Positions 1 through 64,000 of a DNA stretch of 64,000 nt are shown here, one piece after another. The notes beneath the pieces were generated by a model, which made no database searches, was not told where the DNA came from, and saw only the letters and a program-made list of their open reading frames with translations. The position numbers and the translations under genes are program-made. Origin of the DNA: Leishmania martiniquensis. Taxonomy: Eukaryota > Euglenozoa > Kinetoplastea > Trypanosomatida > Trypanosomatidae. The number at the start of each line of letters is the position of its first letter. The stretch's first letter is position 1. The DNA is taken from contig NC_090139.1 in the NCBI RefSeq assembly GCF_017916325.1, forward strand, positions 328,501 to 392,500, read 5' to 3'.

Positions 1-3000
1 CCATGTGGGAGCCGACGCTGATGGCATCTCGTCGCGGACCGTCGAAGCGCTCGAAAACGGCGTCTCCTCACTCGATATCCGCGCCAGTGGGATGGACAAG
101 CGCCGCTTGTGCAGTGCGTGCTGCCGCAGCGCGCAGCACGCAGCGATGTTTGCGCGGCTGTGCAGAAGCGCCAGCCGCAGTTTCTCCTGCATCAGCAGGC
201 AGTCCAGGAAAGCTGCCTCCGACACCTGCTGGTTCAGAGTCGAGAACATCAGTGAGCCAAGGCCACCGTCGAGGTTGCGCATGCGTGCCGTGTACATAAA
301 GGCGTACGCCAGTCGCGCGGCTGGCGTCGGCATCGCTGCGTGCACATCTTTCTCTGCCACCACCTCATAGCTCCACGGAGAGGCACCGAGGAAGTAGGGC
401 CATGTGCGGCGCGCCGCTATTTCCTCCGTCGTCGCCATCTTCGCCGCCACGGCGCGGCGCCGCCCAGCTTCCCACGGCACCGTAGCCGCCAGCAGCACGT
501 TCGTGACGTGATCCGCCAGCGACAGCGTCTTCGGCGCTGCATTCACCCACACGGAGTGGGGGAGGCAGTCGATGTTGTGGCGGTCTGTGAGCCGCACGCA
601 CGCCGTCTCATAGCTGCGCGGATGGGCACCATCATCACCGGCGCACGCCTCCACCACAAATGCGTGGACATAGGCCGACAAGCGCATGTCCAGCGCGTCC
701 AGAAGGTTTGCGGAGGGGTGGTCAAGGTAGTAGGCGGCTTCCTCGGTCGAAGGGCTACCCCCTCTGCCGCCCTCGTCGCTCGCTGCGGTGCCCTTGTCTC
801 GAGCCGAGCCGTGCGCCATCGCCAGGAGGTTTTGTGCCTCCGCTGTGTCAAAGCGCGACAGCCACACCGCGGCGCACAGGTCTGCGTAGGTGGCTTCCGT
901 TAAGGGAGCGTAGGTAAGTTGGCCTGCTGATAGCCATGAGGCAGAGCGGGATCGACTGCCAATCGCAGTGGACGCAGAGGCTCCGGCGGACACCTCATCC
1001 ACGGGGTAGCGCAGCATCGGCAACACGTCGGCGTACAGCCCCTTTGGCACGAAGGAGCGCGGCATCGCGGAGGCCCGGTCGCGGCGGTGGAGCTCGACGA
1101 CGTTCACGACGTCCTCCATCTCTTCGTTTGTTTCCTCATTGATGCGAACGTACTGCTGCTCGAGCGCGTCCATCATGTAGGTCGCATCTATGCTCGCCTC
1201 CTCCAGCGGATCCACGTAGCGGTAGCGCTGCCCCGTAGCGAGCGGCGACGCAAGCACAGGTTCGTCGTCGACACACAGGCCGAGCTCGACGCTGGTGCGC
1301 GGCGGCGGCGCGAAGACTGCGGAGGAATTCACCACCGCGGCCGTGTCGTGCATCTCTGCCCGTTTCATTGCCCTCTCGACCTCCTGCAGTGCCTCGGCGC
1401 TGTCGTCGGCGCCCATCGACGGAGTGCCAAGCGCTCCTTCGCTTTCACTGTATTCCTCTGCGGCGCCGAGCTCATCGGAATTCATGTCCTGCGACGCCGC
1501 ACCGCCCTCCGTGGCGCCGCGGGCAGCTGCCGATTCGCCGACGCAGTGCGCACGGCTCTTCTGAGTGAGCGACATACGCACATCGTCACGGCCAACGGAG
1601 TTGTGCGACTCGCGGCGGCCCTTCGCCGTGACATTTTGCGAAGTGGTTGGCGGTGGCTGCGCGGACGAGGGTAGGATGAGCTCCGCCCCTTCGTCCCTGA
1701 CGCATAGGTTCCGCTCCGCAGAAGCGGTGACGACCTCGCCGAGCAAGGCTGTGTACGGTTGCTCCTCTTGCTGCCTCTGCTCGATGCGGGACTCCGACCC
1801 TGCGGCGACGTGCCTTGAGTGCGGTAGGCCGCCGGTGCACTCCAACACAAGCTCCCGTGGTTGGTGGGTGCGCTGGATCTCTCTTGGATCAGCAGCCGCA
1901 CGACATCGGGGCGACTGTGGACGGCTCAGCGACGTTCTCTGAAAAGTGGCAACGCCGAGTCCGTCGGCGTCGTCTCCGCACGAGGAGCCGGCGGCCTCGT
2001 GCTTCGGCTGTTGTCGCCGCTGCGATGGGGGCTCGTCAGTGGTCATCAACAGCGTCACTGCCTCCTTGGCGGCGGACAAACGCTCACTCGCCTCCCTCGC
2101 TGCTGCTGCGCCGGCGTAACCGTCACCTGCACCGCGTGACAGGTTACGCGCCGGAGGGGCAGAATGGTGCAGGGAGACGGCGCCGAGCCTCTGAGACGGC
2201 GCCGCCGTTGCCTTTGCGGAGAAGTAAGGCGGCACCTCCTCCTCTTCCTCCTCCTCCCTCGGCAGCGTGATGTCATCGAGATGCTGGCTGTCCTTCGACC
2301 ACTCGGGCAGCATTGAGGTCGCCACCGTTGGCCTGGAGGGCTGTGCGGAGATGGGTGCGTCCATCGGCTGCAACCGCGACCGCGCCTGCTGTTGCGAAGG
2401 TACCGAAGCAGAATGACTGCCCCGGTGCCCCACCTGCCGCGTAGATGCAATGCTGTTCGCCGTGCCTTGACGTTGCTGCTGCTGCGGCAGCTGCGTGACA
2501 CCTGTGCTTCGCTGTTCGCGCGGCGGTGACTGCGGGAGGCGCTGCGGCGATACAGGCCGCTTCGCTGAGGTTTGTGCCCTAGCGGAGGGGCTGCGGTCCC
2601 CTTGGTGCGACAACGGGCTGTTGTCTGACGGGCAGCTGGGGCGGTGTTGCGACCGCTTCCCTCCCGCCGCGGGGACTGCAGGAGACACTTGAAGTGCCAA
2701 CGCAGCGAACGCACCTGAGCGTTGGGGAACGTTGCGCTGGCCGCGCGGCAGCCCGACCGTGTAGGTTGGCATGACACCGTATGGACTACCGAACGGTATG
2801 CCACTCGGCGCGCCACACACGTGCCGGAAGACTTGACGAGTGCGGCTGCTGCGCGCGCTGCTGGCCTCGCTCACCACGCTGCTCGTGTCATCGGCCGCCG
2901 TGAACGCATAAGAATGCTGTGACTGCTGCTGATGTGGCGGTGGCGGCGCCGCACTGAGCTGCGGCACCAAGACGCCAACGTACTGCTGCTGCGGTTGATG

Positions 3001-4188
3001 AGGGTGCGACGACGAAGGCGCGCTGCCCAGATGTTCCGCGAAGATGCGGCGTACGTGACGGTGCTGGGTAAGCTGCAGAGACGGCGCTAGCGCATAGTAG
3101 TTCAGCGGGGGTGGCGGCTGTGGCTGCTGGTGCGAAGGAGGTGGAGGCCTTGCCGAGAACAAGAGCTGCTGCTGTGAGGTAGTCGGAACGGCGCTCCTGT
3201 CGGCGTCTGTCTCCCACGCAGATGGCCCCGCAGATGAGGAGGCGGTGTGCTTCCGCGTAGTGGCATCGCGTTTCGACCCGGAAGGCCTCTGCGGGGCTGA
3301 CCGTGCGGAGGGAATCGCTGCCGGGGACCCGAGCGGAGCGGAAGGCCGCTGCACCGGCGTGCTGGCTGTCTGCTCTGTTTCTAATGGAGGTTGCCACACA
3401 GGTTCGGATGAGGCCGCGCCGGCCGCAGAGCACACGCCGCGCGACTCCGCGCGCGGAGCATCTGGTGTGCTCCACAACATGCAGGGCGGTGTTGTCGCTG
3501 CAGGTGGGCGAGTAGGGCCGCCATTTGTCACGGCAGCGACAGCACTGCTGACTTGCTGCGGCCACGGCAGCGAGGACGACGCTGGTGCCGCGCTAAGAAG
3601 CTGCGCTTGCGCAACAGTGGAATTCCGAGCAGTGCCGTCGACACGCGCCACGTATTGCGGCGGCGACAGCGATGGCTGACGGCCGTGGCTGCCAGAAAGC
3701 GAAGAGGCTCGTGCAGAGGCCGGTGGGAGACGGCGCTGCTGATGCGACTCCGCCGTCTTCCCTCTCGACGGGCGCGGGGGCGGCTGTGAGCTGCCGCGGT
3801 AAACTGCCACTGCTGCTGCTGCTGTCGGGGGTAAGAGTATTCCCGCTGATGCAAGCGACGCCGAGTGGAAGGGGATGTTGCGGTTGCTGCTTGCGCCGCG
3901 GCGAGGCGATGTGGAGGAAGCGGCAGCAACAGCAGAGCGCGTGTATCGAGGCGAAGGCGCTTGCCGCTGGTGCCGCTGTGGTGAAGGTGCGGTTGCTGTT
4001 GCGGTTGCGGTGGCTGCAGGCGCAGGGGGTGCAACGCTTGGCAGCCGATAGTGGAGTCGTGCAGTCGCGAAGTCGTAGATGGTGTTCGCTGACGTCGCAA
4101 TCGGCCACGCTCGCCTGCTACTGGGCGGATGCGCCGTTGAGCGTTCCGGCGCCACGTCGATGGAGCTGCCAGCCCTGCCTGAGGGCAT
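1..4188 (-). CDS. Large hypothetical protein, 3' end outside window
   Basis: An uninterrupted reading frame of 1396 codons runs from an ATG at 4188 to position 1 without a stop, so the C-terminus lies beyond the window. The ATG is the first one after a clear polypyrimidine tract and AG (4237-4269), giving a predicted 5' UTR of about 48 nt. Residues 1 to about 900 are low complexity, rich in Ala, Pro, Ser and Gln with several short Gln runs. From about residue 930 the composition becomes ordinary: an acidic helical stretch (EALQEVERAMKRAEM), then a probable globular region from about 990 to the edge with many aromatic and hydrophobic residues (for example RTWPYFLGASPWSYEVV). I recognise no family. 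The gene is the last of the minus-strand series in this window. Confidence that it is a real gene is high; its function is unknown. Confidence 0.85.
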   Translation of the reverse strand, partial: MPSGRAGSSIDVAPERSTAHPPSSRRAWPIATSANTIYDFATARLHYRLPSVAPPAPAATATATATAPSPQRHQRQAPSPRYTRSAVAAASSTSPRRGASSNRNIPFHSASLASAGILLPPTAAAAVAVYRGSSQPPPRPSRGKTAESHQQRRLPPASARASSLSGSHGRQPSLSPPQYVARVDGTARNSTVAQAQLLSAAPASSSLPWPQQVSSAVAAVTNGGPTRPPAATTPPCMLWSTPDAPRAESRGVCSAAGAASSEPVWQPPLETEQTASTPVQRPSAPLGSPAAIPSARSAPQRPSGSKRDATTRKHTASSSAGPSAWETDADRSAVPTTSQQQLLFSARPPPPSHQQPQPPPPLNYYALAPSLQLTQHRHVRRIFAEHLGSAPSSSHPHQPQQQYVGVLVPQLSAAPPPPHQQQSQHSYAFTAADDTSSVVSEASSARSSRTRQVFRHVCGAPSGIPFGSPYGVMPTYTVGLPRGQRNVPQRSGAFAALALQVSPAVPAAGGKRSQHRPSCPSDNSPLSHQGDRSPSARAQTSAKRPVSPQRLPQSPPREQRSTGVTQLPQQQQRQGTANSIASTRQVGHRGSHSASVPSQQQARSRLQPMDAPISAQPSRPTVATSMLPEWSKDSQHLDDITLPREEEEEEEVPPYFSAKATAAPSQRLGAVSLHHSAPPARNLSRGAGDGYAGAAAAREASERLSAAKEAVTLLMTTDEPPSQRRQQPKHEAAGSSCGDDADGLGVATFQRTSLSRPQSPRCRAAADPREIQRTHQPRELVLECTGGLPHSRHVAAGSESRIEQRQQEEQPYTALLGEVVTASAERNLCVRDEGAELILPSSAQPPPTTSQNVTAKGRRESHNSVGRDDVRMSLTQKSRAHCVGESAAARGATEGGAASQDMNSDELGAAEEYSESEGALGTPSMGADDSAEALQEVERAMKRAEMHDTAAVVNSSAVFAPPPRTSVELGLCVDDEPVLASPLATGQRYRYVDPLEEASIDATYMMDALEQQYVRINEETNEEMEDVVNVVELHRRDRASAMPRSFVPKGLYADVLPMLRYPVDEVSAGASASTAIGSRSRSASWLSAGQLTYAPLTEATYADLCAAVWLSRFDTAEAQNLLAMAHGSARDKGTAASDEGGRGGSPSTEEAAYYLDHPSANLLDALDMRLSAYVHAFVVEACAGDDGAHPRSYETACVRLTDRHNIDCLPHSVWVNAAPKTLSLADHVTNVLLAATVPWEAGRRRAVAAKMATTEEIAARRTWPYFLGASPWSYEVVAEKDVHAAMPTPAARLAYAFMYTARMRNLDGGLGSLMFSTLNQQVSEAAFLDCLLMQEKLRLALLHSRANIAACCALRQHALHKRRLSIPLARISSEETPFSSASTVRDEMPSASAPTW

Positions 4189-5982
4189 GGTGGCCGGTGA
4201 AGGATGGGGAAGGTGGTGGAGGGAGGGAGGAGGCGGCTAGAGAGGGGGAAAGAGTAAGGAAACGGGAGGGCGAAGATGCACTGCGTAGACGGCAGGACCC
4301 CCCTTTACACACACCCACATACACACACTGACGGACACATATATGGGTTGTCCACAACAGCAGCGAAGGAGAAGCTGCACAATGAAGGGGATGAAGAGAG
4401 CGAATGCGCGTGTAAGGGGAGGGGAGGTGTGAAATGTGCCCCGCGCCGATCACGAAGAACCAAGAGAAGAAGGCGCGCGCACCCACACCTGTTCTGCAAA
4501 GAGAGTGGGAGCGACAACGCGGTGCGATAGAGGAGAAGGGTGACCGAAGAAGTTGTGGTGGTGGCGACTCTTCAGCAAGCTCTCGGCAGCCTACCTTCAC
4601 GTGCATGCACCATCAGATGTCCTCGCTGAAATCACACAAGGCGGAGGAAGAGAAGGAGATGTGGGCGCTTCGCGCGCGTGTCAACGCGCTTTCAGCAATG
4701 AAGGGCGCAACTCACGGACACGTGCGAAAACGGAGACAGACACTGGCCATGGCCCTCGGTCAGTGCTTTCGTTTGTGTGCCTGCCTCTGTCGACCATTTC
4801 GGCCTTGACTCCCCTCCCCCCGATAGGGCGCCGTAGCCGCCAAGGGCGAGCGGTCGCGGGAGGAAGAGGTGCGCGCCACCCCCACTCCCCCCCGGTGACG
4901 GTGCCCTCCCTCTCCCCCTTTTTCTCCAGTGCAACGCTCCAGAGCGAAAGAGTGAGTTCCTTTGTGTGTAAGTGTGTGTGTGTGTGTGAGGGGGCTCTCG
5001 ATAAACAGGCGGGAGGGCGGGTAAGGGCAGCGGGTGGACGCTACATGCACCGTACCACCCGTGACCATTCTTCTTCCGCGCTCCTTGAGCGACCCCGTGC
5101 CCCAGCTTGGCATCAGGAGCGGTGGTGCAGCCGTGCGCGAGGCGATATACAGGCATCAGACGCTGAGTAGCAGTCCACTCTGAAGCTCTTGACGCGGACA
5201 CAAATGTGCCCTGTCTCTCTTTTCCCATTCACAGCCTGTGCGTGACGCGCTTCAGCAGCCGCCGCGGGCAGGAGATGAGCCTTCATCGCCTCTGTCTGCA
5301 TTGATGGGAATTGTCTCTGCGCGTGTCTCGTCGTCGCCATGATGCCCTCGTGGACCTGTCGGAAGATGAGGTCGCGACGCTCTGTGGTGGAGCGATACCT
5401 GAGAGAAGGCCCCGACGATCACCAAGTTAAGTCGCCGAGGGCGGGCGGCGAATGTGGACAGTCGATGAGAGGGTGGAGGAGCGCGGACAGATTGGCTCCC
5501 CCACCCACCCACCTCACTCACCTCACTCACTCCACCAACATGCGCTACTAGGGAAAAGTGTTCCCGTGTGTGCGTGTGCTTGCGGGTCCGGAGCCGATGC
5601 AGCGCTCGTGTGGAAGGAAGAGCGCTACAGAGTGAGCAGCAGACTTTGTGCGAGGAAGCGATCACCACCTGCAGCCGTCTTGCACTAGTAGCAGTAGCAG
5701 AACACCGTGAAAAGGGAGCGGGAAGCGGCACCCACACGCACAGAGAGAGAGGCTATCAACGGAGTCCAGCCTGCATCTTTTCCAAACGGAGGGATGTTTG
5801 TACAGCAAGCGCGCGGATGCTGCATGAGATTCCATGAAGAGGACGAGGACAGGGTCGTGCGCAAAAAAGGCGCGGGGCAGCATAGGACCGTCACTGCACA
5901 CGTGCGCCAACACTGACGAGCAGTAGCACATGCACAACTGCATCCTCCCTCCGCCCCCCCCCCCACACCGAGTGGTTGCAGT
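4189..5982. other. Intergenic region, no gene seen
   Basis: About 1.8 kb of UTR/intergenic sequence with a (TG)n run at 4972-4988, CA-rich stretches near 4308-4330 and a run of 11 C at 5954-5964. Frames open here on either strand have simple-repeat composition and no recognisable motif. Confidence 0.6.
4237..4269 (-). promoter_or_regulatory. Probable trans-splice acceptor of the large hypothetical gene
   Basis: On the transcript strand a tract of about 30 nt, mostly C and T, ends in CTCTAG about 48 nt before the ATG at 4188. This is the usual arrangement for spliced-leader addition in trypanosomatids. The exact AG used is inferred. Confidence 0.5.
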
Positions 5983-6720
5983 TTAGCAGTTCAAAAGATC
6001 GGCGCCCAGCAAAACTTGCATGGCAACGAGTTGGTCCCGCTCTGAGGTGCGGTCGAGGTCACCAAAGATATCGGCTTCGTGCAGGTAATTCGGGTGACTC
6101 GCTAGCGTGATCTTTACCACGAGGAACTCGGCAACACGCACCAACGTGCTCGACTCCAGCGATCGAATCGGCACATTCAGAAGCGGCGGCACGTATGGCG
6201 ACGGCGGCGCAGGAGGGGATGCCGATGCCTGGGTTGGGGGCGATGGCGGTACACAAGTCACGTTGCTTGGGAATACAGCGGCGTAGCTTCGATAGGCGGC
6301 GCCGCTTGCCGGATGGCTGACGTCGGCCTCTTCGCTATCGTCTTCGTCCTCGATGATCGGAATGGGATCGCGGACTCTTTCCTCAGCACGGCTGTGCGCC
6401 GCGTTGGCGGCACTGTCGCTCCTGCTGCTGCCGCTGCCGCTGGGCCTTGGGCTATGGAGCTCTACATGACGCGCATCTTCGTCCGACATGCCCTCCTGCT
6501 CACGCCGTACCTGCGCTGGCTGGTCTGTAGGCGAGGTGCTCTGGTGCAGCTGCATCACGTACAGGCCTTGAAAGATGCCGTGAAGAACACGTGACCCAGC
6601 CGCGGCGGCCAGCGGAAGAATGATGCGCTTGCCATCGTGGCTGCACAGCGAGACGTAACTAAGCGGCTTGACGACCGCAGTCGAGGCAGCGGCGACGGTG
6701 TTGGCGTACGAGTTCGCCAT
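5983..6720 (-). CDS. Elongin-C/SKP1-like POZ-fold protein with acidic insertion
   Basis: A 245-residue protein. Residues 21-54 (SYVSLCSHDGKRIILP, then a helix ending HGIFQG) and 182-245 (NVPIRSLESSTLVRVAEFLV and the C-terminus VLLGADLLNC) resemble the two halves of elongin C, which has a Y-V-x-L-x-S-x-D-G-x-E-F start, a central I-P-S-x-V-L-S-K helix and the terminus LLMAANFLDC. Between them, residues 55-181 form a Ser/Pro/acidic insertion (IIEDEDDSEEADV). Elongin C and SKP1 are adaptors of cullin-RING ubiquitin ligases; whether this one binds a cullin or BC-box partner is inference. The start at 6720 is preferred because in-frame upstream codons translate a pyrimidine tract (LSLSLDCPPP). The adjacent upstream gene (9997-8201) has the same split organisation. 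Confidence 0.65.
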   Translation of the reverse strand: MANSYANTVAAASTAVVKPLSYVSLCSHDGKRIILPLAAAAGSRVLHGIFQGLYVMQLHQSTSPTDQPAQVRREQEGMSDEDARHVELHSPRPSGSGSSRSDSAANAAHSRAEERVRDPIPIIEDEDDSEEADVSHPASGAAYRSYAAVFPSNVTCVPPSPPTQASASPPAPPSPYVPPLLNVPIRSLESSTLVRVAEFLVVKITLASHPNYLHEADIFGDLDRTSERDQLVAMQVLLGADLLNC

Positions 6721-8200
6721 AGCCGCCGCGAGCAGAAGAGACTTGGGAAGGCAAAGGAGGTGGAGGAGAGGCGGAGGACAGTCCAGAGAGAGAGAGAGGG
6801 TGCGAGCGCGGGAGCCTAAAGAGGGGAGAGGAAAGAGGACGATGAGAAGGTGGCTGAGCACCTGCGCTCAGTGTAGATGCAGAGGTGCGATGTAAGGCAG
6901 CGGGGAGGAGGTGTAGAATACAAGAGAGGGTGACGGAGGTGCGGTGTGAGGCACACGTTCTTGGCGAAGCAGAGTGGGAAAGGTTCGCGCATCATGCACT
7001 GGAGCATGGGGTCGCTAACGCTACGACAGGTTCTCGTTGTGAATGTCCATCGCTGCGGTTGAGGGGAGAGGGGGGGACCACAGGCTGACCCCCCCCGCAC
7101 CATGACCCACACAGGCTGCACCGCACTTTTCTGTACCGGCGTGCCTGCATGTGCGTGTGTGTGGCCTCCTTCTCCTCGGGTGCGTGGAATGAGTAACCTG
7201 GCATAATTTAGGCGACTGCGCTTCTTTTCAGCACACTCGAGGGAGGTGAGGAGGGGAAACCGCTTCTCCGCTGCTCTCATGTTTGCCGCTTCATCGTTGA
7301 GCACATAGACAACACACGCACACACGAGCACACCAAAGCACCGACATACTTGGAAGCTGCTCGGACATCGCAGCTTCGCTAGTGATCCATTCTGCAAAAA
7401 ACGTTATCTGCGCTGACGAAGTCAGTTACGCGCATACGCACACCTAAGCAGGAGCGGAGAGCACCATGCGCAGGCACGGCGTCTGCCCTCAGCCTCTCTC
7501 CCCCACCCCCTCCCTCTCCTCGCTGCGCAGAAGTGTGCCGCGCAAAACATACGCAAAGTACTGCACACACGAACCTGACACAATACGAGAGCAGAGAGAG
7601 TGTGTGTCTGTGTCTGAAGGGTGGGGGGACGGCGGCGCCAGCGAAGCGATGCGGAGGACCTCAGGAGGAGGAGGGAGAGGGGGAGAGGACAGAGACGGAG
7701 GGGGCGCTAGGATGGAAGCCGTGGGTAAGACAGCCGATATCGCTTACGTGAGGGCCATACAGGGGAGGGGGACACACATAGACACACACACACGAGTACG
7801 GGCGACAATGCGCATGAGGAAGGGAAAGGCGAGGGCGTCGAGGAGGTGGTGGTCTCGAGCGAAGGAATGGGGCGACCAAGTAAGACGAGCCGTACAGAAA
7901 AATAAAGGAGGTATGGCAGAAGACGCGCACACCCTCGCTCAAACAGACAGGTATTGATATGGCCGGCGATCTTGCGGGGAGCATGTCAGACGAGCAGAGG
8001 TACCGATGGGGAAGTGGGCGAGGCAAGGGGGGAGAGAGGCGATGACCAACGTCGAAGGGAGGCACGTAACTGCCTGCACGCGTGTGTGTGTGTGTGGGGG
8101 GGGGTAGGGGGGGTGCGTGGGTAACTGAATAGGGGCGGACGTTGCGCCGAAAATACACAGCCCGGATTCCACGTATCCACGCAAAGGCGCCTGGAGGGCG
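6721..8200. other. Intergenic region, no gene seen
   Basis: About 1.5 kb of 3' and 5' UTR sequence with purine/pyrimidine-biased strands and a (TG)n-G run near 8078-8107. No coding signature was recognised on either strand. Confidence 0.6.
6742..6779 (-). promoter_or_regulatory. Probable trans-splice acceptor
   Basis: A C/T-rich tract followed by CCCAAG on the transcript strand, about 21 nt upstream of the ATG at 6720. It supports that ATG over the longer in-frame extension, which reads back through the pyrimidine tract. Confidence 0.4.
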
Positions 8201-9997
8201 CTACACTTGAAGGAACACTGCAGCCTCCATCAGCCGTGCGGCGCGACTCATCAACGCAGCGCGCTGCTCGGGTGGCAGCAGCCGTATGTGGTGGGGGCTG
8301 CCTAATACACGGGTGCCGAGGTGCAAGTCCGTCGCTTCATCCGGCTGCAGAGAGCTTCGGACGACCATGAAGGCGGCCAAGTCAACTAGATCCTCGCTGT
8401 GCAGCTGCGGAAGCGGGTAGTTCGGCATGTTATCCACGCAGTTGCTAGCGAAGCAGGTGTAGCGGGACCCGTCCTGCGCCACTCGGTGGTTCGTCATCCG
8501 TGTCGTCGTCTCGTCGTGTGCCGCCGCACCGGCCTGCTCAGCAGTTGCGTCCCCCGCAGAGCCCCACACGTCCTCCTCCTCCTCTTCCTCCCGGCTGCTC
8601 GGCGTCGGCGAGTTGTTGTCGTCGGAGCTGTGCCCCTCTTCCAGCCCCATCAGCACTGCTGCCTTCTCCGGCGGCGAGGCGGCAGCAGTCGCAGCTGCCG
8701 AAGCCGTGACGGGCGACACAGCCGCCGGCGCAGTAGCTGTCATCGTTGCGGCGCCCTCAGCTAGCTCGGCACTGACTGCGGAGGTGGTTCGGCAGGTGGA
8801 GACACAGGCCTTGCTTTCCTTGGCTTCGTGGGCCAGGAAGGTGCCAACGTGTGCGCGCGATTCGTCTGCTACGTTGCCGCCTGCCACCTGCAGCGTACCT
8901 CTCGATTCTTTTGGCAGCGCCACTGGGGCTAGGCAGCGCGGCACCGTGGCGGACTGCCCTCGCAGTGACTCGAGCTCTTCGGCGTCATCGACCTGCGTGT
9001 CTGTCACCGGAGAGTCGCTCGTGAGCTCGCTGCGAGACACTGACCTCTTCAGCTGAATGCCCGCTTCATGGAGGTGCTGCATCACGTAGGACGCGTACGT
9101 GCGCGAGGCAGCCGTCTTCACACGAGTCCCCCACTGACTACGAATACCACCGCGGAGCACCTGAGGAGGGCGGTCCGCACCGCGGCTTCTGAGTGCGTCT
9201 GTCCGCCCCTCGCCGGCGCCTCGTCCCGCGTCACCGCCTTCACCACCGAGTGAGAGCACCGACTGGTCTTCGGTGGCGATCGCATCTGAAATGACGGAGG
9301 AGCTCAGCGAGGGCGCGTCTCCGTCCTCTGGGGAAGCAGACCTTACACGAGAGTGCGGCCCGGAGCTCTCACTTTCATCACCGTTGGCGGCCTCGTGCGA
9401 ATGCGGCTGCTGCTGTTGCTGTTGCTGTTGCGGCGACTCTGCTGGGGACGAGCTGCGAGAGGACTGCAGCACCGCGCCAGACTCGCCACAGTTACCACTA
9501 CCGTCTTGCCCAAAGGTGTTCGCGTTGCAGTGATGACTGCAGCCGCCACTCCTACTACTTGTCACAGCAGCTTCGCCCATCATGACGGACTCGCATCCTG
9601 GCAGGCAGAGTAGTCCTTGCAGCGTGTTAGCGATGAAGGCCGACTCGAACCCCGCGACCATGGGCATGATGACCCACTTTCGACCTTTAAAGTTGGCGTC
9701 CTTCCACCCGACGTTGTGGAGCGCAATGTACGGGATAGCGATTGACGGCACACCACCACCACCACTGCTGCTGCTGCTGCTCGTTGCGTTTGTGGCATGG
9801 AGGTGGGGCTCACTGCAGTGCGGAAGTCGCAGGCCCGCCATTGGTGCCACGCGAGCGTCTTGAATCGTAATCGTCTCCGGTGGCGTGGGATCGTCAGCCA
9901 TCATCAGTGTAGGGTCTCGGCGGTAGTTGAAGCCGGACAGGGGTGGCCGCGGAGGCGCCAGCGGGGAGCTCCACTGCTCTTGCGGAGGCTGCTCCAT
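8201..9997 (-). CDS. Elongin-C-like POZ-fold protein with very long disordered insertion
   Basis: A 598-residue protein. Residues 88-132 (IPYIALHNVG, then KGRKWVIMPMVAGFESAFIA and NTLQG) match the first strand-helix half of an elongin-C/SKP1 fold. Residues 523-598 (YPLPQLHSEDLVDLAAFMVV, then LMEAAVFLQV at the C-terminus) match the second half. The roughly 390 residues between them are low complexity: an octa-Gln run encoded at 9407-9430, Ser-rich and acidic segments. The ATG at 9997 was chosen because the in-frame codons further upstream read through a probable leader region. The match is weaker than in the neighbour at 6720-5983, but the layout is the same, so the pair probably arose by an old tandem duplication. 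Other POZ-fold families cannot be excluded. Confidence 0.55.
   Translation of the reverse strand: MEQPPQEQWSSPLAPPRPPLSGFNYRRDPTLMMADDPTPPETITIQDARVAPMAGLRLPHCSEPHLHATNATSSSSSSGGGGVPSIAIPYIALHNVGWKDANFKGRKWVIMPMVAGFESAFIANTLQGLLCLPGCESVMMGEAAVTSSRSGGCSHHCNANTFGQDGSGNCGESGAVLQSSRSSSPAESPQQQQQQQQPHSHEAANGDESESSGPHSRVRSASPEDGDAPSLSSSVISDAIATEDQSVLSLGGEGGDAGRGAGEGRTDALRSRGADRPPQVLRGGIRSQWGTRVKTAASRTYASYVMQHLHEAGIQLKRSVSRSELTSDSPVTDTQVDDAEELESLRGQSATVPRCLAPVALPKESRGTLQVAGGNVADESRAHVGTFLAHEAKESKACVSTCRTTSAVSAELAEGAATMTATAPAAVSPVTASAAATAAASPPEKAAVLMGLEEGHSSDDNNSPTPSSREEEEEEDVWGSAGDATAEQAGAAAHDETTTRMTNHRVAQDGSRYTCFASNCVDNMPNYPLPQLHSEDLVDLAAFMVVRSSLQPDEATDLHLGTRVLGSPHHIRLLPPEQRAALMSRAARLMEAAVFLQV
9407..9430 (-). 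repeat. CAG/CAA run encoding eight Gln
   Basis: A 24-nt tract of alternating CAG and CAA codons inside the insertion of the 598-residue elongin-C-like protein. Interruption by CAA should limit slippage. Confidence 0.85.
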
Positions 9998-11579
9998 CTT
10001 GTCCCCTTTTTTCTCTTCCAAGCAGTTCACTCTCTTTCCCTCTCGCCCCCCGCTCTGATTGGGGCGGCCGTCGCAGGTGTCGACGGAGATTGAGGGAGAG
10101 TGGCTGGGAGGCGAGGGGGGCACGTGCGGGAGGCAAAGATGCACGGACACCAGAAGAGCTGCCGACTTGGAGGTGGATGAGTGGAGTGGCAACGATGTGG
10201 TCGTGGCGGCCGCGCCCCTAACAACGCTTTGGATATATCAGTATATATTTGCACGTGAGCGTTTACAGGTGTGTGTGTGTGTGTGCGAACGTGCGTGGAC
10301 TACGTGGTGAACCTCCAGAGGTGTGAAGCAGAAGAGGAGGGGTGGGGGTCACAGGGGAGAGGGCAACCGCGAGCTAGTTGCGTCACAGCACACAAACGTA
10401 CACACGCGCGGAGAGGTGCGGCAAAGAAGAGACACAGGCGAGCGTGGCGGTGTGCACTGTCCACCGATAGCGCCAGGACACGCGCCCAGCGAGTACGATG
10501 TGGGATAGAGGAAGGGCGAGAGCGCCAAGGTGCGTGGGCGCCAGCGGGCAAACGCCGCACACAACTGAAATCAAAGGTGAAATATCTGACGTGAGGGGCG
10601 GTCAGTGCGGTCTCCGCGCGGGCGCTGATGAGTACGAATGCGAAAAAGGTGCGCACACAGACACACACTTTGGAGATTCCACCGACTTTTATACCAGAGA
10701 AGAGCACAGATCGAAGCACGCGATGCTGTGGAAGGCGGAGGGAGAAGGGGAGACGAGGGGAGCACTGAGACGTTCTGTCCTCTTCAAGCCTTTCTTTTTC
10801 TGCAGATATAAATACCAACAGCGATTGGGTTTGCGGTGCCCTTCGCTCGTCGCTGGCGGCGGATCACCGGTGATGTGCGCAGGCACGTGGCACGCGTCAG
10901 GTGTATGCGCGCGCGCACGTGTGTGTGTGTGTGTGCCTGCGAGGCTTCGAGAGAGGGGTAGCAGCGCCCGCTGTCGACCGATTGGCGAAGTGCACGTCTT
11001 CGGTGAAGGTGCAGTTGCCTCGACGTATTTGCAGAGGAGGCGATACAGCCGTGATGGATGCGTCACCTGCTGTCTCTTTCGTCGCGAACGTCATACGCGG
11101 CAACACAGAGGCTACACACACCTACACACAGGGGGAGGGAGGAGGGGGGGCGGCGTGAATACTGACGAGATGTCACACACAGAGATAAAGAGAGAGGGGG
11201 AGAGAAAAAAAAAGAGCTGCAGCAGAGCAGTCCATTCAACAGGGAAACCGCCGTTCGGGGCGATCGAGTACGCAGCAGTGACATTGTCGCAGGCGCCGAC
11301 GCCACAGAAGCGCGTCGGCAGTGGGCGAGACCGGCCAGACGGCATTCTCGCTGATAGAAGTACCTCCGCACGACCGGCTCGGCACCACCGCCACCATCAC
11401 CTGTCAACATCACCGCCAGCGAAGTACGCGGGCCGAATGGCGCGCAGAAAATGCATTCACCAACACCAAAAATAAGGGACGCGACGCCGTGGCGGTCTGG
11501 CATCGGTCATCGCTTGCCCGCTTGCTGTCTAAGTCAGCGTCCTCTTCTTGTGTGCCCCTCCTTTGTGACCGGGCACTGT
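9998..11579. other. Intergenic region, no gene seen
   Basis: About 1.6 kb with (TG)n runs at 10269-10285 and around 10919-10935, an AT-rich patch near 10230-10250 and an A run near 11205-11213. A long plus-strand open frame (10498-11475) exists, but its composition follows the simple repeats and it opposes the transcription direction of every other gene. Confidence 0.6.
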
Positions 11580-12026
11580 TCAGCTGCCAGCAGACGACAC
11601 CTTTGTTCTGCGTGGGACATACATATCGGGATCCTTGAACACCGTTGGGTTCATGATGTCCACGCCACCCTCAGCGTCCACCTTCTTGCGCACCGTCTCC
11701 ACCGCTTCCAGCAGCGGCGGGTGCCCCATCTGCTCATCATAATCATGCAACCACTTGCGGAGCTCCTTCTCGTGGCGAACAGACGTCATTGTTTCGCGCA
11801 TCACCCACGTCGCCTGCTTGTGACGCACGACGCACTCCCGCATGTCCAGCAGGCGGCTGCGGCAGTCGTACAGGACATCGAGCTCTTGGCTTTCCCGCAT
11901 GCAGGTCATGAGCCTATTCCAGAAGCGATGACAGTTGCTCTCGTTGCGGTAGTTGCCACTCATCCCGGTTATGCCCGGTATCATCATCTCGTCACCGCCA
12001 TTCTCGCGAGCGCCATAGAGAGACAT
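11580..12026 (-). CDS. Twin-Cx9C (CHCH-like) mitochondrial protein
   Basis: A 148-residue protein with two Cx9C motifs: C32/C42 (CHRFWNRLMTC) and C55/C65 (CRSRLLDMREC), spaced by 12 residues. This is the signature of a coiled-coil-helix-coiled-coil-helix domain, where the four Cys form two disulfides in the mitochondrial intermembrane space. Many such proteins are respiratory-complex subunits or assembly factors. A charged helical tail follows (residues 66-115). Which member it is cannot be told from sequence alone. Trypanosomatids are known to import such proteins with Erv1 but without a recognisable Mia40. The ATG at 12026 was chosen because codons further upstream translate a long pyrimidine tract. 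The neighbouring gene on its 5' side encodes another predicted mitochondrial protein, which is probably coincidence. Confidence 0.7.
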   Translation of the reverse strand: MSLYGARENGGDEMMIPGITGMSGNYRNESNCHRFWNRLMTCMRESQELDVLYDCRSRLLDMRECVVRHKQATWVMRETMTSVRHEKELRKWLHDYDEQMGHPPLLEAVETVRKKVDAEGGVDIMNPTVFKDPDMYVPRRTKVSSAGS

Positions 12027-12921
12027 GATTCGCTGCTGCTCCAAAACGCTTGTGTGCGTGTGACCGTCGCTTCTACTGCGACTGCTACGACGAGTGCGAT
12101 GAGGAGCGAGCGAAAGCGAGAGTGAGATCGAGAGAGAAGATAAGTTGGGGGAGGTTAGAGAAGGGGGCAAAGAAGAAGGACCGCCCCTCCCCTCCTCCTC
12201 CCCCCTCTCTCCTATACTGCCAACTGCCACGTACCATTTTTATCCACGGCACAGGCATCAACGCACGTTCATGGCGTGACGGACCCAAACACCCTCCCTT
12301 CTCTCCCCCCAACTCCTCGTTGGCCCTGTCCACGATGGGAGAGTCCCATCGGCGGCTCACGGAGAAGGGTTGCACAGAAGACGTGAGGCATCCGCCGTCC
12401 ACCAATGGCATCCGCGGGGGAGCGCACATCCACACCAACAAGCGTTTACAACGCGCACTCGGACACTTACTCACTCAGACACAAACACACACACAGACAC
12501 ACTCAGACAGCCGAAGCGAAAAGGCGAACACCGAAACAGAAAAAATGCGAAGACAAAACAAACTGACATCAAAAAAAAAATGATAATGTGACGAACAGAC
12601 ACTCAGATGAAGACACGTCGTCTTCGTCGCGTGTGCGCGTGCACTGAAATGGGAGAGGAGGGGCACCCACGGCAATGGCTGCATACACAGCATCGGCCTC
12701 CCGCCCAGTCCATCTCCAGTGCCGTGCTCCAGAGCGGCTCTCAGCGAAGCCCCGCGCCACCACACGCACCGGCCGCACGACTAACGAAACAAGCACGCAC
12801 GCACAGAGACAGAGAGAGAATCCTGCACAGGTGGAGGCGCGCATGCACGCAGAGAGGCCAAGCAGGTGACGTACGAGCGCCACCGTCGCCGCCCCTCCCG
12901 CTCCCGCTCCCCCCTTTTCGG
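12027..12921. other. Intergenic region with pyrimidine tract, no gene seen
   Basis: Position 12105-12182 is strongly C/T-biased on the transcript strand and ends in CGTAG, a likely splice-acceptor zone for the twin-Cx9C gene. Further on are CA repeats (12484-12500) and an A run (about 12571-12580). No other coding sequence is seen. Confidence 0.55.
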
Positions 12922-14388
12922 TCAAGTCCCGAACCAAGAGCGGTAGCGCCCCTTGAGCTCCTGCAGTTGAGCGTCGTTGAGGTCGAGCGGCTTCTCGTCC
13001 TTGGCAAAGTCGGCAATGGCCCTCTTCTGTTCCTCCGTCAGTTCCTTTGGCAGCATGACCGCGAAGTGTATAAAGAAGTCCCCCGTCTTGTTGTGGTTGG
13101 GCCGGTGGACCCCGCGGCCGCGTAGCACGAGCTTGTCGCCCTGCTGCGTACCGACGGGAACGCGCGTTTCGACCTCGCCCGTCAGGGTCGGCACACGCAC
13201 TGTGCCACCGAGCACCGCGGTGGAGAGGGTGATGGGGGTAATGACGTGTATGTCGCTGCCTTCGCGGTGGAAGACGGGGTCGTCCTCGACGGAGATTTCA
13301 ATGTAAAGGTTGCCAGGCGGGCCATTGCGCACGCCAGCTTCACCCTTGCCCGTTACCTTCAGCCTCTCCTTGTTGTCCACGCCTTTCGGAACCGGCAGCG
13401 TCTGCACGCTACGGTCCTTTACGATACCCTTGCCACTGCACTGCGTGCATGTTGTCCGGCCAAGCTCGCCCGTACCACCACAGTGGGTGCAGTCCTGCTG
13501 CATATGGAAGAAGCCGGTGGACATGACCTTCTTGCCGCGACCGCCGCAGTGTGGACACTTGGTGCGCGAGCCGGTGTCCTGGCAGCCGCTGCCGGTGCAG
13601 GCCCCACAGCGGCGCATCGTGTTGTAGCTGATCTCCTTGTGGCAGCCCTTGACCGCCTCGAGGAAGCTGAGCGTGAGCTTGTAGTGAATATCCGCGCCAG
13701 GCTCGGGGCCCTGCGGCTTCCGGGCTTTCTCCTTACCGCTGCTGCTCATCTTCTGGAAGATCTCCTCAAAGTCATTGAAGGAGAAGCCACCCGGCTGGCT
13801 GCTGCCGCCCATGTTCGCAAAGGGGTTGCCACCCGCCGCGAAAGGGTTGGCGCCGGCGCCAAAGGGGTTGAAGCCGCCACCAGGCCCGCCGGCCCCACCG
13901 AAGCCGCTCGCGGCGCTGGCATTGCCGGTCATGTCGTACATGCTGCGCTTTTGTGAGTCGGAGAGGGTCTCGTAGGCCTGCTTGGCTTCGGCAAAGTCCT
14001 CAGCAGCGGAGGGGCTTGGGTTGACGTCGGGGTGTAGAGCCTTGGCGCGCTTCTTATAGGCTGACTTGATCTGCTCCGGCGTCGCGTTGCGAGCCACACC
14101 CAGCACCGAGTACAAGTCCTTCTTTGCCCCGCCGCTGGACTGCCAGCGACGATGCTGCCGCAGCGCCGCCGAGCCGGCCATCGCCGAGTGTACGTCGCTG
14201 CCTACTGACACTAGGCCAGACGGCAGTAGCGCCTCACCAAACGGGCCAGCGGTGGCCGCCCTCTCAGACATTGCCGCCCGCCGCATGGCCGTGGTGCGCG
14301 GAGGCAGGCGCGTGGGCCCATAGGAGCGATAGATGCGCGCCGCTGAGGTTGGGTGAAAGCCAGCCAACTGACAAGATGCAGCTTTCAT
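12922..14388 (-). CDS. Mitochondrial type-I (class A) DnaJ/Hsp40 co-chaperone
   Basis: A 488-residue protein with the full DnaJ layout: a basic, Ser/Ala-rich N-terminus of about 90 residues that looks like a mitochondrial presequence; a J domain (91-152) with the HPD motif at 119-121; a Gly/Phe-rich linker (160-205); four zinc-finger repeats (CGACTGSG 261-268, CPHCGGRG 278-285, CTHCGGTG 300-307, CTQCSGKG 314-321); and the two C-terminal substrate-binding domains. The HPD loop stimulates the ATPase of a partner Hsp70, presumably mitochondrial Hsp70 here. All motifs are intact and the length is normal for a mitochondrial class-A J protein once the presequence is counted. The ATG at 14388 gives the whole presequence. 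Confidence 0.93.
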   Translation of the reverse strand: MKAASCQLAGFHPTSAARIYRSYGPTRLPPRTTAMRRAAMSERAATAGPFGEALLPSGLVSVGSDVHSAMAGSAALRQHRRWQSSGGAKKDLYSVLGVARNATPEQIKSAYKKRAKALHPDVNPSPSAAEDFAEAKQAYETLSDSQKRSMYDMTGNASAASGFGGAGGPGGGFNPFGAGANPFAAGGNPFANMGGSSQPGGFSFNDFEEIFQKMSSSGKEKARKPQGPEPGADIHYKLTLSFLEAVKGCHKEISYNTMRRCGACTGSGCQDTGSRTKCPHCGGRGKKVMSTGFFHMQQDCTHCGGTGELGRTTCTQCSGKGIVKDRSVQTLPVPKGVDNKERLKVTGKGEAGVRNGPPGNLYIEISVEDDPVFHREGSDIHVITPITLSTAVLGGTVRVPTLTGEVETRVPVGTQQGDKLVLRGRGVHRPNHNKTGDFFIHFAVMLPKELTEEQKRAIADFAKDEKPLDLNDAQLQELKGRYRSWFGT

Positions 14389-16163
14389 GATGAGGAGAGA
14401 GGGCCGCTATGGAGGCCGCACCTGTGCACCTCGTAACAGCTTGAGAGAGGAGCACACGCGTGAGGTGTGATGATGTACAGATATGCGATACTGACGTGAG
14501 TGCGCGCACAGAGGGGGAGGGGGGAGAAGGCGGAGGGGGGAGGGGGAAGCGGGGCAGATTAAATGGGCAGTGGCTGAAAGGGAGACAAAGACTGGAGGCG
14601 CTGTGCGTGTGTGTGTGTGCGACCATCTCTGCACACGCGCCTGACTTGAGTGAGGGAGCGAGGAAGCGTCTGCGCGTCTGTGTCCTGATGCTCTGTGGAG
14701 GAAGGCGCGACTCGCCAAAGAATAGTAGACAAAGAGCGCCGGCGGGCCACGCAGGGCGTGCTGTAAAAGAAAAAAAAACGGACGCTTCCCGCGACGGTCG
14801 AAAGAGGGGGAGGGGCACACTGACCGGCCGACACGCACGGCTCCCGTTAGATCCTATCGACCGCCACCAGGAGAGGGGGCACACACAGAGACAGGCAATG
14901 ATGCACGCACACCGACGTGCCCGGTCCTCGTCACGTATTGCCCTTTGGGTGTTTTCGTTTCCTCGAAGATTCGCTCCGGTCTTCTTCGTGAGCTTTCCTC
15001 CGTCTTGTCGCGGCCTGGAGAATGGCGAAAGGAAAAGACCGATGAGATGTGTGTGTGTGTGTGACACAAAGGGCTGAGGGGCGGCCAAAGTCGTCGAGGA
15101 GAAAAGAGTCGTGGCGAGAGGGAGCCGAAGGGGGGGACAAGAAGAGAGGAACGGACGAAGGGAGGGGAGGCCAGACGCGCATGAAAGCGTCAGCACGTCC
15201 AGCGTGCCGCATCCCCCTTCTCCCCCAAAGACACTTGGCAAGAAGCCACACTTCCATGAGAGAGGGAGGAGTGAAGGGGCACGCAGGGAAAGGTGGATGC
15301 AACTGTGACCATATACGGTGGCCCCTCGTGTCAGTCGGCGCGTCGTCACAGAGGCGCCGACAGCCACGCGTGCTCTCGCCGCGCAACCACGGAAAGGGGG
15401 TGCGGCAGGTGGATGGCAGGGGGGGATAAGGGAGGAGGGAGGAGGGCGGATGGAGATGAGGCTGGGCGACGTAAAACAAAAAATCTTTCCGCCGCTGACG
15501 GTAACCGTTGTCCACCGGCTCCCTTCCCCTTCCCTCAATGGCTGCTGCAGGCGGGGGGGGGACTGTGCGTGAGGTTTGCCCTTTTTTCCCCTTTTCGATG
15601 GGGCCAGTCAACAGAATTCGCGGCGGAGAGTGATGGAGAGCGGCCGTCAATGGAAGAGGAAGCCGAGGAGGGCAGCCGCGGGTGTGGAAGAGACAGCAAG
15701 GAGGAAGGGCGGAAGGGATGGGGCGGTGGTGGGGCTGACCCACTCATCTCCCCCCGAAGAAATGGTCACCCGCTCTGTCCTGCTCTCCGGTGCTGTCCCC
15801 CCTCCCATCCCCCTCAATCCCGCCCGCCCTCCATTTACGACATCTCTCCGCAACACCCACAGAGAAAGGGGACGTGAGGGGGTGGGGGCCGCACACTTCC
15901 GCGATGGCTGAAGGAAACGAACAGAGAAGAAAAGATGAAAACAAAAAAATTTGTAAGGACAGTCGCACACCGATCCGCCTCCGCCGCACAGAGAGTCAGA
16001 GGACGGCCGCAAACGGTTCCGCGAAACCGAAACGTTTGTGCGCCTGTGCTGGAAAAGCTACCAAGCCACGTGCCTTAGATGGTTCACCTGTCTTCACCTC
16101 ATGGTGCCGCGAGCATGCCACACTTTCGCCGGTGACTCCACGCTTCTACGCTGCTGCGCAAGC
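14389..16163. other. Intergenic region, no gene seen
   Basis: About 1.8 kb between the L10 and DnaJ genes with several G-rich tracts on the plus strand, (TG)n at 15046-15063 and an A-rich patch near 14765-14778. Long open frames overlap here on both strands but consist of low-complexity Arg/Ser/Pro/His sequence. Confidence 0.6.
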
Positions 16164-16805
16164 TTACGCCATCACGTTGCGCATCGTGATCTTGCCCTTA
16201 GGTGCGATCAGCTTGCAGTGAATGCCGCGCTGCTCGAGCTTGCCGGCGTCGCGCAGAGCTTCGTACTCGGTGCGGAGAATGTTGGTGAAGCCCCAGTACT
16301 TGGACGTCACGATGATCTGGCGGCCAGGGAACTTCATCTTGGCACGGCGCAGGGCCTCGTAGGCCTGAGGCACGTACGCCTCCTTGGTGCGCATGGACAG
16401 CAGGATCTGGCCAATGCGGACGCGGGCGCACACGCCGTTCGGCTTACCAAAGGCACCGCGCATACCAGTCTGCAGACGATCGGCGCCGGCGCACGAGAGC
16501 ATCTTATTGATGCGCAGCACGTGGAAGGGGTGGGCGCGGGTGCGCATGTGAAACACGTCCTTGTTGGCGCGCTTCACCATGTACTTGTTGGCCTGAATGC
16601 GGGCAGCCTCCAGCGCCTCAGACGCGATCTGCTCCAGCTCGCGGGACACGACATGGATGCACACCGGGAACTCATCGACGGTGGCGCGACGACGGCCAAT
16701 GTCGAAGTTGCGGATCTTCGGATCCGGCACACCACGGCAGAAGCGCGACTTCGGGTACGGCTTATTCTTGCAGAACCGGTAGCAGCGGGACGGACGGCGG
16801 GCCAT
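16164..16805 (-). CDS. RPL10: 60S ribosomal protein L10 (uL16)
   Basis: A 213-residue protein, the normal length of eukaryotic L10. It starts [20 protein letters not shown], the conserved N-terminus of the family, and contains the expected internal stretches [14 protein letters not shown] and [11 protein letters not shown]10 sits at the base of the central protuberance near the tRNA path and joins the 60S subunit at a late cytoplasmic step. No frameshift or missing segment is seen. The gene lies between adenylate kinase (5' side) and the mitochondrial DnaJ (3' side). A single copy is present in this window. Confidence 0.97.
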
Positions 16806-17477
16806 GCTTGCGAGTGGCTATGGTGTGGGGCCCTCAGCAAAGTTGCTGGTCGAGGCGCGAAGGAAATTCCTTACTGTGAAGGGGTGGTGACGATGCAGAG
16901 GAAGGGGCGACGAGGGAGAGGATAGTGAGCGCGAAACAGCAATGATGGCCCCCCAACGGCAAACACCTGCACGGAGCATCAATGCGTGCACGCAATCACG
17001 CGCGGGCACCACCGACGCCGTTATCAATCATAGCGGTGACGGTGATGACGACTGACTAATGCTAGGGTGGGTGGGTGGGTTGGCACGGAGGCGGGGAGAG
17101 GCAGTGATGTCCGGCGGAGTTGCACCTGAAGGACTCTCTCAGTTGGTGCTTTTCTTTTCTGAGTGCTTCTGAAGGACGCAGCGCAACGGCCGGGGAAGGG
17201 GGAGGTGCGCGAAGTACGCGTATGCGTATGAGTGACACTGTTGAGGCAACGAAGCGCTGATCCGGCTTGCGTGTACAGAGTATCTGCTTAGCATAAAGGC
17301 CACAGCATGACAGAGAGAGTGAGAGAAAGAGGGAGAGATTTAGATGTGGAGTGGTGAGGGTAATGCAGCACCACGAAGACCCGCACACATGCACGCGCGT
17401 GTCTGAGTCGGTGCCGCTTCGCCTGTGTCGCTTGTGCGCCCCGCGCTCCGCTCCGCTCCGTCCCTCTCTTCATCCAC
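16806..17477. other. Intergenic region, no gene seen
   Basis: About 0.7 kb. C/T-rich transcript-strand stretches near 16880-16925 are likely to serve trans-splicing of the L10 gene. No other feature was recognised. Confidence 0.55.
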
Positions 17478-18104
17478 TTACGCCTTCAACGGTTTCTCAC
17501 CCATCTCGAGGAATATTTGCTTGGTCTCGGCGTAGACCGTGTCGCGGTCGCGGTTCGCATCAATGACGTGGCAGCGACCATTCGCCTTGTAGGCCTCCAC
17601 AACCGGCATGCACTCCTGAACGTTGACGCGGAAGCGGTGCCGGATCGTCTCTGCGTCGTCGTCGTCGCGCTTCTCACCGGCGTTGGCGCCGCGCGAGAGC
17701 AGACGGCTCTCCATGGTAGCCTCGCTGCAGTCGTAGTAGAGGATGCTAGTGGCCTTAGCGATGCCATCCTCAAACATGCGCGCCTGGTCCTGCTTGCGCG
17801 GAAAGCCGTCGATCACATAGCCGACGGAGCTCGGGTGGTCCGCGATGGCCTGTCGAAGGAGCTCCACCGTGATCTCGCTTGGCACGATGTTGCCAGAGCG
17901 AATGATGTCGCTGATCTTCTTGGCCACTTCACTGTTGCCAGAGCGCGCCGCCTCGCGCAGCAGCTCGCCGGCACTGAAGTGGATGTAGCCAAAGTCTTCT
18001 ACAAGCCGCGCGCAGTTCGTCCCCTTACCAGATCCGGGCCCGCCAAGGATGAAGAACACCTTCAGGGGTGCTGTGCCTTGTTCTCCCTGGGCTGCGTCAA
18101 TCAT
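17478..18104 (-). CDS. Adenylate kinase / nucleoside monophosphate kinase, short-lid type
   Basis: A 208-residue protein. It has the P-loop GGPGSGKGT at 21-29, the NMP-binding region with HFSAGELLREAARSG, the motif GYVIDGFPRKQDQA and a short lid (SRGANAGEKRDDDDAETI) like AK1 and UMP-CMP kinases. It transfers phosphate from ATP to AMP or another NMP. The lid motif with consecutive Asp residues after an Arg is typical of the cytosolic AK1/UMP-CMP group, so the substrate (AMP versus UMP/CMP) is not settled. There is no obvious N-terminal targeting sequence; the first 14 residues are an acidic/polar extension. The start ATG at 18104 lies downstream of a strong polypyrimidine-AG site. Confidence 0.92.
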   Translation of the reverse strand: MIDAAQGEQGTAPLKVFFILGGPGSGKGTNCARLVEDFGYIHFSAGELLREAARSGNSEVAKKISDIIRSGNIVPSEITVELLRQAIADHPSSVGYVIDGFPRKQDQARMFEDGIAKATSILYYDCSEATMESRLLSRGANAGEKRDDDDAETIRHRFRVNVQECMPVVEAYKANGRCHVIDANRDRDTVYAETKQIFLEMGEKPLKA

Positions 18105-18671
18105 GATGCGTGTAATACACGTAAGAGGGTGAGGTCTTCTTGCAGGGGTGGGGATGACCTGAGGCGCACGTAAGGTGCATAGAGGGGAGAGAGGGGAAGG
18201 GGGGAGGGACAGGTCAAGAGAGGAGGAGACGGCAGGTGATGATTGAGGGCATGCGCTTGGCTACGGTGCCCAGAGAGAGCAAAAAAAAAAAGAAAATGAA
18301 AGCGCCAACACAGGGCGAGTTGGTAGGAGAGAAGGGGTGCGGGCACCGCTTCCTTCACCCATCATCGCGCCTCTGTTGTCGTTGCCTTGCCTACACCTCT
18401 GTTGAAGATGTCGGCGTGCGTGTGACTCAACGGCGAAGGCACACGTGCAGCGCAGGCACAGCGAAGGGGAGAGCACCACCCAACCCTCTCCGCGCTTTCT
18501 CATGTTGGCGACATCAGTGCGGTGTCGACGAGAGCGAGCAAGTGCTGATGGACCTCATTGAAGAGAACATTGGGCGAAGGAAGCAAATACAGATGGGAGC
18601 CGCTCCATCACAGAGTGGCACCTCCACGAGGCTGCTCGCGTGTTGGGCTATCGCACATCATACACCCTCGT
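18105..18671. other. Intergenic region, no gene seen apart from the splice acceptor
   Basis: About 0.57 kb carrying the polypyrimidine tract listed separately; no coding sequence recognised. Confidence 0.55.
18261..18299 (-). promoter_or_regulatory. Probable trans-splice acceptor of the adenylate kinase gene
   Basis: The transcript strand reads a T-rich tract with 11 consecutive T, then CTCTCTCTG, then GGCACCGTAG. The AG at 18261-18262 is about 157 nt from the ATG at 18104. Confidence 0.6.
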
Positions 18672-20174
18672 CTACGCCGGCCAGTAGCTGCGGCGGCCAG
18701 GACGTTCACCAGGGTGCCGATACCGCGGATCGATGCCGAGGTCGATAATGGCCTCCTGCGCCGTGGCGCCTATCGCACGTTGGATGGCGGCTTGACGGTC
18801 CCACTCGCGGCCTTTGGGCCACCGTCGTTGCGCCTCTGCCGCCCGAAGCGCCTCCGAGTCGCCCAGGAGCTCGTCGGAGAAGGGTCGCACAATCACCGCC
18901 GTAGCCTCGTCGCCTTCCGCCACGCTGCCATCTGCGTTTCCCACGTAGGCGTTCACCGCTTCTGGAACAGCGGAGATGAAAATCGGTGAGCTGACGTGCC
19001 CACTGTCCAGTACCGAGACCCCGCCGACATCCACAACGTGCTGATGGGCAACCGCGAGTGGGGCCACGCTCAGAATCATTCGCTGCCACATGCGATTTTC
19101 CTTTACCTGCAGCCGAGCCGCTCGCTCCTCCACGCTCTCGTGGAAGGCATTGGTGACCATGACATTGTAGTTGTGCAGCGACGGGTCAAAGCTGCGAGCG
19201 TCTCGAGTGCTCGCAAAGGCATCCATGACGCGGCGGGGGACCACCTCGTAGCCGCTGCCAGCCATGCAGCTGCGTAGCGCCTCTAAGAAGTCCTCACGGC
19301 ATCCGCGTCGAACCTGCCGCCCATTCAGGCGGTACTCCCGCGGCGCTGGCGGGCTGCGATACTGATCAGCCGCGCGAATAGTTGGCACCGGGCGCCGCCA
19401 CCACTGTGCCCTATAGGCGGCGTAAGAGGGCTGAAGGGAGTAGTCGGGCTTCGTTCGGTGTCGATAGCCGGTGTGGGCTGAAGCTGCGACAGCTGCGGTG
19501 GCTGCGCGCGTCGAGGCAGTGACCGGCGACTGGCTGAGCAGTAGCGCGCCAGTGCGCGGTCTACAGTGCTCGATAGAGTCGCTCGATGGCAAACATCCAT
19601 TCATCCCCACTACTGCACTGGTGGGCCGCTGTGGTACGTCACAGTTGGTGGAAAGCGGTATGGGAGGAGAGCATGCCTGGCTCGAGCCCGCGCTCTGAGT
19701 GGTGATGTTCTGCTCCTCACTGCCCGCCTGCGCAGATGCGTGCTGCAGCGGAATCGCCGCCAAGGAAGCCTCGGGCGCGGTCTGCCCTGTGCGACGCCCC
19801 ATGCGCTTCACCCGCTGCCGCCGCTGAAGCGGCGGGGGACATTGCGGCTTCTGCGGCGCAACGGGGGCAGATGCTAGAGAGGAGGCGGCCATGACTCTTG
19901 TCGTTACCTGTGCGGCGCCCTGGTCAGCCTCCGGCGCCGAGACCGTAGGCGCTACGTCCGGCACACATGGGCTAGGACAGTAGTGCCGCAACAGGCGATT
20001 CGCCCGCTGATGCCTTGGTGCCGTCGCGGCGTCTGTCGCGGTCAACGTCGGCAACGACCCATCCATGTAAGCCCGCACGACGCTTTTTGACCCGGGGTGT
20101 GCGCGGATGCGGGGGTGGAAGTCGTAAGGGATCTCCCACGAGGCCCGGTAGTTGCGTGACGCCACTGCAGGCAT
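18672..20174 (-). CDS. Hypothetical protein, 500 residues
   Basis: An open frame of 501 codons starting at an ATG (20174). The N-terminus (MPAVASRNYRASWEIPYDFH) and the C-terminal part from about residue 250 look structured, while residues 60-240 are Ala/Pro/Gln/Ser-rich. The C-terminal part contains REYRLNGRQVRRGCREDFLE and the end sequence RYRHPGERPGRRSYWPA. No signal peptide or membrane segment is evident. I recognise no family. The strand, spacing and codon composition match its neighbours. Confidence 0.8.
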   Translation of the reverse strand: MPAVASRNYRASWEIPYDFHPRIRAHPGSKSVVRAYMDGSLPTLTATDAATAPRHQRANRLLRHYCPSPCVPDVAPTVSAPEADQGAAQVTTRVMAASSLASAPVAPQKPQCPPPLQRRQRVKRMGRRTGQTAPEASLAAIPLQHASAQAGSEEQNITTQSAGSSQACSPPIPLSTNCDVPQRPTSAVVGMNGCLPSSDSIEHCRPRTGALLLSQSPVTASTRAATAAVAASAHTGYRHRTKPDYSLQPSYAAYRAQWWRRPVPTIRAADQYRSPPAPREYRLNGRQVRRGCREDFLEALRSCMAGSGYEVVPRRVMDAFASTRDARSFDPSLHNYNVMVTNAFHESVEERAARLQVKENRMWQRMILSVAPLAVAHQHVVDVGGVSVLDSGHVSSPIFISAVPEAVNAYVGNADGSVAEGDEATAVIVRPFSDELLGDSEALRAAEAQRRWPKGREWDRQAAIQRAIGATAQEAIIDLGIDPRYRHPGERPGRRSYWPA

Positions 20175-20909
20175 CGCGAGAGGGTGGCGAGTCCTTTGTG
20201 CGCGTGTCCACCTACGGGCTTACGCCTTTGACCACTGTAGACGGGTGAATTCCTTCTGGTCTCTGTCTTTCTTGCTACTGTCTGTCTTGCCAGTGTGTGT
20301 GTGTGTGTGAAGTGGGGGAAGGGGAGGACACTTCATGAGATCTCCATTGCAACGCAGGCATCAGATGGGCTGTGCCCGCGAAGAAGACGGCACGGCCCCT
20401 GCACGCCATGTGCAGCTTGCAAGGGTCGTCTCCATTTCTGCTGCCTTCAGACGCAGAGGGCGCGCCAGTCGGTGCCTGTGAGGCAAATTCGGCCCCTCGG
20501 CCAAGAGAAGATGTAACGCGGATCGTGCGTTGCCGACCTGGTAGAAGCGGCGGTGCGCCAGCGGAGTATATGCTGGAGGTAAGGGGGAGGGGGAGAGGAG
20601 GAGGATAGCGCCGTCTTGCGAACCTCCTCACAAGAGTAAAAAAAAGCTCAAGTCGCGTACGGCAGTCTACGAAAGCGGAGGCGGCTGAAGGGAGGACAAG
20701 ACGCACCCACTCCGTCTCACAGGCGCTTCCCCACCCACCACCCGTCTTCGTCCTTCTCTGCTCCCCTCCCCGCGTTCCTCAGGCACGCACAACAAAGAAA
20801 ACCGGCCGAGTCGCAATCCACCAGCGACATCGTGGCGAGAGGGACAGAGAGAGGGAGGGGGACGGGGATGCCTTCAGCGCACTCCTGCATGAAAAGGGAG
20901 CGCGGTGCC
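20175..20909. other. Intergenic region, no gene seen
   Basis: About 0.7 kb with (TG)n at 20293-20311 and a short A run near 20638-20645. No coding signature recognised. Confidence 0.55.
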
Positions 20910-22103
20910 TTACTTGGCATAGTGATGATGGATGATCGCCACAGCGGGGCTGCCGCACATCACTGGTGCTGCTCCCCAACATCCGCAAGGCCGCGGAGGG
21001 AGCGTCGAAGACGAGGGGCTGATGGACAGCGCCGCTGTGGCAGCTGTAGACGGGTCACACAGGCGACAGTGCGGCAGCCCGCACGGTGGCCGCAGTCTCC
21101 CGCCGTTTTCGACCGCATTGAGCAGTAAGTGCGATATCACCTCATCCACAGCCCGCATATCCTGTGCAACGTGAAGATCGGGAGGCACAGCCTCAGCGGC
21201 GTTCGGCGCCGATGGTGGTGCCACTGTTGCCGTTGGCCCTGCGGGGTCAACGGTAGTCGAGCCTGCAGTCGGAGGCGACAGTGTGTCCCTGCCACCTGCC
21301 TCGCTCTTTGCGGGAGCCGTAGCCATGTGACTCTCGGTGGCGGCCGACGGCTGCTGCACCGCCTCTGACGTGCTTGAGGCGGCCGCCGTGGAACGTTGGC
21401 CGCACGCGGGGCAGTGCACGATGCCGCTTGGTCGATCTACCGCATTGCTTTCAGCGGCGCACGGCGGCGAGGGAGCAGTACCAGCCGCGGCGGACGAGGG
21501 CGCCGGTGGTGGCACAGGCAGCATGTGTACCGGCAGCGCATCAGCGGATCTACCCACGCCGGCAATTGTTGTGTCGGCAGAGAGAGGGTCGCTCACCGCT
21601 GTGGAGGGCGATGCCTCGGCCAGATCAGCCCGAGGACGAATGACGGGGATGGACGGCAAAGCTGCCGCGGCATCGCACGGCGTGGATGATACATAGCCCG
21701 CATAGAGGTCACCAACGGCGCTGTCCAACGCGAGCGGGGGCACCACGGCATAGAGGCGTGCTCCATGCACCGCATCCGAGGGCTCAGGCAGTGCAGACGC
21801 GGACAACCACGCATGGACATCCCGCGACGACGGCGACATGTATACACGATCGATGCCAAAGCCGCGACCCCGCACGCTTTTTCGGAGCGGTTCGGCAAGC
21901 AGGGGTGCGCCAGACCGTCGTCGTCGCGGTGGTGGATGCGGGCATGGGTGCGCCCTCGACGAGGACAGCGAGCACAGTGGCGGAGGCGTGCAGTCGCACA
22001 ACCGCCCCCGAGTGCGGTAGACGGCGGTGCCGTCGACATTCACCTCCTTGGCAAGGTCGCCGTGGACGCCGTCGCGGCAGTACCACGGAACGGTCGAGGC
22101 CAT
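20910..22103 (-). CDS. Hypothetical protein with paired CxxC motifs
   Basis: A 397-residue protein beginning MASTVPWYCRDGVHGDLAKE. The ATG at 22103 was preferred over an in-frame upstream start because the upstream codons read UTR-like sequence. Residues 25-115 hold the only structured-looking N-terminal part; the middle is Ala/Pro/Ser-rich. Two Cys pairs are seen, HCPACGQRS in the centre and HCRLCDPS near the C-terminus, separated by a long linker, so a metal site is possible but not typical. The C-terminal block before the second pair (DMRAVDEVISHLLLNAVENG) looks helical. No family is recognised. Confidence 0.75.
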   Translation of the reverse strand: MASTVPWYCRDGVHGDLAKEVNVDGTAVYRTRGRLCDCTPPPLCSLSSSRAHPCPHPPPRRRRSGAPLLAEPLRKSVRGRGFGIDRVYMSPSSRDVHAWLSASALPEPSDAVHGARLYAVVPPLALDSAVGDLYAGYVSSTPCDAAAALPSIPVIRPRADLAEASPSTAVSDPLSADTTIAGVGRSADALPVHMLPVPPPAPSSAAAGTAPSPPCAAESNAVDRPSGIVHCPACGQRSTAAASSTSEAVQQPSAATESHMATAPAKSEAGGRDTLSPPTAGSTTVDPAGPTATVAPPSAPNAAEAVPPDLHVAQDMRAVDEVISHLLLNAVENGGRLRPPCGLPHCRLCDPSTAATAALSISPSSSTLPPRPCGCWGAAPVMCGSPAVAIIHHHYAK

Positions 22104-22445
22104 TCTTGGTTTCAGCGGGCGGCGCGAAGGGGGGAATACAGAGAGGTGGCGGCAGGGGTGAAGGAAGGTGGGGGGTGTAGTGGGGATGATCGATACAGCA
22201 GGAGAGGCAATGGCTGCCCCCACTGGGCCCAGGGGTAGCTGGCACACAACCCACGCACACGTGCGTCAAGGGGTGAGGCCAGGTATTCGCATGAAAGTGC
22301 GCAGGGTGAGTAAAGGGCGGCCGTGACGAGACGAGCCTAGCTCACCAAGCACCCCTCAACGACGCCATGGTGTCTGCGTTGATTATGTCGGGCTCGACAG
22401 AGCAGAGAAGGGGGCCGACAGCGGCCAACCCTTCCACGCGCACGG
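22104..22445. other. Short intergenic region, nothing else seen
   Basis: About 340 bp between two genes, including a C/T-rich transcript-strand stretch near 22120-22175 that may serve trans-splicing of the downstream gene. Confidence 0.5.
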
Positions 22446-25400
22446 TCATACGCGACTGCCAGGGCGCGTGTGAAGGACACGCTCTGACGCCCCTACCGTC
22501 ACGCCCGCGGCCGCGCGCGGTTTTGACGACATGCAGTACAGCGGCCACAGCAGACCGTTGCACAGCGCCGGCACGGCTGCCGCCCGTTCGGGCGACGTCC
22601 GCACCAGAGACGTGGCGTGACGCAGGTCATCGAGGTTCACCAGGATAAGACGCTGCGCCTCGCCTTCGGCGCCGCGGCCGGCGCTTTGCTTCGCGTTGGG
22701 CCCACGGCTGCCATTCGGCGACGCTTGGGCTGTCGCGCCCTGCAAGATGTCCGTGATACGCTCCGCCGCCCCGGTGCTGCCTGCCTTGCCGGTGGTGTCT
22801 CGGGTGCGGTGCACAGTGCTATAGTCGATATCCATGAGCAGCAGTCCGACTGAGTCGATCGTCGCCACCACGCACGTCCGCAGTGCCTCCTCGTAGCGGG
22901 AGAGGGTGCGCGGTGTGAAGCAGGGTGACGCCGCAGCGAAGGGTGCGGGCGCTAGAGCGCTCATGTCCGTCAGCCGGAACACCGCCCAGTGCGCCGCCCA
23001 CTCGTAGGCCAGCGCCGCCGCCCGTTGCCGCTTCGAGTTCGCTGACGGCGGGCGACCGACTGGCCGCGACCCCTTCTGCGGGCCTGGCCGCGCGGTACTC
23101 GCGCTGTGCGGGGATACGTAGTCGTCGAGATGCTGCTCCCTCAAGAGGGTGCCAAGCTGGCGACTCGTCAGGAATATGCGCTGCAGCGGCCGCAGAAGGA
23201 CCCGCTCGGTAGTCGATCGCAGCGTCTGCACAACGACGAAAAGGTCATCTTCCGGCGGAGGCACGTACACATCAGTGATGTCGCAGCCGCCAGGGCCGGG
23301 TGCCGACCCAAAGCGCGCGGGCCGCCGGCGCCAAACGACATCGCCCACACCGACTGCAAAGCGGTAATCGCCGCTGTAGCGTTGGAATCGGCAGCCCGCA
23401 GCAGGTGACGGTACGGAGGTGGCAGCTGTTGATGCCGCTGCAAGACGGCGGTTGAGCAGCGCCGCATCAGCGTAGGGTACAAGGTGGCCTTCGGCGACGG
23501 CCTGTCGCTCCAGCTTGGCGTCGTAGTCCTCGCCGTAGGTCCACGCCAGCAGCGGCGTGCCGGGCGGGACATCTGTGGTGACCAAAAAAAAGGGAACGGT
23601 CACGAAGAAGCTGCGCTCTTCCAGAAAGAAGCACTGCGCACGGCGGCGCGGCGGGCGTCGCTTGGGCTTCGCATAGAGGGCGGCGAGGCCGTCGTCCTCC
23701 TTCGGGACAGGGACGGCGGCCGCCGCACCGTCGGCCTCAGCGACGGTGCGTGTGACCTCTTTTTTGGCCCTGTGCGCGCGGCGCCGGCGGCATGTCCGCT
23801 TTGCTGTCGCCGCACGCGCCGCCTTTGTGCGCTCTTCGAGTGTCAGCGGCGGCGATGCGCTGTGGTTGGCGGACTTCGGCGGCAGCCTCTCACTCGCGCC
23901 TGCAGGCATCTCCGGGCCACCCGCCGGCGCTGGCACGGCCGCTGCCTCAGGGGCCCCCGCAAACTCACTTGGTACGGACAGTATCACCGAGCACAGCTCC
24001 ACGTTGCCAAAGCGGGACGTGTTGTAGCGGTGGTTGATGTAGCGCGTCAGGCCCTGCCCAAAGCAGACGCCGTGGCGTCCGAGCCCCAGAGCGTACGTGT
24101 CGTCCGTCACGATGGACCAATCCTCGTCCTCCTCCACCCCGCGGTGCGCCGATGCGCTGTGGTTGGCAGCGGTGGTGTGGTCGAGCGCGCTGGTGTCACC
24201 GCGCAGCGCTCGCTCGCTCACGAGCCGCTCCACCTTGCGCGTCGCCACCGATGGGCCGCAGTACAGGAGACAGGTGCCGTAGGGCAGCCAGGCGGAGGCC
24301 GCGACGCCTTTCTGGTCGTCTCCCAACTCTGGCGCCGGGCCGAGGGTGACCAGCGTGAAGGGGAAGGCGGCCTCCGCGACATGGCTCGCATGCCGCCTCC
24401 CCACGCCGTGGTAGTAGGCCAGGTCGGCTGGCCACGCAGGAAACCGCTTGACCCCCGTGTACAAATCACCGACCAGGTCGTTTTGGCGAGCGGAGGCGTT
24501 TGCCGAGCCCCTGCCGCCCTCCGCCACAGTGCACGGCGTCGCGGCGCTATCAGCGCACCCAAACCTCTTGTTCAACTCGCTGTAGCAGCGCCGGTACCAT
24601 GAGGGCTCGTCCAAGCAGCGGTAGTACGACTCCAGCGACACATAAATTTCCTCCCCCTCTTCCAGCCGGGTGGTGCACACCACCGCCATCAGCGACGCGC
24701 GGGGGTACAGGTTCCGACTCGCTGGTGCGTCAGACGCCCGGCACGTGGGTGGCTCCCTCGCTTTAGTTTCGTCTCCCTCCAACCTCACGTCCGTCGCGCC
24801 CGCGGGCGACCTTCCGGTGCTGCCTTCGCTACCATCAGGCGCTGCTCTGTCTGGTAAACCGTAGTGGAGCGCGATGCAGCGCGCATTGGGACGCAGATAC
24901 GGCTCCGGCACTCGTGGCAGTTTACGAAACTGAGGGTACAGCAGAGGTTGTGCTGGTGAACCGGGCGCCACGCCTGCGGCCACTGCCGCTGCGTCTTTCC
25001 TGCCAGCGCCGGTGTCCTGTGCGCAAACCTTCCACGCCGTGTCGAGCCGGTGCTGCTCGACGGCGTACAGCACCTCTGCCCTGTCAATGAGTTCGCTGAA
25101 GACGGCGTCGCCCTCCACCGCCAGCACAGAGTGACGCAGAAATGCCCGCTGCACTCTCACTGGCTCGCCAAAGCCATGATGCAAGCGACGATGATGCGCG
25201 GGCTGGTGGGTGTAGCCTGGCACCGCCGCCGCCGCTGATCCGGATGCGGGCGCGGGCGCGGGGAACGGGATAGCGTACGAGGCGCATGAGCCGAAGTGCG
25301 AGCTCGATGAAGGCGCCTTGCGAACCCCAATCATGCAGATGCCCCGGCCGCGCCGCTGTGCCTGCTCCACCTCCGCGTCGGAGAGGCCGAGGTACGCCTT

Positions 25401-26198
25401 GATGAAGGCGCCGTAGCGTTGCGTGTGGAAAGTCACGCGCGTCTGACTCGGCTGCGGGAGTGCGGAGAAGGGAGGCGGGTGAGGGTGGGGCCAGTACGCT
25501 GGCAGCTGTTGCTTCTCTGCTGCGGCCGTGGTGTCCGAGAGGCTTGGCGGCTGCTGAGCTTCCGTTCGAAAGTCGTTCGCGGGCTGCGCCGATGCAAATG
25601 GCGACTCAGTGGCGTCGGCGATGCCGTCTTCCTCCTCCATGTCCTCGGTGCTCTCCGGCACGTACTGCGACTGCTGCGCGTGATGGCCATCTGTTCGGCC
25701 CACCCACGCCTCGCAATCCACGTCAGCGTTGTTATCACAGTCGGCTCCCCCATCGTCCCCCTGATCGCTGAGCGAGGCACCATCGTCGCCGTCGTCGGAG
25801 CCGGCGGCTGTCACAGACCCGCCAACGACCGAGTCGGTCATGCCGCCACCACCGCGGCGATTCTTTGAGGAAGCCATATCTTCCTGTGACGTGTAGAGGG
25901 CAAAGAAGTCATCCCTCAGCTCCTGTGAATGCCTCGTATCGCACAAGTCGGCATTCGCGCTGTCGCAGGGGCGAAGGCGATCGCAGCCGCCTTGCTGCGA
26001 AGAGGTGAGGGGCGGCCTCGAGGGCGACGCCACCGCCTGTGGCTGAGTCTCTTCACGGCTGCCCGCATACGTTGCTCGTGAGTCTTCCAGCGCCGCGCGG
26101 AGTTCGTCGCCGGCATCGTCGCTGGCGAGTCCGTTATCGTCCCAAAGCCTTCGGGCGAGTCGACCGTGCGCGAGGCCTTTGCCAGTGCCATGCGACAT
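22446..26198 (-). CDS. Large SET-domain-like protein
   Basis: A 1250-residue protein. The best-supported domain covers about residues 615-895: an initial strand region (FPFTLVTLGPAPEL, then GTCLLYCGPSV), the motif GLTRYINHRYNTSRFGN at about 716-732, which matches the SET core R-F-I-N-H-S-C-x-P-N, and VPFFLVTTDVPPGTPLLAWT followed by YGEDY (about 888-892), which matches the end of SET (rdI-x-x-G-E-E-L-T-Y-D-Y). About 130 residues rich in Arg/Ala separate the two. An earlier region (about 430-525) ends LEEGEEIYVSLESYYRCLDE and may be a second, degenerate SET-like half. SET proteins are lysine methyltransferases; activity here is unproven because the usual Ser-Cys after N-H is Arg-Tyr. The N-terminal 200 residues are acidic and disordered. 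The ATG at 26198 is used; a GTG three codons upstream is not. Confidence 0.6.
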   Translation of the reverse strand: MSHGTGKGLAHGRLARRLWDDNGLASDDAGDELRAALEDSRATYAGSREETQPQAVASPSRPPLTSSQQGGCDRLRPCDSANADLCDTRHSQELRDDFFALYTSQEDMASSKNRRGGGGMTDSVVGGSVTAAGSDDGDDGASLSDQGDDGGADCDNNADVDCEAWVGRTDGHHAQQSQYVPESTEDMEEEDGIADATESPFASAQPANDFRTEAQQPPSLSDTTAAAEKQQLPAYWPHPHPPPFSALPQPSQTRVTFHTQRYGAFIKAYLGLSDAEVEQAQRRGRGICMIGVRKAPSSSSHFGSCASYAIPFPAPAPASGSAAAAVPGYTHQPAHHRRLHHGFGEPVRVQRAFLRHSVLAVEGDAVFSELIDRAEVLYAVEQHRLDTAWKVCAQDTGAGRKDAAAVAAGVAPGSPAQPLLYPQFRKLPRVPEPYLRPNARCIALHYGLPDRAAPDGSEGSTGRSPAGATDVRLEGDETKAREPPTCRASDAPASRNLYPRASLMAVVCTTRLEEGEEIYVSLESYYRCLDEPSWYRRCYSELNKRFGCADSAATPCTVAEGGRGSANASARQNDLVGDLYTGVKRFPAWPADLAYYHGVGRRHASHVAEAAFPFTLVTLGPAPELGDDQKGVAASAWLPYGTCLLYCGPSVATRKVERLVSERALRGDTSALDHTTAANHSASAHRGVEEDEDWSIVTDDTYALGLGRHGVCFGQGLTRYINHRYNTSRFGNVELCSVILSVPSEFAGAPEAAAVPAPAGGPEMPAGASERLPPKSANHSASPPLTLEERTKAARAATAKRTCRRRRAHRAKKEVTRTVAEADGAAAAVPVPKEDDGLAALYAKPKRRPPRRRAQCFFLEERSFFVTVPFFLVTTDVPPGTPLLAWTYGEDYDAKLERQAVAEGHLVPYADAALLNRRLAAASTAATSVPSPAAGCRFQRYSGDYRFAVGVGDVVWRRRPARFGSAPGPGGCDITDVYVPPPEDDLFVVVQTLRSTTERVLLRPLQRIFLTSRQLGTLLREQHLDDYVSPHSASTARPGPQKGSRPVGRPPSANSKRQRAAALAYEWAAHWAVFRLTDMSALAPAPFAAASPCFTPRTLSRYEEALRTCVVATIDSVGLLLMDIDYSTVHRTRDTTGKAGSTGAAERITDILQGATAQASPNGSRGPNAKQSAGRGAEGEAQRLILVNLDDLRHATSLVRTSPERAAAVPALCNGLLWPLYCMSSKPRAAAGVTVGASERVLHTRPGSRV

Positions 26199-26934
26199 GG
26201 GGCACACAGAAGAGAGAGCGGGGTGGGGCGCGGGATGGAGGTGGTGGAGGCCGCACGCATCTATGAGAGTGAAAGGGTGCGCGTGTGTGTGCGTGCGTGA
26301 CTAGGATGACGTACAGATATCTGCAGAGAATGCGGCGCACAGTCAGAGGCGGCGCCACCGCGTGAATCGTGAAATCGTTGACAGATACTTGACGTGCCAC
26401 TGATGGCGTATGACCGTGTGGCTGTGCGAGTGTTTCCAAGAGAGGGCGGGGAAGGGGCGGTGACGGAGGAGAGGAGGTGGGTGTGTGAGGGGGGGGTGGA
26501 GGGAAAGGGGGCGACGAGAACTCGGCGAGAGCGAGAAAGGGGGCACGGATTGGCGAACCCTCCCCCTCCCCCTTTTTTGTTCTTTAGGAAGACGCTGCTA
26601 CGCGCCCGCACTGGCAGAGTCTGTGCGCCCGTCACTCATGATGAGAAAAGTAAGAGCGTCTATGAGGCAAAGGGGCGCAGCAAGGCGAAGCCAAACAATG
26701 TCAGGCCGTCCACGGCAGAGGGGGGATAATCCGCGGTCCGCTGCTGTCGAAAAGCCACTCACAGCCACGCACCCCCATGCGCGCACACAGACACAACAAA
26801 TCGACGGCAGCGCAGCGTTACGGCAGCTTTGAAAGCCAAGATGGTAAACGGCGGGCTCGAGAGAGAGAGACAGAGCGCGCAAACGACGGCTGCGTGTGCA
26901 GGCCAGAGGAGAGCTCCGCCATTACACACTTCCT
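26199..26934. other. Intergenic region, no gene seen
   Basis: About 0.74 kb with C/T-rich transcript-strand blocks near 26440-26580, including a T-rich stretch, suitable as splice-acceptor and polyadenylation zone. No coding sequence recognised. Confidence 0.55.
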
Positions 26935-27810
26935 CTACTCATCGTCGAGGAACATCGACGCTGGCCGTGCCGATCCCGCCGACGGAGACGGTGTGGCTTG
27001 TGAGCCGCTGCCACCAGCCTCCTTGTCGACAGGGGCGTTACCAAAGCCGCGGCCTGCACGGCTGCGGCGGTCGAGGCTGAGGCTCGCCCCGTCCTGCTGC
27101 AGTAGTTCCACTTCGCGCTTGATACGGTAGCGCTTCATGTCCGACTTGCTGTACTTGTCTGGGTCCATGCCGTGCTTCGCAAACTCGGGGATCAGAAACC
27201 GCTGCAGGTAGTCCTCGAGACTTTCCTCGGCGGTGGGGGCCCGAACGCGGTAGCTCAGCTTGCGCAAGCATTCCGCCATGGCCTTGCAGCGCTCCGCCAC
27301 GGACGCTCTCGAGGGGGATGTCGCAGACGCCTGCTGCGCTTTGCACGCAATCTCGTCCATCTCTTCACGCGCCCTCTTTTTCTTCGGCTCCTCTGTGCCT
27401 TCATCGTCATCGTCCTCCTCATCGTCATCGTCCTCTTCGTCAGAATCAAAGTCTTCATCGGAGTCCGATGTACCACCCTCCTCTTCATCCTCTTCGGAGT
27501 CGCCCTCGTCGGAGTCCTCCTCGTCGGATGCGCTGCTGTCCTCATCCTCGTCGTGGTTACCTTGACTGGTGTGACCGTTTGCGGCTACCGCTGCCACAGC
27601 CCTTTCTTTTTCCTCTGTGAGCTTTGTGATGGTGTCACCAATAAACACTGCGTGGCTCGCCACGTATGCCTCTGGGTACGTGTCACCGTACTTGGAGCGA
27701 AGCAGCTGCTGCACGATCGCCGTCGGCAGCGTCTTGTTGCCCGGCAGCCGACTCACCATGATGCGCAGCAGCCCTGTGAGCTGCGCATCCAGCTCGGCGT
27801 CCGACGGCAT
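26935..27810 (-). CDS. Acidic nuclear protein resembling HIRIP3/Chz-type histone chaperones
   Basis: A 291-residue protein in three parts. Residues 1-65 are helical (LPTAIVQQLLRSKYGDTYPE) and recall the N-terminal helical domain of HIRIP3 or DEK-C. Residues 87-141 are almost entirely Asp, Glu and Ser. A Lys/Arg cluster, PKKKRAREE (143-150), is a likely nuclear localisation signal. Residues 170-240 are helical (CLRKLSYRVRAPTAEESLED, then DMKRYRIKREVELLQQDG), and a basic segment RRSRAGRGFGNAP follows. This order of helical domain, acidic tract, helical motif and basic tail is that of HIRIP3 and related H2A-H2B chaperones. The similarity is in layout more than in sequence, so the call is tentative; another acidic nuclear protein is possible. 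Confidence 0.5.
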   Translation of the reverse strand: MPSDAELDAQLTGLLRIMVSRLPGNKTLPTAIVQQLLRSKYGDTYPEAYVASHAVFIGDTITKLTEEKERAVAAVAANGHTSQGNHDEDEDSSASDEEDSDEGDSEEDEEEGGTSDSDEDFDSDEEDDDDEEDDDDEGTEEPKKKRAREEMDEIACKAQQASATSPSRASVAERCKAMAECLRKLSYRVRAPTAEESLEDYLQRFLIPEFAKHGMDPDKYSKSDMKRYRIKREVELLQQDGASLSLDRRSRAGRGFGNAPVDKEAGGSGSQATPSPSAGSARPASMFLDDE

Positions 27811-28734
27811 CCGCGCTTCGGCACACAGAGGGAAGGGGGGGCAGGAGGGAGGAAGAAGTTCCTACACGCCTGCCGCGCAATCGCGAGGGTGGCAAGCCAC
27901 AAGACGCGACCTTCTCGTGATTCACTCTATACGCTGGTAGCGGGCCCGGCGACAGGAGAACGAGAGACGCGGGCGATGGATCGGCTGGCGGAGGAGGAGC
28001 GCCCGTACGAACTGCTTGTGCGACTCACTCGTGTGTCTCTCTGTCACCCTCTATGCAAGCGGACTGATCCCTTACGTGCATGTGTACGTGTGTGTGTGTG
28101 TGTAATGAGGAGGGGGGATCAAGAGAGGGGGCAGAGCCGAGTGATGTAGAAAAAGAAATACTGCAGAGGCGTCCTCGTCGCATGAGGAGCGCAGACCAGA
28201 CCAGGCAGGGGCACACGCGGGATGAGGGCCGTCAGTGCCGCTTGCGTTTGCCGGCGACGCCAGAATGTCGGAAGGCGCGCACGCCTCTCTCTATGAGCGT
28301 GCGAGGGCTGAGAGGAGGGAGGCGCTGGTGCCCCTCCCTCTGCGGCATTCCCACTCTGTAGGCGTGTGAGGATGAGCTTGAGAAGGGGTAAGGGGTCCAA
28401 AAGACGCCGGCGGAATCGTTTTTAGTGCTGAACGTCGGGCCCGCGCGCCATCACTACGGTGGATGTCGTCCGTGGCCGTCGCTTTCAGCGACATCTGCCG
28501 GCACCATCATCAAGTGCACGGGAGCAACAGAAAGGAAAGCAGGAAAAACTGAGATGACTGAACGCGCGTGTACGCCAATGCAAACACACGCACGCACACA
28601 CACACGTTGGCAACGATACACAAGCAACAAGCGCAAATACGCTCCCCTCTCCATCCATTTCTCCCTCCAACGGCCCCAGCGCTGCGCGCACAGGCGCTCT
28701 GAGACGCACATTTGTGTGTGCGTGCGTGTGGGTC
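27811..28734. other. Intergenic region, no gene seen
   Basis: About 0.9 kb. A C/T-rich transcript-strand tract at 27826-27857 precedes the acidic-protein gene; (TG)n at 28088-28104 and CA repeats near 28587-28604 lie in the 3' region of the ClC gene. Confidence 0.55.
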
Positions 28735-31700
28735 TCACGGCGCCCCGTTGGCAGAGCGCAGCGGCCCCAGGTTAAACAACTCCGCCACATCAACCGGCGG
28801 CAGCGGCACAGGGGGCGTGCGACTCCCATTCGCCATCGCCTCGCCAGCGCCGCTGCTTCTCCGCCCGCTTTGGACGCCGCTCGCCTCCATGACAGCGACT
28901 GGATCAGAAGGCAGCTGCTCTGGTATGGCACGCGCGGGCGAGGCAGCGAGCCTGTGACCGAGCCCGCTGTGCACCGGCGGAGGGGGCGAGATGCCACCAA
29001 AGAGGACGCTCAGCGGCAACGGGGCCGAGGCATTCGGCGCTGCCGGCCAGCCCGCAGCGGCACCGGACGAAGGAAGATCCCAATGCTGCCTTGTTGGCGC
29101 CTCGCCGGCGGCGGGGGCGGCAACATACCCCGGTGATGACCTCCACTCCGAAGCAGCGGCATAGCCGTTGGCTCTCGCCGTGCTGCGGAGCTCTGGTAAG
29201 GCGGCGGCGTTGTTGTCACCTGCGCCAGCCCAAGTCGACTGGGTGCCGTCCATAGCGCTCCTGCCGCCATAGCTGTGGGACCGCTGCGACTGGTCAACGA
29301 GCTTCACCCGCTTGGTGTAAGTCGGCGGCAGTGACGGCGCAGCCGAGTCTGCCGTTGCAAGCCGCGCGCTGAGTTCCTTCATCTTGTGCCGCAGCGAATT
29401 GGCGAGCAGGTCCTTGCGAGTGATCATACCAGCCACGGTGTCACCGTCGACGACGACCATGTGTCGCAAGCCCATCATGCGGAAGGTTTGGTACGCCATC
29501 TGCAGGTTGAAGAAGGGCGGTATTACCCACGGGCTGCGGTTCACGATGAGTGAAAGGTCGAGGACGGGCGGCAGGCGGTTCTCACTGATGAAGGAGGCGC
29601 TCTCGGCCCCCACCTCCGCCCCGCCCGGGACCCCGTCCGGCATATGCGTGCGAACCCACTCGTAGCGGTCCGAAGTTCTGAAGAAGAGACGGCTCTTCTG
29701 CCACATCCACTGCGTCCATGTAAGATGACGGATGGCCACCACGCACGGCGCCAGGCGACCGCCGAAGCCGTCGCTGTCCTTGGCTGTCAGCGGTACCTTG
29801 GTCGTTGGCGGTGCCTCCAGCGTCGACTCGTCGTACTCCTGCAGCTCGGGAAGGGTAAAGTAAACCTGAAGATCCTCCCGGGTGACGAGGCCGACAAACT
29901 TGTGGCGCAAATGCGCCGCTGCAGATTCCACCACGGCTGCGTCCTTCGCCGAGCGAGGCGGCTGTGCACCAGTCTCAGCGACGGGTGAGACGTGGAGGTA
30001 TTCGGCCCCACGCTTCGCGCCGTCCAGCCTGCGTTGCACGGATGCGCTGGAGGGCCCTGCTGGTGGGGCGGCTGCCCTCTGATCGTCATCATTGTCGGCG
30101 GCGTCGCCGATACGAACGGCTTCTACAACGGGAAAGGCATGGTGTGTGCTATCGCGAAGAGCGGCGAGCACCACCTCCGTGCGCTCGCGCATCCGTAGCG
30201 TCACCACCTCCGACGCCATGACGTCTGCAGCGGTCAGCTGCTCAAACTCAGGCTTCACAATATTCGGCGGCAGGTAGGGGACGCTGTCCATGAGGAGCAT
30301 CTGGTGGTAGAGGGGCTCGCACAGCCAGTCAGCGGTTGTCTTGGACATGACGATGGCCACCATGACAGGCAGCAGGTAGTGCAGCTCCGCCGAGAGCTCG
30401 ACCATGATGACGCAGATGGCCATGGACATGCGCGAGGTGCCGGCAAGGAAGGCGCCCGCGCCGATGAGGGCAAAGACGCCGGGGTCCATCCACGCATCCG
30501 CCGACGCGTAGCCGCGTGGCACGTCAGGGACCTTCGCGGCACCGATTTCGAACAGGAGCAGCCCGAACAGGCGACCAAAGACGGCGCCGAGCACGAGGCT
30601 GGGCACGACAAGGCCGCCCGACACGGATGTACCGCTCGTCATGCAGGCAGAGGCGAAGTAGACGAGGAAGTACACGATGAGCGTCACCGCCGGGAACTCC
30701 CCCGCCGTCTGACGCGAGAAGAGATGGCGAATGGTGTTCTTGCCGGAGGCCATGTTGAGTGTGCCGAGGGGCGAGTAGGTCTTTGGCTCGGCACATGTGT
30801 TGTTGAAGAGGCGCCAGCCGCCCTCTGTGCCCCATCGCTGCACCGTCCCGTTGACAACGCCGATGTCGTACCGTTTGGCGCAGGGTGAGACGAGGGAGAG
30901 GACGTACATGCAGCTGGAGAAGACGGCGCTGATGACGACCGGCTCGAGGAAGCGGCGGAACTGGTACGGCCGCAACACGCGGCGTCGCCACTTGATGAGT
31001 ATCAGGTTTGTCTTGGTGAAGAAGGCAGCCAATGAGCCGATAATGCCGCCGAGGAGCAGCGACGGTATAATGGACACCAAGTTCAGGGGTATGGTGACGT
31101 TCACCTCAAACAGAACCGCGGCCGCGTTCGAGACCCAGCCCAGCAGCCGCCGGTCCTCAACAATGGAGTTGATGATGGTGCTGAAGGTGAAGCACAGCAT
31201 GGTGGCGAGGAAGATCTGCCCGTTGGAGCTCTGGTCCCAAAAGCTACTCACCTCCTCCATGACGAAGAGGAGGCCGCCGATGGGGGCACCAAAGGCCACA
31301 GACACGCCACACGCCGCACCCGCCGTGATGAAGTCGCGGCGATCCTTGTTGTTACGGAAGGCCTGAAATAGCGGTGTTTGAAACCCAAGCGTGCGACTGC
31401 GGCCCTGTGTCACGCCCGCCCCGGTGATGGCACCGAGGTGGATGAGGGGCGCCTCCAGCCCCACGGGCAGTCCACCCGCGACGGCGCAGATGCACGAGAT
31501 GGCCTTCGCGATGAATGTGCGCAGGTTCATGGCTTTGCGCAGGTGAACACCGTTGAGGTACGCCATTACATCGGGAATGCCGCCGCCCGACGCGGCGGGC
31601 TCAAAGTACACGACAACGCCAGCTGCGATCGCCACGAGCAAGACAGAGCCGAGCACTGTGCAGAGGAATCCCTGAAGATGGCCGATGATGCGGTGCTGCG

Positions 31701-32244
31701 GGCCCGTCATCATACGGTACAGCACCTCGGCTCGATAGCTTTCGAGGATGTCAACAGCATACGACACGACTGTGGCGACGACACCAACGGATAGGGCAAT
31801 GAGGACGTGCAGCAGCCACCGCAGCATAACATGGCGCTCTGCTGTGTCCATCTGTAGTCGAGCAAAGCCCTCGGCCATGCTGCTGAGAGGGGAGCGAACA
31901 TGGTAGCGCGTGCCACCGGTGTTGCCACCCTCCGGTTCGGGCGAAACGGCGCCGCTCATCTCGCACGCTAGCGACGCGGCCGCTGTAGTGCCCTGTGTGT
32001 AGTGGCGCCGCCGGTTTTCATGGCTCTCACGCAGATACTCGACGTACATGTCCGGGTAGGGCTTGTAGTAGTCCAGGCTCTCGAAGCTCGCCTGTTTTTC
32101 TAGCTCGGTGCGCGTCAGATACTCCGTGTGCATCGTGTTCGGGTTCGCCGTATCGCGCAGCGCACGCCAGAACCACTCCAGCCAGCCGCGGTGGGTGTGC
32201 GTCGGTGGCGCCTCCAGGGCGCTCCCAGAGTCGCCGCTCTGCAT
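28735..32244 (-). CDS. ClC-family chloride/proton transporter with C-terminal CBS domains
   Basis: A 1169-residue protein. The membrane part covers about residues 140-655 and carries the ClC signatures: filter region EPAASGGGIPDV (GGGIP at 220-224, against the usual GSGIP), GLEAP with the gating Glu at 264 (usual GKEGP), GAPIGGLLFVMEEVSSFW with Glu 330/331 at the internal proton-transfer site of exchangers, and SGGLVVPSLVLG near 545. Two CBS domains follow (about 665-795 and 895-960); a linker rich in Ala and Pro sits inside the first. The paired glutamates suggest a Cl-/H+ exchanger of the intracellular type rather than a channel, but the filter changes make selectivity uncertain. The Ala/Pro/Ser-rich tail is long. 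The ATG at 32244 is used, not the GTG two codons upstream. Confidence 0.9.
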   Translation of the reverse strand: MQSGDSGSALEAPPTHTHRGWLEWFWRALRDTANPNTMHTEYLTRTELEKQASFESLDYYKPYPDMYVEYLRESHENRRRHYTQGTTAAASLACEMSGAVSPEPEGGNTGGTRYHVRSPLSSMAEGFARLQMDTAERHVMLRWLLHVLIALSVGVVATVVSYAVDILESYRAEVLYRMMTGPQHRIIGHLQGFLCTVLGSVLLVAIAAGVVVYFEPAASGGGIPDVMAYLNGVHLRKAMNLRTFIAKAISCICAVAGGLPVGLEAPLIHLGAITGAGVTQGRSRTLGFQTPLFQAFRNNKDRRDFITAGAACGVSVAFGAPIGGLLFVMEEVSSFWDQSSNGQIFLATMLCFTFSTIINSIVEDRRLLGWVSNAAAVLFEVNVTIPLNLVSIIPSLLLGGIIGSLAAFFTKTNLILIKWRRRVLRPYQFRRFLEPVVISAVFSSCMYVLSLVSPCAKRYDIGVVNGTVQRWGTEGGWRLFNNTCAEPKTYSPLGTLNMASGKNTIRHLFSRQTAGEFPAVTLIVYFLVYFASACMTSGTSVSGGLVVPSLVLGAVFGRLFGLLLFEIGAAKVPDVPRGYASADAWMDPGVFALIGAGAFLAGTSRMSMAICVIMVELSAELHYLLPVMVAIVMSKTTADWLCEPLYHQMLLMDSVPYLPPNIVKPEFEQLTAADVMASEVVTLRMRERTEVVLAALRDSTHHAFPVVEAVRIGDAADNDDDQRAAAPPAGPSSASVQRRLDGAKRGAEYLHVSPVAETGAQPPRSAKDAAVVESAAAHLRHKFVGLVTREDLQVYFTLPELQEYDESTLEAPPTTKVPLTAKDSDGFGGRLAPCVVAIRHLTWTQWMWQKSRLFFRTSDRYEWVRTHMPDGVPGGAEVGAESASFISENRLPPVLDLSLIVNRSPWVIPPFFNLQMAYQTFRMMGLRHMVVVDGDTVAGMITRKDLLANSLRHKMKELSARLATADSAAPSLPPTYTKRVKLVDQSQRSHSYGGRSAMDGTQSTWAGAGDNNAAALPELRSTARANGYAAASEWRSSPGYVAAPAAGEAPTRQHWDLPSSGAAAGWPAAPNASAPLPLSVLFGGISPPPPVHSGLGHRLAASPARAIPEQLPSDPVAVMEASGVQSGRRSSGAGEAMANGSRTPPVPLPPVDVAELFNLGPLRSANGAP

Positions 32245-33431
32245 TGGCACAACGTCACGCCGACTGCAGCCGCCCCCTCACAGAGTACGCTACACACGCA
32301 CGTGTTTGGCAGGGCTAACGGCGGTGTTGAATGGATACCCAAGCGAGCGTGCGCCTCTTGCGCCAGCAGAGGCACAGGTGTGACCAGCAGGGCGCTGAGA
32401 GGCGCCAATCGACGAACTGCGGAGAAAAAAGGGAAGCGAAAGGGGGAAGAGAGAGGGTATGCGCGCGCGCTCTCTCTACGCACTCTTTGTTGTGTGTGTG
32501 CAAGCGTACGCAACGCAGAGAGAAGGCGTGCACCAAACGCCCGACAGAGACGAGAGGCGGAGATGCAGTCAGGGACACGCAGAGGCACAGACGGCGCAGG
32601 AGGTGAAGGAGGAGTAGAAGACTGCGATGGAGGAGAAAAAGGCGGGGGGGGGGCATAGAGAGGGAAAGCGGCGATACGACCTGTGGGAAGGGCTCCGAGA
32701 GACCGAAAGCTGCTTCCTCACTGCGCTCACGCGTGCGTCTCGGTAGATGCTCCGTCCGTGTACTCTTAGGCCTGCGCACGGGCGGTGATGCTGAGCCCGC
32801 TGCTCGCAAAAGATGTTTGCGCGGCAGGTAATCATGATTCAGCACTGCCCATGCGCACAGAAGAGAGAGAGGAAGGCGCGAAAAGGGGTAAAGGAGCGGC
32901 ATTGCGGCAGTGCGCGCGTTGCCATCCTCGCCACCCGGATAGCGAAATTCAAAAGTTCATCCCACATGCAGTTCTCTGAGTCATCGTTGTGATGAAGATG
33001 CCGAGTCTGCGCACTGAGGCCACCACGAGTTCCCCCCTTCCTCCAATCGCACACCGGCAGATGCACACAGAGGCGCGTGGGCTGAGCTCAACGCACCGTC
33101 TCCACTGCGTGAGCCTCCACTGACCTCCATCAAGACAGCCGGCCTCAGAGGCCATTTACGCGAAAAGAGAGAGAGGGGAGGAGGAGGAGATGGGCGCCTG
33201 GCGGAGGCCGGCCTGAGGCAGAGCTGAGCGCTTTGACGCAAGCAGAGTCGTGGCGGTCGGGCACGAAAAGGAGACCGGAGGAGGAGGAGGAGGACAGAGA
33301 GGGAGGGAGGGAGGGAGCGCTCTTCGAGTGGCCAGCTTGGTCGACTGTCCCTGCACCCCCACACCTCCTCTCGTCTCCTTCTCCTCCTCCCTTCCTCCCT
33401 CCCCGGCCCCAAGTGTGTGTGTGTGCTCTTT
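32245..33431. other. Intergenic region, no gene seen apart from the splice acceptor
   Basis: About 1.2 kb with G-rich plus-strand blocks (32640-32660, 33270-33320). No coding sequence recognised on either strand. Confidence 0.55.
32417..32458 (-). promoter_or_regulatory. Strong trans-splice acceptor of the ClC gene
   Basis: The transcript strand reads a C/T tract of about 38 nt ending in TTTTTTCTCC and directly followed by GCAG. The AG (32417-32418) lies about 170 nt upstream of the ATG at 32244. This is one of the clearest acceptors in the window. Confidence 0.65.
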
Positions 33432-34103
33432 CTACCTTTTACGCTTGCGAATGATGTAGCGATCGACCGCGGCTTTGCCACCTTTCTCGTTGAGGCGCGA
33501 GAATGTGTCTGCTGCCACAGCACGCTTCACCTCTGCGCGCTTCGGGAAGTACGGCCTCGCCTTCGTGCCGGATTTCACAGCCATCACCTCCTTCCGCAGT
33601 AGTTCCTTTCGAACGCGGGATCGCCGCTCCTTAATGGAGGCGTCGCGCGTCTTCGACACGTACAACTGCGAGGCCCTCTGCAGCTGCTCGAGTTCGGCAT
33701 AGAGCTGCTGAGGCGGGGTGAGCTTCATCTCCCTCAGCTCGCGCGCGTGGTCCGCGCCGAAGACCTCCTGCTCGTGGTCAGACAAATCGTACTCGTCGAG
33801 GTCCTCGCCGGCCTCCTCCAACTCGCAGCGGCGAATGATGCACTTGAGGCACTTAATGCGGAAGCGCCGTTCCTCCTCTTCCTTTGCCTCCGCTTCGCGC
33901 AGGAAGCCGTAGTTCTGCTCGAACATGCGCGCATCTGCGCGTCCGAACATCGGGTCAAAGCGCGGGTCTACACGTCGCTGCACCACGGTCGACGTGACCG
34001 ACGAGGCCTTGCCAACGTCTCCGCTGGCCCCACGCGGCGGTGCTGACCGACGCGGACGCTTATGCGCGTCACGTGCCGGCGGAGGGCCGTCGTCGTCATG
34101 CAT
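33432..34103 (-). CDS. RRP36: rRNA-processing protein RRP36
   Basis: A 223-residue protein matching the RRP36 (DUF947) family. Residues 42-68 contain RRVDPRFDPMFGRADARMFE then QNYGFL, corresponding to the family core R-D-P-R-F-D-x-L-x-G and Y-x-F-L. A Lys/Arg/Glu-rich helical region follows. The C-terminus contains ARPYFPKRAEVKR and ends in a basic run (RYIIRKRKR), like the K-P-Y-Y-L-K-K-S-E and K-R-R-K-R ends of the family. RRP36 is a nucleolar component of the small-subunit processome needed for early pre-rRNA cleavages. The N-terminal 40 residues are basic and probably disordered. Length is close to that of fungal and animal homologues, allowing for the family's variable N-terminus. Confidence 0.85.
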   Translation of the reverse strand: MHDDDGPPPARDAHKRPRRSAPPRGASGDVGKASSVTSTVVQRRVDPRFDPMFGRADARMFEQNYGFLREAEAKEEEERRFRIKCLKCIIRRCELEEAGEDLDEYDLSDHEQEVFGADHARELREMKLTPPQQLYAELEQLQRASQLYVSKTRDASIKERRSRVRKELLRKEVMAVKSGTKARPYFPKRAEVKRAVAADTFSRLNEKGGKAAVDRYIIRKRKR

Positions 34104-35331
34104 GAGAATCGACTAGTGGTCGAGGTGCAGCTTCAACAGAGAACACGTCGAGACAGGAAGATGAGCTGTTACCCCTCTCCAACTCGTTGCGGTGTGTGCG
34201 TGTGCGTATGCTTGCAAAAAAAAAAGGCAAGCTTCAGCTTGCACGCACACAGTGAGGAGAGCGGGGCTGGTGAAGGAGATAGCGAGTGAAAAAAGCGATG
34301 GAGGTGACTGCATCTGTACATGTGTGCGTTTGTGTCTGCTAGACTGTGGCAGAGCGAAACGTGCGTCAGCCTCCAGCCACTACGGCAGCCATCAGAAGAT
34401 GCACATCGCTGCGCTACACAGCAGCAACATTGCTTGCGCTGGGATGCAAGCGGTTTAGTCAACGACGAGTACCCCGGCGCTAGGGCAGTGTGTGAGAGAG
34501 AGAGCTTAAATCTTGGACGGGGGCTCGCTCATTGCCTTGCGTGTTTGTCTCGAATGTACTATCAGCTTCGATGAAAAAGAAAAGGGGCCGGCAGAGGTGA
34601 CACGCTCGCATGCACATACCTACCCCACACGCACACACGCTCACTCCCAGGAACGACGAAGAGTACCACTGGCCATCTTGAGGGGATGGCGCGATACGCC
34701 GTGCTGGCACATCGGCCGCATAGCCACACAAGCACACGTACATGCAAGAAAAAAGGGGAAGAGAGCGATGCAGATGATGCGCCTTCCAAACAATCGCCGA
34801 AGGAAAAGATGCGCGCAGTGGGGAGGCGCACACACGCACTCACCAAGTGACAGGGACGCCACAACGACAACGCCATCGAGAGAGGTCCCCGGCGACTTCC
34901 CGAGCATGAGGGTGGAAAAGTGCACAAGCAGTAAACTCGTACACACACACGCCTGTGCGCGTGTAGTGCTGGGAAGGAGGGAGGGGAGAGCACTTCCTCG
35001 GGCAATGGAGTACACCAAACAAGGGCACACAACGAGGTGACCGCGTGATGTGCAGTGGCGCTCAGCGGCTCAAGAGAGAGAGAGGAGGATGAGGGTAAGG
35101 ATGAGGTGCCCTGATGCCTGCGCGTGTCGCACCGAGAAGGGGTGGAGGGGAAGAGCGGCAGCGGATAGAGACCCCGCGCGCTGTCGTCTGTACCCCGCAC
35201 CCGTTCACGTGGCGCTGTAGAACAGCACCCTCTCCTCTGCTCTCGCCATGACCGATTCCACCATCTACCCAAGATCGTATAGAGCCTTTCTTTTTCTTTC
35301 TTTTGGCGGCGGCGACCGCCTGCGCAAACGT
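34104..35331. other. Intergenic region, no gene seen
   Basis: About 1.2 kb of UTR-like sequence with CA-rich stretches near 34605-34650 and 34930-34950. No coding sequence recognised. Confidence 0.55.
34211..34226 (-). promoter_or_regulatory. Possible trans-splice acceptor of the RRP36 gene
   Basis: Ten consecutive T on the transcript strand are followed by GCAAG. Immediately 5' on the transcript lies a short perfect inverted repeat (plus-strand 34227-34242, arms of seven bases, two-base loop), which could form a hairpin next to the tract. Nearer C/T-rich sequence with AG also exists, so the site used is uncertain. Confidence 0.35.
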
Positions 35332-36120
35332 TCATTTCGCGCTCTCGTCCTCACCATGGGTGAGAGCGGCCTCCTGCAGTGGCGGCCTCATGGCGGAGGT
35401 GCTGTCCGAGGCGAACATGTTGGCCCCACCTACCGGAAAGCAGCTCTGCTCTTCATACGGATTGGCGCCTGAGCCCCAGTGGCCTGGCGTCCTTGACTCA
35501 TCCCTTGTCGGCGAGTCTCCGAAGTTGTACTCGCGGTAGACGTTGGCGCTCTCCGTCACAGCTGGTGTGTCGGCCTGCGCGCCGCTTTTGGGGGCCTGTG
35601 GAGCCGGCGCAGCTGCCGCCGTGCTCGGAGCACCGCCGCCGTAGTACCGCTGGAACTCCTCCTGCACGCGCTTCACCTCCGCAGGATCGTCGAACTCTGG
35701 TAAGCCTACCACGACGCTGACAAGCAGCATCATCGCGCCCAGCATGATGGCCAAGATGCCGCCGATGATCTCAGCCACGCCGTTACCGAGCAGCAGGATG
35801 CCAAAGAAGACGTAAAAGATGCCACGCGCGCGGTAGTAGACGAGGAAATAAAAGTACTTCATCCAAATATACAAGACGCGGTGCAGCACGGAGAACTGCC
35901 GCAGCTCCGCGGAGAGCCCGAGCAAACTGAAGAGAAGGCAGTACATATCCAGCAGCACCACTCTGGGAAAGAGAATGACCTTGACAAGGCTCAAGATGAT
36001 GCCGACAAAGGTGAACACGACGACAGCGATCGACAGGACGAGAAAGACGCGTGGCCAATTGCGCTGCCAGCACGACTGGCTCTCCGGAGCCCGCGAATCC
36101 GCGCTGCGGTTCGGGCTCAT
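35332..36120 (-). CDS. COPI-associated (PF08507-type) membrane protein
   Basis: A 262-residue protein with about four transmembrane segments in the first 140 residues (near 24-47, 53-72, 97-115 and 117-140), then a cytosolic tail of 120 residues rich in Ala, Pro and Ser. The arrangement and the stretch RARGIFYVFFGILLLGNGVA fit the COPI-associated protein family, which includes fungal Tvp-type Golgi proteins. A Golgi or early secretory location is inferred from the family. The tail contains NPYEEQ, a possible sorting motif. The start ATG at 36120 places 23 polar residues before the first membrane segment; there is no cleavable signal peptide. Confidence 0.75.
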   Translation of the reverse strand: MSPNRSADSRAPESQSCWQRNWPRVFLVLSIAVVVFTFVGIILSLVKVILFPRVVLLDMYCLLFSLLGLSAELRQFSVLHRVLYIWMKYFYFLVYYRARGIFYVFFGILLLGNGVAEIIGGILAIMLGAMMLLVSVVVGLPEFDDPAEVKRVQEEFQRYYGGGAPSTAAAAPAPQAPKSGAQADTPAVTESANVYREYNFGDSPTRDESRTPGHWGSGANPYEEQSCFPVGGANMFASDSTSAMRPPLQEAALTHGEDESAK

Positions 36121-37746
36121 GGATCGCGCTTTGACGTCGGAGTGACGGAAAGAGAAAGGTGAGGTGTGTGGAGAGGGTCCGGCGAGGGTGTCGTCTGCTC
36201 CGCTCCTCGCAGCTGCCGCGTACGCGAAAGTCGGGGAGCACGTCGATAACGGACTGGACTCCTTGGTGGTGGTGGTGGTGATTGCTGCTGCCGTCGCGGC
36301 AGAGGTCGTCGCCGCTGTCCTGTGACGAAGTGGCAGTGCTCACGGGCAAGTGCGTGTATGCCGATGGAATAGCTTTAGACTGGATGAGAGCGCCAGAGGA
36401 GGACTAGGTGGGTGAGTCGCCACGGAGGCGGTGTTGAGGGGAGAAAGCGGGAGAGCGACAGGCAAGTCCATCGGGGGAGGGGGGGGCTGGGGAGCGGGAG
36501 GACCGCGCAGACGACATCAGAGGGCGCGTGCGCACGCGCGTGAGGCGCTGTTTCTTTTTTCTTCTCTTTAAGCGCTTCTGCCCAGCGGATAGCCCCCGCA
36601 CTACTCGGGCCAAAGCGTATGACAGCCGCTCCGCCTCCCCAGCCGAGGCCAACGCACCGACAGCAAACGCTGAGGGAGGGTGCCCACGGGGTCCGGTGCG
36701 GGTGCGTATGGGGAAAGGAGAGGGGAGAGGGGGGGGGCGGGTGGTGGTGGTGCGGAGAGGAGGGCCCGCAAAGGACAAACAAACAAAAATAAGCAAACGA
36801 GTGTGAGGGCGGCCCTCACCCCTCCCCGCCCGCACACCTTCTTGGCCTTAATGAGCGAGCGCGCTGCGATCAGCAGCGAGAGAGAGCGACTCAACGATTC
36901 ACCGCGAAGGCGTTCAGATGTGCACATGTGAAGAGCAGCGAAGCGGCGCGCCAAATCTTATAGAGGACAGTTGGAAAAGGCTCAAAGAGGGGGTGGGGGT
37001 GGGTGGGTGAGTGCGGAGGACACTGAGATGAGCGATGGCCTCGATAGAGCCTCCGCCGCACCTCCCCCCTCTCCGCCACTCACAGGAGACAACTTTTGAC
37101 CTCGCGGCCGCGCCGGCACACAGCAACTGGGAGGGGAATGAGAAGGGGAGTGAGCACACACACACACACATACGCACGCCTCTCGACTCGACGAAGAAGT
37201 GAGCGCACGCGTGCGCACTCCACAAAGAATATCAAGTAAAAGACGTACGGCCGGCGCATGAGTTGGGGGCGATGCTTTAGAAGAGGAGGAGGGAAGAGGG
37301 GACCGGCTTGCACCGCTAAGCGTTCATCTTTGGCCACATCTTCGCTCACCATCCCCTTTCCCGGGACGCTCTCGTGCGTCCCGCTTCCTCTGCCAAACGC
37401 CTCTTCCCCTTCAGCTACGCTTTCCGGCGCCGTCGTATTCGATAGACACCCAGTCCTCTCTTGATCGGCACACATACAGAGGCGCTCTCGCACTCCTGAC
37501 CTCAGCGGCAGCGTCCGCGTTTGAAAGAAGGCGAAGCATTACGTGTCAGTGCGCCGCCGAATGGTTCCCTGCCCCCCCCCCCCCCGCCTTCACCTAACGA
37601 TACATTCGCGAGGCTATCACGAGACGTGACAGTGGGGAGGGAGCAGCCGCAGCGGTACAGAGTGAAGCGCTGTAGTCACCATCAGCCATGCACAGAAGTG
37701 GGCAAGGGGGAGGAAAGGGTTGGGGGGCAACGAATACTATTCATCA
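36121..37746. other. Intergenic region, no gene seen
   Basis: About 1.6 kb. A C/T-rich transcript-strand stretch (36148-36180) precedes the COPI-associated gene. CA repeats at 37156-37171 and a run of 14 C at 37572-37585 are also present. No coding sequence recognised. Confidence 0.55.
37572..37585. repeat. Poly-C run of 14
   Basis: A homopolymer of 14 C on the plus strand (14 G on the transcript) in the 3' flank of acyltransferase A. Its length could be affected by sequencing error. Confidence 0.7.
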
Positions 37747-38706
37747 TCAGCTCTTGGTCTCGGCCCATGTCCCGCACTCCATAGTTGCCGCCTCGGCGCT
37801 GGAGGCCTTCTTCCCGTCCACCTCCGCAAGAATTTCGTCATACACCTTCTGCATGTGCTGCTGCATCCGAGCAGCGACGGCCTTGCTGTCTTCGTGATCG
37901 TAGTCGATGAGGAAGTGGCCAACACGTATGTGCAGGTCCGCCGGCATGCCTCCGATCGCTGTCCACCACGGCCATGTCTTCCCGCCACCCTCATGCACCA
38001 TGTAGTACGTTTCCATTCGGTGTTCCATGATGGTGGCAAAGGTGCCGAAGCGGAACGCCTGCAGTTTGCGCGGATTCCTGTTAATGGCGCCCTCAGGGAA
38101 GACTGCGAGACTGCCGCCGCTGGTGAGGTGGGCGTTGACGCGCTTCTGCATCACCGCCTGCTTCTCCTTGTCCACCTGAAAGTTACTGTCCGCGTCCGAG
38201 GTGAAGTACACAGGAAAGTGCCCGACGCGGTTGAAGACGCCGCCAAAGATTGGAATTCTGCGCAGCGATGCCTTCATCAATGTGCGTATGTGGAGGAGAT
38301 GCCTTAGTGGTGTCAGCCCAATAAAGGCATAGACGTCCCAGAAGGAGGTGTGGTTGCCGACATACGCCCCGTGATGCGGGCGAATGTCCTTCCACGACCG
38401 CTGCTTGCCAGCCTCGTCACGGTCAAAACATACGTGCACGCAAACCTGCGGGTTAAGCCACCATACGATGCGGAAAGATAGGACCAGTGGCATAATGCAC
38501 AGGCGCTGCACGTAGTACGTTGGCACACCGACACGGCCCAGCTGCACAACGACCTTCGTCAAGGCCGCGACCGGTAGGATTGCAAGAACGTTGACAAGCA
38601 GGAACCATGCCCGCATGAGCGTGACGGGCACAAGGCGCTGGGCAAGCAGGATGCGCCATATCACGAAGGCGATCGCAGCGAAGAGAGTGCAGCCGACGAC
38701 GTCCAT
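37747..38706 (-). CDS. PlsC-type acyltransferase A (1-acyl-glycerol-phosphate acyltransferase-like)
   Basis: A 319-residue protein. Two hydrophobic segments lie near residues 4-20 and 33-50. The acyltransferase motif I, NHTSFWD (H-x4-D), is at 118-124; motif II (LMKASLRRIPIFG) at 143-155; motif III FPEGAINR at 203-210, where the usual Thr after Gly is Ala. The family acylates lysophosphatidate or related lysophospholipids at membranes. The Ala in motif III may alter acceptor binding, so the substrate is uncertain. The start ATG at 38706 was chosen because upstream in-frame codons read repeat-like UTR. The gene lies directly downstream of paralogue B (41670-40639), and residues 135-185 are nearly identical to it at DNA level. 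Confidence 0.9.
   Translation of the reverse strand: MDVVGCTLFAAIAFVIWRILLAQRLVPVTLMRAWFLLVNVLAILPVAALTKVVVQLGRVGVPTYYVQRLCIMPLVLSFRIVWWLNPQVCVHVCFDRDEAGKQRSWKDIRPHHGAYVGNHTSFWDVYAFIGLTPLRHLLHIRTLMKASLRRIPIFGGVFNRVGHFPVYFTSDADSNFQVDKEKQAVMQKRVNAHLTSGGSLAVFPEGAINRNPRKLQAFRFGTFATIMEHRMETYYMVHEGGGKTWPWWTAIGGMPADLHIRVGHFLIDYDHEDSKAVAARMQQHMQKVYDEILAEVDGKKASSAEAATMECGTWAETKS
38152..38302 (-). repeat. Near-identical internal tract shared with acyltransferase B (copy A)
   Basis: This 151-bp coding stretch equals 41059-41209 with a single difference (38187 versus 41094), while most of the rest of the two genes is clearly diverged. It covers motif II and the residues after it. Confidence 0.9.
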
Positions 38707-40638
38707 TGCGTCTTTTTTGTTGTTCAGACAAGCAAACTGTGTTGGTGTGTACGTGTGGGGATAGGGGGTGAGGGGGGAGGCGATGGAAGAAGTGTACCGC
38801 AAGCCGTGACCCCTCGCCTGATACATGCACCGACACTCCGGGGGGAGGGGGAGGGGGGAGAGTGGAGCGCCTCACGCCGCTCCCGACCCCGTCACGGAGA
38901 CCCACACGGCTTCGCGATGCAATGCGGCCATAGAGACAAGCGCTGCGGCGATGCTCCCGCCTCACCTAAATGAGCTCAGCCCTCCTCCCCCCAAACACAC
39001 AAGCCTTGGGGCGGCGCAAAGTCCTCCCTGCCTCCGCCGCCTCCATGGGCAGTGGGGGTCGTGCGAGATACGCCCGTGTTGCACCGACGCCTTGCCATTC
39101 ATGAGTTGGCCACCGACACTCGCAGCGGCAAAAACACCCTGACCTCCCCGCCGAGAGGCTTCGTGGGCCTACCACCACACACTCACAGGTGCCCCCTCTC
39201 CTCACAGGCGGTGAGGGAGCACAGAGAAGCTGAATGGCGGGTGGGGGTGAGGCAGATCTCTGCTCCTTCACGTTGCCGGGACTAAAATTTCACAGGGAGC
39301 GCGGCGTTGGTGATGGTGGAGTATGCGTGTGTGCCATTTCATACATCACTCTCTCTATTTCTTGCGTGCACACAGGCACAGACACACACACACACACACA
39401 CCGATCTGCAGAGCCGTGCGGAGGAGGAAGGGGCGGCGGCGAGAGCAGCAGTGGGGCGATGATGCGGCGGCGTTGTTGGTATGAGGGGACGTCTCGTGTG
39501 ATCGAACCTTTCAGGCACTGGTGATCTTGCATGGCGGATGTCGAAGGACCGGAGTGGGTGGAGAAGAGGAAAGGAACGGTGCAGAGTGTGGGCGGATTGT
39601 GCGGTTGACGCAAAGGAGTCGCGGCGTCGCTCCCCCTCTCTCCCTCCCCCGTTTCGAAGTGGCATCGCTTGACGGATGGGATTGGGTGAGAGGAGGGACC
39701 GCGTCTGTGACGCGTGGAGGAATCCTTAGGAGGAAGAGAACTGCACCCCACCCCCTCACACGGACGCCCGACGCGGAAACGTCACTCAGTGCGCGCGCGG
39801 GCGGTGTATCCGGGGCGGTGTGCCCCGGAAGTGTTGAAGGACACGAGGACATACGCGCTGGACTCTAAAACCTGCGGCAGTCCCCGAACGTTGCGTTCTG
39901 TATCTCCTGATTAGCCGCCCTCCTCCTCCACCCCCGCTCCCTCGTCACCGCCGCTTCTTGACGCGCATGGGGGTCGCGCACACGGACATATCGGCATCTA
40001 AGGGGAAGAGGAGAAGGTGCGAGGGCGGCAGTTGAGGGAGAGGAGAGGCTCTGCACATAGCGACATCATGACAAGACGTGGAGTGCGGTGACGGCAACCG
40101 TTGGCGCACATGCCTGCGACCACACCTGCATGCGGGTAGAGAATGAGGCCGAGTGACCGAGTGAGAGGAACGCACGCTCGCCACCAACGCTCGAGCCACG
40201 CATACACTCACGCACAGACAGCGAAGAGCTTATGGATGAGGTGGGGGTGGGGACATTAGGAGCGCTTTTTCCGCAGGAAGGGAGATGAGCGTGCAACGCA
40301 TCAGAAACGTTGCCGAGGCATCAAAGTTTGGAAACTGGGAGCAAAAGAAATAGGCAAGTCGGGTGAGCGTGCGCATGCGGTGGGGCGGGGGAGGAGTGGG
40401 AGTGAGGGTGGGAGGGTGAGGCAGCCGACGACGCTTCAACTCGCATTCCTGCGCGCGCGAAACCGCTGGGCCGTAGTCGCTGCCTTGCACAAGCTTCACT
40501 CTCTCTCTCTACATATCTCTCGCTCTCTTCGCACAAGCTCATCGGCCAGGCCCTGCGCAGCAACGCCATGCGCCGCTCGGTTGAGGTGATGCGGCAGGCT
40601 TACACCGTCGCGGTAGCCGCAGGGGCCTTTGGAGCACC
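38707..40638. other. Intergenic region holding repeat copy 1
   Basis: About 1.9 kb between the acyltransferase genes. It holds the 370-bp repeat listed separately and CA repeats (39385-39402). The other sequence shows no coding signature. Confidence 0.6.
38858..39227. repeat. 370-bp direct repeat, copy 1
   Basis: This stretch recurs at 42282-42651 at a fixed offset of 3424 bp with one substitution noticed (39077 T, 42501 A). Identity stops sharply after 39227. It lies about 150 bp 5' of acyltransferase A, thus in the 3' flank of acyltransferase B. It may belong to a SIDER-type degenerate retroposon family known in Leishmania UTRs, but I could not test that. Confidence 0.93.
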
Positions 40639-41670
40639 CTAGAGCGATGCGCCGCCGAGCGGCCTCATTTCTTTCGATTCCGCCACCGGATTCTCATGCC
40701 GCCGCTGCGCCGCCTCCGCGGTTGCCACCTCCGCTGCAATCTCGTCTCGCACCTGCTGCATGCGCTGCTGCAGCCTGACCGCGACGCTCTTGCTCGACTC
40801 CTGGTCGAAGTCGATGGGGAAGCGGCCGATACGAATGTGGACATCGGCAGGCAGCCCGCCATAGGGCATCTGTGGCGGCCACGTCTTCTCGCCGCCGACG
40901 GCGACCATGTAGTAAACAGGGAGGCGATGCTCCATGATGGTGGCAAAGGTGCCGAAGCGGAACGCCTTGAGTGTCTCGGGGGTTCTATTGACGGTACCCT
41001 CAGGGAAGAAGACGAGGCTTCCACCGCGGCGCAGGTGGGCGTTGACGCGCTCCTGCACCACCGCCTGCTTCTCCTTGTCCACCTGAAAGTTACCGTCCGC
41101 GTCCGAGGTGAAGTACACAGGAAAGTGCCCGACGCGGTTGAAGACGCCGCCAAAGATTGGAATTCTGCGCAGCGATGCCTTCATCAATGTGCGTATGTGG
41201 AGGAGATGCGACATGGGCGTAATGCCGACCACCTCGAAGGTATCCCAGAAGGAGGTGTGGTTCAACGCTAAGGCGATGCTGGTGCGGGCGATGTCGTCCC
41301 AGCCCACTGGCTTCCCATCTTCGTTCGCGTCGAACTTGACGCGCGTGTGGATCTGTGGGTTGGCCCACCAAACGGCTTTGAAGGCGTAGCCGACAATGCA
41401 GACACAGATACTCTGCAGACAGTGCTGCGGCACACCGACGTAGCGGAGCGGGTCGAAGAGGTGGATGAGCGCAGCGGACGGTAGGATGAGCGCAGCGGCG
41501 CACAAAAGAAACCACTTCTGCATGACCCACTTCGGCACCAGGCGACGGCGGAGAAGCGTGTAGCCGGCGCCGAGTGCGACGACGAGCATGATGCCACGCT
41601 GGCCGCGCGTCAGCTTCGGCAGACATGCGACCGCCTCCTGCGATAGGCAGGCCATCCTCGCACTCATCAT
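40639..41670 (-). CDS. PlsC-type acyltransferase B
   Basis: A 343-residue paralogue of the gene at 38706-37747. Two hydrophobic segments lie in the first 75 residues. Motif I NHTSFWD is at 137-143, motif II at about 162-174, and motif III FPEGTVNR at 222-229 is canonical, so catalytic residues are intact. It probably acylates a lysophospholipid at the ER or another membrane; the exact substrate is unknown. The first ATG in the frame is at 41670 (a GTG ten codons earlier is ignored); ATGs at 41667 and 41655 are alternatives. The gene is bracketed by the two 370-bp direct repeats at 38858-39227 and 42282-42651. Confidence 0.9.
   Translation of the reverse strand: MMSARMACLSQEAVACLPKLTRGQRGIMLVVALGAGYTLLRRRLVPKWVMQKWFLLCAAALILPSAALIHLFDPLRYVGVPQHCLQSICVCIVGYAFKAVWWANPQIHTRVKFDANEDGKPVGWDDIARTSIALALNHTSFWDTFEVVGITPMSHLLHIRTLMKASLRRIPIFGGVFNRVGHFPVYFTSDADGNFQVDKEKQAVVQERVNAHLRRGGSLVFFPEGTVNRTPETLKAFRFGTFATIMEHRLPVYYMVAVGGEKTWPPQMPYGGLPADVHIRIGRFPIDFDQESSKSVAVRLQQRMQQVRDEIAAEVATAEAAQRRHENPVAESKEMRPLGGASL
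41059..41209 (-). repeat. Near-identical internal tract shared with acyltransferase A (copy B)
   Basis: Partner of 38152-38302; 151 bp with one difference. The surrounding coding sequence is much less similar, which is typical of gene conversion or strong local constraint. Confidence 0.9.
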
Positions 41671-43251
41671 GCCCAAAGGCAGCAACACGCGGCAATGCAC
41701 GGGTCAGCTTATCCTAAGCGAGACGAAAACAGGCGAGTGCCCGCTGCACGCTCGATACACCTGAGGCCAAGGGGGCGCACGCGCGTGGGAGGAGGGGCGA
41801 GGGAGGCGCAGCAACGCAAGAAGGCTCCGACAAGGAATGGGCACAGTCGAGTGGAGAGATCCACCTCGAAGGGATTCAGCCGAGCTGCCGACCGGAAGAG
41901 CGGGGAGGAGGAAGAGGAAGTGGCGAGGCAAGGTGTGTGCTTGTCTGCGTGGGGGGCGGGTGAGAGGGAGGGAGGGGGGAGGAACAGTTCAAGAGTGAGG
42001 AGGGGTTGTTGGAAGAGAGAGAGGGCAAGGCCTTCGCGTAACAGCTCTATGCATCTCTATCGGTGTGCCTCTGTCAGCCTAACGGAGCTTCATCAGAGCA
42101 GAAAAGACGAGAGCGAGTGGGAAGCGATCAGCAGAAAGATGCGCAGAGATGCGGCAACGGGTGAGTGGGGCGGAGTTGTGGCGCCGTCCTTTGACGGCCC
42201 TGCCGCCCCGCCTCTCCTTCTCTTCGATAGGCCCCAGCTCTCTCTGTCATCGCAAGCACACAGATACGCCGGGGGGAGGGGGAGAGTGGAGCGCCTCACG
42301 CCGCTCCCGACCCCGTCACGGAGACCCACACGGCTTCGCGATGCAATGCGGCCATAGAGACAAGCGCTGCGGCGATGCTCCCGCCTCACCTAAATGAGCT
42401 CAGCCCTCCTCCCCCCAAACACACAAGCCTTGGGGCGGCGCAAAGTCCTCCCTGCCTCCGCCGCCTCCATGGGCAGTGGGGGTCGTGCGAGATACGCCCG
42501 AGTTGCACCGACGCCTTGCCATTCATGAGTTGGCCACCGACACTCGCAGCGGCAAAAACACCCTGACCTCCCCGCCGAGAGGCTTCGTGGGCCTACCACC
42601 ACACACTCACAGGTGCCCCCTCTCCTCACAGGCGGTGAGGGAGCACAGAGACTCTAATTGTCCAGATTGGGCACGGAAGGGGGTGCTGGTCGTGCTTGGG
42701 AAGGTAATGATGGCAGTGGGGAGGGGTAAGCGGAGGCGACACCAAAGAAACAGCGCTGGACCGTCAACGCACGTGCCCACATGCAGCAGATGAGACGTTA
42801 GTGTGAGTGTGGGAACGGCGTGGAGGGCGATAGGGCCGCGGCGATGGTATGGCGAGGGGGGAGGGGGGATGTGGCGATCTCTCCATGGCGTGTTGCGTCG
42901 TCGAGAGCCTCGATGGGCACACGCCCCGTTGGGCCCACTTGTTTACCCTTTCGTTGCCGATGTCGATGCACACGCACACTGACCGACAAAGATGTCTCTG
43001 TGTGTGTGTGTATGCATCGCGTGGTGAGGGCCGGCGGAAGGTAGGACGGCAGGCAGTGAGAGACGCAAGCCTATGGCAAGACGGCGTCGGGGCTTACGCT
43101 GCACCCACAGTTCGGCAGGGGAGAGGCGGCTCTCCAGTTCCTCTCGGTCTCTCCTCGTCTCCTCGACATGAGCGCACCCCTTTCCGCGGTGCACGTAGCA
43201 GCCTTTGCCAACACGAACTCGGCAGTCTGTCGGCTCCCGCACTGCCTGACC
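41671..43251. other. Intergenic region holding repeat copy 2
   Basis: About 1.6 kb between acyltransferase B and the 481-residue gene. It contains the 370-bp repeat and a (TG)n run at 42996-43012. No further gene is seen. Confidence 0.6.
42282..42651. repeat. 370-bp direct repeat, copy 2
   Basis: Second copy of the repeat at 38858-39227, in the same orientation, about 610 bp 5' of acyltransferase B. Together the copies define a 3424-bp unit that contains the whole acyltransferase B gene. Confidence 0.93.
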
Positions 43252-44697
43252 TCACGCAGCAGGCCGCGGCTGGCTCGCTGACGCGGCGCTAGATGGGGAC
43301 GAGGCCGAGGAGCGGTTGCCACTACTGGAGCTGCTGCTGTGACCTCCACGAATTTCCTTGTACATGCGCAGCGCGTCCTCGTCGCCGCACTTAGGTCCGA
43401 GACAGCCGAGGTTACACACATGGCCGCTGCGCGGCGCCTGTGGCCGTGCTGAGTCTTCGGAGAGGGCGAAGGGCGCGCCGTCGGCGTCGTCTCTGAAGTT
43501 GTTGCGCGCCGCACAGCCAGCAGCTACCTCGTCGTCGTTGTGACTGCTCTCATCGTCATCGTCGTCCCCAGACGACATCCCAGTGAGGGGCGGCGGGAAT
43601 GCCGGCAGCGCTGGCACCAGCCCGCTGCTGACGTGCGCCATCGTCGGTGGTCGCTCGACTTCCTCACGAGCGGCCACGGCAGCAGTGTTGGCGGCAGCGG
43701 AGCTCTCCGCCGCGGGGGCCATGTTGGGGGCCGCCAGACCGAGCGGTGAGCAAGCTCGAGATTGTGTCGCCGCAATCACCCGTTGCAGCTGTGCCTTGAG
43801 CTCCGCAGCTTCACGAGTGCGGGCGCGCAGGGCCTCAGTGAGGAGCTCGAGCTGCCGTCTATCCTCCTCTACATCCCTGTCAAGAATCGCACCGGCAAGC
43901 ACATGCTCCGAAGAAGACACTAAATGTGCCTGCGCGGACGACGGAGATGAGATGTAGCCGCGGCAGGGGCTTGACGTCGGCTTGGCTATCGGTGAAGTCC
44001 CCCCACCACCCTCATTGGCGGCGGACGGAGCAGCTGCGCGACTCTGCTCGGTCGGCGCGGGATCCACGTGAGAAGGCGCCGGCTGTGCTTCCTGATAGCT
44101 TCGCATTCCCCCAACAGCCTTGACAACGCCAGCCGCACGTTGTGGCGCAGTTGGGAGGCGGCAGAGGCGTCGCAGAACTGCCACCCAGGCCGACATGTGG
44201 ACGAGTACAGCCTCCGTCGACGCAGGGATGATGAGGAAGGTGACGGAATCTGCTGACGCGGCTGGACCGCAGGCAGCCGCAGGAGCAACACAGATACGCA
44301 GACAACTGACGCCTGCCTCACCCACCTCCGGCAGCAGCTCGATGCTGCACGAGGGGGTCAGAGGCACAACAGGGTAGGCAGCATCCACTTCGGGTGCCTC
44401 ACAGCCACTACCCCCATGCTCTGCTGCGTCATGATCGCCACATGACTCTCGGCGTGGCCCTGAGAAGTAAAGGTTGTCTGCAGCGTCGTCCGTGAAGTGG
44501 AGCTGCGGATGCGGCAAGAGACGCAGCTGCAGTCGTGCGCGATACCGCAGACCGAGCACGTCGTCCAGCAGCCACACCGGCTGTGACCGAAGCAGCTGCT
44601 TGAGCACACGCTGATGGACCACGTAGTCACGAAGAGTGAGCTCCGCGGACGGCACAGGAGACGGCGACGTGGGCGGGGACGCAGAGGCGTCGGACAT
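43252..44697 (-). CDS. Hypothetical protein with possible PH-like N-terminus and coiled coil
   Basis: A 481-residue protein. Residues 20-180 contain alternating strands (RARLQLRLLPHPQLHF; SVTFLIIPA) ending in an amphipathic helix, AVLVHMSAWVAVLRRLC, an order like a pleckstrin-homology fold, but no lipid-binding signature is visible. Residues 274-310 form a coiled coil (DRRQLELLTEALRARTREAA). The rest is Ala/Ser-rich and disordered. A Cys-containing block near the C-terminus (HVCNLGCLGPKCGDED) might bind metal. No family is recognised. The ATG at 44697 is the first in frame. Confidence 0.75.
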   Translation of the reverse strand: MSDASASPPTSPSPVPSAELTLRDYVVHQRVLKQLLRSQPVWLLDDVLGLRYRARLQLRLLPHPQLHFTDDAADNLYFSGPRRESCGDHDAAEHGGSGCEAPEVDAAYPVVPLTPSCSIELLPEVGEAGVSCLRICVAPAAACGPAASADSVTFLIIPASTEAVLVHMSAWVAVLRRLCRLPTAPQRAAGVVKAVGGMRSYQEAQPAPSHVDPAPTEQSRAAAPSAANEGGGGTSPIAKPTSSPCRGYISSPSSAQAHLVSSSEHVLAGAILDRDVEEDRRQLELLTEALRARTREAAELKAQLQRVIAATQSRACSPLGLAAPNMAPAAESSAAANTAAVAAREEVERPPTMAHVSSGLVPALPAFPPPLTGMSSGDDDDDESSHNDDEVAAGCAARNNFRDDADGAPFALSEDSARPQAPRSGHVCNLGCLGPKCGDEDALRMYKEIRGGHSSSSSSGNRSSASSPSSAASASQPRPAA

Positions 44698-45268
44698 ATC
44701 TCAGATAGGAACAAGAAGGGGGGCCCTTTGCAGACACACGCGGAACACGAGCAATGTTCGTCGCAGGTGGGCTTGATGAGCCGCGAAAAGGCGTCTTGAT
44801 TCGACCCGGTCACGAGGCGTTGGCGTGTTGGGTAACGTGTAGGAGCTGTGGGTGCGCGTGTATGTCTATGCGCATGGTGGTGCTGCGGGAGAGGGAGAGG
44901 GAGTCGGCGACGACAAGAGCGATGAGCACGAAGAGGGCGGACAGTAACGGCGCGAAGGCAGTGCGAAGATGAGAAGGGCGCCGCGAAAAGGGGAAAAAAG
45001 AACGAAGCGAGATGGAGCCCAACAGAGCAGGCCGGTAACGCTGCAAAGGTGAAGGCGAAGAGGGCCGATGGGGAGAAGGCGGCGCCGCCGCGCACCCGGG
45101 CTGCTGTTCGCGAGGAAGCACGTCGCAGAGAATACTTCCCAACCTAAACTTGGAACTGCCGTGCACTCTACGCGTGATAGATGCCCTCCTCCACTTTCCG
45201 TGCTCGTCGTTCCTTCAAGCGCCGGAGCGCGTTCGCATGAGTCAGAGGCAGAGAAAAGAAGCAGTGCA
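44698..45268. other. Intergenic region, no gene seen
   Basis: About 0.57 kb with C/T-rich transcript-strand segments around 44880-45010 that may serve trans-splicing of the 481-residue gene. Confidence 0.5.
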
Positions 45269-45688
45269 CTAGTGGTCGCCCGCGAAGGGGCTCCCCATGG
45301 TGGTGAGGAAGCTGTCCGACACGTACGGCAAGATGCTGTACAGGAGGCTCATGCGGTCTCGCATGACACCACCACTCAAGCCCATTTGCACGGCTGTCAC
45401 CCCCGCGGCCGCCTCCGCCCACGTCGAGGACGACACCGACGCAATTATATCGGCAAATCGATTTGTCTCGACTAAAAGCCGCAGTGCGGTGGTGAGCTCG
45501 TCGCTCGTGAGACGCTCTCTCACTCGCTTGACGTCGTCTGCTGTGACGCAGCTGATGTCCGCCTTGCTGACACGAATGAGGCGGAGCTCCAACGGCAGCG
45601 ATGCATTGTCATATCTCTTCGCCGACGGCGACGACGTAGGGGATGGCAACGGCCGCGCGGCGGCGACGGAAGAAGAGAAGAGCCACAT
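45269..45688 (-). CDS. Small hypothetical protein, 139 residues
   Basis: An ATG-initiated frame of 139 residues with balanced composition from about residue 30 on, unlike the low-complexity frames of the intergenic DNA. It has predicted helices (ADDVKRVRERLTSDELTTAL; NRFADIIASVSSSTWAEAAA). There is no membrane segment and no clear motif. The start MWLFSSSVAAARPLPS could be a targeting or flexible leader. It lies between the TCF25 homologue and the 481-residue gene with normal spacing on the same strand, which supports a real gene. Confidence 0.65.
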   Translation of the reverse strand: MWLFSSSVAAARPLPSPTSSPSAKRYDNASLPLELRLIRVSKADISCVTADDVKRVRERLTSDELTTALRLLVETNRFADIIASVSSSTWAEAAAGVTAVQMGLSGGVMRDRMSLLYSILPYVSDSFLTTMGSPFAGDH

Positions 45689-46430
45689 GTGCTACAAGTC
45701 CATGCCACGACTCTGTCGTCGCTGCCTGTCGTCAAGGGATGAAGGGAAGGGGAGAGAGGAGGACGCATCGACTAGCAGGGGAGTGCGTGCAGGCAGGGGA
45801 AAGGGGTAGGGGAGGGCGAACGATGGAAGTCCGCTGCATGCGTCACCTCACAGGGTGCCCTCTCGCGCACACTCTGCCTTCTCATGACCACGCGCGACAT
45901 CAGCGAGCCTCGAGAAACCGTTATGACTCACTGGGGGGGGAGGCGAACGCGCACGCAGCACGAGCGAGTCCGCGACGACGGTGCGGGCAAGAGGACAACG
46001 AACGCCAAAGCTGAAGCAACACACTCAGTGGCGGCGCGGCTCTTCCACAAACTCACCCCCAAAATGTTTGCGACACGTAAGGCCGGCATCAGCACGTAAA
46101 GGTGGCCCATCTGCCTCCCCCGCCACAGCGCCACTGGGCGCACTACGCGAGCCATTGCGGTCGCCATCTTCTCTTGCCACGGCCACGGTCTGCTTCAGCT
46201 GCGGTATATCAACTATCAGGGCTCATTGCACCGCATCACGATCACACATGTATCCACACATGTACACACACGTTCACACACACACACACATTACTGCGCT
46301 TCCTCGTGCACGCACGCTACCGTCGTCGTCGTATGCCCGCACATTCACGAGAGGGGGGGGAGGGAGCGGTACAGGAAAGGAAGAGGGCGACGATCTTCGG
46401 CCACAATGGAGCTCCACCCAGCACACCTCC
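45689..46430. other. Intergenic region, no gene seen
   Basis: About 0.74 kb with CA repeats near 46262-46290. No coding sequence recognised. Confidence 0.55.
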
Positions 46431-49043
46431 TCAGTGGCGCGCCGCTTGACCATCCTCCGCGTCATCGCCTGCGGCTCCGTCACTGTTGACGTCCTCACTC
46501 CCGCCGCTGGCGATGCTGTACCACTCCTGCGCCTCCACGTCTTCGCTCTCATCGACGTCGTACCAGTTGCCCACCCCATCACCCGCCCCGTCGTCTCTGG
46601 ACTCTGCGTCCGTGCCGCCCCCGACGCGGTCGTGGAACTCGCGGCGCACCTCGCCGAGCAGGTTGCGCACGTACTCGTTCTCGCCAAACGTCTCGAGGTT
46701 TCCCTGCAGCATCCGCATGAGCCGCTCCACGGTGGCGGGCTGCACGGCGGTCTCCTGCTCCATGGCCAGCTCCGCGGCGTCAGGCTCGAGGAGATCTGCC
46801 GGAATCGGCGCCACGCTTGTGCCCATGACAGAGTCGCGAGTGACGCCGCGGTAGCGTGACTGACCAGCGCCGGTGGCAGACATCGTCTCATTCACCTTTT
46901 CCTCATTGTCATCGCCCCTGTCGGCAGCGCTGACGTGAATGGCGGGCTCGGACGCGATGCGCTGCACGACGTGTCGCAGAAGCGAAACACACTCGTTCAG
47001 CTTCCAAAGCTCCTCATGGCGGGCCACGAACAAATCCTCCAGGCGGTGGTGCGTGGCAGCATCCTCGACAGCGTCAAGTTGCTCGTCTGCCTGCCGCATC
47101 AGCTGCTGCAACACACTGCCCTGGCACGGCAACGAGAGCGTTGATTCCTCACCGCCGCACACCACATCAACACCACCGAGCACGTCCACCAGGCGAATCG
47201 CCGCCTGCGGAAAGCGCAGCACTGCCGCCGACAGCAGCTCCACTGCGGGCGGGGTGGCCGCCAGGGAAGTGCGCTGTGCACTTGTCAGCCCACGGAGCAC
47301 CTTCGACGGCCGGCCGGCGCCGCCGGTTGCCTCGCTAGAGCGCTGGCGCGCTTCTTCACGCTCGATAAAATGCTTTGCCAGCGCCCAGCTAAACGCATAG
47401 TTGGGGAGGCGTAGCACATCTTCGGCGAGTGCGGCGTCACGCCACGTCAGCCCCGCAGCAGCCAGCGCCTCTTTCTCAGCCTCCTCGGAGTTGGAGGCAC
47501 CACCGCGGCGAGGCTGCCTGCGCACCGCACGCACTGCGAGGGCGCGGTGGCGCATCTCAAGCAGCCACACCCACCGCTTGGCGCGCAGTGCGGTGTAGTC
47601 GAGCAGTAGCAGCATGCCGCAAGGGTCGTTCGGGTCGAGGGAAAGAAGACAGCGAGCGCGTTCGAAAGCAGTGCGGAGGCAGCCACGCTTTAGTGCTGCA
47701 TGAACGCCGCGCTGTAAGACTTGGAATATGAGCGTGTTAGCGCTGCGGTGACACGGAAGCTGCCGTGATTCCCACGTTCCGGACAGAGCGAGGCGGCGCA
47801 AGACGACGCCGACCTGATACAGCGCCACATCCAGCAGCTCTGCGGCAAAGGCGCTCTCTCCGGTTGCTTCCATAGCGTACACGCACTGCAGCAGCGTGGG
47901 AATGTGGTAGATGTGGTTTCGTGCAAGACAGTCGACAAGATCTTGTACGCCACCCAAGCGCTCTTGGCACGCCTCCAGAGATGCCTGCGCACGCTGAAAG
48001 GCGTTGGAGGAGCAGACGAGGAGGTACGTGCGCCACGTCTGGCCCCACGCGTCGTGCGCTTCTTCGGTGGTGAGGAAAATGCCGAGGGAGTCGTATGGGA
48101 TCCAGCGATAGCGGTTCGGCGTTGCGAACGCGCTGTGGACAAACTTCACCGTCATGTGATGCGCGGGGAAGAAAGAGACGCTGCCGGTGTCCCGCACGCG
48201 ACCGTCAGCGCGGCGGTGCGGCGTTCGACCGTCGCCAACGTCCTCGACGGCCTCTGCACCAAACATGCGAATCCGCTCCAGACGTGTGTCGAGCTGGTTG
48301 GCGTCGCAGGCCATCACGAGTTGAAGAAACGATGACTCGCCCGCACTGCCTACTGCCGCGCCACCGCTCGCTGATGGCCCTACCCCTGTGGATGAAGACG
48401 CGGTGCCCATCATCGACGCCCCCACCAGGCGATGCTCTGCCACTGGACTGCCCACGCAGCCACCGCTATCGGGGTCGACCTTCTCGTGCTCACGACGCGC
48501 CAAAACGGCGTCCAGCAGCGCCTCCTCCTCCTCCTGCCGCTGTCGCTGCTGCTGCCGCCGCGACTTTTTCTTCTCCGCTCTTCTCCTCTTCTCTTCAGCA
48601 GCGGCGGCCTCCTCCGCGCGAGCCGCCTCGTCCTCCGTCGCCGTCCTCTTTGCGCTCCGCCTTGTCGTGCTGTTGCTGTGCCCCTCGTCTTCGCTCATCT
48701 CCTCCCAATCGCCCTCCGTTGAGCTCGGCACTGCGGCAGTAGCTGTCGCCTTGCTTGCATCGCTCTTGCCCTTCCTGTGTCGCTCCGAAGCGCTCGACGA
48801 GAGTGCAGTGGGGTCAGCCAGGACGTCGGTACTGGGTACCTGTTGCACAGCAGATGCTGGCGTGGTGGGAGCCGGGGTAGTGGCTGTCTCCACCTTTCTC
48901 TTCGCCTTCTTGTGTTGGCGGTGGCGGTTTGGCTTCCTCACCTGCACCGTGCTCGGCATCGCGTCGTCATCGGAGTCGTCTGCGTCAAGGCCGGTGGCAC
49001 GATCGACGAGATCCTGCAGGCGGCGCATCTGCCGCGAGGACAT
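46431..49043 (-). CDS. TCF25/Nulp1 (Rqc1) family protein
   Basis: An 870-residue protein. It begins MSSRQMRRLQDLVDRATGLD, like the R-R-x-L-R-R-L start of TCF25, followed by Lys/Arg-rich and Glu-rich segments. The TCF25 core runs from about residue 290 to 640; the stretch at 455-490 (CLRTAFERARCLLSLDPNDP, then MLLLLDYTALRAKRW) is diagnostic, matching C-P-R-T-A-L-E-x-x-K-L-I-L-S-L-x-P in animal TCF25. PTPYDS-like and NYAFSWALAK blocks also match the family core. Yeast Rqc1 and its homologues belong to the ribosome-associated quality-control complex with the ligase Ltn1. The acidic C-terminus (DVEAQEWYSIASGG) fits the family. The ATG at 49043 is used; an in-frame GTG lies seven codons upstream. 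Confidence 0.85.
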   Translation of the reverse strand: MSSRQMRRLQDLVDRATGLDADDSDDDAMPSTVQVRKPNRHRQHKKAKRKVETATTPAPTTPASAVQQVPSTDVLADPTALSSSASERHRKGKSDASKATATAAVPSSTEGDWEEMSEDEGHSNSTTRRSAKRTATEDEAARAEEAAAAEEKRRRAEKKKSRRQQQRQRQEEEEALLDAVLARREHEKVDPDSGGCVGSPVAEHRLVGASMMGTASSSTGVGPSASGGAAVGSAGESSFLQLVMACDANQLDTRLERIRMFGAEAVEDVGDGRTPHRRADGRVRDTGSVSFFPAHHMTVKFVHSAFATPNRYRWIPYDSLGIFLTTEEAHDAWGQTWRTYLLVCSSNAFQRAQASLEACQERLGGVQDLVDCLARNHIYHIPTLLQCVYAMEATGESAFAAELLDVALYQVGVVLRRLALSGTWESRQLPCHRSANTLIFQVLQRGVHAALKRGCLRTAFERARCLLSLDPNDPCGMLLLLDYTALRAKRWVWLLEMRHRALAVRAVRRQPRRGGASNSEEAEKEALAAAGLTWRDAALAEDVLRLPNYAFSWALAKHFIEREEARQRSSEATGGAGRPSKVLRGLTSAQRTSLAATPPAVELLSAAVLRFPQAAIRLVDVLGGVDVVCGGEESTLSLPCQGSVLQQLMRQADEQLDAVEDAATHHRLEDLFVARHEELWKLNECVSLLRHVVQRIASEPAIHVSAADRGDDNEEKVNETMSATGAGQSRYRGVTRDSVMGTSVAPIPADLLEPDAAELAMEQETAVQPATVERLMRMLQGNLETFGENEYVRNLLGEVRREFHDRVGGGTDAESRDDGAGDGVGNWYDVDESEDVEAQEWYSIASGGSEDVNSDGAAGDDAEDGQAARH

Positions 49044-49862
49044 GGTCGTTGTAAGCACGCCCACTCACGCAAACACGCGGTGAGGGGGGGCGCGCACAGA
49101 GAGGAGGCCGAAGGAGAGACGGAGTGCGGGCGTGTATGAATGCTGTGTGGAGAAGGCCCTCGCGTGGATGTGGACGCGAGATGGTAAAGATGCTCTCGCC
49201 AATGCCGATGGACACCGAGCGGGTGATATGCCTTTGTGTAGGATATGCGAAAGGGGGAGTGAGAGTCAGAGCTGAGCCGATAGGGTGCCATCGCCTGCAC
49301 GTCTGCCGCCATGCGTGGGGTGCGGGAGACATGGAACAGGAAGGGAGAAAGGCAGAAGGGAGTGAGGGGGGGGCAGTGAGACGCTTTCGAGTGTGTTGCG
49401 GCAACAGCGAAGCTTTTCTTTTCGCGGGTTGTCACAACGTGAAGTTCGGCAACCGGGTCGATGCATGTGTGTGTGTGTGTGGTGGGGGGCGTTACTACGT
49501 GGGCTGCGCTCTCTTCCCTCTGCCGATACCTTACATGAGGAAGCAATAAGCGGAGAGAGCGGGCGGGCGGGCCGGGACGGCAGCACGCTTCCTTCTGTTT
49601 GAAGGTATATATATATAAATATATGTTCCCATCGGGCGGGAGGGGCGGAGGTCGGTGATCTAATTCTATCGGCGGCACCGGAGGCGCAGTGCAGATGGAA
49701 GGCAAACGCGAAGGAGCACCACTGACAGTGCACTCGTGTCGGTGAGTGTGAGGGGGGAGAGAAGGCGGGGGCCGGCCGGCGGGGGAGGGGAGACCGCCAT
49801 GAGCAGCCGCCCGTCTCTCGCATAAAAAGGGGCACGAGCTTTTCTTTTTGCACTTGGGCGGT
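49044..49862. other. Intergenic region, no gene seen
   Basis: About 0.8 kb with C/T-rich transcript-strand sequence at 49083-49120 near the TCF25 start, (TG)n at 49466-49482 and an AT-only island at 49606-49624. Confidence 0.55.
49606..49624. repeat. AT-only island in GC-rich 3' flank
   Basis: Nineteen consecutive A/T bases in otherwise GC-rich DNA, about 240 nt past the stop of the 1454-residue gene. On the transcript it reads as UA repeats with a central UAUUUAU, similar to AU-rich elements of 3' UTRs. Confidence 0.6.
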
Positions 49863-52800
49863 TTAGCGAGGGAGTGACACGGCACGCAAAAACGGCGGCC
49901 GCGCAGGTGAGCAGCTTCCATCGACGCTCCCACTCCCAGCACTGTTGGAGTAGCCGGACAGCCCATCCGTGATCGAGGCGGAGCGTGGAACCTCGCTCCA
50001 GGACTTGCTGTTGGCAACGACGGCGGTATGAGAAGCCGGCGGACTTGAGGGCGATGGCGACCACTGCGGCCGTAAGCGGGACCACGGCGACACATTATAA
50101 ACGTGCTCGCCGACTGTGCGGGCAGCAGCAGCGGGTACCGGCGGACTGCGCGACCCTGCGTGGCTGCCTGCTGTTTCGGGCTGCGACGACTGCAACGGCG
50201 TCAGTGGGCTGCCGCTCAGGCGACGGTCGCAACGCTGACGCGATTGCGGCGCCTGGGGGGAAGCCTGAGCTTGGATGACCGGGCCAGTGGAAGGGCGCTG
50301 CATGTGAGGCGTGCGTGGCGGCCGGTGCTGCAGCTGGGGCTGAAGCGCGATAATTGCCTCCAGCGGCGGCGGGGAGGCGAGAACAGTCATGAACGACCCT
50401 TTCACATCGTCGCCGCTGCCCCACCTCTGAGAGGGCTGCACCACAGGGGCTTCATCGGCGACGCCGTCGCGCGCGGTTTTACCGCCGTACCACACATCCG
50501 AAGGTGCACTGCCGCGTGGCCGACAAGTCGTTGCTTGAGGCTGTATTAGGCTGTGCGACTTCACGGGGGGCAGCGCCACACCCTGGCGCAAGCGTACCAC
50601 CTCCAGCGCCAACTGTTGCACCGCGGCCACAATGTGCTGACGTAGAGATGCGAGAGTCGCCACAGGAGAAGAGCTGCTCGTCTCCAGGAATGCGCCGCCA
50701 GGAGAGGAGGCCGATGCTGACAACGCCACGCTAGCAGGGGTTGCATTGGCTATAGGCAGGCGCGCCGACACCCGCGACAGTGCGGCTGTTCGACCAGTCG
50801 TCGTGCGCGCGTGTGAGGCCGCGCTGGCAAGCTTCTTGTGCGCGCCGTTGTCCAATGGCGTTGCCTCGGCCGGCATCACGACCACCTGCTCCACCTCCGG
50901 CGCTTCATCATCGTCACCGAACAACTGCTTTTCCGTCCACAGAAAGCCACCCTGAGAGCGCGACGTACCGGCGCCCTCACCGACGGCTGCAGCGTCAGGC
51001 GTGAGTGGGATGGGCGGCGCATCGACAATGTCACCGATCACCTTCAGAGTTGCCCTCTCCACGTCGACGTGTAAAGCAAGCTGTTCCTCTAGCATGGCGC
51101 AGCGGTGCGTGGCAGTCGTCGTCGTCCCCGTCAGGGTACGCAGCCTCGTCTGAAGGCTGGCGACAAGCGCTTCCAGAGACGCTCTCTCCGTCTTCCACGC
51201 CTCCGCGGCAGCTCCGTGCTTGGACCTCACGGTTTCTACGCTACGCAGCTCTGCCAGCTCCGCTCCACGTGCTCGAGGACTTTCCTCGTGCTGCTGCTTC
51301 AACGCCTGAGCCGCCTCACGGGCATGGTAAGTCTGCAGCTGCGCAAGGGCCGCCTTATACTTTTGTCTAAGCCCCTCCAGCTCATCTGTAAGGGCTGTCT
51401 GCGCAGCGGCCTGGCGGGCATTCTTCGCTTGCTCCTTGGAAAGGGACAGCTCCGCAGCCTCCTTCAGTCGCGCCGACTCCTCTGCAAGGGCTGCGCTGCG
51501 CTCGGCGGCCGCCTTCGCCTCCGCCACCATGCTCTCGGCTGCACTCTGTCCAGCCGTCGCCGCCGCGCACGTCTCTCGTAGCTCCCTCAGCTGTCCCTCC
51601 AGCTCCTCGCGTACAAGTGAAGCTGTCTCCACCTGTGTCTCGCACGCAAGTCGCTGCTTCTCTGCGGCGAGCACGTCACGGCGGGCAGCCTGCACATCTT
51701 CCTCCCACTTCTTCATGGAGAGCATGCGCCACTGGCACTCCACCTGCGCCTCCTTCAGCGCTCGTTGGGCCTGGCCAAGCTCCGACTTGAGGTAGCGGCA
51801 CGCCTGCTCCAGTTTCGCTGCCGTCGCGCCAGACCGCCCAGCACGGCCGCTGGGGCTTGCGAGAGCTTCACCTTCTCCGGGCGGCAGCCTCCGCCTCGGC
51901 GAGGTAAGGGATAAGACGCATCGGTGAAGCTCGCGCAACAGGAGCAACGCCTGCGCGCTCTGGTGATGCAGCTCATGCGAAACGTGGCGCAGAGAGCCGT
52001 TGCCCATGCCACCTCTCGCCGGGGCTTCCCGCACGGATCCGGATCGTGGCTGGGGCGGCGACGACGTCCGTGCACGCCGCTGGTCCGGCGCTGCCGAGGA
52101 TGGAGGGGCTGAGGTGCGGTGAGTGCGAGGCTTCGGTGATGAGGCGCTGCGGCGCGTCTGCTGGGGGGCCGCCGCTGGAAGAGAGAGAGCGCGGTCACGC
52201 TGCACGTCGTCCTCGGATGGAGAGGAGGGCAGCTCCATTGTGTGGATCGACGAGCTCGAGCGCGAGTGAGACTCCGAGCAGCTATGCAGCGCATCGTTGT
52301 CGTCCTCATCGTACACGAGTGTGCTGTTCATGTGATTTTCCGGAAAATCGGCCAGCGAATGGAGAGGGCTGCGAGGTGGAGCTGCGGGCGACAGCGGCCT
52401 GGCAAGCCCCGCCCCGCCGGCTGCGGAGGAAAGACGCGACTTCACGCTGGCCAGCACATCCTGTACTGACCGCAGTACGCACCCCTGGTCCTTTAAAGCC
52501 GCCTGCAGTGCGTGCCGCGCCATCTTCACCTCTGCCTTGAGTGTGTCCCTCTGCTGCTGGAGGTGAGGAAAGCGGCGCATCCGCCGTCGGATATCGTCCG
52601 CCTGCCGCTGCAGCGCGTCGCGCGCGCTCGTCAGAGCAGCCTCCGCCTTCTCCCTCTCCGCGGTCAGCACACGCACCTCTGCCTCCCGCCGGTCAGCGGC
52701 CTCACTCAGTCGCACCGCCTGCTCTGCAATAGTGGCGTCCCGTTCACGCAGCACGTCCTCCATGGAGGCCATGTTCTGCGCCAGCTGACGCATCCGAAGA

Positions 52801-54227
52801 TGGATGCCGGCGTACTCCTCCTCCGTATCGGCAGACGCCTTCGCGGCGCGCTCTCGTAGCGCAGCGACCTGGTCGTCCTGCTCAGCGACGCGCGCTTTCG
52901 CCACCCGCAACTCCTCGCGCGCCTCGTTCAGCTGCGCCTCGAGCGTCTCCTGACGTTTCTCGTAGCGCGTGCGTTGCGCCTCCCACTCAGCCGCGTCTAT
53001 CCTCACAAGCGCATGCTGCTGCTGCTGTTGCGCATCCCGTGCGTGGCACAACTCCACCTCAAGGCGCTTCACGGAGTCCCTCTGCGCCTGCTGCTCTTGG
53101 CGTGCCTTCTGTAGTGCGTGCCGCAGACCCTTCCACTCCTCCGCTGCCTCGGTGAGTTTCTCCTGCAGCGTTGCCCTTTCAGCGCACACGGTGTTGTAGG
53201 CCTCGGCAAGGTTGGCGTAGCGGCTTGCCTGCTCCTCGACCTCCTTGCTCACCTGCCGGAGGACAGCCTCCTCCTCGGCATCTCGCTCGTTCTCGTAGCG
53301 GCGTAGAGCCGCGGCAACAACGGCTGCCATCTCGGCCTGCGTCACGAGAGCGGCGGCCTCGCCCTCACCATCTCTTGCCCTCTCCTCCCACTTCCGCTCG
53401 CCTTCAGGAGCGCTGTCGTCGTGGTGGCGGCTCTGCACAGCAGACGGTGAAGACAGCGATGCCGGGGTCGGAGAGGAGAAGAGCATGTCAGGCGTCTTCA
53501 ATACCGGCGGCACTGATAGTTGGGCAGCCTCTACATCGGCATAGAGGCTACGAGACGGGGAAGTAGGGGCGAGTGCCGCGACTGTCGATTGAGACGGCGC
53601 CGTGCAGGCCTCCCTATCGAGGCCAGCATCAGCTTGCTGGTCGCCCCAGGCATCTTTTTCGCACAGCGCTTCACCTCTGCCAGGCTGGCGATGAGGAAGC
53701 TGCTCAGCAGGTCGCCGCAGCATCTTCCCCAACGAGGAGGCGTGCAGACAACCACGGTGTCGATGAGGGCGACGAGGCTCAGCAGGGGGTGGAAGCTGGG
53801 ACGACACCTCCCTCGCGGCCTTGCCGTGCGGCGACAAGAAATCTAGCGCGCTGGGCTCCGCGCGGGAGCGCGCCACGCTGGCCGCCCTGGCGCCGGCGGG
53901 AACAGTGGCTACTGCAGCAGATGGCTTACTTGGCAGGTCACTCCGCACGGTGGCGTGGGCCTGCAACGGCGCCGATGTGGCAGCAGGAGCAGTGGTATAC
54001 GTGACGGAGAAGGATGAGGTGGGGGCGGCGGCTGGACGCTTCACGGAGCTCCCACCATCTGCCCTGCGAAGCCCCACAAGCTCTGGAGAAGCCGTATCCA
54101 TCAGCAGCTCGAGAGCCGAGCGCACAACACGGCGACTGGAACTTTTGCCTCCACTGCCGCTGTGCCCTTTCAAAGCTGCCGCCGCGGCGGTCGATGACGC
54201 GCGGCTTGGAGTTGTGAAGGCCGACAT
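49863..54227 (-). CDS. Large coiled-coil protein, 1454 residues
   Basis: An uninterrupted frame of 1454 residues from an ATG at 54227. Residues 1-280 are Ser/Ala/Pro-rich. Residues about 290-620 and 770-1090 are long heptad-rich coiled coils (for example EKLTEAAEEWKGLRHALQKA). The segment between them (640-760) is Ser/Arg-rich. After the second coil the protein is again Ser/Pro-rich to its end. There is no membrane segment or enzymatic motif. Such proteins in trypanosomatids are often cytoskeletal, basal-body or flagellar, but nothing here assigns one of these. The high coding density and long open frame make the gene itself certain. Confidence 0.88.
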   Translation of the reverse strand: MSAFTTPSRASSTAAAAALKGHSGSGGKSSSRRVVRSALELLMDTASPELVGLRRADGGSSVKRPAAAPTSSFSVTYTTAPAATSAPLQAHATVRSDLPSKPSAAVATVPAGARAASVARSRAEPSALDFLSPHGKAAREVSSQLPPPAEPRRPHRHRGCLHASSLGKMLRRPAEQLPHRQPGRGEALCEKDAWGDQQADAGLDREACTAPSQSTVAALAPTSPSRSLYADVEAAQLSVPPVLKTPDMLFSSPTPASLSSPSAVQSRHHDDSAPEGERKWEERARDGEGEAAALVTQAEMAAVVAAALRRYENERDAEEEAVLRQVSKEVEEQASRYANLAEAYNTVCAERATLQEKLTEAAEEWKGLRHALQKARQEQQAQRDSVKRLEVELCHARDAQQQQQHALVRIDAAEWEAQRTRYEKRQETLEAQLNEAREELRVAKARVAEQDDQVAALRERAAKASADTEEEYAGIHLRMRQLAQNMASMEDVLRERDATIAEQAVRLSEAADRREAEVRVLTAEREKAEAALTSARDALQRQADDIRRRMRRFPHLQQQRDTLKAEVKMARHALQAALKDQGCVLRSVQDVLASVKSRLSSAAGGAGLARPLSPAAPPRSPLHSLADFPENHMNSTLVYDEDDNDALHSCSESHSRSSSSIHTMELPSSPSEDDVQRDRALSLPAAAPQQTRRSASSPKPRTHRTSAPPSSAAPDQRRARTSSPPQPRSGSVREAPARGGMGNGSLRHVSHELHHQSAQALLLLRELHRCVLSLTSPRRRLPPGEGEALASPSGRAGRSGATAAKLEQACRYLKSELGQAQRALKEAQVECQWRMLSMKKWEEDVQAARRDVLAAEKQRLACETQVETASLVREELEGQLRELRETCAAATAGQSAAESMVAEAKAAAERSAALAEESARLKEAAELSLSKEQAKNARQAAAQTALTDELEGLRQKYKAALAQLQTYHAREAAQALKQQHEESPRARGAELAELRSVETVRSKHGAAAEAWKTERASLEALVASLQTRLRTLTGTTTTATHRCAMLEEQLALHVDVERATLKVIGDIVDAPPIPLTPDAAAVGEGAGTSRSQGGFLWTEKQLFGDDDEAPEVEQVVVMPAEATPLDNGAHKKLASAASHARTTTGRTAALSRVSARLPIANATPASVALSASASSPGGAFLETSSSSPVATLASLRQHIVAAVQQLALEVVRLRQGVALPPVKSHSLIQPQATTCRPRGSAPSDVWYGGKTARDGVADEAPVVQPSQRWGSGDDVKGSFMTVLASPPPLEAIIALQPQLQHRPPRTPHMQRPSTGPVIQAQASPQAPQSRQRCDRRLSGSPLTPLQSSQPETAGSHAGSRSPPVPAAAARTVGEHVYNVSPWSRLRPQWSPSPSSPPASHTAVVANSKSWSEVPRSASITDGLSGYSNSAGSGSVDGSCSPARPPFLRAVSLPR

Positions 54228-55755
54228 AAAATCAACGCAACAACAGAAAAGACTCTGTATTCGCGTGTGTGGGTCGGAGTGGGGCTGCGCCTACAGCTCC
54301 TGTCTATCGAGTAGTTGTACAAGGCGTCTATTTGTGATGTATGGGTTCGCTTGGGGCGATTGCAATTTATATGTGTTTCCACACCTGTGCGGATGCGCGG
54401 CGGCGGGGGCGTGCGGGTGTTTCTGCGGGCGAGTCCGCGATGAGCTCTTCCCCTTTTTTGTACTTGTGTCTCTCTTAGGGGAGGGCCGCCGCTGGCCCGC
54501 GCACAGACTGTCTGCCTCCTCTGCAGGTGTGCACGTTGGTGCTGTGAAAAAGCGGAGGGCACGTGCAGACGATGAGGAAAAGGGAGGGACGCGGGACAGT
54601 GTGAAATCGGCCGAAAGCGCGCGCACCTTCATTGGCACTGTGCGGGACAGGGGATGGAGGAGGCGCCGCAGAAGCTGGCGTGTGTTGAGAGCCTCACCAA
54701 TAACCGCACCAGCAGGGGAACCCCCCCTGCACCACCGTGGGCGACACGAAATGACCGCGACAGGAGACGACGTCGGCGGCAAGGGTCATCGTATAGCGGC
54801 ACGGAGAAGGGCAACAACCTACAGACATGAGGACGGAGTGTGGGCGACGCCCGCACTGCGGCTCCGGTGCCGCGCAGGCGTTGATGTAGCCAAGGCTGCG
54901 CGTTAGTTATATGCAAAGGACGATTGGTGGCCCAGTGGCGGGGCGCTTCGTCGCCTTCGTGCCTCACACTTCTGTTGAGCAGGGATCTCGTTGGCAGCAG
55001 TGAAAGGCGGCGAGGGGTGGGGGGAGAGGGGAAGGGTACGGTGCGAGGTCTTCCGCAACTTTTCGCCGCCTCCCTCGGGTGTGGGGTGGGTGGGTGGGGA
55101 GCAGTGAACGTGCGTGGGGCGAAACAGGTGTGCTCGAGTGCGCCAGCAGGTGTAAGTGGCGGTGGTGACTCTCACCCTCTTCTTCAATAATGCATTCACC
55201 CTCCCTCCACCCTCCTCCCGAACAACAGCGTTGAGGTCACCTCCGTCAGTTTCATGCCGCACTTGCTCGTGCGTTTCTTTCTCGGCACGATGGAGGCCGA
55301 GAGAGGCGACGAGTTCAAATCAGAGGACAGAAACGTCACTCGAACCCTCGCCATCCACCGGGTGCACGCGCGGGGATGCACGAGGGACGACCAACCAGGA
55401 GACGCTGAGGGTATTCGCGTGCTGGGGCGGGCGCGGGGGGGCACCGGCGCCACGGATAAAGTGACATACCAACGACAGCAGTGTAGTTCGCCTCAATACA
55501 TGTCTTCGTGCTACTGCCTTGGCGTGCACGGCTGCGTCGCAGAGGAAAAAAAGGAGGAGAAGCCGTCCATGTCCATCTGCAACGGCAGCGGCGACGGATG
55601 TCATGCGCGCACGCCCCAGAGAGCGTAAGAGGAGAGAGGAGGAGGGGAAGAAGGAAACGTCAGTGGCGCTGTGCACATCTTTCCTGCTCGGCTACCGCCA
55701 CCCCTCTTCCTCTTCCGCCCCTCCCCCTGCTTCCGAGTGCCCGCACTACTCGTGC
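54228..55755. other. Intergenic region, no gene seen
   Basis: About 1.5 kb. Open frames on the plus strand (for example 54228-54906, continuing from inside the coiled-coil gene) look like UTR sequence. No recognisable coding sequence. Confidence 0.55.
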
Positions 55756-56082
55756 TCACCCTGCACGAGCGCCCAGCGGATGGTAGTGGCGGACTACCTT
55801 GTTGATCGCTTTCACGTGCTCCTCCTCCACGTACGCACGCGTTGAGGCCTCCTCCTGCACAATGGCCTGTCGGGCTTCCTCCAGCAGACGCCGGCTCTGC
55901 AGCCACTCTTTCTTGAACTGTGCCACGCAGAGGAGTTGGTCGTTCAAGTCGTCCGACATGGCATCCACCAACTTTAGTCGTGCTTTGGCCTCTCGTCGCT
56001 CGCACTCCAAGCGGACGACGCGCTCCGTTTTAATAAAGTGTTGCAGTGGCACGTCCGCCGCCTGTGGCGTTGCTCGGGACAT
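55756..56082 (-). CDS. Small coiled-coil protein, 108 residues
   Basis: A 108-residue protein, nearly all helical and highly charged from residue 20 (KTERVVRLECERREAKARLK, then EWLQSRRLLEEARQAIVQEE), ending VVRHYHPLGARAG. The ATG at 56082 is chosen over an in-frame upstream start because upstream codons read a C/T-rich tract (about 56100-56150) ending in AG, a likely splice acceptor. The size and coiled coil fit small subunits of cytoskeletal or vesicle-tethering complexes, but I recognise no family. Confidence 0.65.
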   Translation of the reverse strand: MSRATPQAADVPLQHFIKTERVVRLECERREAKARLKLVDAMSDDLNDQLLCVAQFKKEWLQSRRLLEEARQAIVQEEASTRAYVEEEHVKAINKVVRHYHPLGARAG

Positions 56083-56706
56083 CGGCGTGATGGCGAAGCG
56101 GCTCCCACGAGCGACGGCGGGGGGGAGTTGAGGGTGAGGGGGGAGAGCGGCGAAACAAACCACGCCAGTAGACGCTCGTGAGTGCGATGTATGTGAATGC
56201 TTGGATGTGCGCCGACCACTGCCGACGCTCTGAGGAGCTAACCTGTCGCCCACAACCCCGACTGCTTCAGGGATCCGCTCAGGCCCCGTTGCGCGTGGCG
56301 TGCAACAGAATCGCCCATCGGCGTGTTCACATGAGCAACAGCGAAGGTCGAAAGAAGCGCGCGCGCGAGTGAGAGAGTGAGAGAGGTGGAACATGTAGAG
56401 GGGGGGGCAGGGGTGTACTCAGTGATGTGTACCGAAATATACACCAATACATCGGCACTTATGCGTGTGCGTGCGTATACAGCACTGCAAGGCATAAGCA
56501 GCCATACAGCGCGTCATGGTGCAGTCGATAATGGGCGCGCGGCTGTGTGCGTGTGCGTTAGGGGGGGCGGAGCGGACGGGTAACTCACAGCAAACGAAAA
56601 CTGAGTACGAGGTGAAACGACATGCTGAGACAGGCAGGGAGAGTGCAAGTGAGGCGGTGGCACCACCGCCATGGGTGCCATGGCTCCTGGGCCCCACCTG
56701 CCCACC
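56083..56706. other. Intergenic region, no gene seen
   Basis: About 0.6 kb, with a C/T-rich transcript-strand tract at about 56100-56150 close to the small coiled-coil gene. No other feature. Confidence 0.55.
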
Positions 56707-59577
56707 CTACTCCGCTGGGATCACGGGCGCGGGTGGGGCTCGGCAGAGCAGCTTCACATCAAGACTGGCAATGCTGCCGACTACTGCATTCAGCGAGGTC
56801 GACGCAGACATACGGCGGCCGATGGGGCCGTGAGGTGGCGCACTTGCTTCCCTACGCTGAAGCGCCGCCGTGGCTGCTTCATGCGTGTCGGCGTTGCCGC
56901 GCTGCTGGAGGCCGTGCATGCTATCGACACAAGCGCGGTACGCACGAAGGCTGACGGCGTAGCAGATGCCATGCACCATGAGCTTCGCCGCATCCTGCAG
57001 CACTGCAATGATGCCACTGTAGACGCAGAGGCACGCGGCGACGCCTAAGCTTGCGTCGATAGCCCAGCTCATGTAAAGCCCGTAGGTTGCGGCGAGGGCG
57101 ACGTCGACGGCCAGGCGCGAGTGCCCCAAGAAGCGCCAGCCGGCCCTCACCGGTGAGGCGCAGCTTACGGTCAGGAAGAGGTTCAGGTAGAGGATATAGA
57201 GCGTGAGCATGCCGCCAAGACGCTCCTCCGTGATGATCGGCATCATGCTGGGAAAGACGAGTGGCAACGAGCTGTGCCTGTCACAGGCTAGGCCGCCAAC
57301 GATGCCGAGGGCGAGGCCACCGACAAGACCGACGAAAGCCATCGCGGATGCCTGCAGCAGTGCCACGGTGTAGCTGAGACAACATGGCGCCGCTGTCCAG
57401 TAGGCGTTGTCGCCAGGCTGGGTAGATACCCATAGCAGCATAAACCCGTTGGCGTACACGAGTGCCCATACGTGAAGGCTACTCGGTGGCAGCCCCATCT
57501 CGTTCTCTTTGGAAGACGCGCGTGAGCAGCGCCGCGGAACCGCTACCGCCAGGGCGACTGCAAGCACCGACAACTGCAGTGCTGCCACGGTCATCCAGAA
57601 GAAAACGGTGTAAACGGTGCCGAAGAGTTCGCGGCTGACGACGAGCAGTTCCACGGCGGCGTCGAGGCTGTCGGAGATGAGAGCGATATCCGCACCCCAT
57701 AGCGCGCCCCGCGCCGCAGCTCGCCCCTGCGCTGTCGAGAGAAACGCGATGCCGACATCCGCAAGGCGCGCCGCTGCGGCATCGTTTACCCCGTCGCCCA
57801 CCACAGCAACGACCCGGCCCGACTGCTGCAGCACACGCACGAGCGCTGCCTTCTCGTCAGGCTGCATCTCTGCATACGCAGAACAGGCGGCGTACTCGGC
57901 CGCAGAATTCACTGCGGCGCTCATGTCAGCCGTTACGTCCACAACAGACGCTGGCGAGCGGTGCTCCAACTCCCATAAGCACAGAGGCGGCACGTCGCGC
58001 CCGCTCATAATCGCTGATTTTAGCTGCACCGCCTCTGCCGCCGCGGCCACCGAGCGGTGCTCATCGCCTGAGACGAGCGTTACCTTCACGCCAAGTCGGC
58101 GACACTCCGAGACTAACAGAGCCGCGTCGCCGCGGAGCGGGTCAGCGAATGTGAGAAGGCCCGCTAACCGCCAAGAGTCACCACCCTCGGCAACGGCCAC
58201 CGCCACACATCGCAGACCGCTCTGGCTCCAAGCGAACACGAGGCGCTGCGCCTCGAGGCATGCGGCGGCAGACTCTGGATGCTGCACAAGTGCTAAGACC
58301 GAGCGCAGCCGGCCCTCGGTGACTCGAAGAAGTGTCCCATCACGCCGGCGCAGCAGGGCGGAGCTTCGATGCTCTCTCTCGTGCTCCACGTAGTCCAACT
58401 GCGTATACTCATCACAGGCGTTGAGGTTCGCATAGCGTAGCGCAGCCCTCCTTGTCGTGTGAAGACTTGACTGCCGCCACCGGCATGCCAGCACCATCAG
58501 CTGCACCACATCCGCTCGAGTCGGGTACCTAGCCAAGTAGACGCGATAATGCGCCGCGAGGGTGCAGTGGCCAGAGGACAAGGTGCCTGTCTTGTCCACC
58601 AGCAGCATGTCCACCGATGCGAGCGAGAGTAGGGTGCCGAGGCGCAAGACGACGGCGTGGGCACGCTGCATGGCCGCCGATGCACCTCGCGACGTTGCCA
58701 GGTACACGGCCACATCAAAACAAAGCGGAGCGCACAGCAGCGCAAGCAGTGTCGTCTCCCGCGCCATCTTCCACATTGAGTACCCGTCCCACCCACGAAG
58801 TGCCCCGAACAGTACAACTTCGGCCGTCACGGCTACAGCCGCTAGGAGGAAGCACGTACCGGCGTAGGTGCGACTGAGCCGCTGCCGCTGCACAAAGCCG
58901 TGCGGCAGGCGCTCGACCAGCTCAACGGTCTGGCCAACAAACGTTTCCGGTCCCGTGTGGCGTACTACCGCATCTCCAGCTCCGTCCACCACCCTGACGC
59001 CAGCAACCAGCAGCTGGCCCGCGGTCGCGACCACAGTGCGGGTGCGCCCCGTTACATGTGACATATCGACCCGCACGGACCCGCTGTAGAGATAGCAATC
59101 AGCAAGCACCACTGACCCTGCAGCAAGATGGACAAGGTCGCCGGGGACCAGCTGCGCTGACTCCACCATCATCCATGTCTCTCCTCGGTAGGCAATCGCA
59201 TGGTCGGGCACCTGACAGCAGAGGCGCTGCACCCTTGTGCGGTCTACCACCCCCGTGGCCACCAGCACTGACGCCTGAATCACTACGAGCCACGCTACAG
59301 TAAACCACATGCAGTAGCTCCCTTCCACCACGCTGTAGACGACTGCCCCGCCAACGACGAGGGCTGTGCTGAGAGAGAGGAGGGCGCGTACAACAAAGCG
59401 GTAGAGCGGTGGCATGGCCATTCGAACGTCGTTCATGCCGAAGCGTTGCCGCGCTTCGGAGACGGCGGTCGAGTCGAGCGCAGGCGGCGGGGCACACGCA
59501 CTTCCCTGCGAGGGCCACGACGCTGGAGCGCTACCACGGCACTTGCCCAGCGACCCTGCAGAGGAGCTGGCGCGCAT
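56707..59577 (-). CDS. Divergent P-type ATPase with altered catalytic motifs
   Basis: A 956-residue protein with P-type ATPase layout most like the proton-pump (P3A) group. Membrane segments precede and follow an actuator domain (VPGDLVHLAAGSVVLADCYL). The phosphorylation loop has DKTGTL intact with Asp 328. The hinge is GDGVNDAAAARLADVGIAF (about 594-612). Several usual motifs differ: TGES of the actuator domain is TGRT (176-179), the ATP-pocket KGAP appears as EGRL, TGD is SGD, and the membrane-4 proline motif is not seen in usual form (ALLCAPLCFDVAV). C-terminal membrane helices are present, followed by a Ser/Ala-rich tail. The frame is intact, so it is not a broken gene. Loss of the actuator Glu should block dephosphorylation, so it may be a pseudo-pump or have another role. 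The ATG at 59577 is used; a GTG twelve codons upstream is not. Confidence 0.85.
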   Translation of the reverse strand: MRASSSAGSLGKCRGSAPASWPSQGSACAPPPALDSTAVSEARQRFGMNDVRMAMPPLYRFVVRALLSLSTALVVGGAVVYSVVEGSYCMWFTVAWLVVIQASVLVATGVVDRTRVQRLCCQVPDHAIAYRGETWMMVESAQLVPGDLVHLAAGSVVLADCYLYSGSVRVDMSHVTGRTRTVVATAGQLLVAGVRVVDGAGDAVVRHTGPETFVGQTVELVERLPHGFVQRQRLSRTYAGTCFLLAAVAVTAEVVLFGALRGWDGYSMWKMARETTLLALLCAPLCFDVAVYLATSRGASAAMQRAHAVVLRLGTLLSLASVDMLLVDKTGTLSSGHCTLAAHYRVYLARYPTRADVVQLMVLACRWRQSSLHTTRRAALRYANLNACDEYTQLDYVEHEREHRSSALLRRRDGTLLRVTEGRLRSVLALVQHPESAAACLEAQRLVFAWSQSGLRCVAVAVAEGGDSWRLAGLLTFADPLRGDAALLVSECRRLGVKVTLVSGDEHRSVAAAAEAVQLKSAIMSGRDVPPLCLWELEHRSPASVVDVTADMSAAVNSAAEYAACSAYAEMQPDEKAALVRVLQQSGRVVAVVGDGVNDAAAARLADVGIAFLSTAQGRAAARGALWGADIALISDSLDAAVELLVVSRELFGTVYTVFFWMTVAALQLSVLAVALAVAVPRRCSRASSKENEMGLPPSSLHVWALVYANGFMLLWVSTQPGDNAYWTAAPCCLSYTVALLQASAMAFVGLVGGLALGIVGGLACDRHSSLPLVFPSMMPIITEERLGGMLTLYILYLNLFLTVSCASPVRAGWRFLGHSRLAVDVALAATYGLYMSWAIDASLGVAACLCVYSGIIAVLQDAAKLMVHGICYAVSLRAYRACVDSMHGLQQRGNADTHEAATAALQRREASAPPHGPIGRRMSASTSLNAVVGSIASLDVKLLCRAPPAPVIPAE

Positions 59578-61805
59578 TCTGAATATGGGTGCGATTCTGT
59601 GTCGCCGCGCCACTCACCGCCGAAGAGGGTGCTGAGAAGTTGAGCAGACAGCGCACACCTACACAAACGCACACGCACAACTGGCGTGACAGCAGGGCAA
59701 TGAAAGCGCGAGGGGAAGAGTCCCAGATGTTGTGCACAGCTGAGCGCAGCAACGAGAGCAGCCGTCACGCTGAAATATGATGCAAGCACCCCTGCCGAAA
59801 GGAGTGCGAGGCAGCCGCATGAACTGACCCCTGCCCTATTTTTTTCCTTTTTTCGGTTGCGGTGGAGACTTGTGTGAGCGAAATAAGGAAGAGGAGGGCG
59901 AAATGCGCATCCGCCTGCCCTCCCGTCTCCCATTCTCTGCTGCCGCCTTTGCAGTCACAGCCGTCCCTCGAGTGGACACAAACGCATGCTGCGACGTGCG
60001 CGTGCGTATCTCCTGATCAGCCGTGAGGCGCGTTCACAAATCAGAGGTGCCATTCACCGTTGTGAATCTCTGTTCAACTCAGTGAGTTAGCGTCGTGTGC
60101 ATACATGCGTGTGTAGAGGTGGGTGCAGAGGAATGAGGAGACAGTGTACCGAGGCGAAAGAAGCGGGGGTGAAGAAGAGAGAGGAACGGTACGGAAGGGG
60201 AAGGGGAAGATGGGCGGGGGTCGCACTCGGATGCGGCACACACACGTGCCCGCGCACTCGCAGGCCCGTTAGCATTATGAGTCGGCGGGCTTGGCAAAGG
60301 CGCTGAGGGGCATTCGTGCAAGGGCGTCTCACACCCGCCTGTCCGTGTACTTCCCCGACACGTTCCTAGTGAAGCTGCGAATCCAGACGAAACGTCAGGC
60401 GCGCCACTCAGGATATGCCTTCAGCCATGACATTCCTCAACGCACACATACACTAGCAGATGGGGAGGTGGGTGAGTGGACAGGGGGATGTGGGGTGCGC
60501 AAAGACACGCATTCTCACCACTCGCGCGTCACTGCCCGCATACGTATTGGCATTCTTAGGCGCTGTTGTGTGTGTGTGTGTGCATGCGTGCGCAGTTACC
60601 GGTCTTCCGATTCCCCATGCCTCTCCCGCATCACCTCTGCTCTCTGTTCGTGTGTGTGCTTCAACACGAGAGGAGGCTCGTAAACGCCGGAGGATACGGT
60701 GTAAAGAGACGGAGGAGAGGGGGCCGGGGTGCAGAGAGCGGAAGAAATGAGCGGTAGCGGCACGCAGACGCGAGGCGAAATGCCCTCACAAGTGTGAGTA
60801 AAGAGAGACGTGTGCACTGCGCTCGCTTCCCCTCCCGTCCCGTCCCCTCTCGTCCTCCTCCTCTCGCTTTCTACGTTGTCCTGCGTGCATGTCTGGTGCG
60901 TGCACAATACGCTCTATCATTCCTCTCTCCCTCCCCCCGCCACGGTCCTTTCCTTGCGCGCCTTCTTCAGCGTTCACCGAAGCAAGTGTCGCCAGGCCGC
61001 TTTACACACGACCGCGCACGACTGCGGAGAGAGGCGGGTGGTGGTGGTGGTGGGGAGTAAGGAGAGAAAGGTGAAGAATGGAAAAGAGGAGGAGATGGAT
61101 GGAGAACCGAGAGAGCCGCCGTTGGCCCGTGCGCATGCCTTGTACCAAAGAAAGGCGTCACTCCCACCCACACCCACGCACATCCGTGCATGCGTGCGTG
61201 CGCCTCTACCGTCGTGATGCGCAAGAGGAAGAGGGGAAAGGACGCCGTTGAAATCTAACCTTACAGACACAGAGTAATACGGGAGCATTCGTGAGAAGAG
61301 GTCTAATGTTTAAGCGGCACCGGGTGCCGTGGGAGGGAGGAGGAGTGAGGGGGGAGGAGGAGGGAGGAGGGAGCGTTCCAAAGAGGGTACATAAAACAGA
61401 GTGGTGGTGGTGGTGGCTGAGGCGGTGGGGGTTAAGGGGGAGAGACAGAGAAAGCCGATGACGATGGCTCACCGAGTCAACCGCGCAATGCACGGGAAGG
61501 GGGATGGAAGGTTGAGAGAGGGAGAGAGCGAGTCAAGCGCAGAGAAAGTGCACATGCACACACGCACCGGCACTGGCTCACAACAAAAATGGCTGTTGGA
61601 GAAGGGGACCGTGTATGAGAGCGTAGCGCATGCGTTGAGGTCTGTGTTGGTGTGCGTGTGTGCAGGGGGTAGGGAGCGGGAGGGGGGAGGGGCAGGGAAC
61701 GGAGATAGACGAGGGAGGCATGAAAGGGATATCCGGGGAAGGAACGTAACACAGCTGGAGACAAGTACAAAAATTCTGTACACACGCGCACACGACCTTC
61801 CGCCG
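59578..61805. other. Longest intergenic region, no gene seen
   Basis: About 2.2 kb. It includes (TG)n at about 60565-60582 and several G-rich plus-strand blocks (61320-61440, 61670-61700). Frames on both strands are low complexity. It holds the 3' UTR of the coiled-coil gene and the 5' UTR of the P-type ATPase gene. Confidence 0.55.
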
Positions 61806-63998
61806 TCAATCGAGAGGCTGCAGTGCACTACGTGAAAATAGACGCGGCTCCACCTCCTCTTCACCCCCCTGAGATCCACTGCGGGGGCCCTCGCGCTCCG
61901 CTAGCGCCGTCTTTCGTGCCGTTGTGATGCTCCCCACCGCGCAGGAGCGAACAATGACGCGATGCGGCACCGTAGGCTTGCTGTTCTCCTTATCCGACTC
62001 GTGCTTGAGGTTGCTCTCCTCACGGGTCGCCCTGTCTCGACGGCGCTTCTCTGCGACAGCAGCGAGCGCGGCAGAAAAGTCAAGTCGCCGTCGCGACACG
62101 GCAGCCGAGGCTGTGACTGCATCCGGTGAAGTGCCTGCCGGTTCGGAACTGGCCGCGCTACCCTTGTCGCTTGAACTTCGCTGGCGTGGACGGTAGTCGT
62201 CGCCTACCGTCCTCTCCGCTGCATGCCGGCCGGCGTCAATGTAGCTGCGCGCGACGGCTGCGAAGCTTGCCGAGGTGCTGCTGCTGCTGCTGCTGCGCTG
62301 ATTCCGGTACGATTCTTGCCGGAGTGACAGTGGCTCATCACGTGACGTCAACGGAAGAGGCGGCACCACCGCAGCGGCTTTCGATTTTGACAGCGTGGCG
62401 GATGGCGGACTCATTGCGGTCCCCGCACGCCGAGTTACGACGACGCTGTTGCTCGAGAGCATTTCGGCGGACGTGACGGCAGTGGAGATGTTGGTCCTGG
62501 TCGCTGCCGTGGCCCCGCGCAGGTGATCCGCGCCCCCCTCCCAATCGGCGCCTCGCCTCTTTGCCTTCCTTTGCGCAGGCACCGCATACACGTCGTCGCT
62601 TTCATTCGCGCCCTCCGCCTCCTCATCCACGCCCCGGTTGCCAATCGGTGATGGTGGCGGTGAGGATGTGAAGCTGCTGCTCCTGCTGCTGCCGGTGCTT
62701 CCTTCGTCGCTGCCACGCTCGTCATCCCCACTTTGGGAGCGACGCGGCCCGTGACTATAGGCAAAGACGTTGTCGCGGTTGTCCATGGTGCGGATCAGCA
62801 TCTGGCGTAGATTCAGGATGGACTGCTGCTGCTCCTCAATCTGCTCGATCATCCGCTCCATTTCGCCGGTCATGTGGCGCCGCTCCTCACGCAGCGTCGC
62901 CTCCAACTCCCGCTTTTCTTTGCGGTGCTGCTCCACCTGCGCCTCGAGCGCACTTTTGGCATCGTAGAGAAGATCGATTTGCCTGCCTTGGCGCAGCAAG
63001 TCGCTGAAGAGGGCTGTGCTTTTCGAGTAGGCGGCCTTTAGCAGGGAGTCCAGCTGCGAGACGTGGATGCTGTCCCGATCCCCGCGCAGGCATGTCAAGT
63101 CTTTCACGAGGCTCTCCATCCCCGCGAGTTTTGTCTCGTGCCGCTCCACCAGTCGTTCGTATTTGCGCTCGTGCTCCTGGATCAGAGCCTCGTACCGTAC
63201 CTTGGCAGACCGCTCTGACTTCGCCTCCTCCAGAGCTTTATTCTGCATGTCCATCACACGGGTGCGGCTCTCAGACATCTCCCGCTTTAGCTGCCGGATG
63301 AACCGCTTGCTCTCCTCGTTGCGTGTCGAGAGGGCAACAACCTCAATGATCTTGTCCTGCAGCGCCTGGTAGGCATCCGCGTGCTTATCAGCCATATCCT
63401 CGTAGAGCGCGCGCTGGTGCTCATACATCTTCTCGAACCGGTTGCGCTCCCGCTGCAGCGCCTCATAGTCGGCGAGCGGCACCATCGGCTCCGAGGCGGA
63501 TGGGCTGCGGCCGTGGGCGCTGCGCCGCGATGTGCTGCGGGTGAGCGAGGTGTTGTGCGATGCGCCGTGCGGGTGCGGGCCGTACAATGTGCTTCCCCGC
63601 GCCGCGTTGGGGGTGGGCGATTTGCTACCGGCCGCGGCGCTGAAGCCCGTTTTTGTCACGGCTGTGTTCGTGACGTCGTGCAGCGCGCGACAGTGATGGT
63701 GACTCGGGCGCCCCTTGTTGCTACTGCCGCTGCGAGTGCTGCTTCTCCCGATGCTCTTTCTATGGGAAGCCGAGAGAGAGCCGAGATAGCTCGCGTCGTA
63801 CTCGGTAACGTCGACATGGGCGGCACTGCTGCTTGGCATGTGCTGAGGCGAAAGCAGGGCTAAGGCAGATGGTGAGGCGTCGATGCACTGCGCCGTCACC
63901 CGATCAACCGTGTCTTCGAGAAAGATGGCAGCGTCATCGGTAGATGTGCCCAGCTGGCGGTGCATCGGTGTCAATGGCAGCCCCTCGTGAGCAGTCAT
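61806..63998 (-). CDS. Coiled-coil protein at right edge; 5' end possibly outside window
   Basis: A 730-residue frame from an ATG at 63998, two bases from the window edge, so the true start may lie further upstream. Residues 1-170 are Ser/His/Arg-rich; residues about 175-405 form a continuous coiled coil (DYEALQRERNRFEKMYEHQR; EATLREERRHMTGEMERMIE). The C-terminal 320 residues are Ser/Arg/Ala-rich and disordered, with a run of six Ser codons near 62277-62296. No enzymatic motif or membrane segment is seen. The function is unknown; such layout is common among trypanosomatid cytoskeletal proteins. Confidence 0.82.
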   Translation of the reverse strand: MTAHEGLPLTPMHRQLGTSTDDAAIFLEDTVDRVTAQCIDASPSALALLSPQHMPSSSAAHVDVTEYDASYLGSLSASHRKSIGRSSTRSGSSNKGRPSHHHCRALHDVTNTAVTKTGFSAAAGSKSPTPNAARGSTLYGPHPHGASHNTSLTRSTSRRSAHGRSPSASEPMVPLADYEALQRERNRFEKMYEHQRALYEDMADKHADAYQALQDKIIEVVALSTRNEESKRFIRQLKREMSESRTRVMDMQNKALEEAKSERSAKVRYEALIQEHERKYERLVERHETKLAGMESLVKDLTCLRGDRDSIHVSQLDSLLKAAYSKSTALFSDLLRQGRQIDLLYDAKSALEAQVEQHRKEKRELEATLREERRHMTGEMERMIEQIEEQQQSILNLRQMLIRTMDNRDNVFAYSHGPRRSQSGDDERGSDEGSTGSSRSSSFTSSPPPSPIGNRGVDEEAEGANESDDVYAVPAQRKAKRRGADWEGGADHLRGATAATRTNISTAVTSAEMLSSNSVVVTRRAGTAMSPPSATLSKSKAAAVVPPLPLTSRDEPLSLRQESYRNQRSSSSSSTSASFAAVARSYIDAGRHAAERTVGDDYRPRQRSSSDKGSAASSEPAGTSPDAVTASAAVSRRRLDFSAALAAVAEKRRRDRATREESNLKHESDKENSKPTVPHRVIVRSCAVGSITTARKTALAEREGPRSGSQGGEEEVEPRLFSRSALQPLD

Positions 63999-64000
63999 CG

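Follow-up and report, generated by a model that had tools for sequence, protein, structure and literature searches.

Elongin C is a small adaptor protein that connects substrate receptors to ubiquitin ligases. Elongin-containing ligases are described, in the cited part of PMC2785787, as a late invention, made perhaps twice, in animals and fungi. In kinetoplastids, SkpZ, Skp1.3 and Skp1.4 are divergent Skp1 paralogs, of which Skp1.4 is enlarged and SkpZ has moved into a Usp7/Tpr86 complex (PMC11732084, in the part cited here); the four Skp1 clades delineated there leave out Skp1.2. TbSkp-1.2 of Trypanosoma brucei, a Skp-1 paralog that is reported to be restricted to Euglenozoa, was co-isolated with the cullin TbCul-E, Rbx1, Nedd8 and kelch proteins (PMC12816148).

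A gene pair on Leishmania chromosome 4

The window, that is, the whole analysed stretch of 64,000 nucleotides from Leishmania martiniquensis, carries on chromosome 4 two adjacent minus-strand ORFs, at the place given in an earlier note: gene A (5983..6720), encoding an elongin-C-like protein of 245 aa, and gene B (8201..9997), encoding a protein of 598 aa that is the ortholog of LMJF_04_0920. The C-terminal ends quoted in that note, LLGADLLNC for A and LMEAAVFLQV for B, read as written. Both genes are currently annotated as hypothetical. On the same strand, the neighbouring genes encode a DnaJ-type chaperone (12922..14388; PF00226, PF01556, PF00684) and the ribosomal protein L10e (RPL10/QM; 16164..16805; PF00252, E 2.3e-33), which served as a synteny anchor.

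The family of A comprises 15 proteins, including the window copy, and that of B comprises 14; the named members come from Leishmania, Porcisia and Leptomonas, several others carry no organism label, and no sequence named as Trypanosoma was found among the homologue matches of either gene. Gene A was assigned by length as the ortholog of L. major LmjF.04.0910, because both this gene product (PMC4670862) and the L. major homologue P0005 have 248 aa.

Gene A and elongin C

In profile-profile comparisons, both halves of A prove homologous to elongin C. The N-terminal block (residues 18-60; 6541..6669, minus strand) corresponds to the N-terminal half of elongin C, with elements that we take to be beta1-beta2-alpha1-alpha2, and the C-terminal block (residues 179-245; 5986..6186, minus strand) matches the second half to the last residue, so that the stop codon (5983-5985) directly follows the residue aligned to elongin C Cys112 (A245). 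Against a combined elongin C and SKP1 profile, the core of A reached a probability of 95.9 (score 51.9, E 6e-9). Each half, when tested alone, also matched its own half of elongin C: the hhalign score of the N-terminal block was 22.8 with elongin C alone (9.3 when reversed) and 22.2 with elongin C plus SKP1, and that of the C-terminal block was 40.9, with 0/60 shuffles as high in the latter two comparisons. The two blocks are conserved across the family, with median identities to the window copy of 88% and 87%, respectively; the window copy itself is identical to elongin C at 21 of the 72 aligned positions.

This likeness is absent from curated HMM and PDB sequence searches, as would be expected if it were a chance effect of composition with no homology behind it. 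Such a coincidence is very improbable given that none of 60 column shuffles of the core scored as high (maximum 14.9) and that the reversed profile scored 11.6 vs 51.9. Moreover, the window's single A sequence gave 63.9 at full length and 91.6 for the core, against at most 0.9 for 138 decoy ORFs (drawn from 140 ORFs of 100-400 aa in the window and 16 loci, minus carriers of an A, B or SKP1 tail), and with 63.9 it ranked first among the 154 ORFs of the window, the runner-up having 2.4. The earlier note had stated that a lack of POZ, Skp1 or elongin hits for either half would refute its reading; plain HMM searches are indeed silent for both A and B, and for A this outcome was overturned by the profile-profile comparison.

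As for curated domains, Skp1_POZ (PF03931) was found above the cut-off in 0 of the 15 A family members, and its one reported match in the genome is SKP1 on C11. The Skp1 C-terminal domain (PF01466) had no match in A and was detected on C11, on C33 and, below the cut-off, on C9. BTB (PF00651) matched neither A, B nor their family members and had two matches in the genome, on C22 and C17.

The earlier description of the proteins as elongin-C/SKP1-like can be narrowed for A, which fits elongin C (probability 90.2 with elongin C alone) much better than SKP1 (3.4 with SKP1 alone), supporting its assignment to the elongin C type. At the positions that we take to form the BC-box pocket of elongin C (V73, Y76, L101, L103, L104, A107, F109 and C112), A has V, F, M/V, L/V, L, A, F/L and C, in an ungapped register placed by hand. 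The AlphaFold models are of low confidence (pLDDT 38 for A and 34 for B); that of A has strands at 22-26 and 32-36 and helices at 37-40 and 44-61. In a Foldseek search with this poor model, 46 of the 50 matches listed hold elongin C and 2 hold Skp1, all at E >= 0.8.

The two blocks are separated by an insert of 118 residues (61-178; 6187..6540, minus strand), rich in S, P, A, G and T (53%) and poor in VILMFYWC (15%), which varies from 72 to 123 residues among the 15 family members. The alignment supports its placement in the loop that joins the halves of the domain, at elongin C residues 46-57, which are disordered in the human protein in structure 2C9W, according to the cited part of PMC4486172. 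Residues 61-140 have a median identity of 38% to the window copy, and a conserved island at residues 141-160 (6241..6300, minus strand) reaches 85%.

Gene B and its relation to gene A

Gene B has the same general arrangement: an N-terminal block (residues 84-141; 9575..9748), an insert of 379 residues (142-520; 8438..9574) and a C-terminal block (521-598; 8204..8437) that ends with AAVFLQV at the stop codon, all on the minus strand. The blocks are again well conserved (median identity 91% and 90%). Among the 14 family members, the insert is 329-379 residues long, with 50% S, P, A, G and T and 17% VILMFYWC; residues 142-278 and 364-505 have median identities of 47% and 60%, and an island at residues 279-363 (8909..9163, minus strand) has 81% and contains a helix, 296-311, in the low-confidence model. 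The inserts claimed earlier as about 127 and 390 low-complexity residues measure 118 and 379 by the present boundaries, and the description suits them only in part, since the islands at A 141-160 and B 279-363 are conserved.

The blocks of B had also been likened to elongin C, a claim that stands far above chance for A and reaches B only through A. Compared directly with elongin C and SKP1, B gave no signal, either in profile-profile comparison or in the ranking of the 154 window ORFs, and HMM, structure and profile-profile searches yielded no significant POZ or elongin match for B. The relation of B to A, in contrast, emerges from the comparison of their profiles, chiefly in the N-terminal half: the N-terminal blocks match with an hhalign probability of 90.2 (0/100 shuffles as high), compared to 0.1 in cross-half comparisons, and B against the A core gives 83.7 (0/100). 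Against a joint profile of elongin C and A, B reaches 54.7 (0/60).

The signal is weaker elsewhere, with 36.0 for the full proteins and 1.9 for the C-terminal blocks, the latter equalled by 3 of 100 shuffles; for the B C-terminal block against the joint profile, 15 of 60 shuffles did as well. The values for the C-terminal block, the lack of any elongin or SKP1 signal in B alone and a Foldseek search with the B model, in which none of the 8 matches at E up to 10 was an elongin, would fit a different reading: only A is elongin-like, and B is a disordered protein of unrelated origin that has a short N-terminal motif in common with A by chance or convergence. We consider this doubtful in view of the match between the N-terminal blocks, the position of A and B side by side in four species of three genera, as judged from locus tags or numbers, the end of B where elongin C ends and the order of strand, strand, helix and then helices in the poor B model. 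The old tandem pair proposed earlier is upheld with less force than the elongin C type of A, by the core and N-terminal comparisons and less so by the full proteins and the C-terminal halves: A and B are probably old tandem relatives, with B probably an old duplicate.

A putative cullin adaptor and its counterparts

With published gene anchors, LmjF.04.0860 being Tb927.9.8290 (PMC3637525) and Tb927.9.8420 being QM-like (PMC9585242), and with RPL10 of the window, the A-B pair falls in the same syntenic interval as Tb927.9.8370. This is the identifier of TbSkp-1.2 in Table 1 of PMC12816148; the match by position is weakened because the Methods of that paper print Tb927.9.8570. Both A and B may belong to a ligase that has already been isolated from T. 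brucei.

We consider it the best explanation, at a probability of about 0.6, that A is an elongin-C-type cullin adaptor with an expanded loop, B its tandem relative and the pair the counterpart of TbSkp-1.2, A more likely so than B. The halves of A would fold together into a small POZ-like domain, with the C-terminal helix forming a pocket for a helix of the substrate receptor, and the lineage-specific linker of 72-123 residues would hang from the loop whose counterpart in the human protein is disordered, where it might modulate docking or provide regulated contacts. In B, most likely, the domain has diverged further and the loop has grown larger. The partners would be a cullin, of which the genome has 7 genes (8 matches, two sharing one frame), located on C16, C24, C25, C28 (two genes), C35 and C36, and kelch receptors.

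Elongin C also has non-ligase partners, and the 4 complete kelch ORFs inspected showed no strict BC box. Both points would suit a divergent SKP1/POZ relative that is no longer linked to a cullin and serves another complex, for which SkpZ in the TUSK deubiquitinase, with Usp7 and Tpr86, sets a precedent (PMC11732084, cited part). Such a role for A seems unlikely, given its much better fit to elongin C than to SKP1 and the co-purification of the syntenic TbSkp-1.2 with a cullin (PMC12816148), if the Table 1 identifier is right.

Taking the cullin adaptor reading further, we tentatively suggest that A and B are duplicated elongin-C-type adaptors of a TbCul-E-type cullin with kelch receptors, in which the loop became a long, probably regulated arm. 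If so, ligases built on elongin C would also occur outside animals and fungi, and the supposed Skp-1 paralog that serves TbCul-E as its adaptor would in fact be an elongin C. The presence of a recognisable elongin C in Leishmania, possibly tied to the cullin complex isolated from T. brucei, would make the question of late invention testable, and this identity would give a name to two hypothetical genes. Pfam and single-sequence searches can overlook an adaptor domain that is interrupted by a large disordered insert; therefore, other such adaptors may be missed.

Among the known systems, TbSkp-1.2 resembles the A-B pair in its flanking anchor genes, if Tb927.9.8370 is its identifier, and differs in that one gene is reported in T. 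brucei and a pair is present in Leishmania. The enlargement of Skp1.4 is an N-terminal extension, not described in the cited part of PMC11732084 as an internal insert, unlike that of A. SKP1 (the Leishmania LINF_110018100 type, G000:C11) belongs to the same superfamily, and the C-terminal block of A resembles its AANFLN, but A lacks PF01466 and matches the SKP1 profile poorly. A differs from elongin C (ELOC, Elc1) in the 118-residue insert, in the greater length of the segment preceding the last helix and in having no Pfam match. The two proteins share two blocks in the same order, an S-x-DG motif after strand 1 and an end right after the A-x-FL-x-C helix; the presumed BC-box pocket residues are kept or conservatively replaced, which would be compatible with binding to BC-box proteins, elongin B and a cullin. 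On the tentative suggestion that A and B serve a kelch-carrying cullin, the layout would be that of the animal CUL2-elongin C-KLHDC ligases.

Elongin C resemblance of gene A

The earlier note held that gene A (5983-6720, minus strand, 245 aa) and the adjoining gene B (8201-9997, minus strand, 598 aa) both encode elongin-C/SKP1-like folds. For A, plain HMM tools found nothing, but a profile-profile comparison of its core (the two conserved blocks without the insert) with human and yeast elongin C and human and Leishmania SKP1 gave a probability of 95.9 and a score of 51.9, against 11.6 for the reversed core and a mean of 10.7 and maximum of 14.9 for 60 column shuffles; because the elongin/SKP1 profiles are small (2 to 4 sequences), such probabilities are to be judged by shuffles and decoys, not by library values. 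Each half alone also exceeded its 60-shuffle maximum (N-terminal, 22.2 versus 15.3; C-terminal, 40.9 versus 15.9), the entire A family profile with the insert kept reached 91.8, and a single A sequence was enough (63.9 full length, 91.6 core). The best of 138 decoy ORFs (140 less those carrying the tail of A, B or SKP1) stood at 0.9. Among 154 ATG ORFs of at least 80 aa in the window, A ranked first and was the only one picked out by this profile, with the next at 2.4 and B at 0.16, in a scan that overlooks relatives as divergent as B.

A matched elongin C alone at 90.2 and SKP1 alone at only 3.4 (score 20.2, still above the 11.5 of the reversed control); being closer to the former, A is, by sequence comparison, elongin-C-like and of the elongin C rather than the SKP1 type. 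The last residue of A aligns with Cys112, the last of elongin C, whereas SKP1 continues past this end with a further domain, PF01466, which is absent from A. Identity to human elongin C is 21/72 positions in the window copy and 25/72 when a match in at least one A family member is counted, and what we take to be the BC-box pocket positions are kept or conservatively replaced. A low-confidence AlphaFold model of A has the order strand, strand, helix, helix, insert, helix, helix, helix, presumably close to that of elongin C, with the third strand of the latter not predicted. With the E limit set at 10, Foldseek listed 366 matches to this model, all short of significance; the best 50 comprise 46 entries holding elongin C, 2 Skp1 and 2 others, weakly favouring elongin C.

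Conserved blocks and inserts

Median identity to the window copy is 88% and 87% for A residues 18-60 and 179-245 and 38% for 61-140 (14 homologues), and 91% and 90% for B residues 84-141 and 521-598 and 47% and 60% for 142-278 and 364-505 (13 homologues). The inserts range over 72-123 residues in A (15 members) and 329-379 in B (14 members). Ser, Pro, Ala, Gly and Thr make up 53% of the A insert and 50% of the B insert, and Val, Ile, Leu, Met, Phe, Tyr, Trp and Cys 15% and 17%, a composition as in disordered chains. The A insert maps onto elongin C residues 46-57, described as disordered in human structure 2C9W (PMC4486172), and A also differs in length near the second disordered loop given there, 85-88. 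Because the 46-57 loop is mobile in human elongin C, the A insert could expand without breaking the fold.

The low complexity previously ascribed to the inserts applies to most of their length but not to two conserved islands, A 141-160 (median identity 85%) and B 279-363 (window 8909-9163; 81%), the latter holding a predicted helix together with motifs of the LRGGIR and VPRCLAPV type. Given these islands, the inserts are more than spacers; such conservation would fit binding of a partner or a small element of structure, and the insert may modulate cullin binding.

Relationship and neighbourhood of B and A

Compared directly with elongin C/SKP1, the B core reached 14.9, within its shuffles (4 of 60 as high), so the proposed resemblance stood for A and not directly for B. 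Against A, the B core reached 83.7 and its N-terminal half 90.2 (0/100 shuffles as high in each case), the C-terminal half 1.9 (3/100), cross-half pairs 0.1 and the full proteins 36.0. A joint elongin C and A profile gave 54.7 for the core and 53.2 for the N-terminal half (0/60 each), and 0.5 for the C-terminal half (15/60). Thus, A and B appear to be old relatives, as the idea of an old tandem pair had it, with support in the first half; the AAVFLQV C-terminal end of B is suggestive but not significant. These profiles link B to A, and to elongin C only by way of A.

Contig C4, on which the window lies (328501-392500), is chromosome 4 of a Leishmania, judging by homologues. On the synteny that the note proposed to check, locus tags make A and B neighbours in Porcisia hertigi (JKF63_07280/07281), Leptomonas pyrrhocoris (ABB37_08462/08463) and L. 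seymouri (ABL78_6367/6366). The nearest relatives of the two proteins, 77% and 78% identical, come from L. enriettii and Leishmania sp. Ghana. The L. major counterpart of B is LMJF_04_0920, and the 248-aa L. major A homologue has the same length as LmjF.04.0910. No extra copy of either gene was found in the same genome, only weak matches (E 0.02 or worse). The minus strand carries most long ORFs of the window, A and B included, and genes for a DnaJ protein (12922-14388) and ribosomal protein L10e (16164-16805) lie at higher coordinates. Elsewhere in the window, two minus-strand acyltransferase genes (PF01553; 37747-38826 and 40639-41670), about 2 kb apart, are perhaps tandem duplicates, and a low-complexity minus-strand ORF of at least 1396 aa (1-4188) runs off the window start.

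Possible counterpart of TbSkp-1.2

A and B, numbered 0910 and 0920, fall between 0860, placed by number rather than located in the window, and the window L10e, which we take to be QM and whose L. major copy is presumably LmjF.04.0950. In T. brucei, Tb927.9.8290, the published partner of LmjF.04.0860 (PMC3637525), and Tb927.9.8420, a QM-like protein (PMC9585242), bracket Tb927.9.8370, which is TbSkp-1.2 in Table 1 of PMC12816148. Against reading A as an adaptor and the counterpart of TbSkp-1.2 counts the Methods query list of that paper, which prints Tb927.9.8570 instead. Nevertheless, because the anchor interval is the same and A is the sole ORF picked by the profile, A, or less likely B, is probably the natural counterpart of TbSkp-1.2, judging by gene anchors and window scan.

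Human CUL2 uses elongin C. In the simplest mechanism, an elongin-C-type adaptor would link a Cul-E-like cullin and kelch receptors; the absence of a strict BC box from all four complete kelch ORFs examined counts against it. As described in PMC12816148, six of the seven T. brucei cullins were tagged and isolated, the TbCul-E isolate contained TbSkp-1.2 and four kelch proteins besides Rbx1, Nedd8 and others, and human KLHDC2, 3 and 10 act with CUL2. Seven cullin genes are reported in the L. martiniquensis genome; two cullin genes are in tandem on contig C28 (836081-837787 and 839231-841009).

The kinetoplastid Skp1 paralogs fall into four clades as set out in PMC11732084, Skp1.2 not among them; PMC12816148 added Skp-1.2, which its authors describe as a Skp-1 paralog restricted to Euglenozoa. 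The genome holds a second match to the Skp1 C-terminal domain on contig C33 (439237-439365; E 1.3e-5); a Skp1_POZ search of the genome did not list this stretch, which may belong to another of the Skp1 paralogs. In the literature searched, we found no statement that any kinetoplastid Skp1 paralog is elongin C or that the Leishmania genes A and B encode adaptors. The finding would gain weight if the TbCul-E link holds; in the 2009 view put forward in PMC2785787, elongin ligases are late and perhaps arose twice, in animals and fungi.
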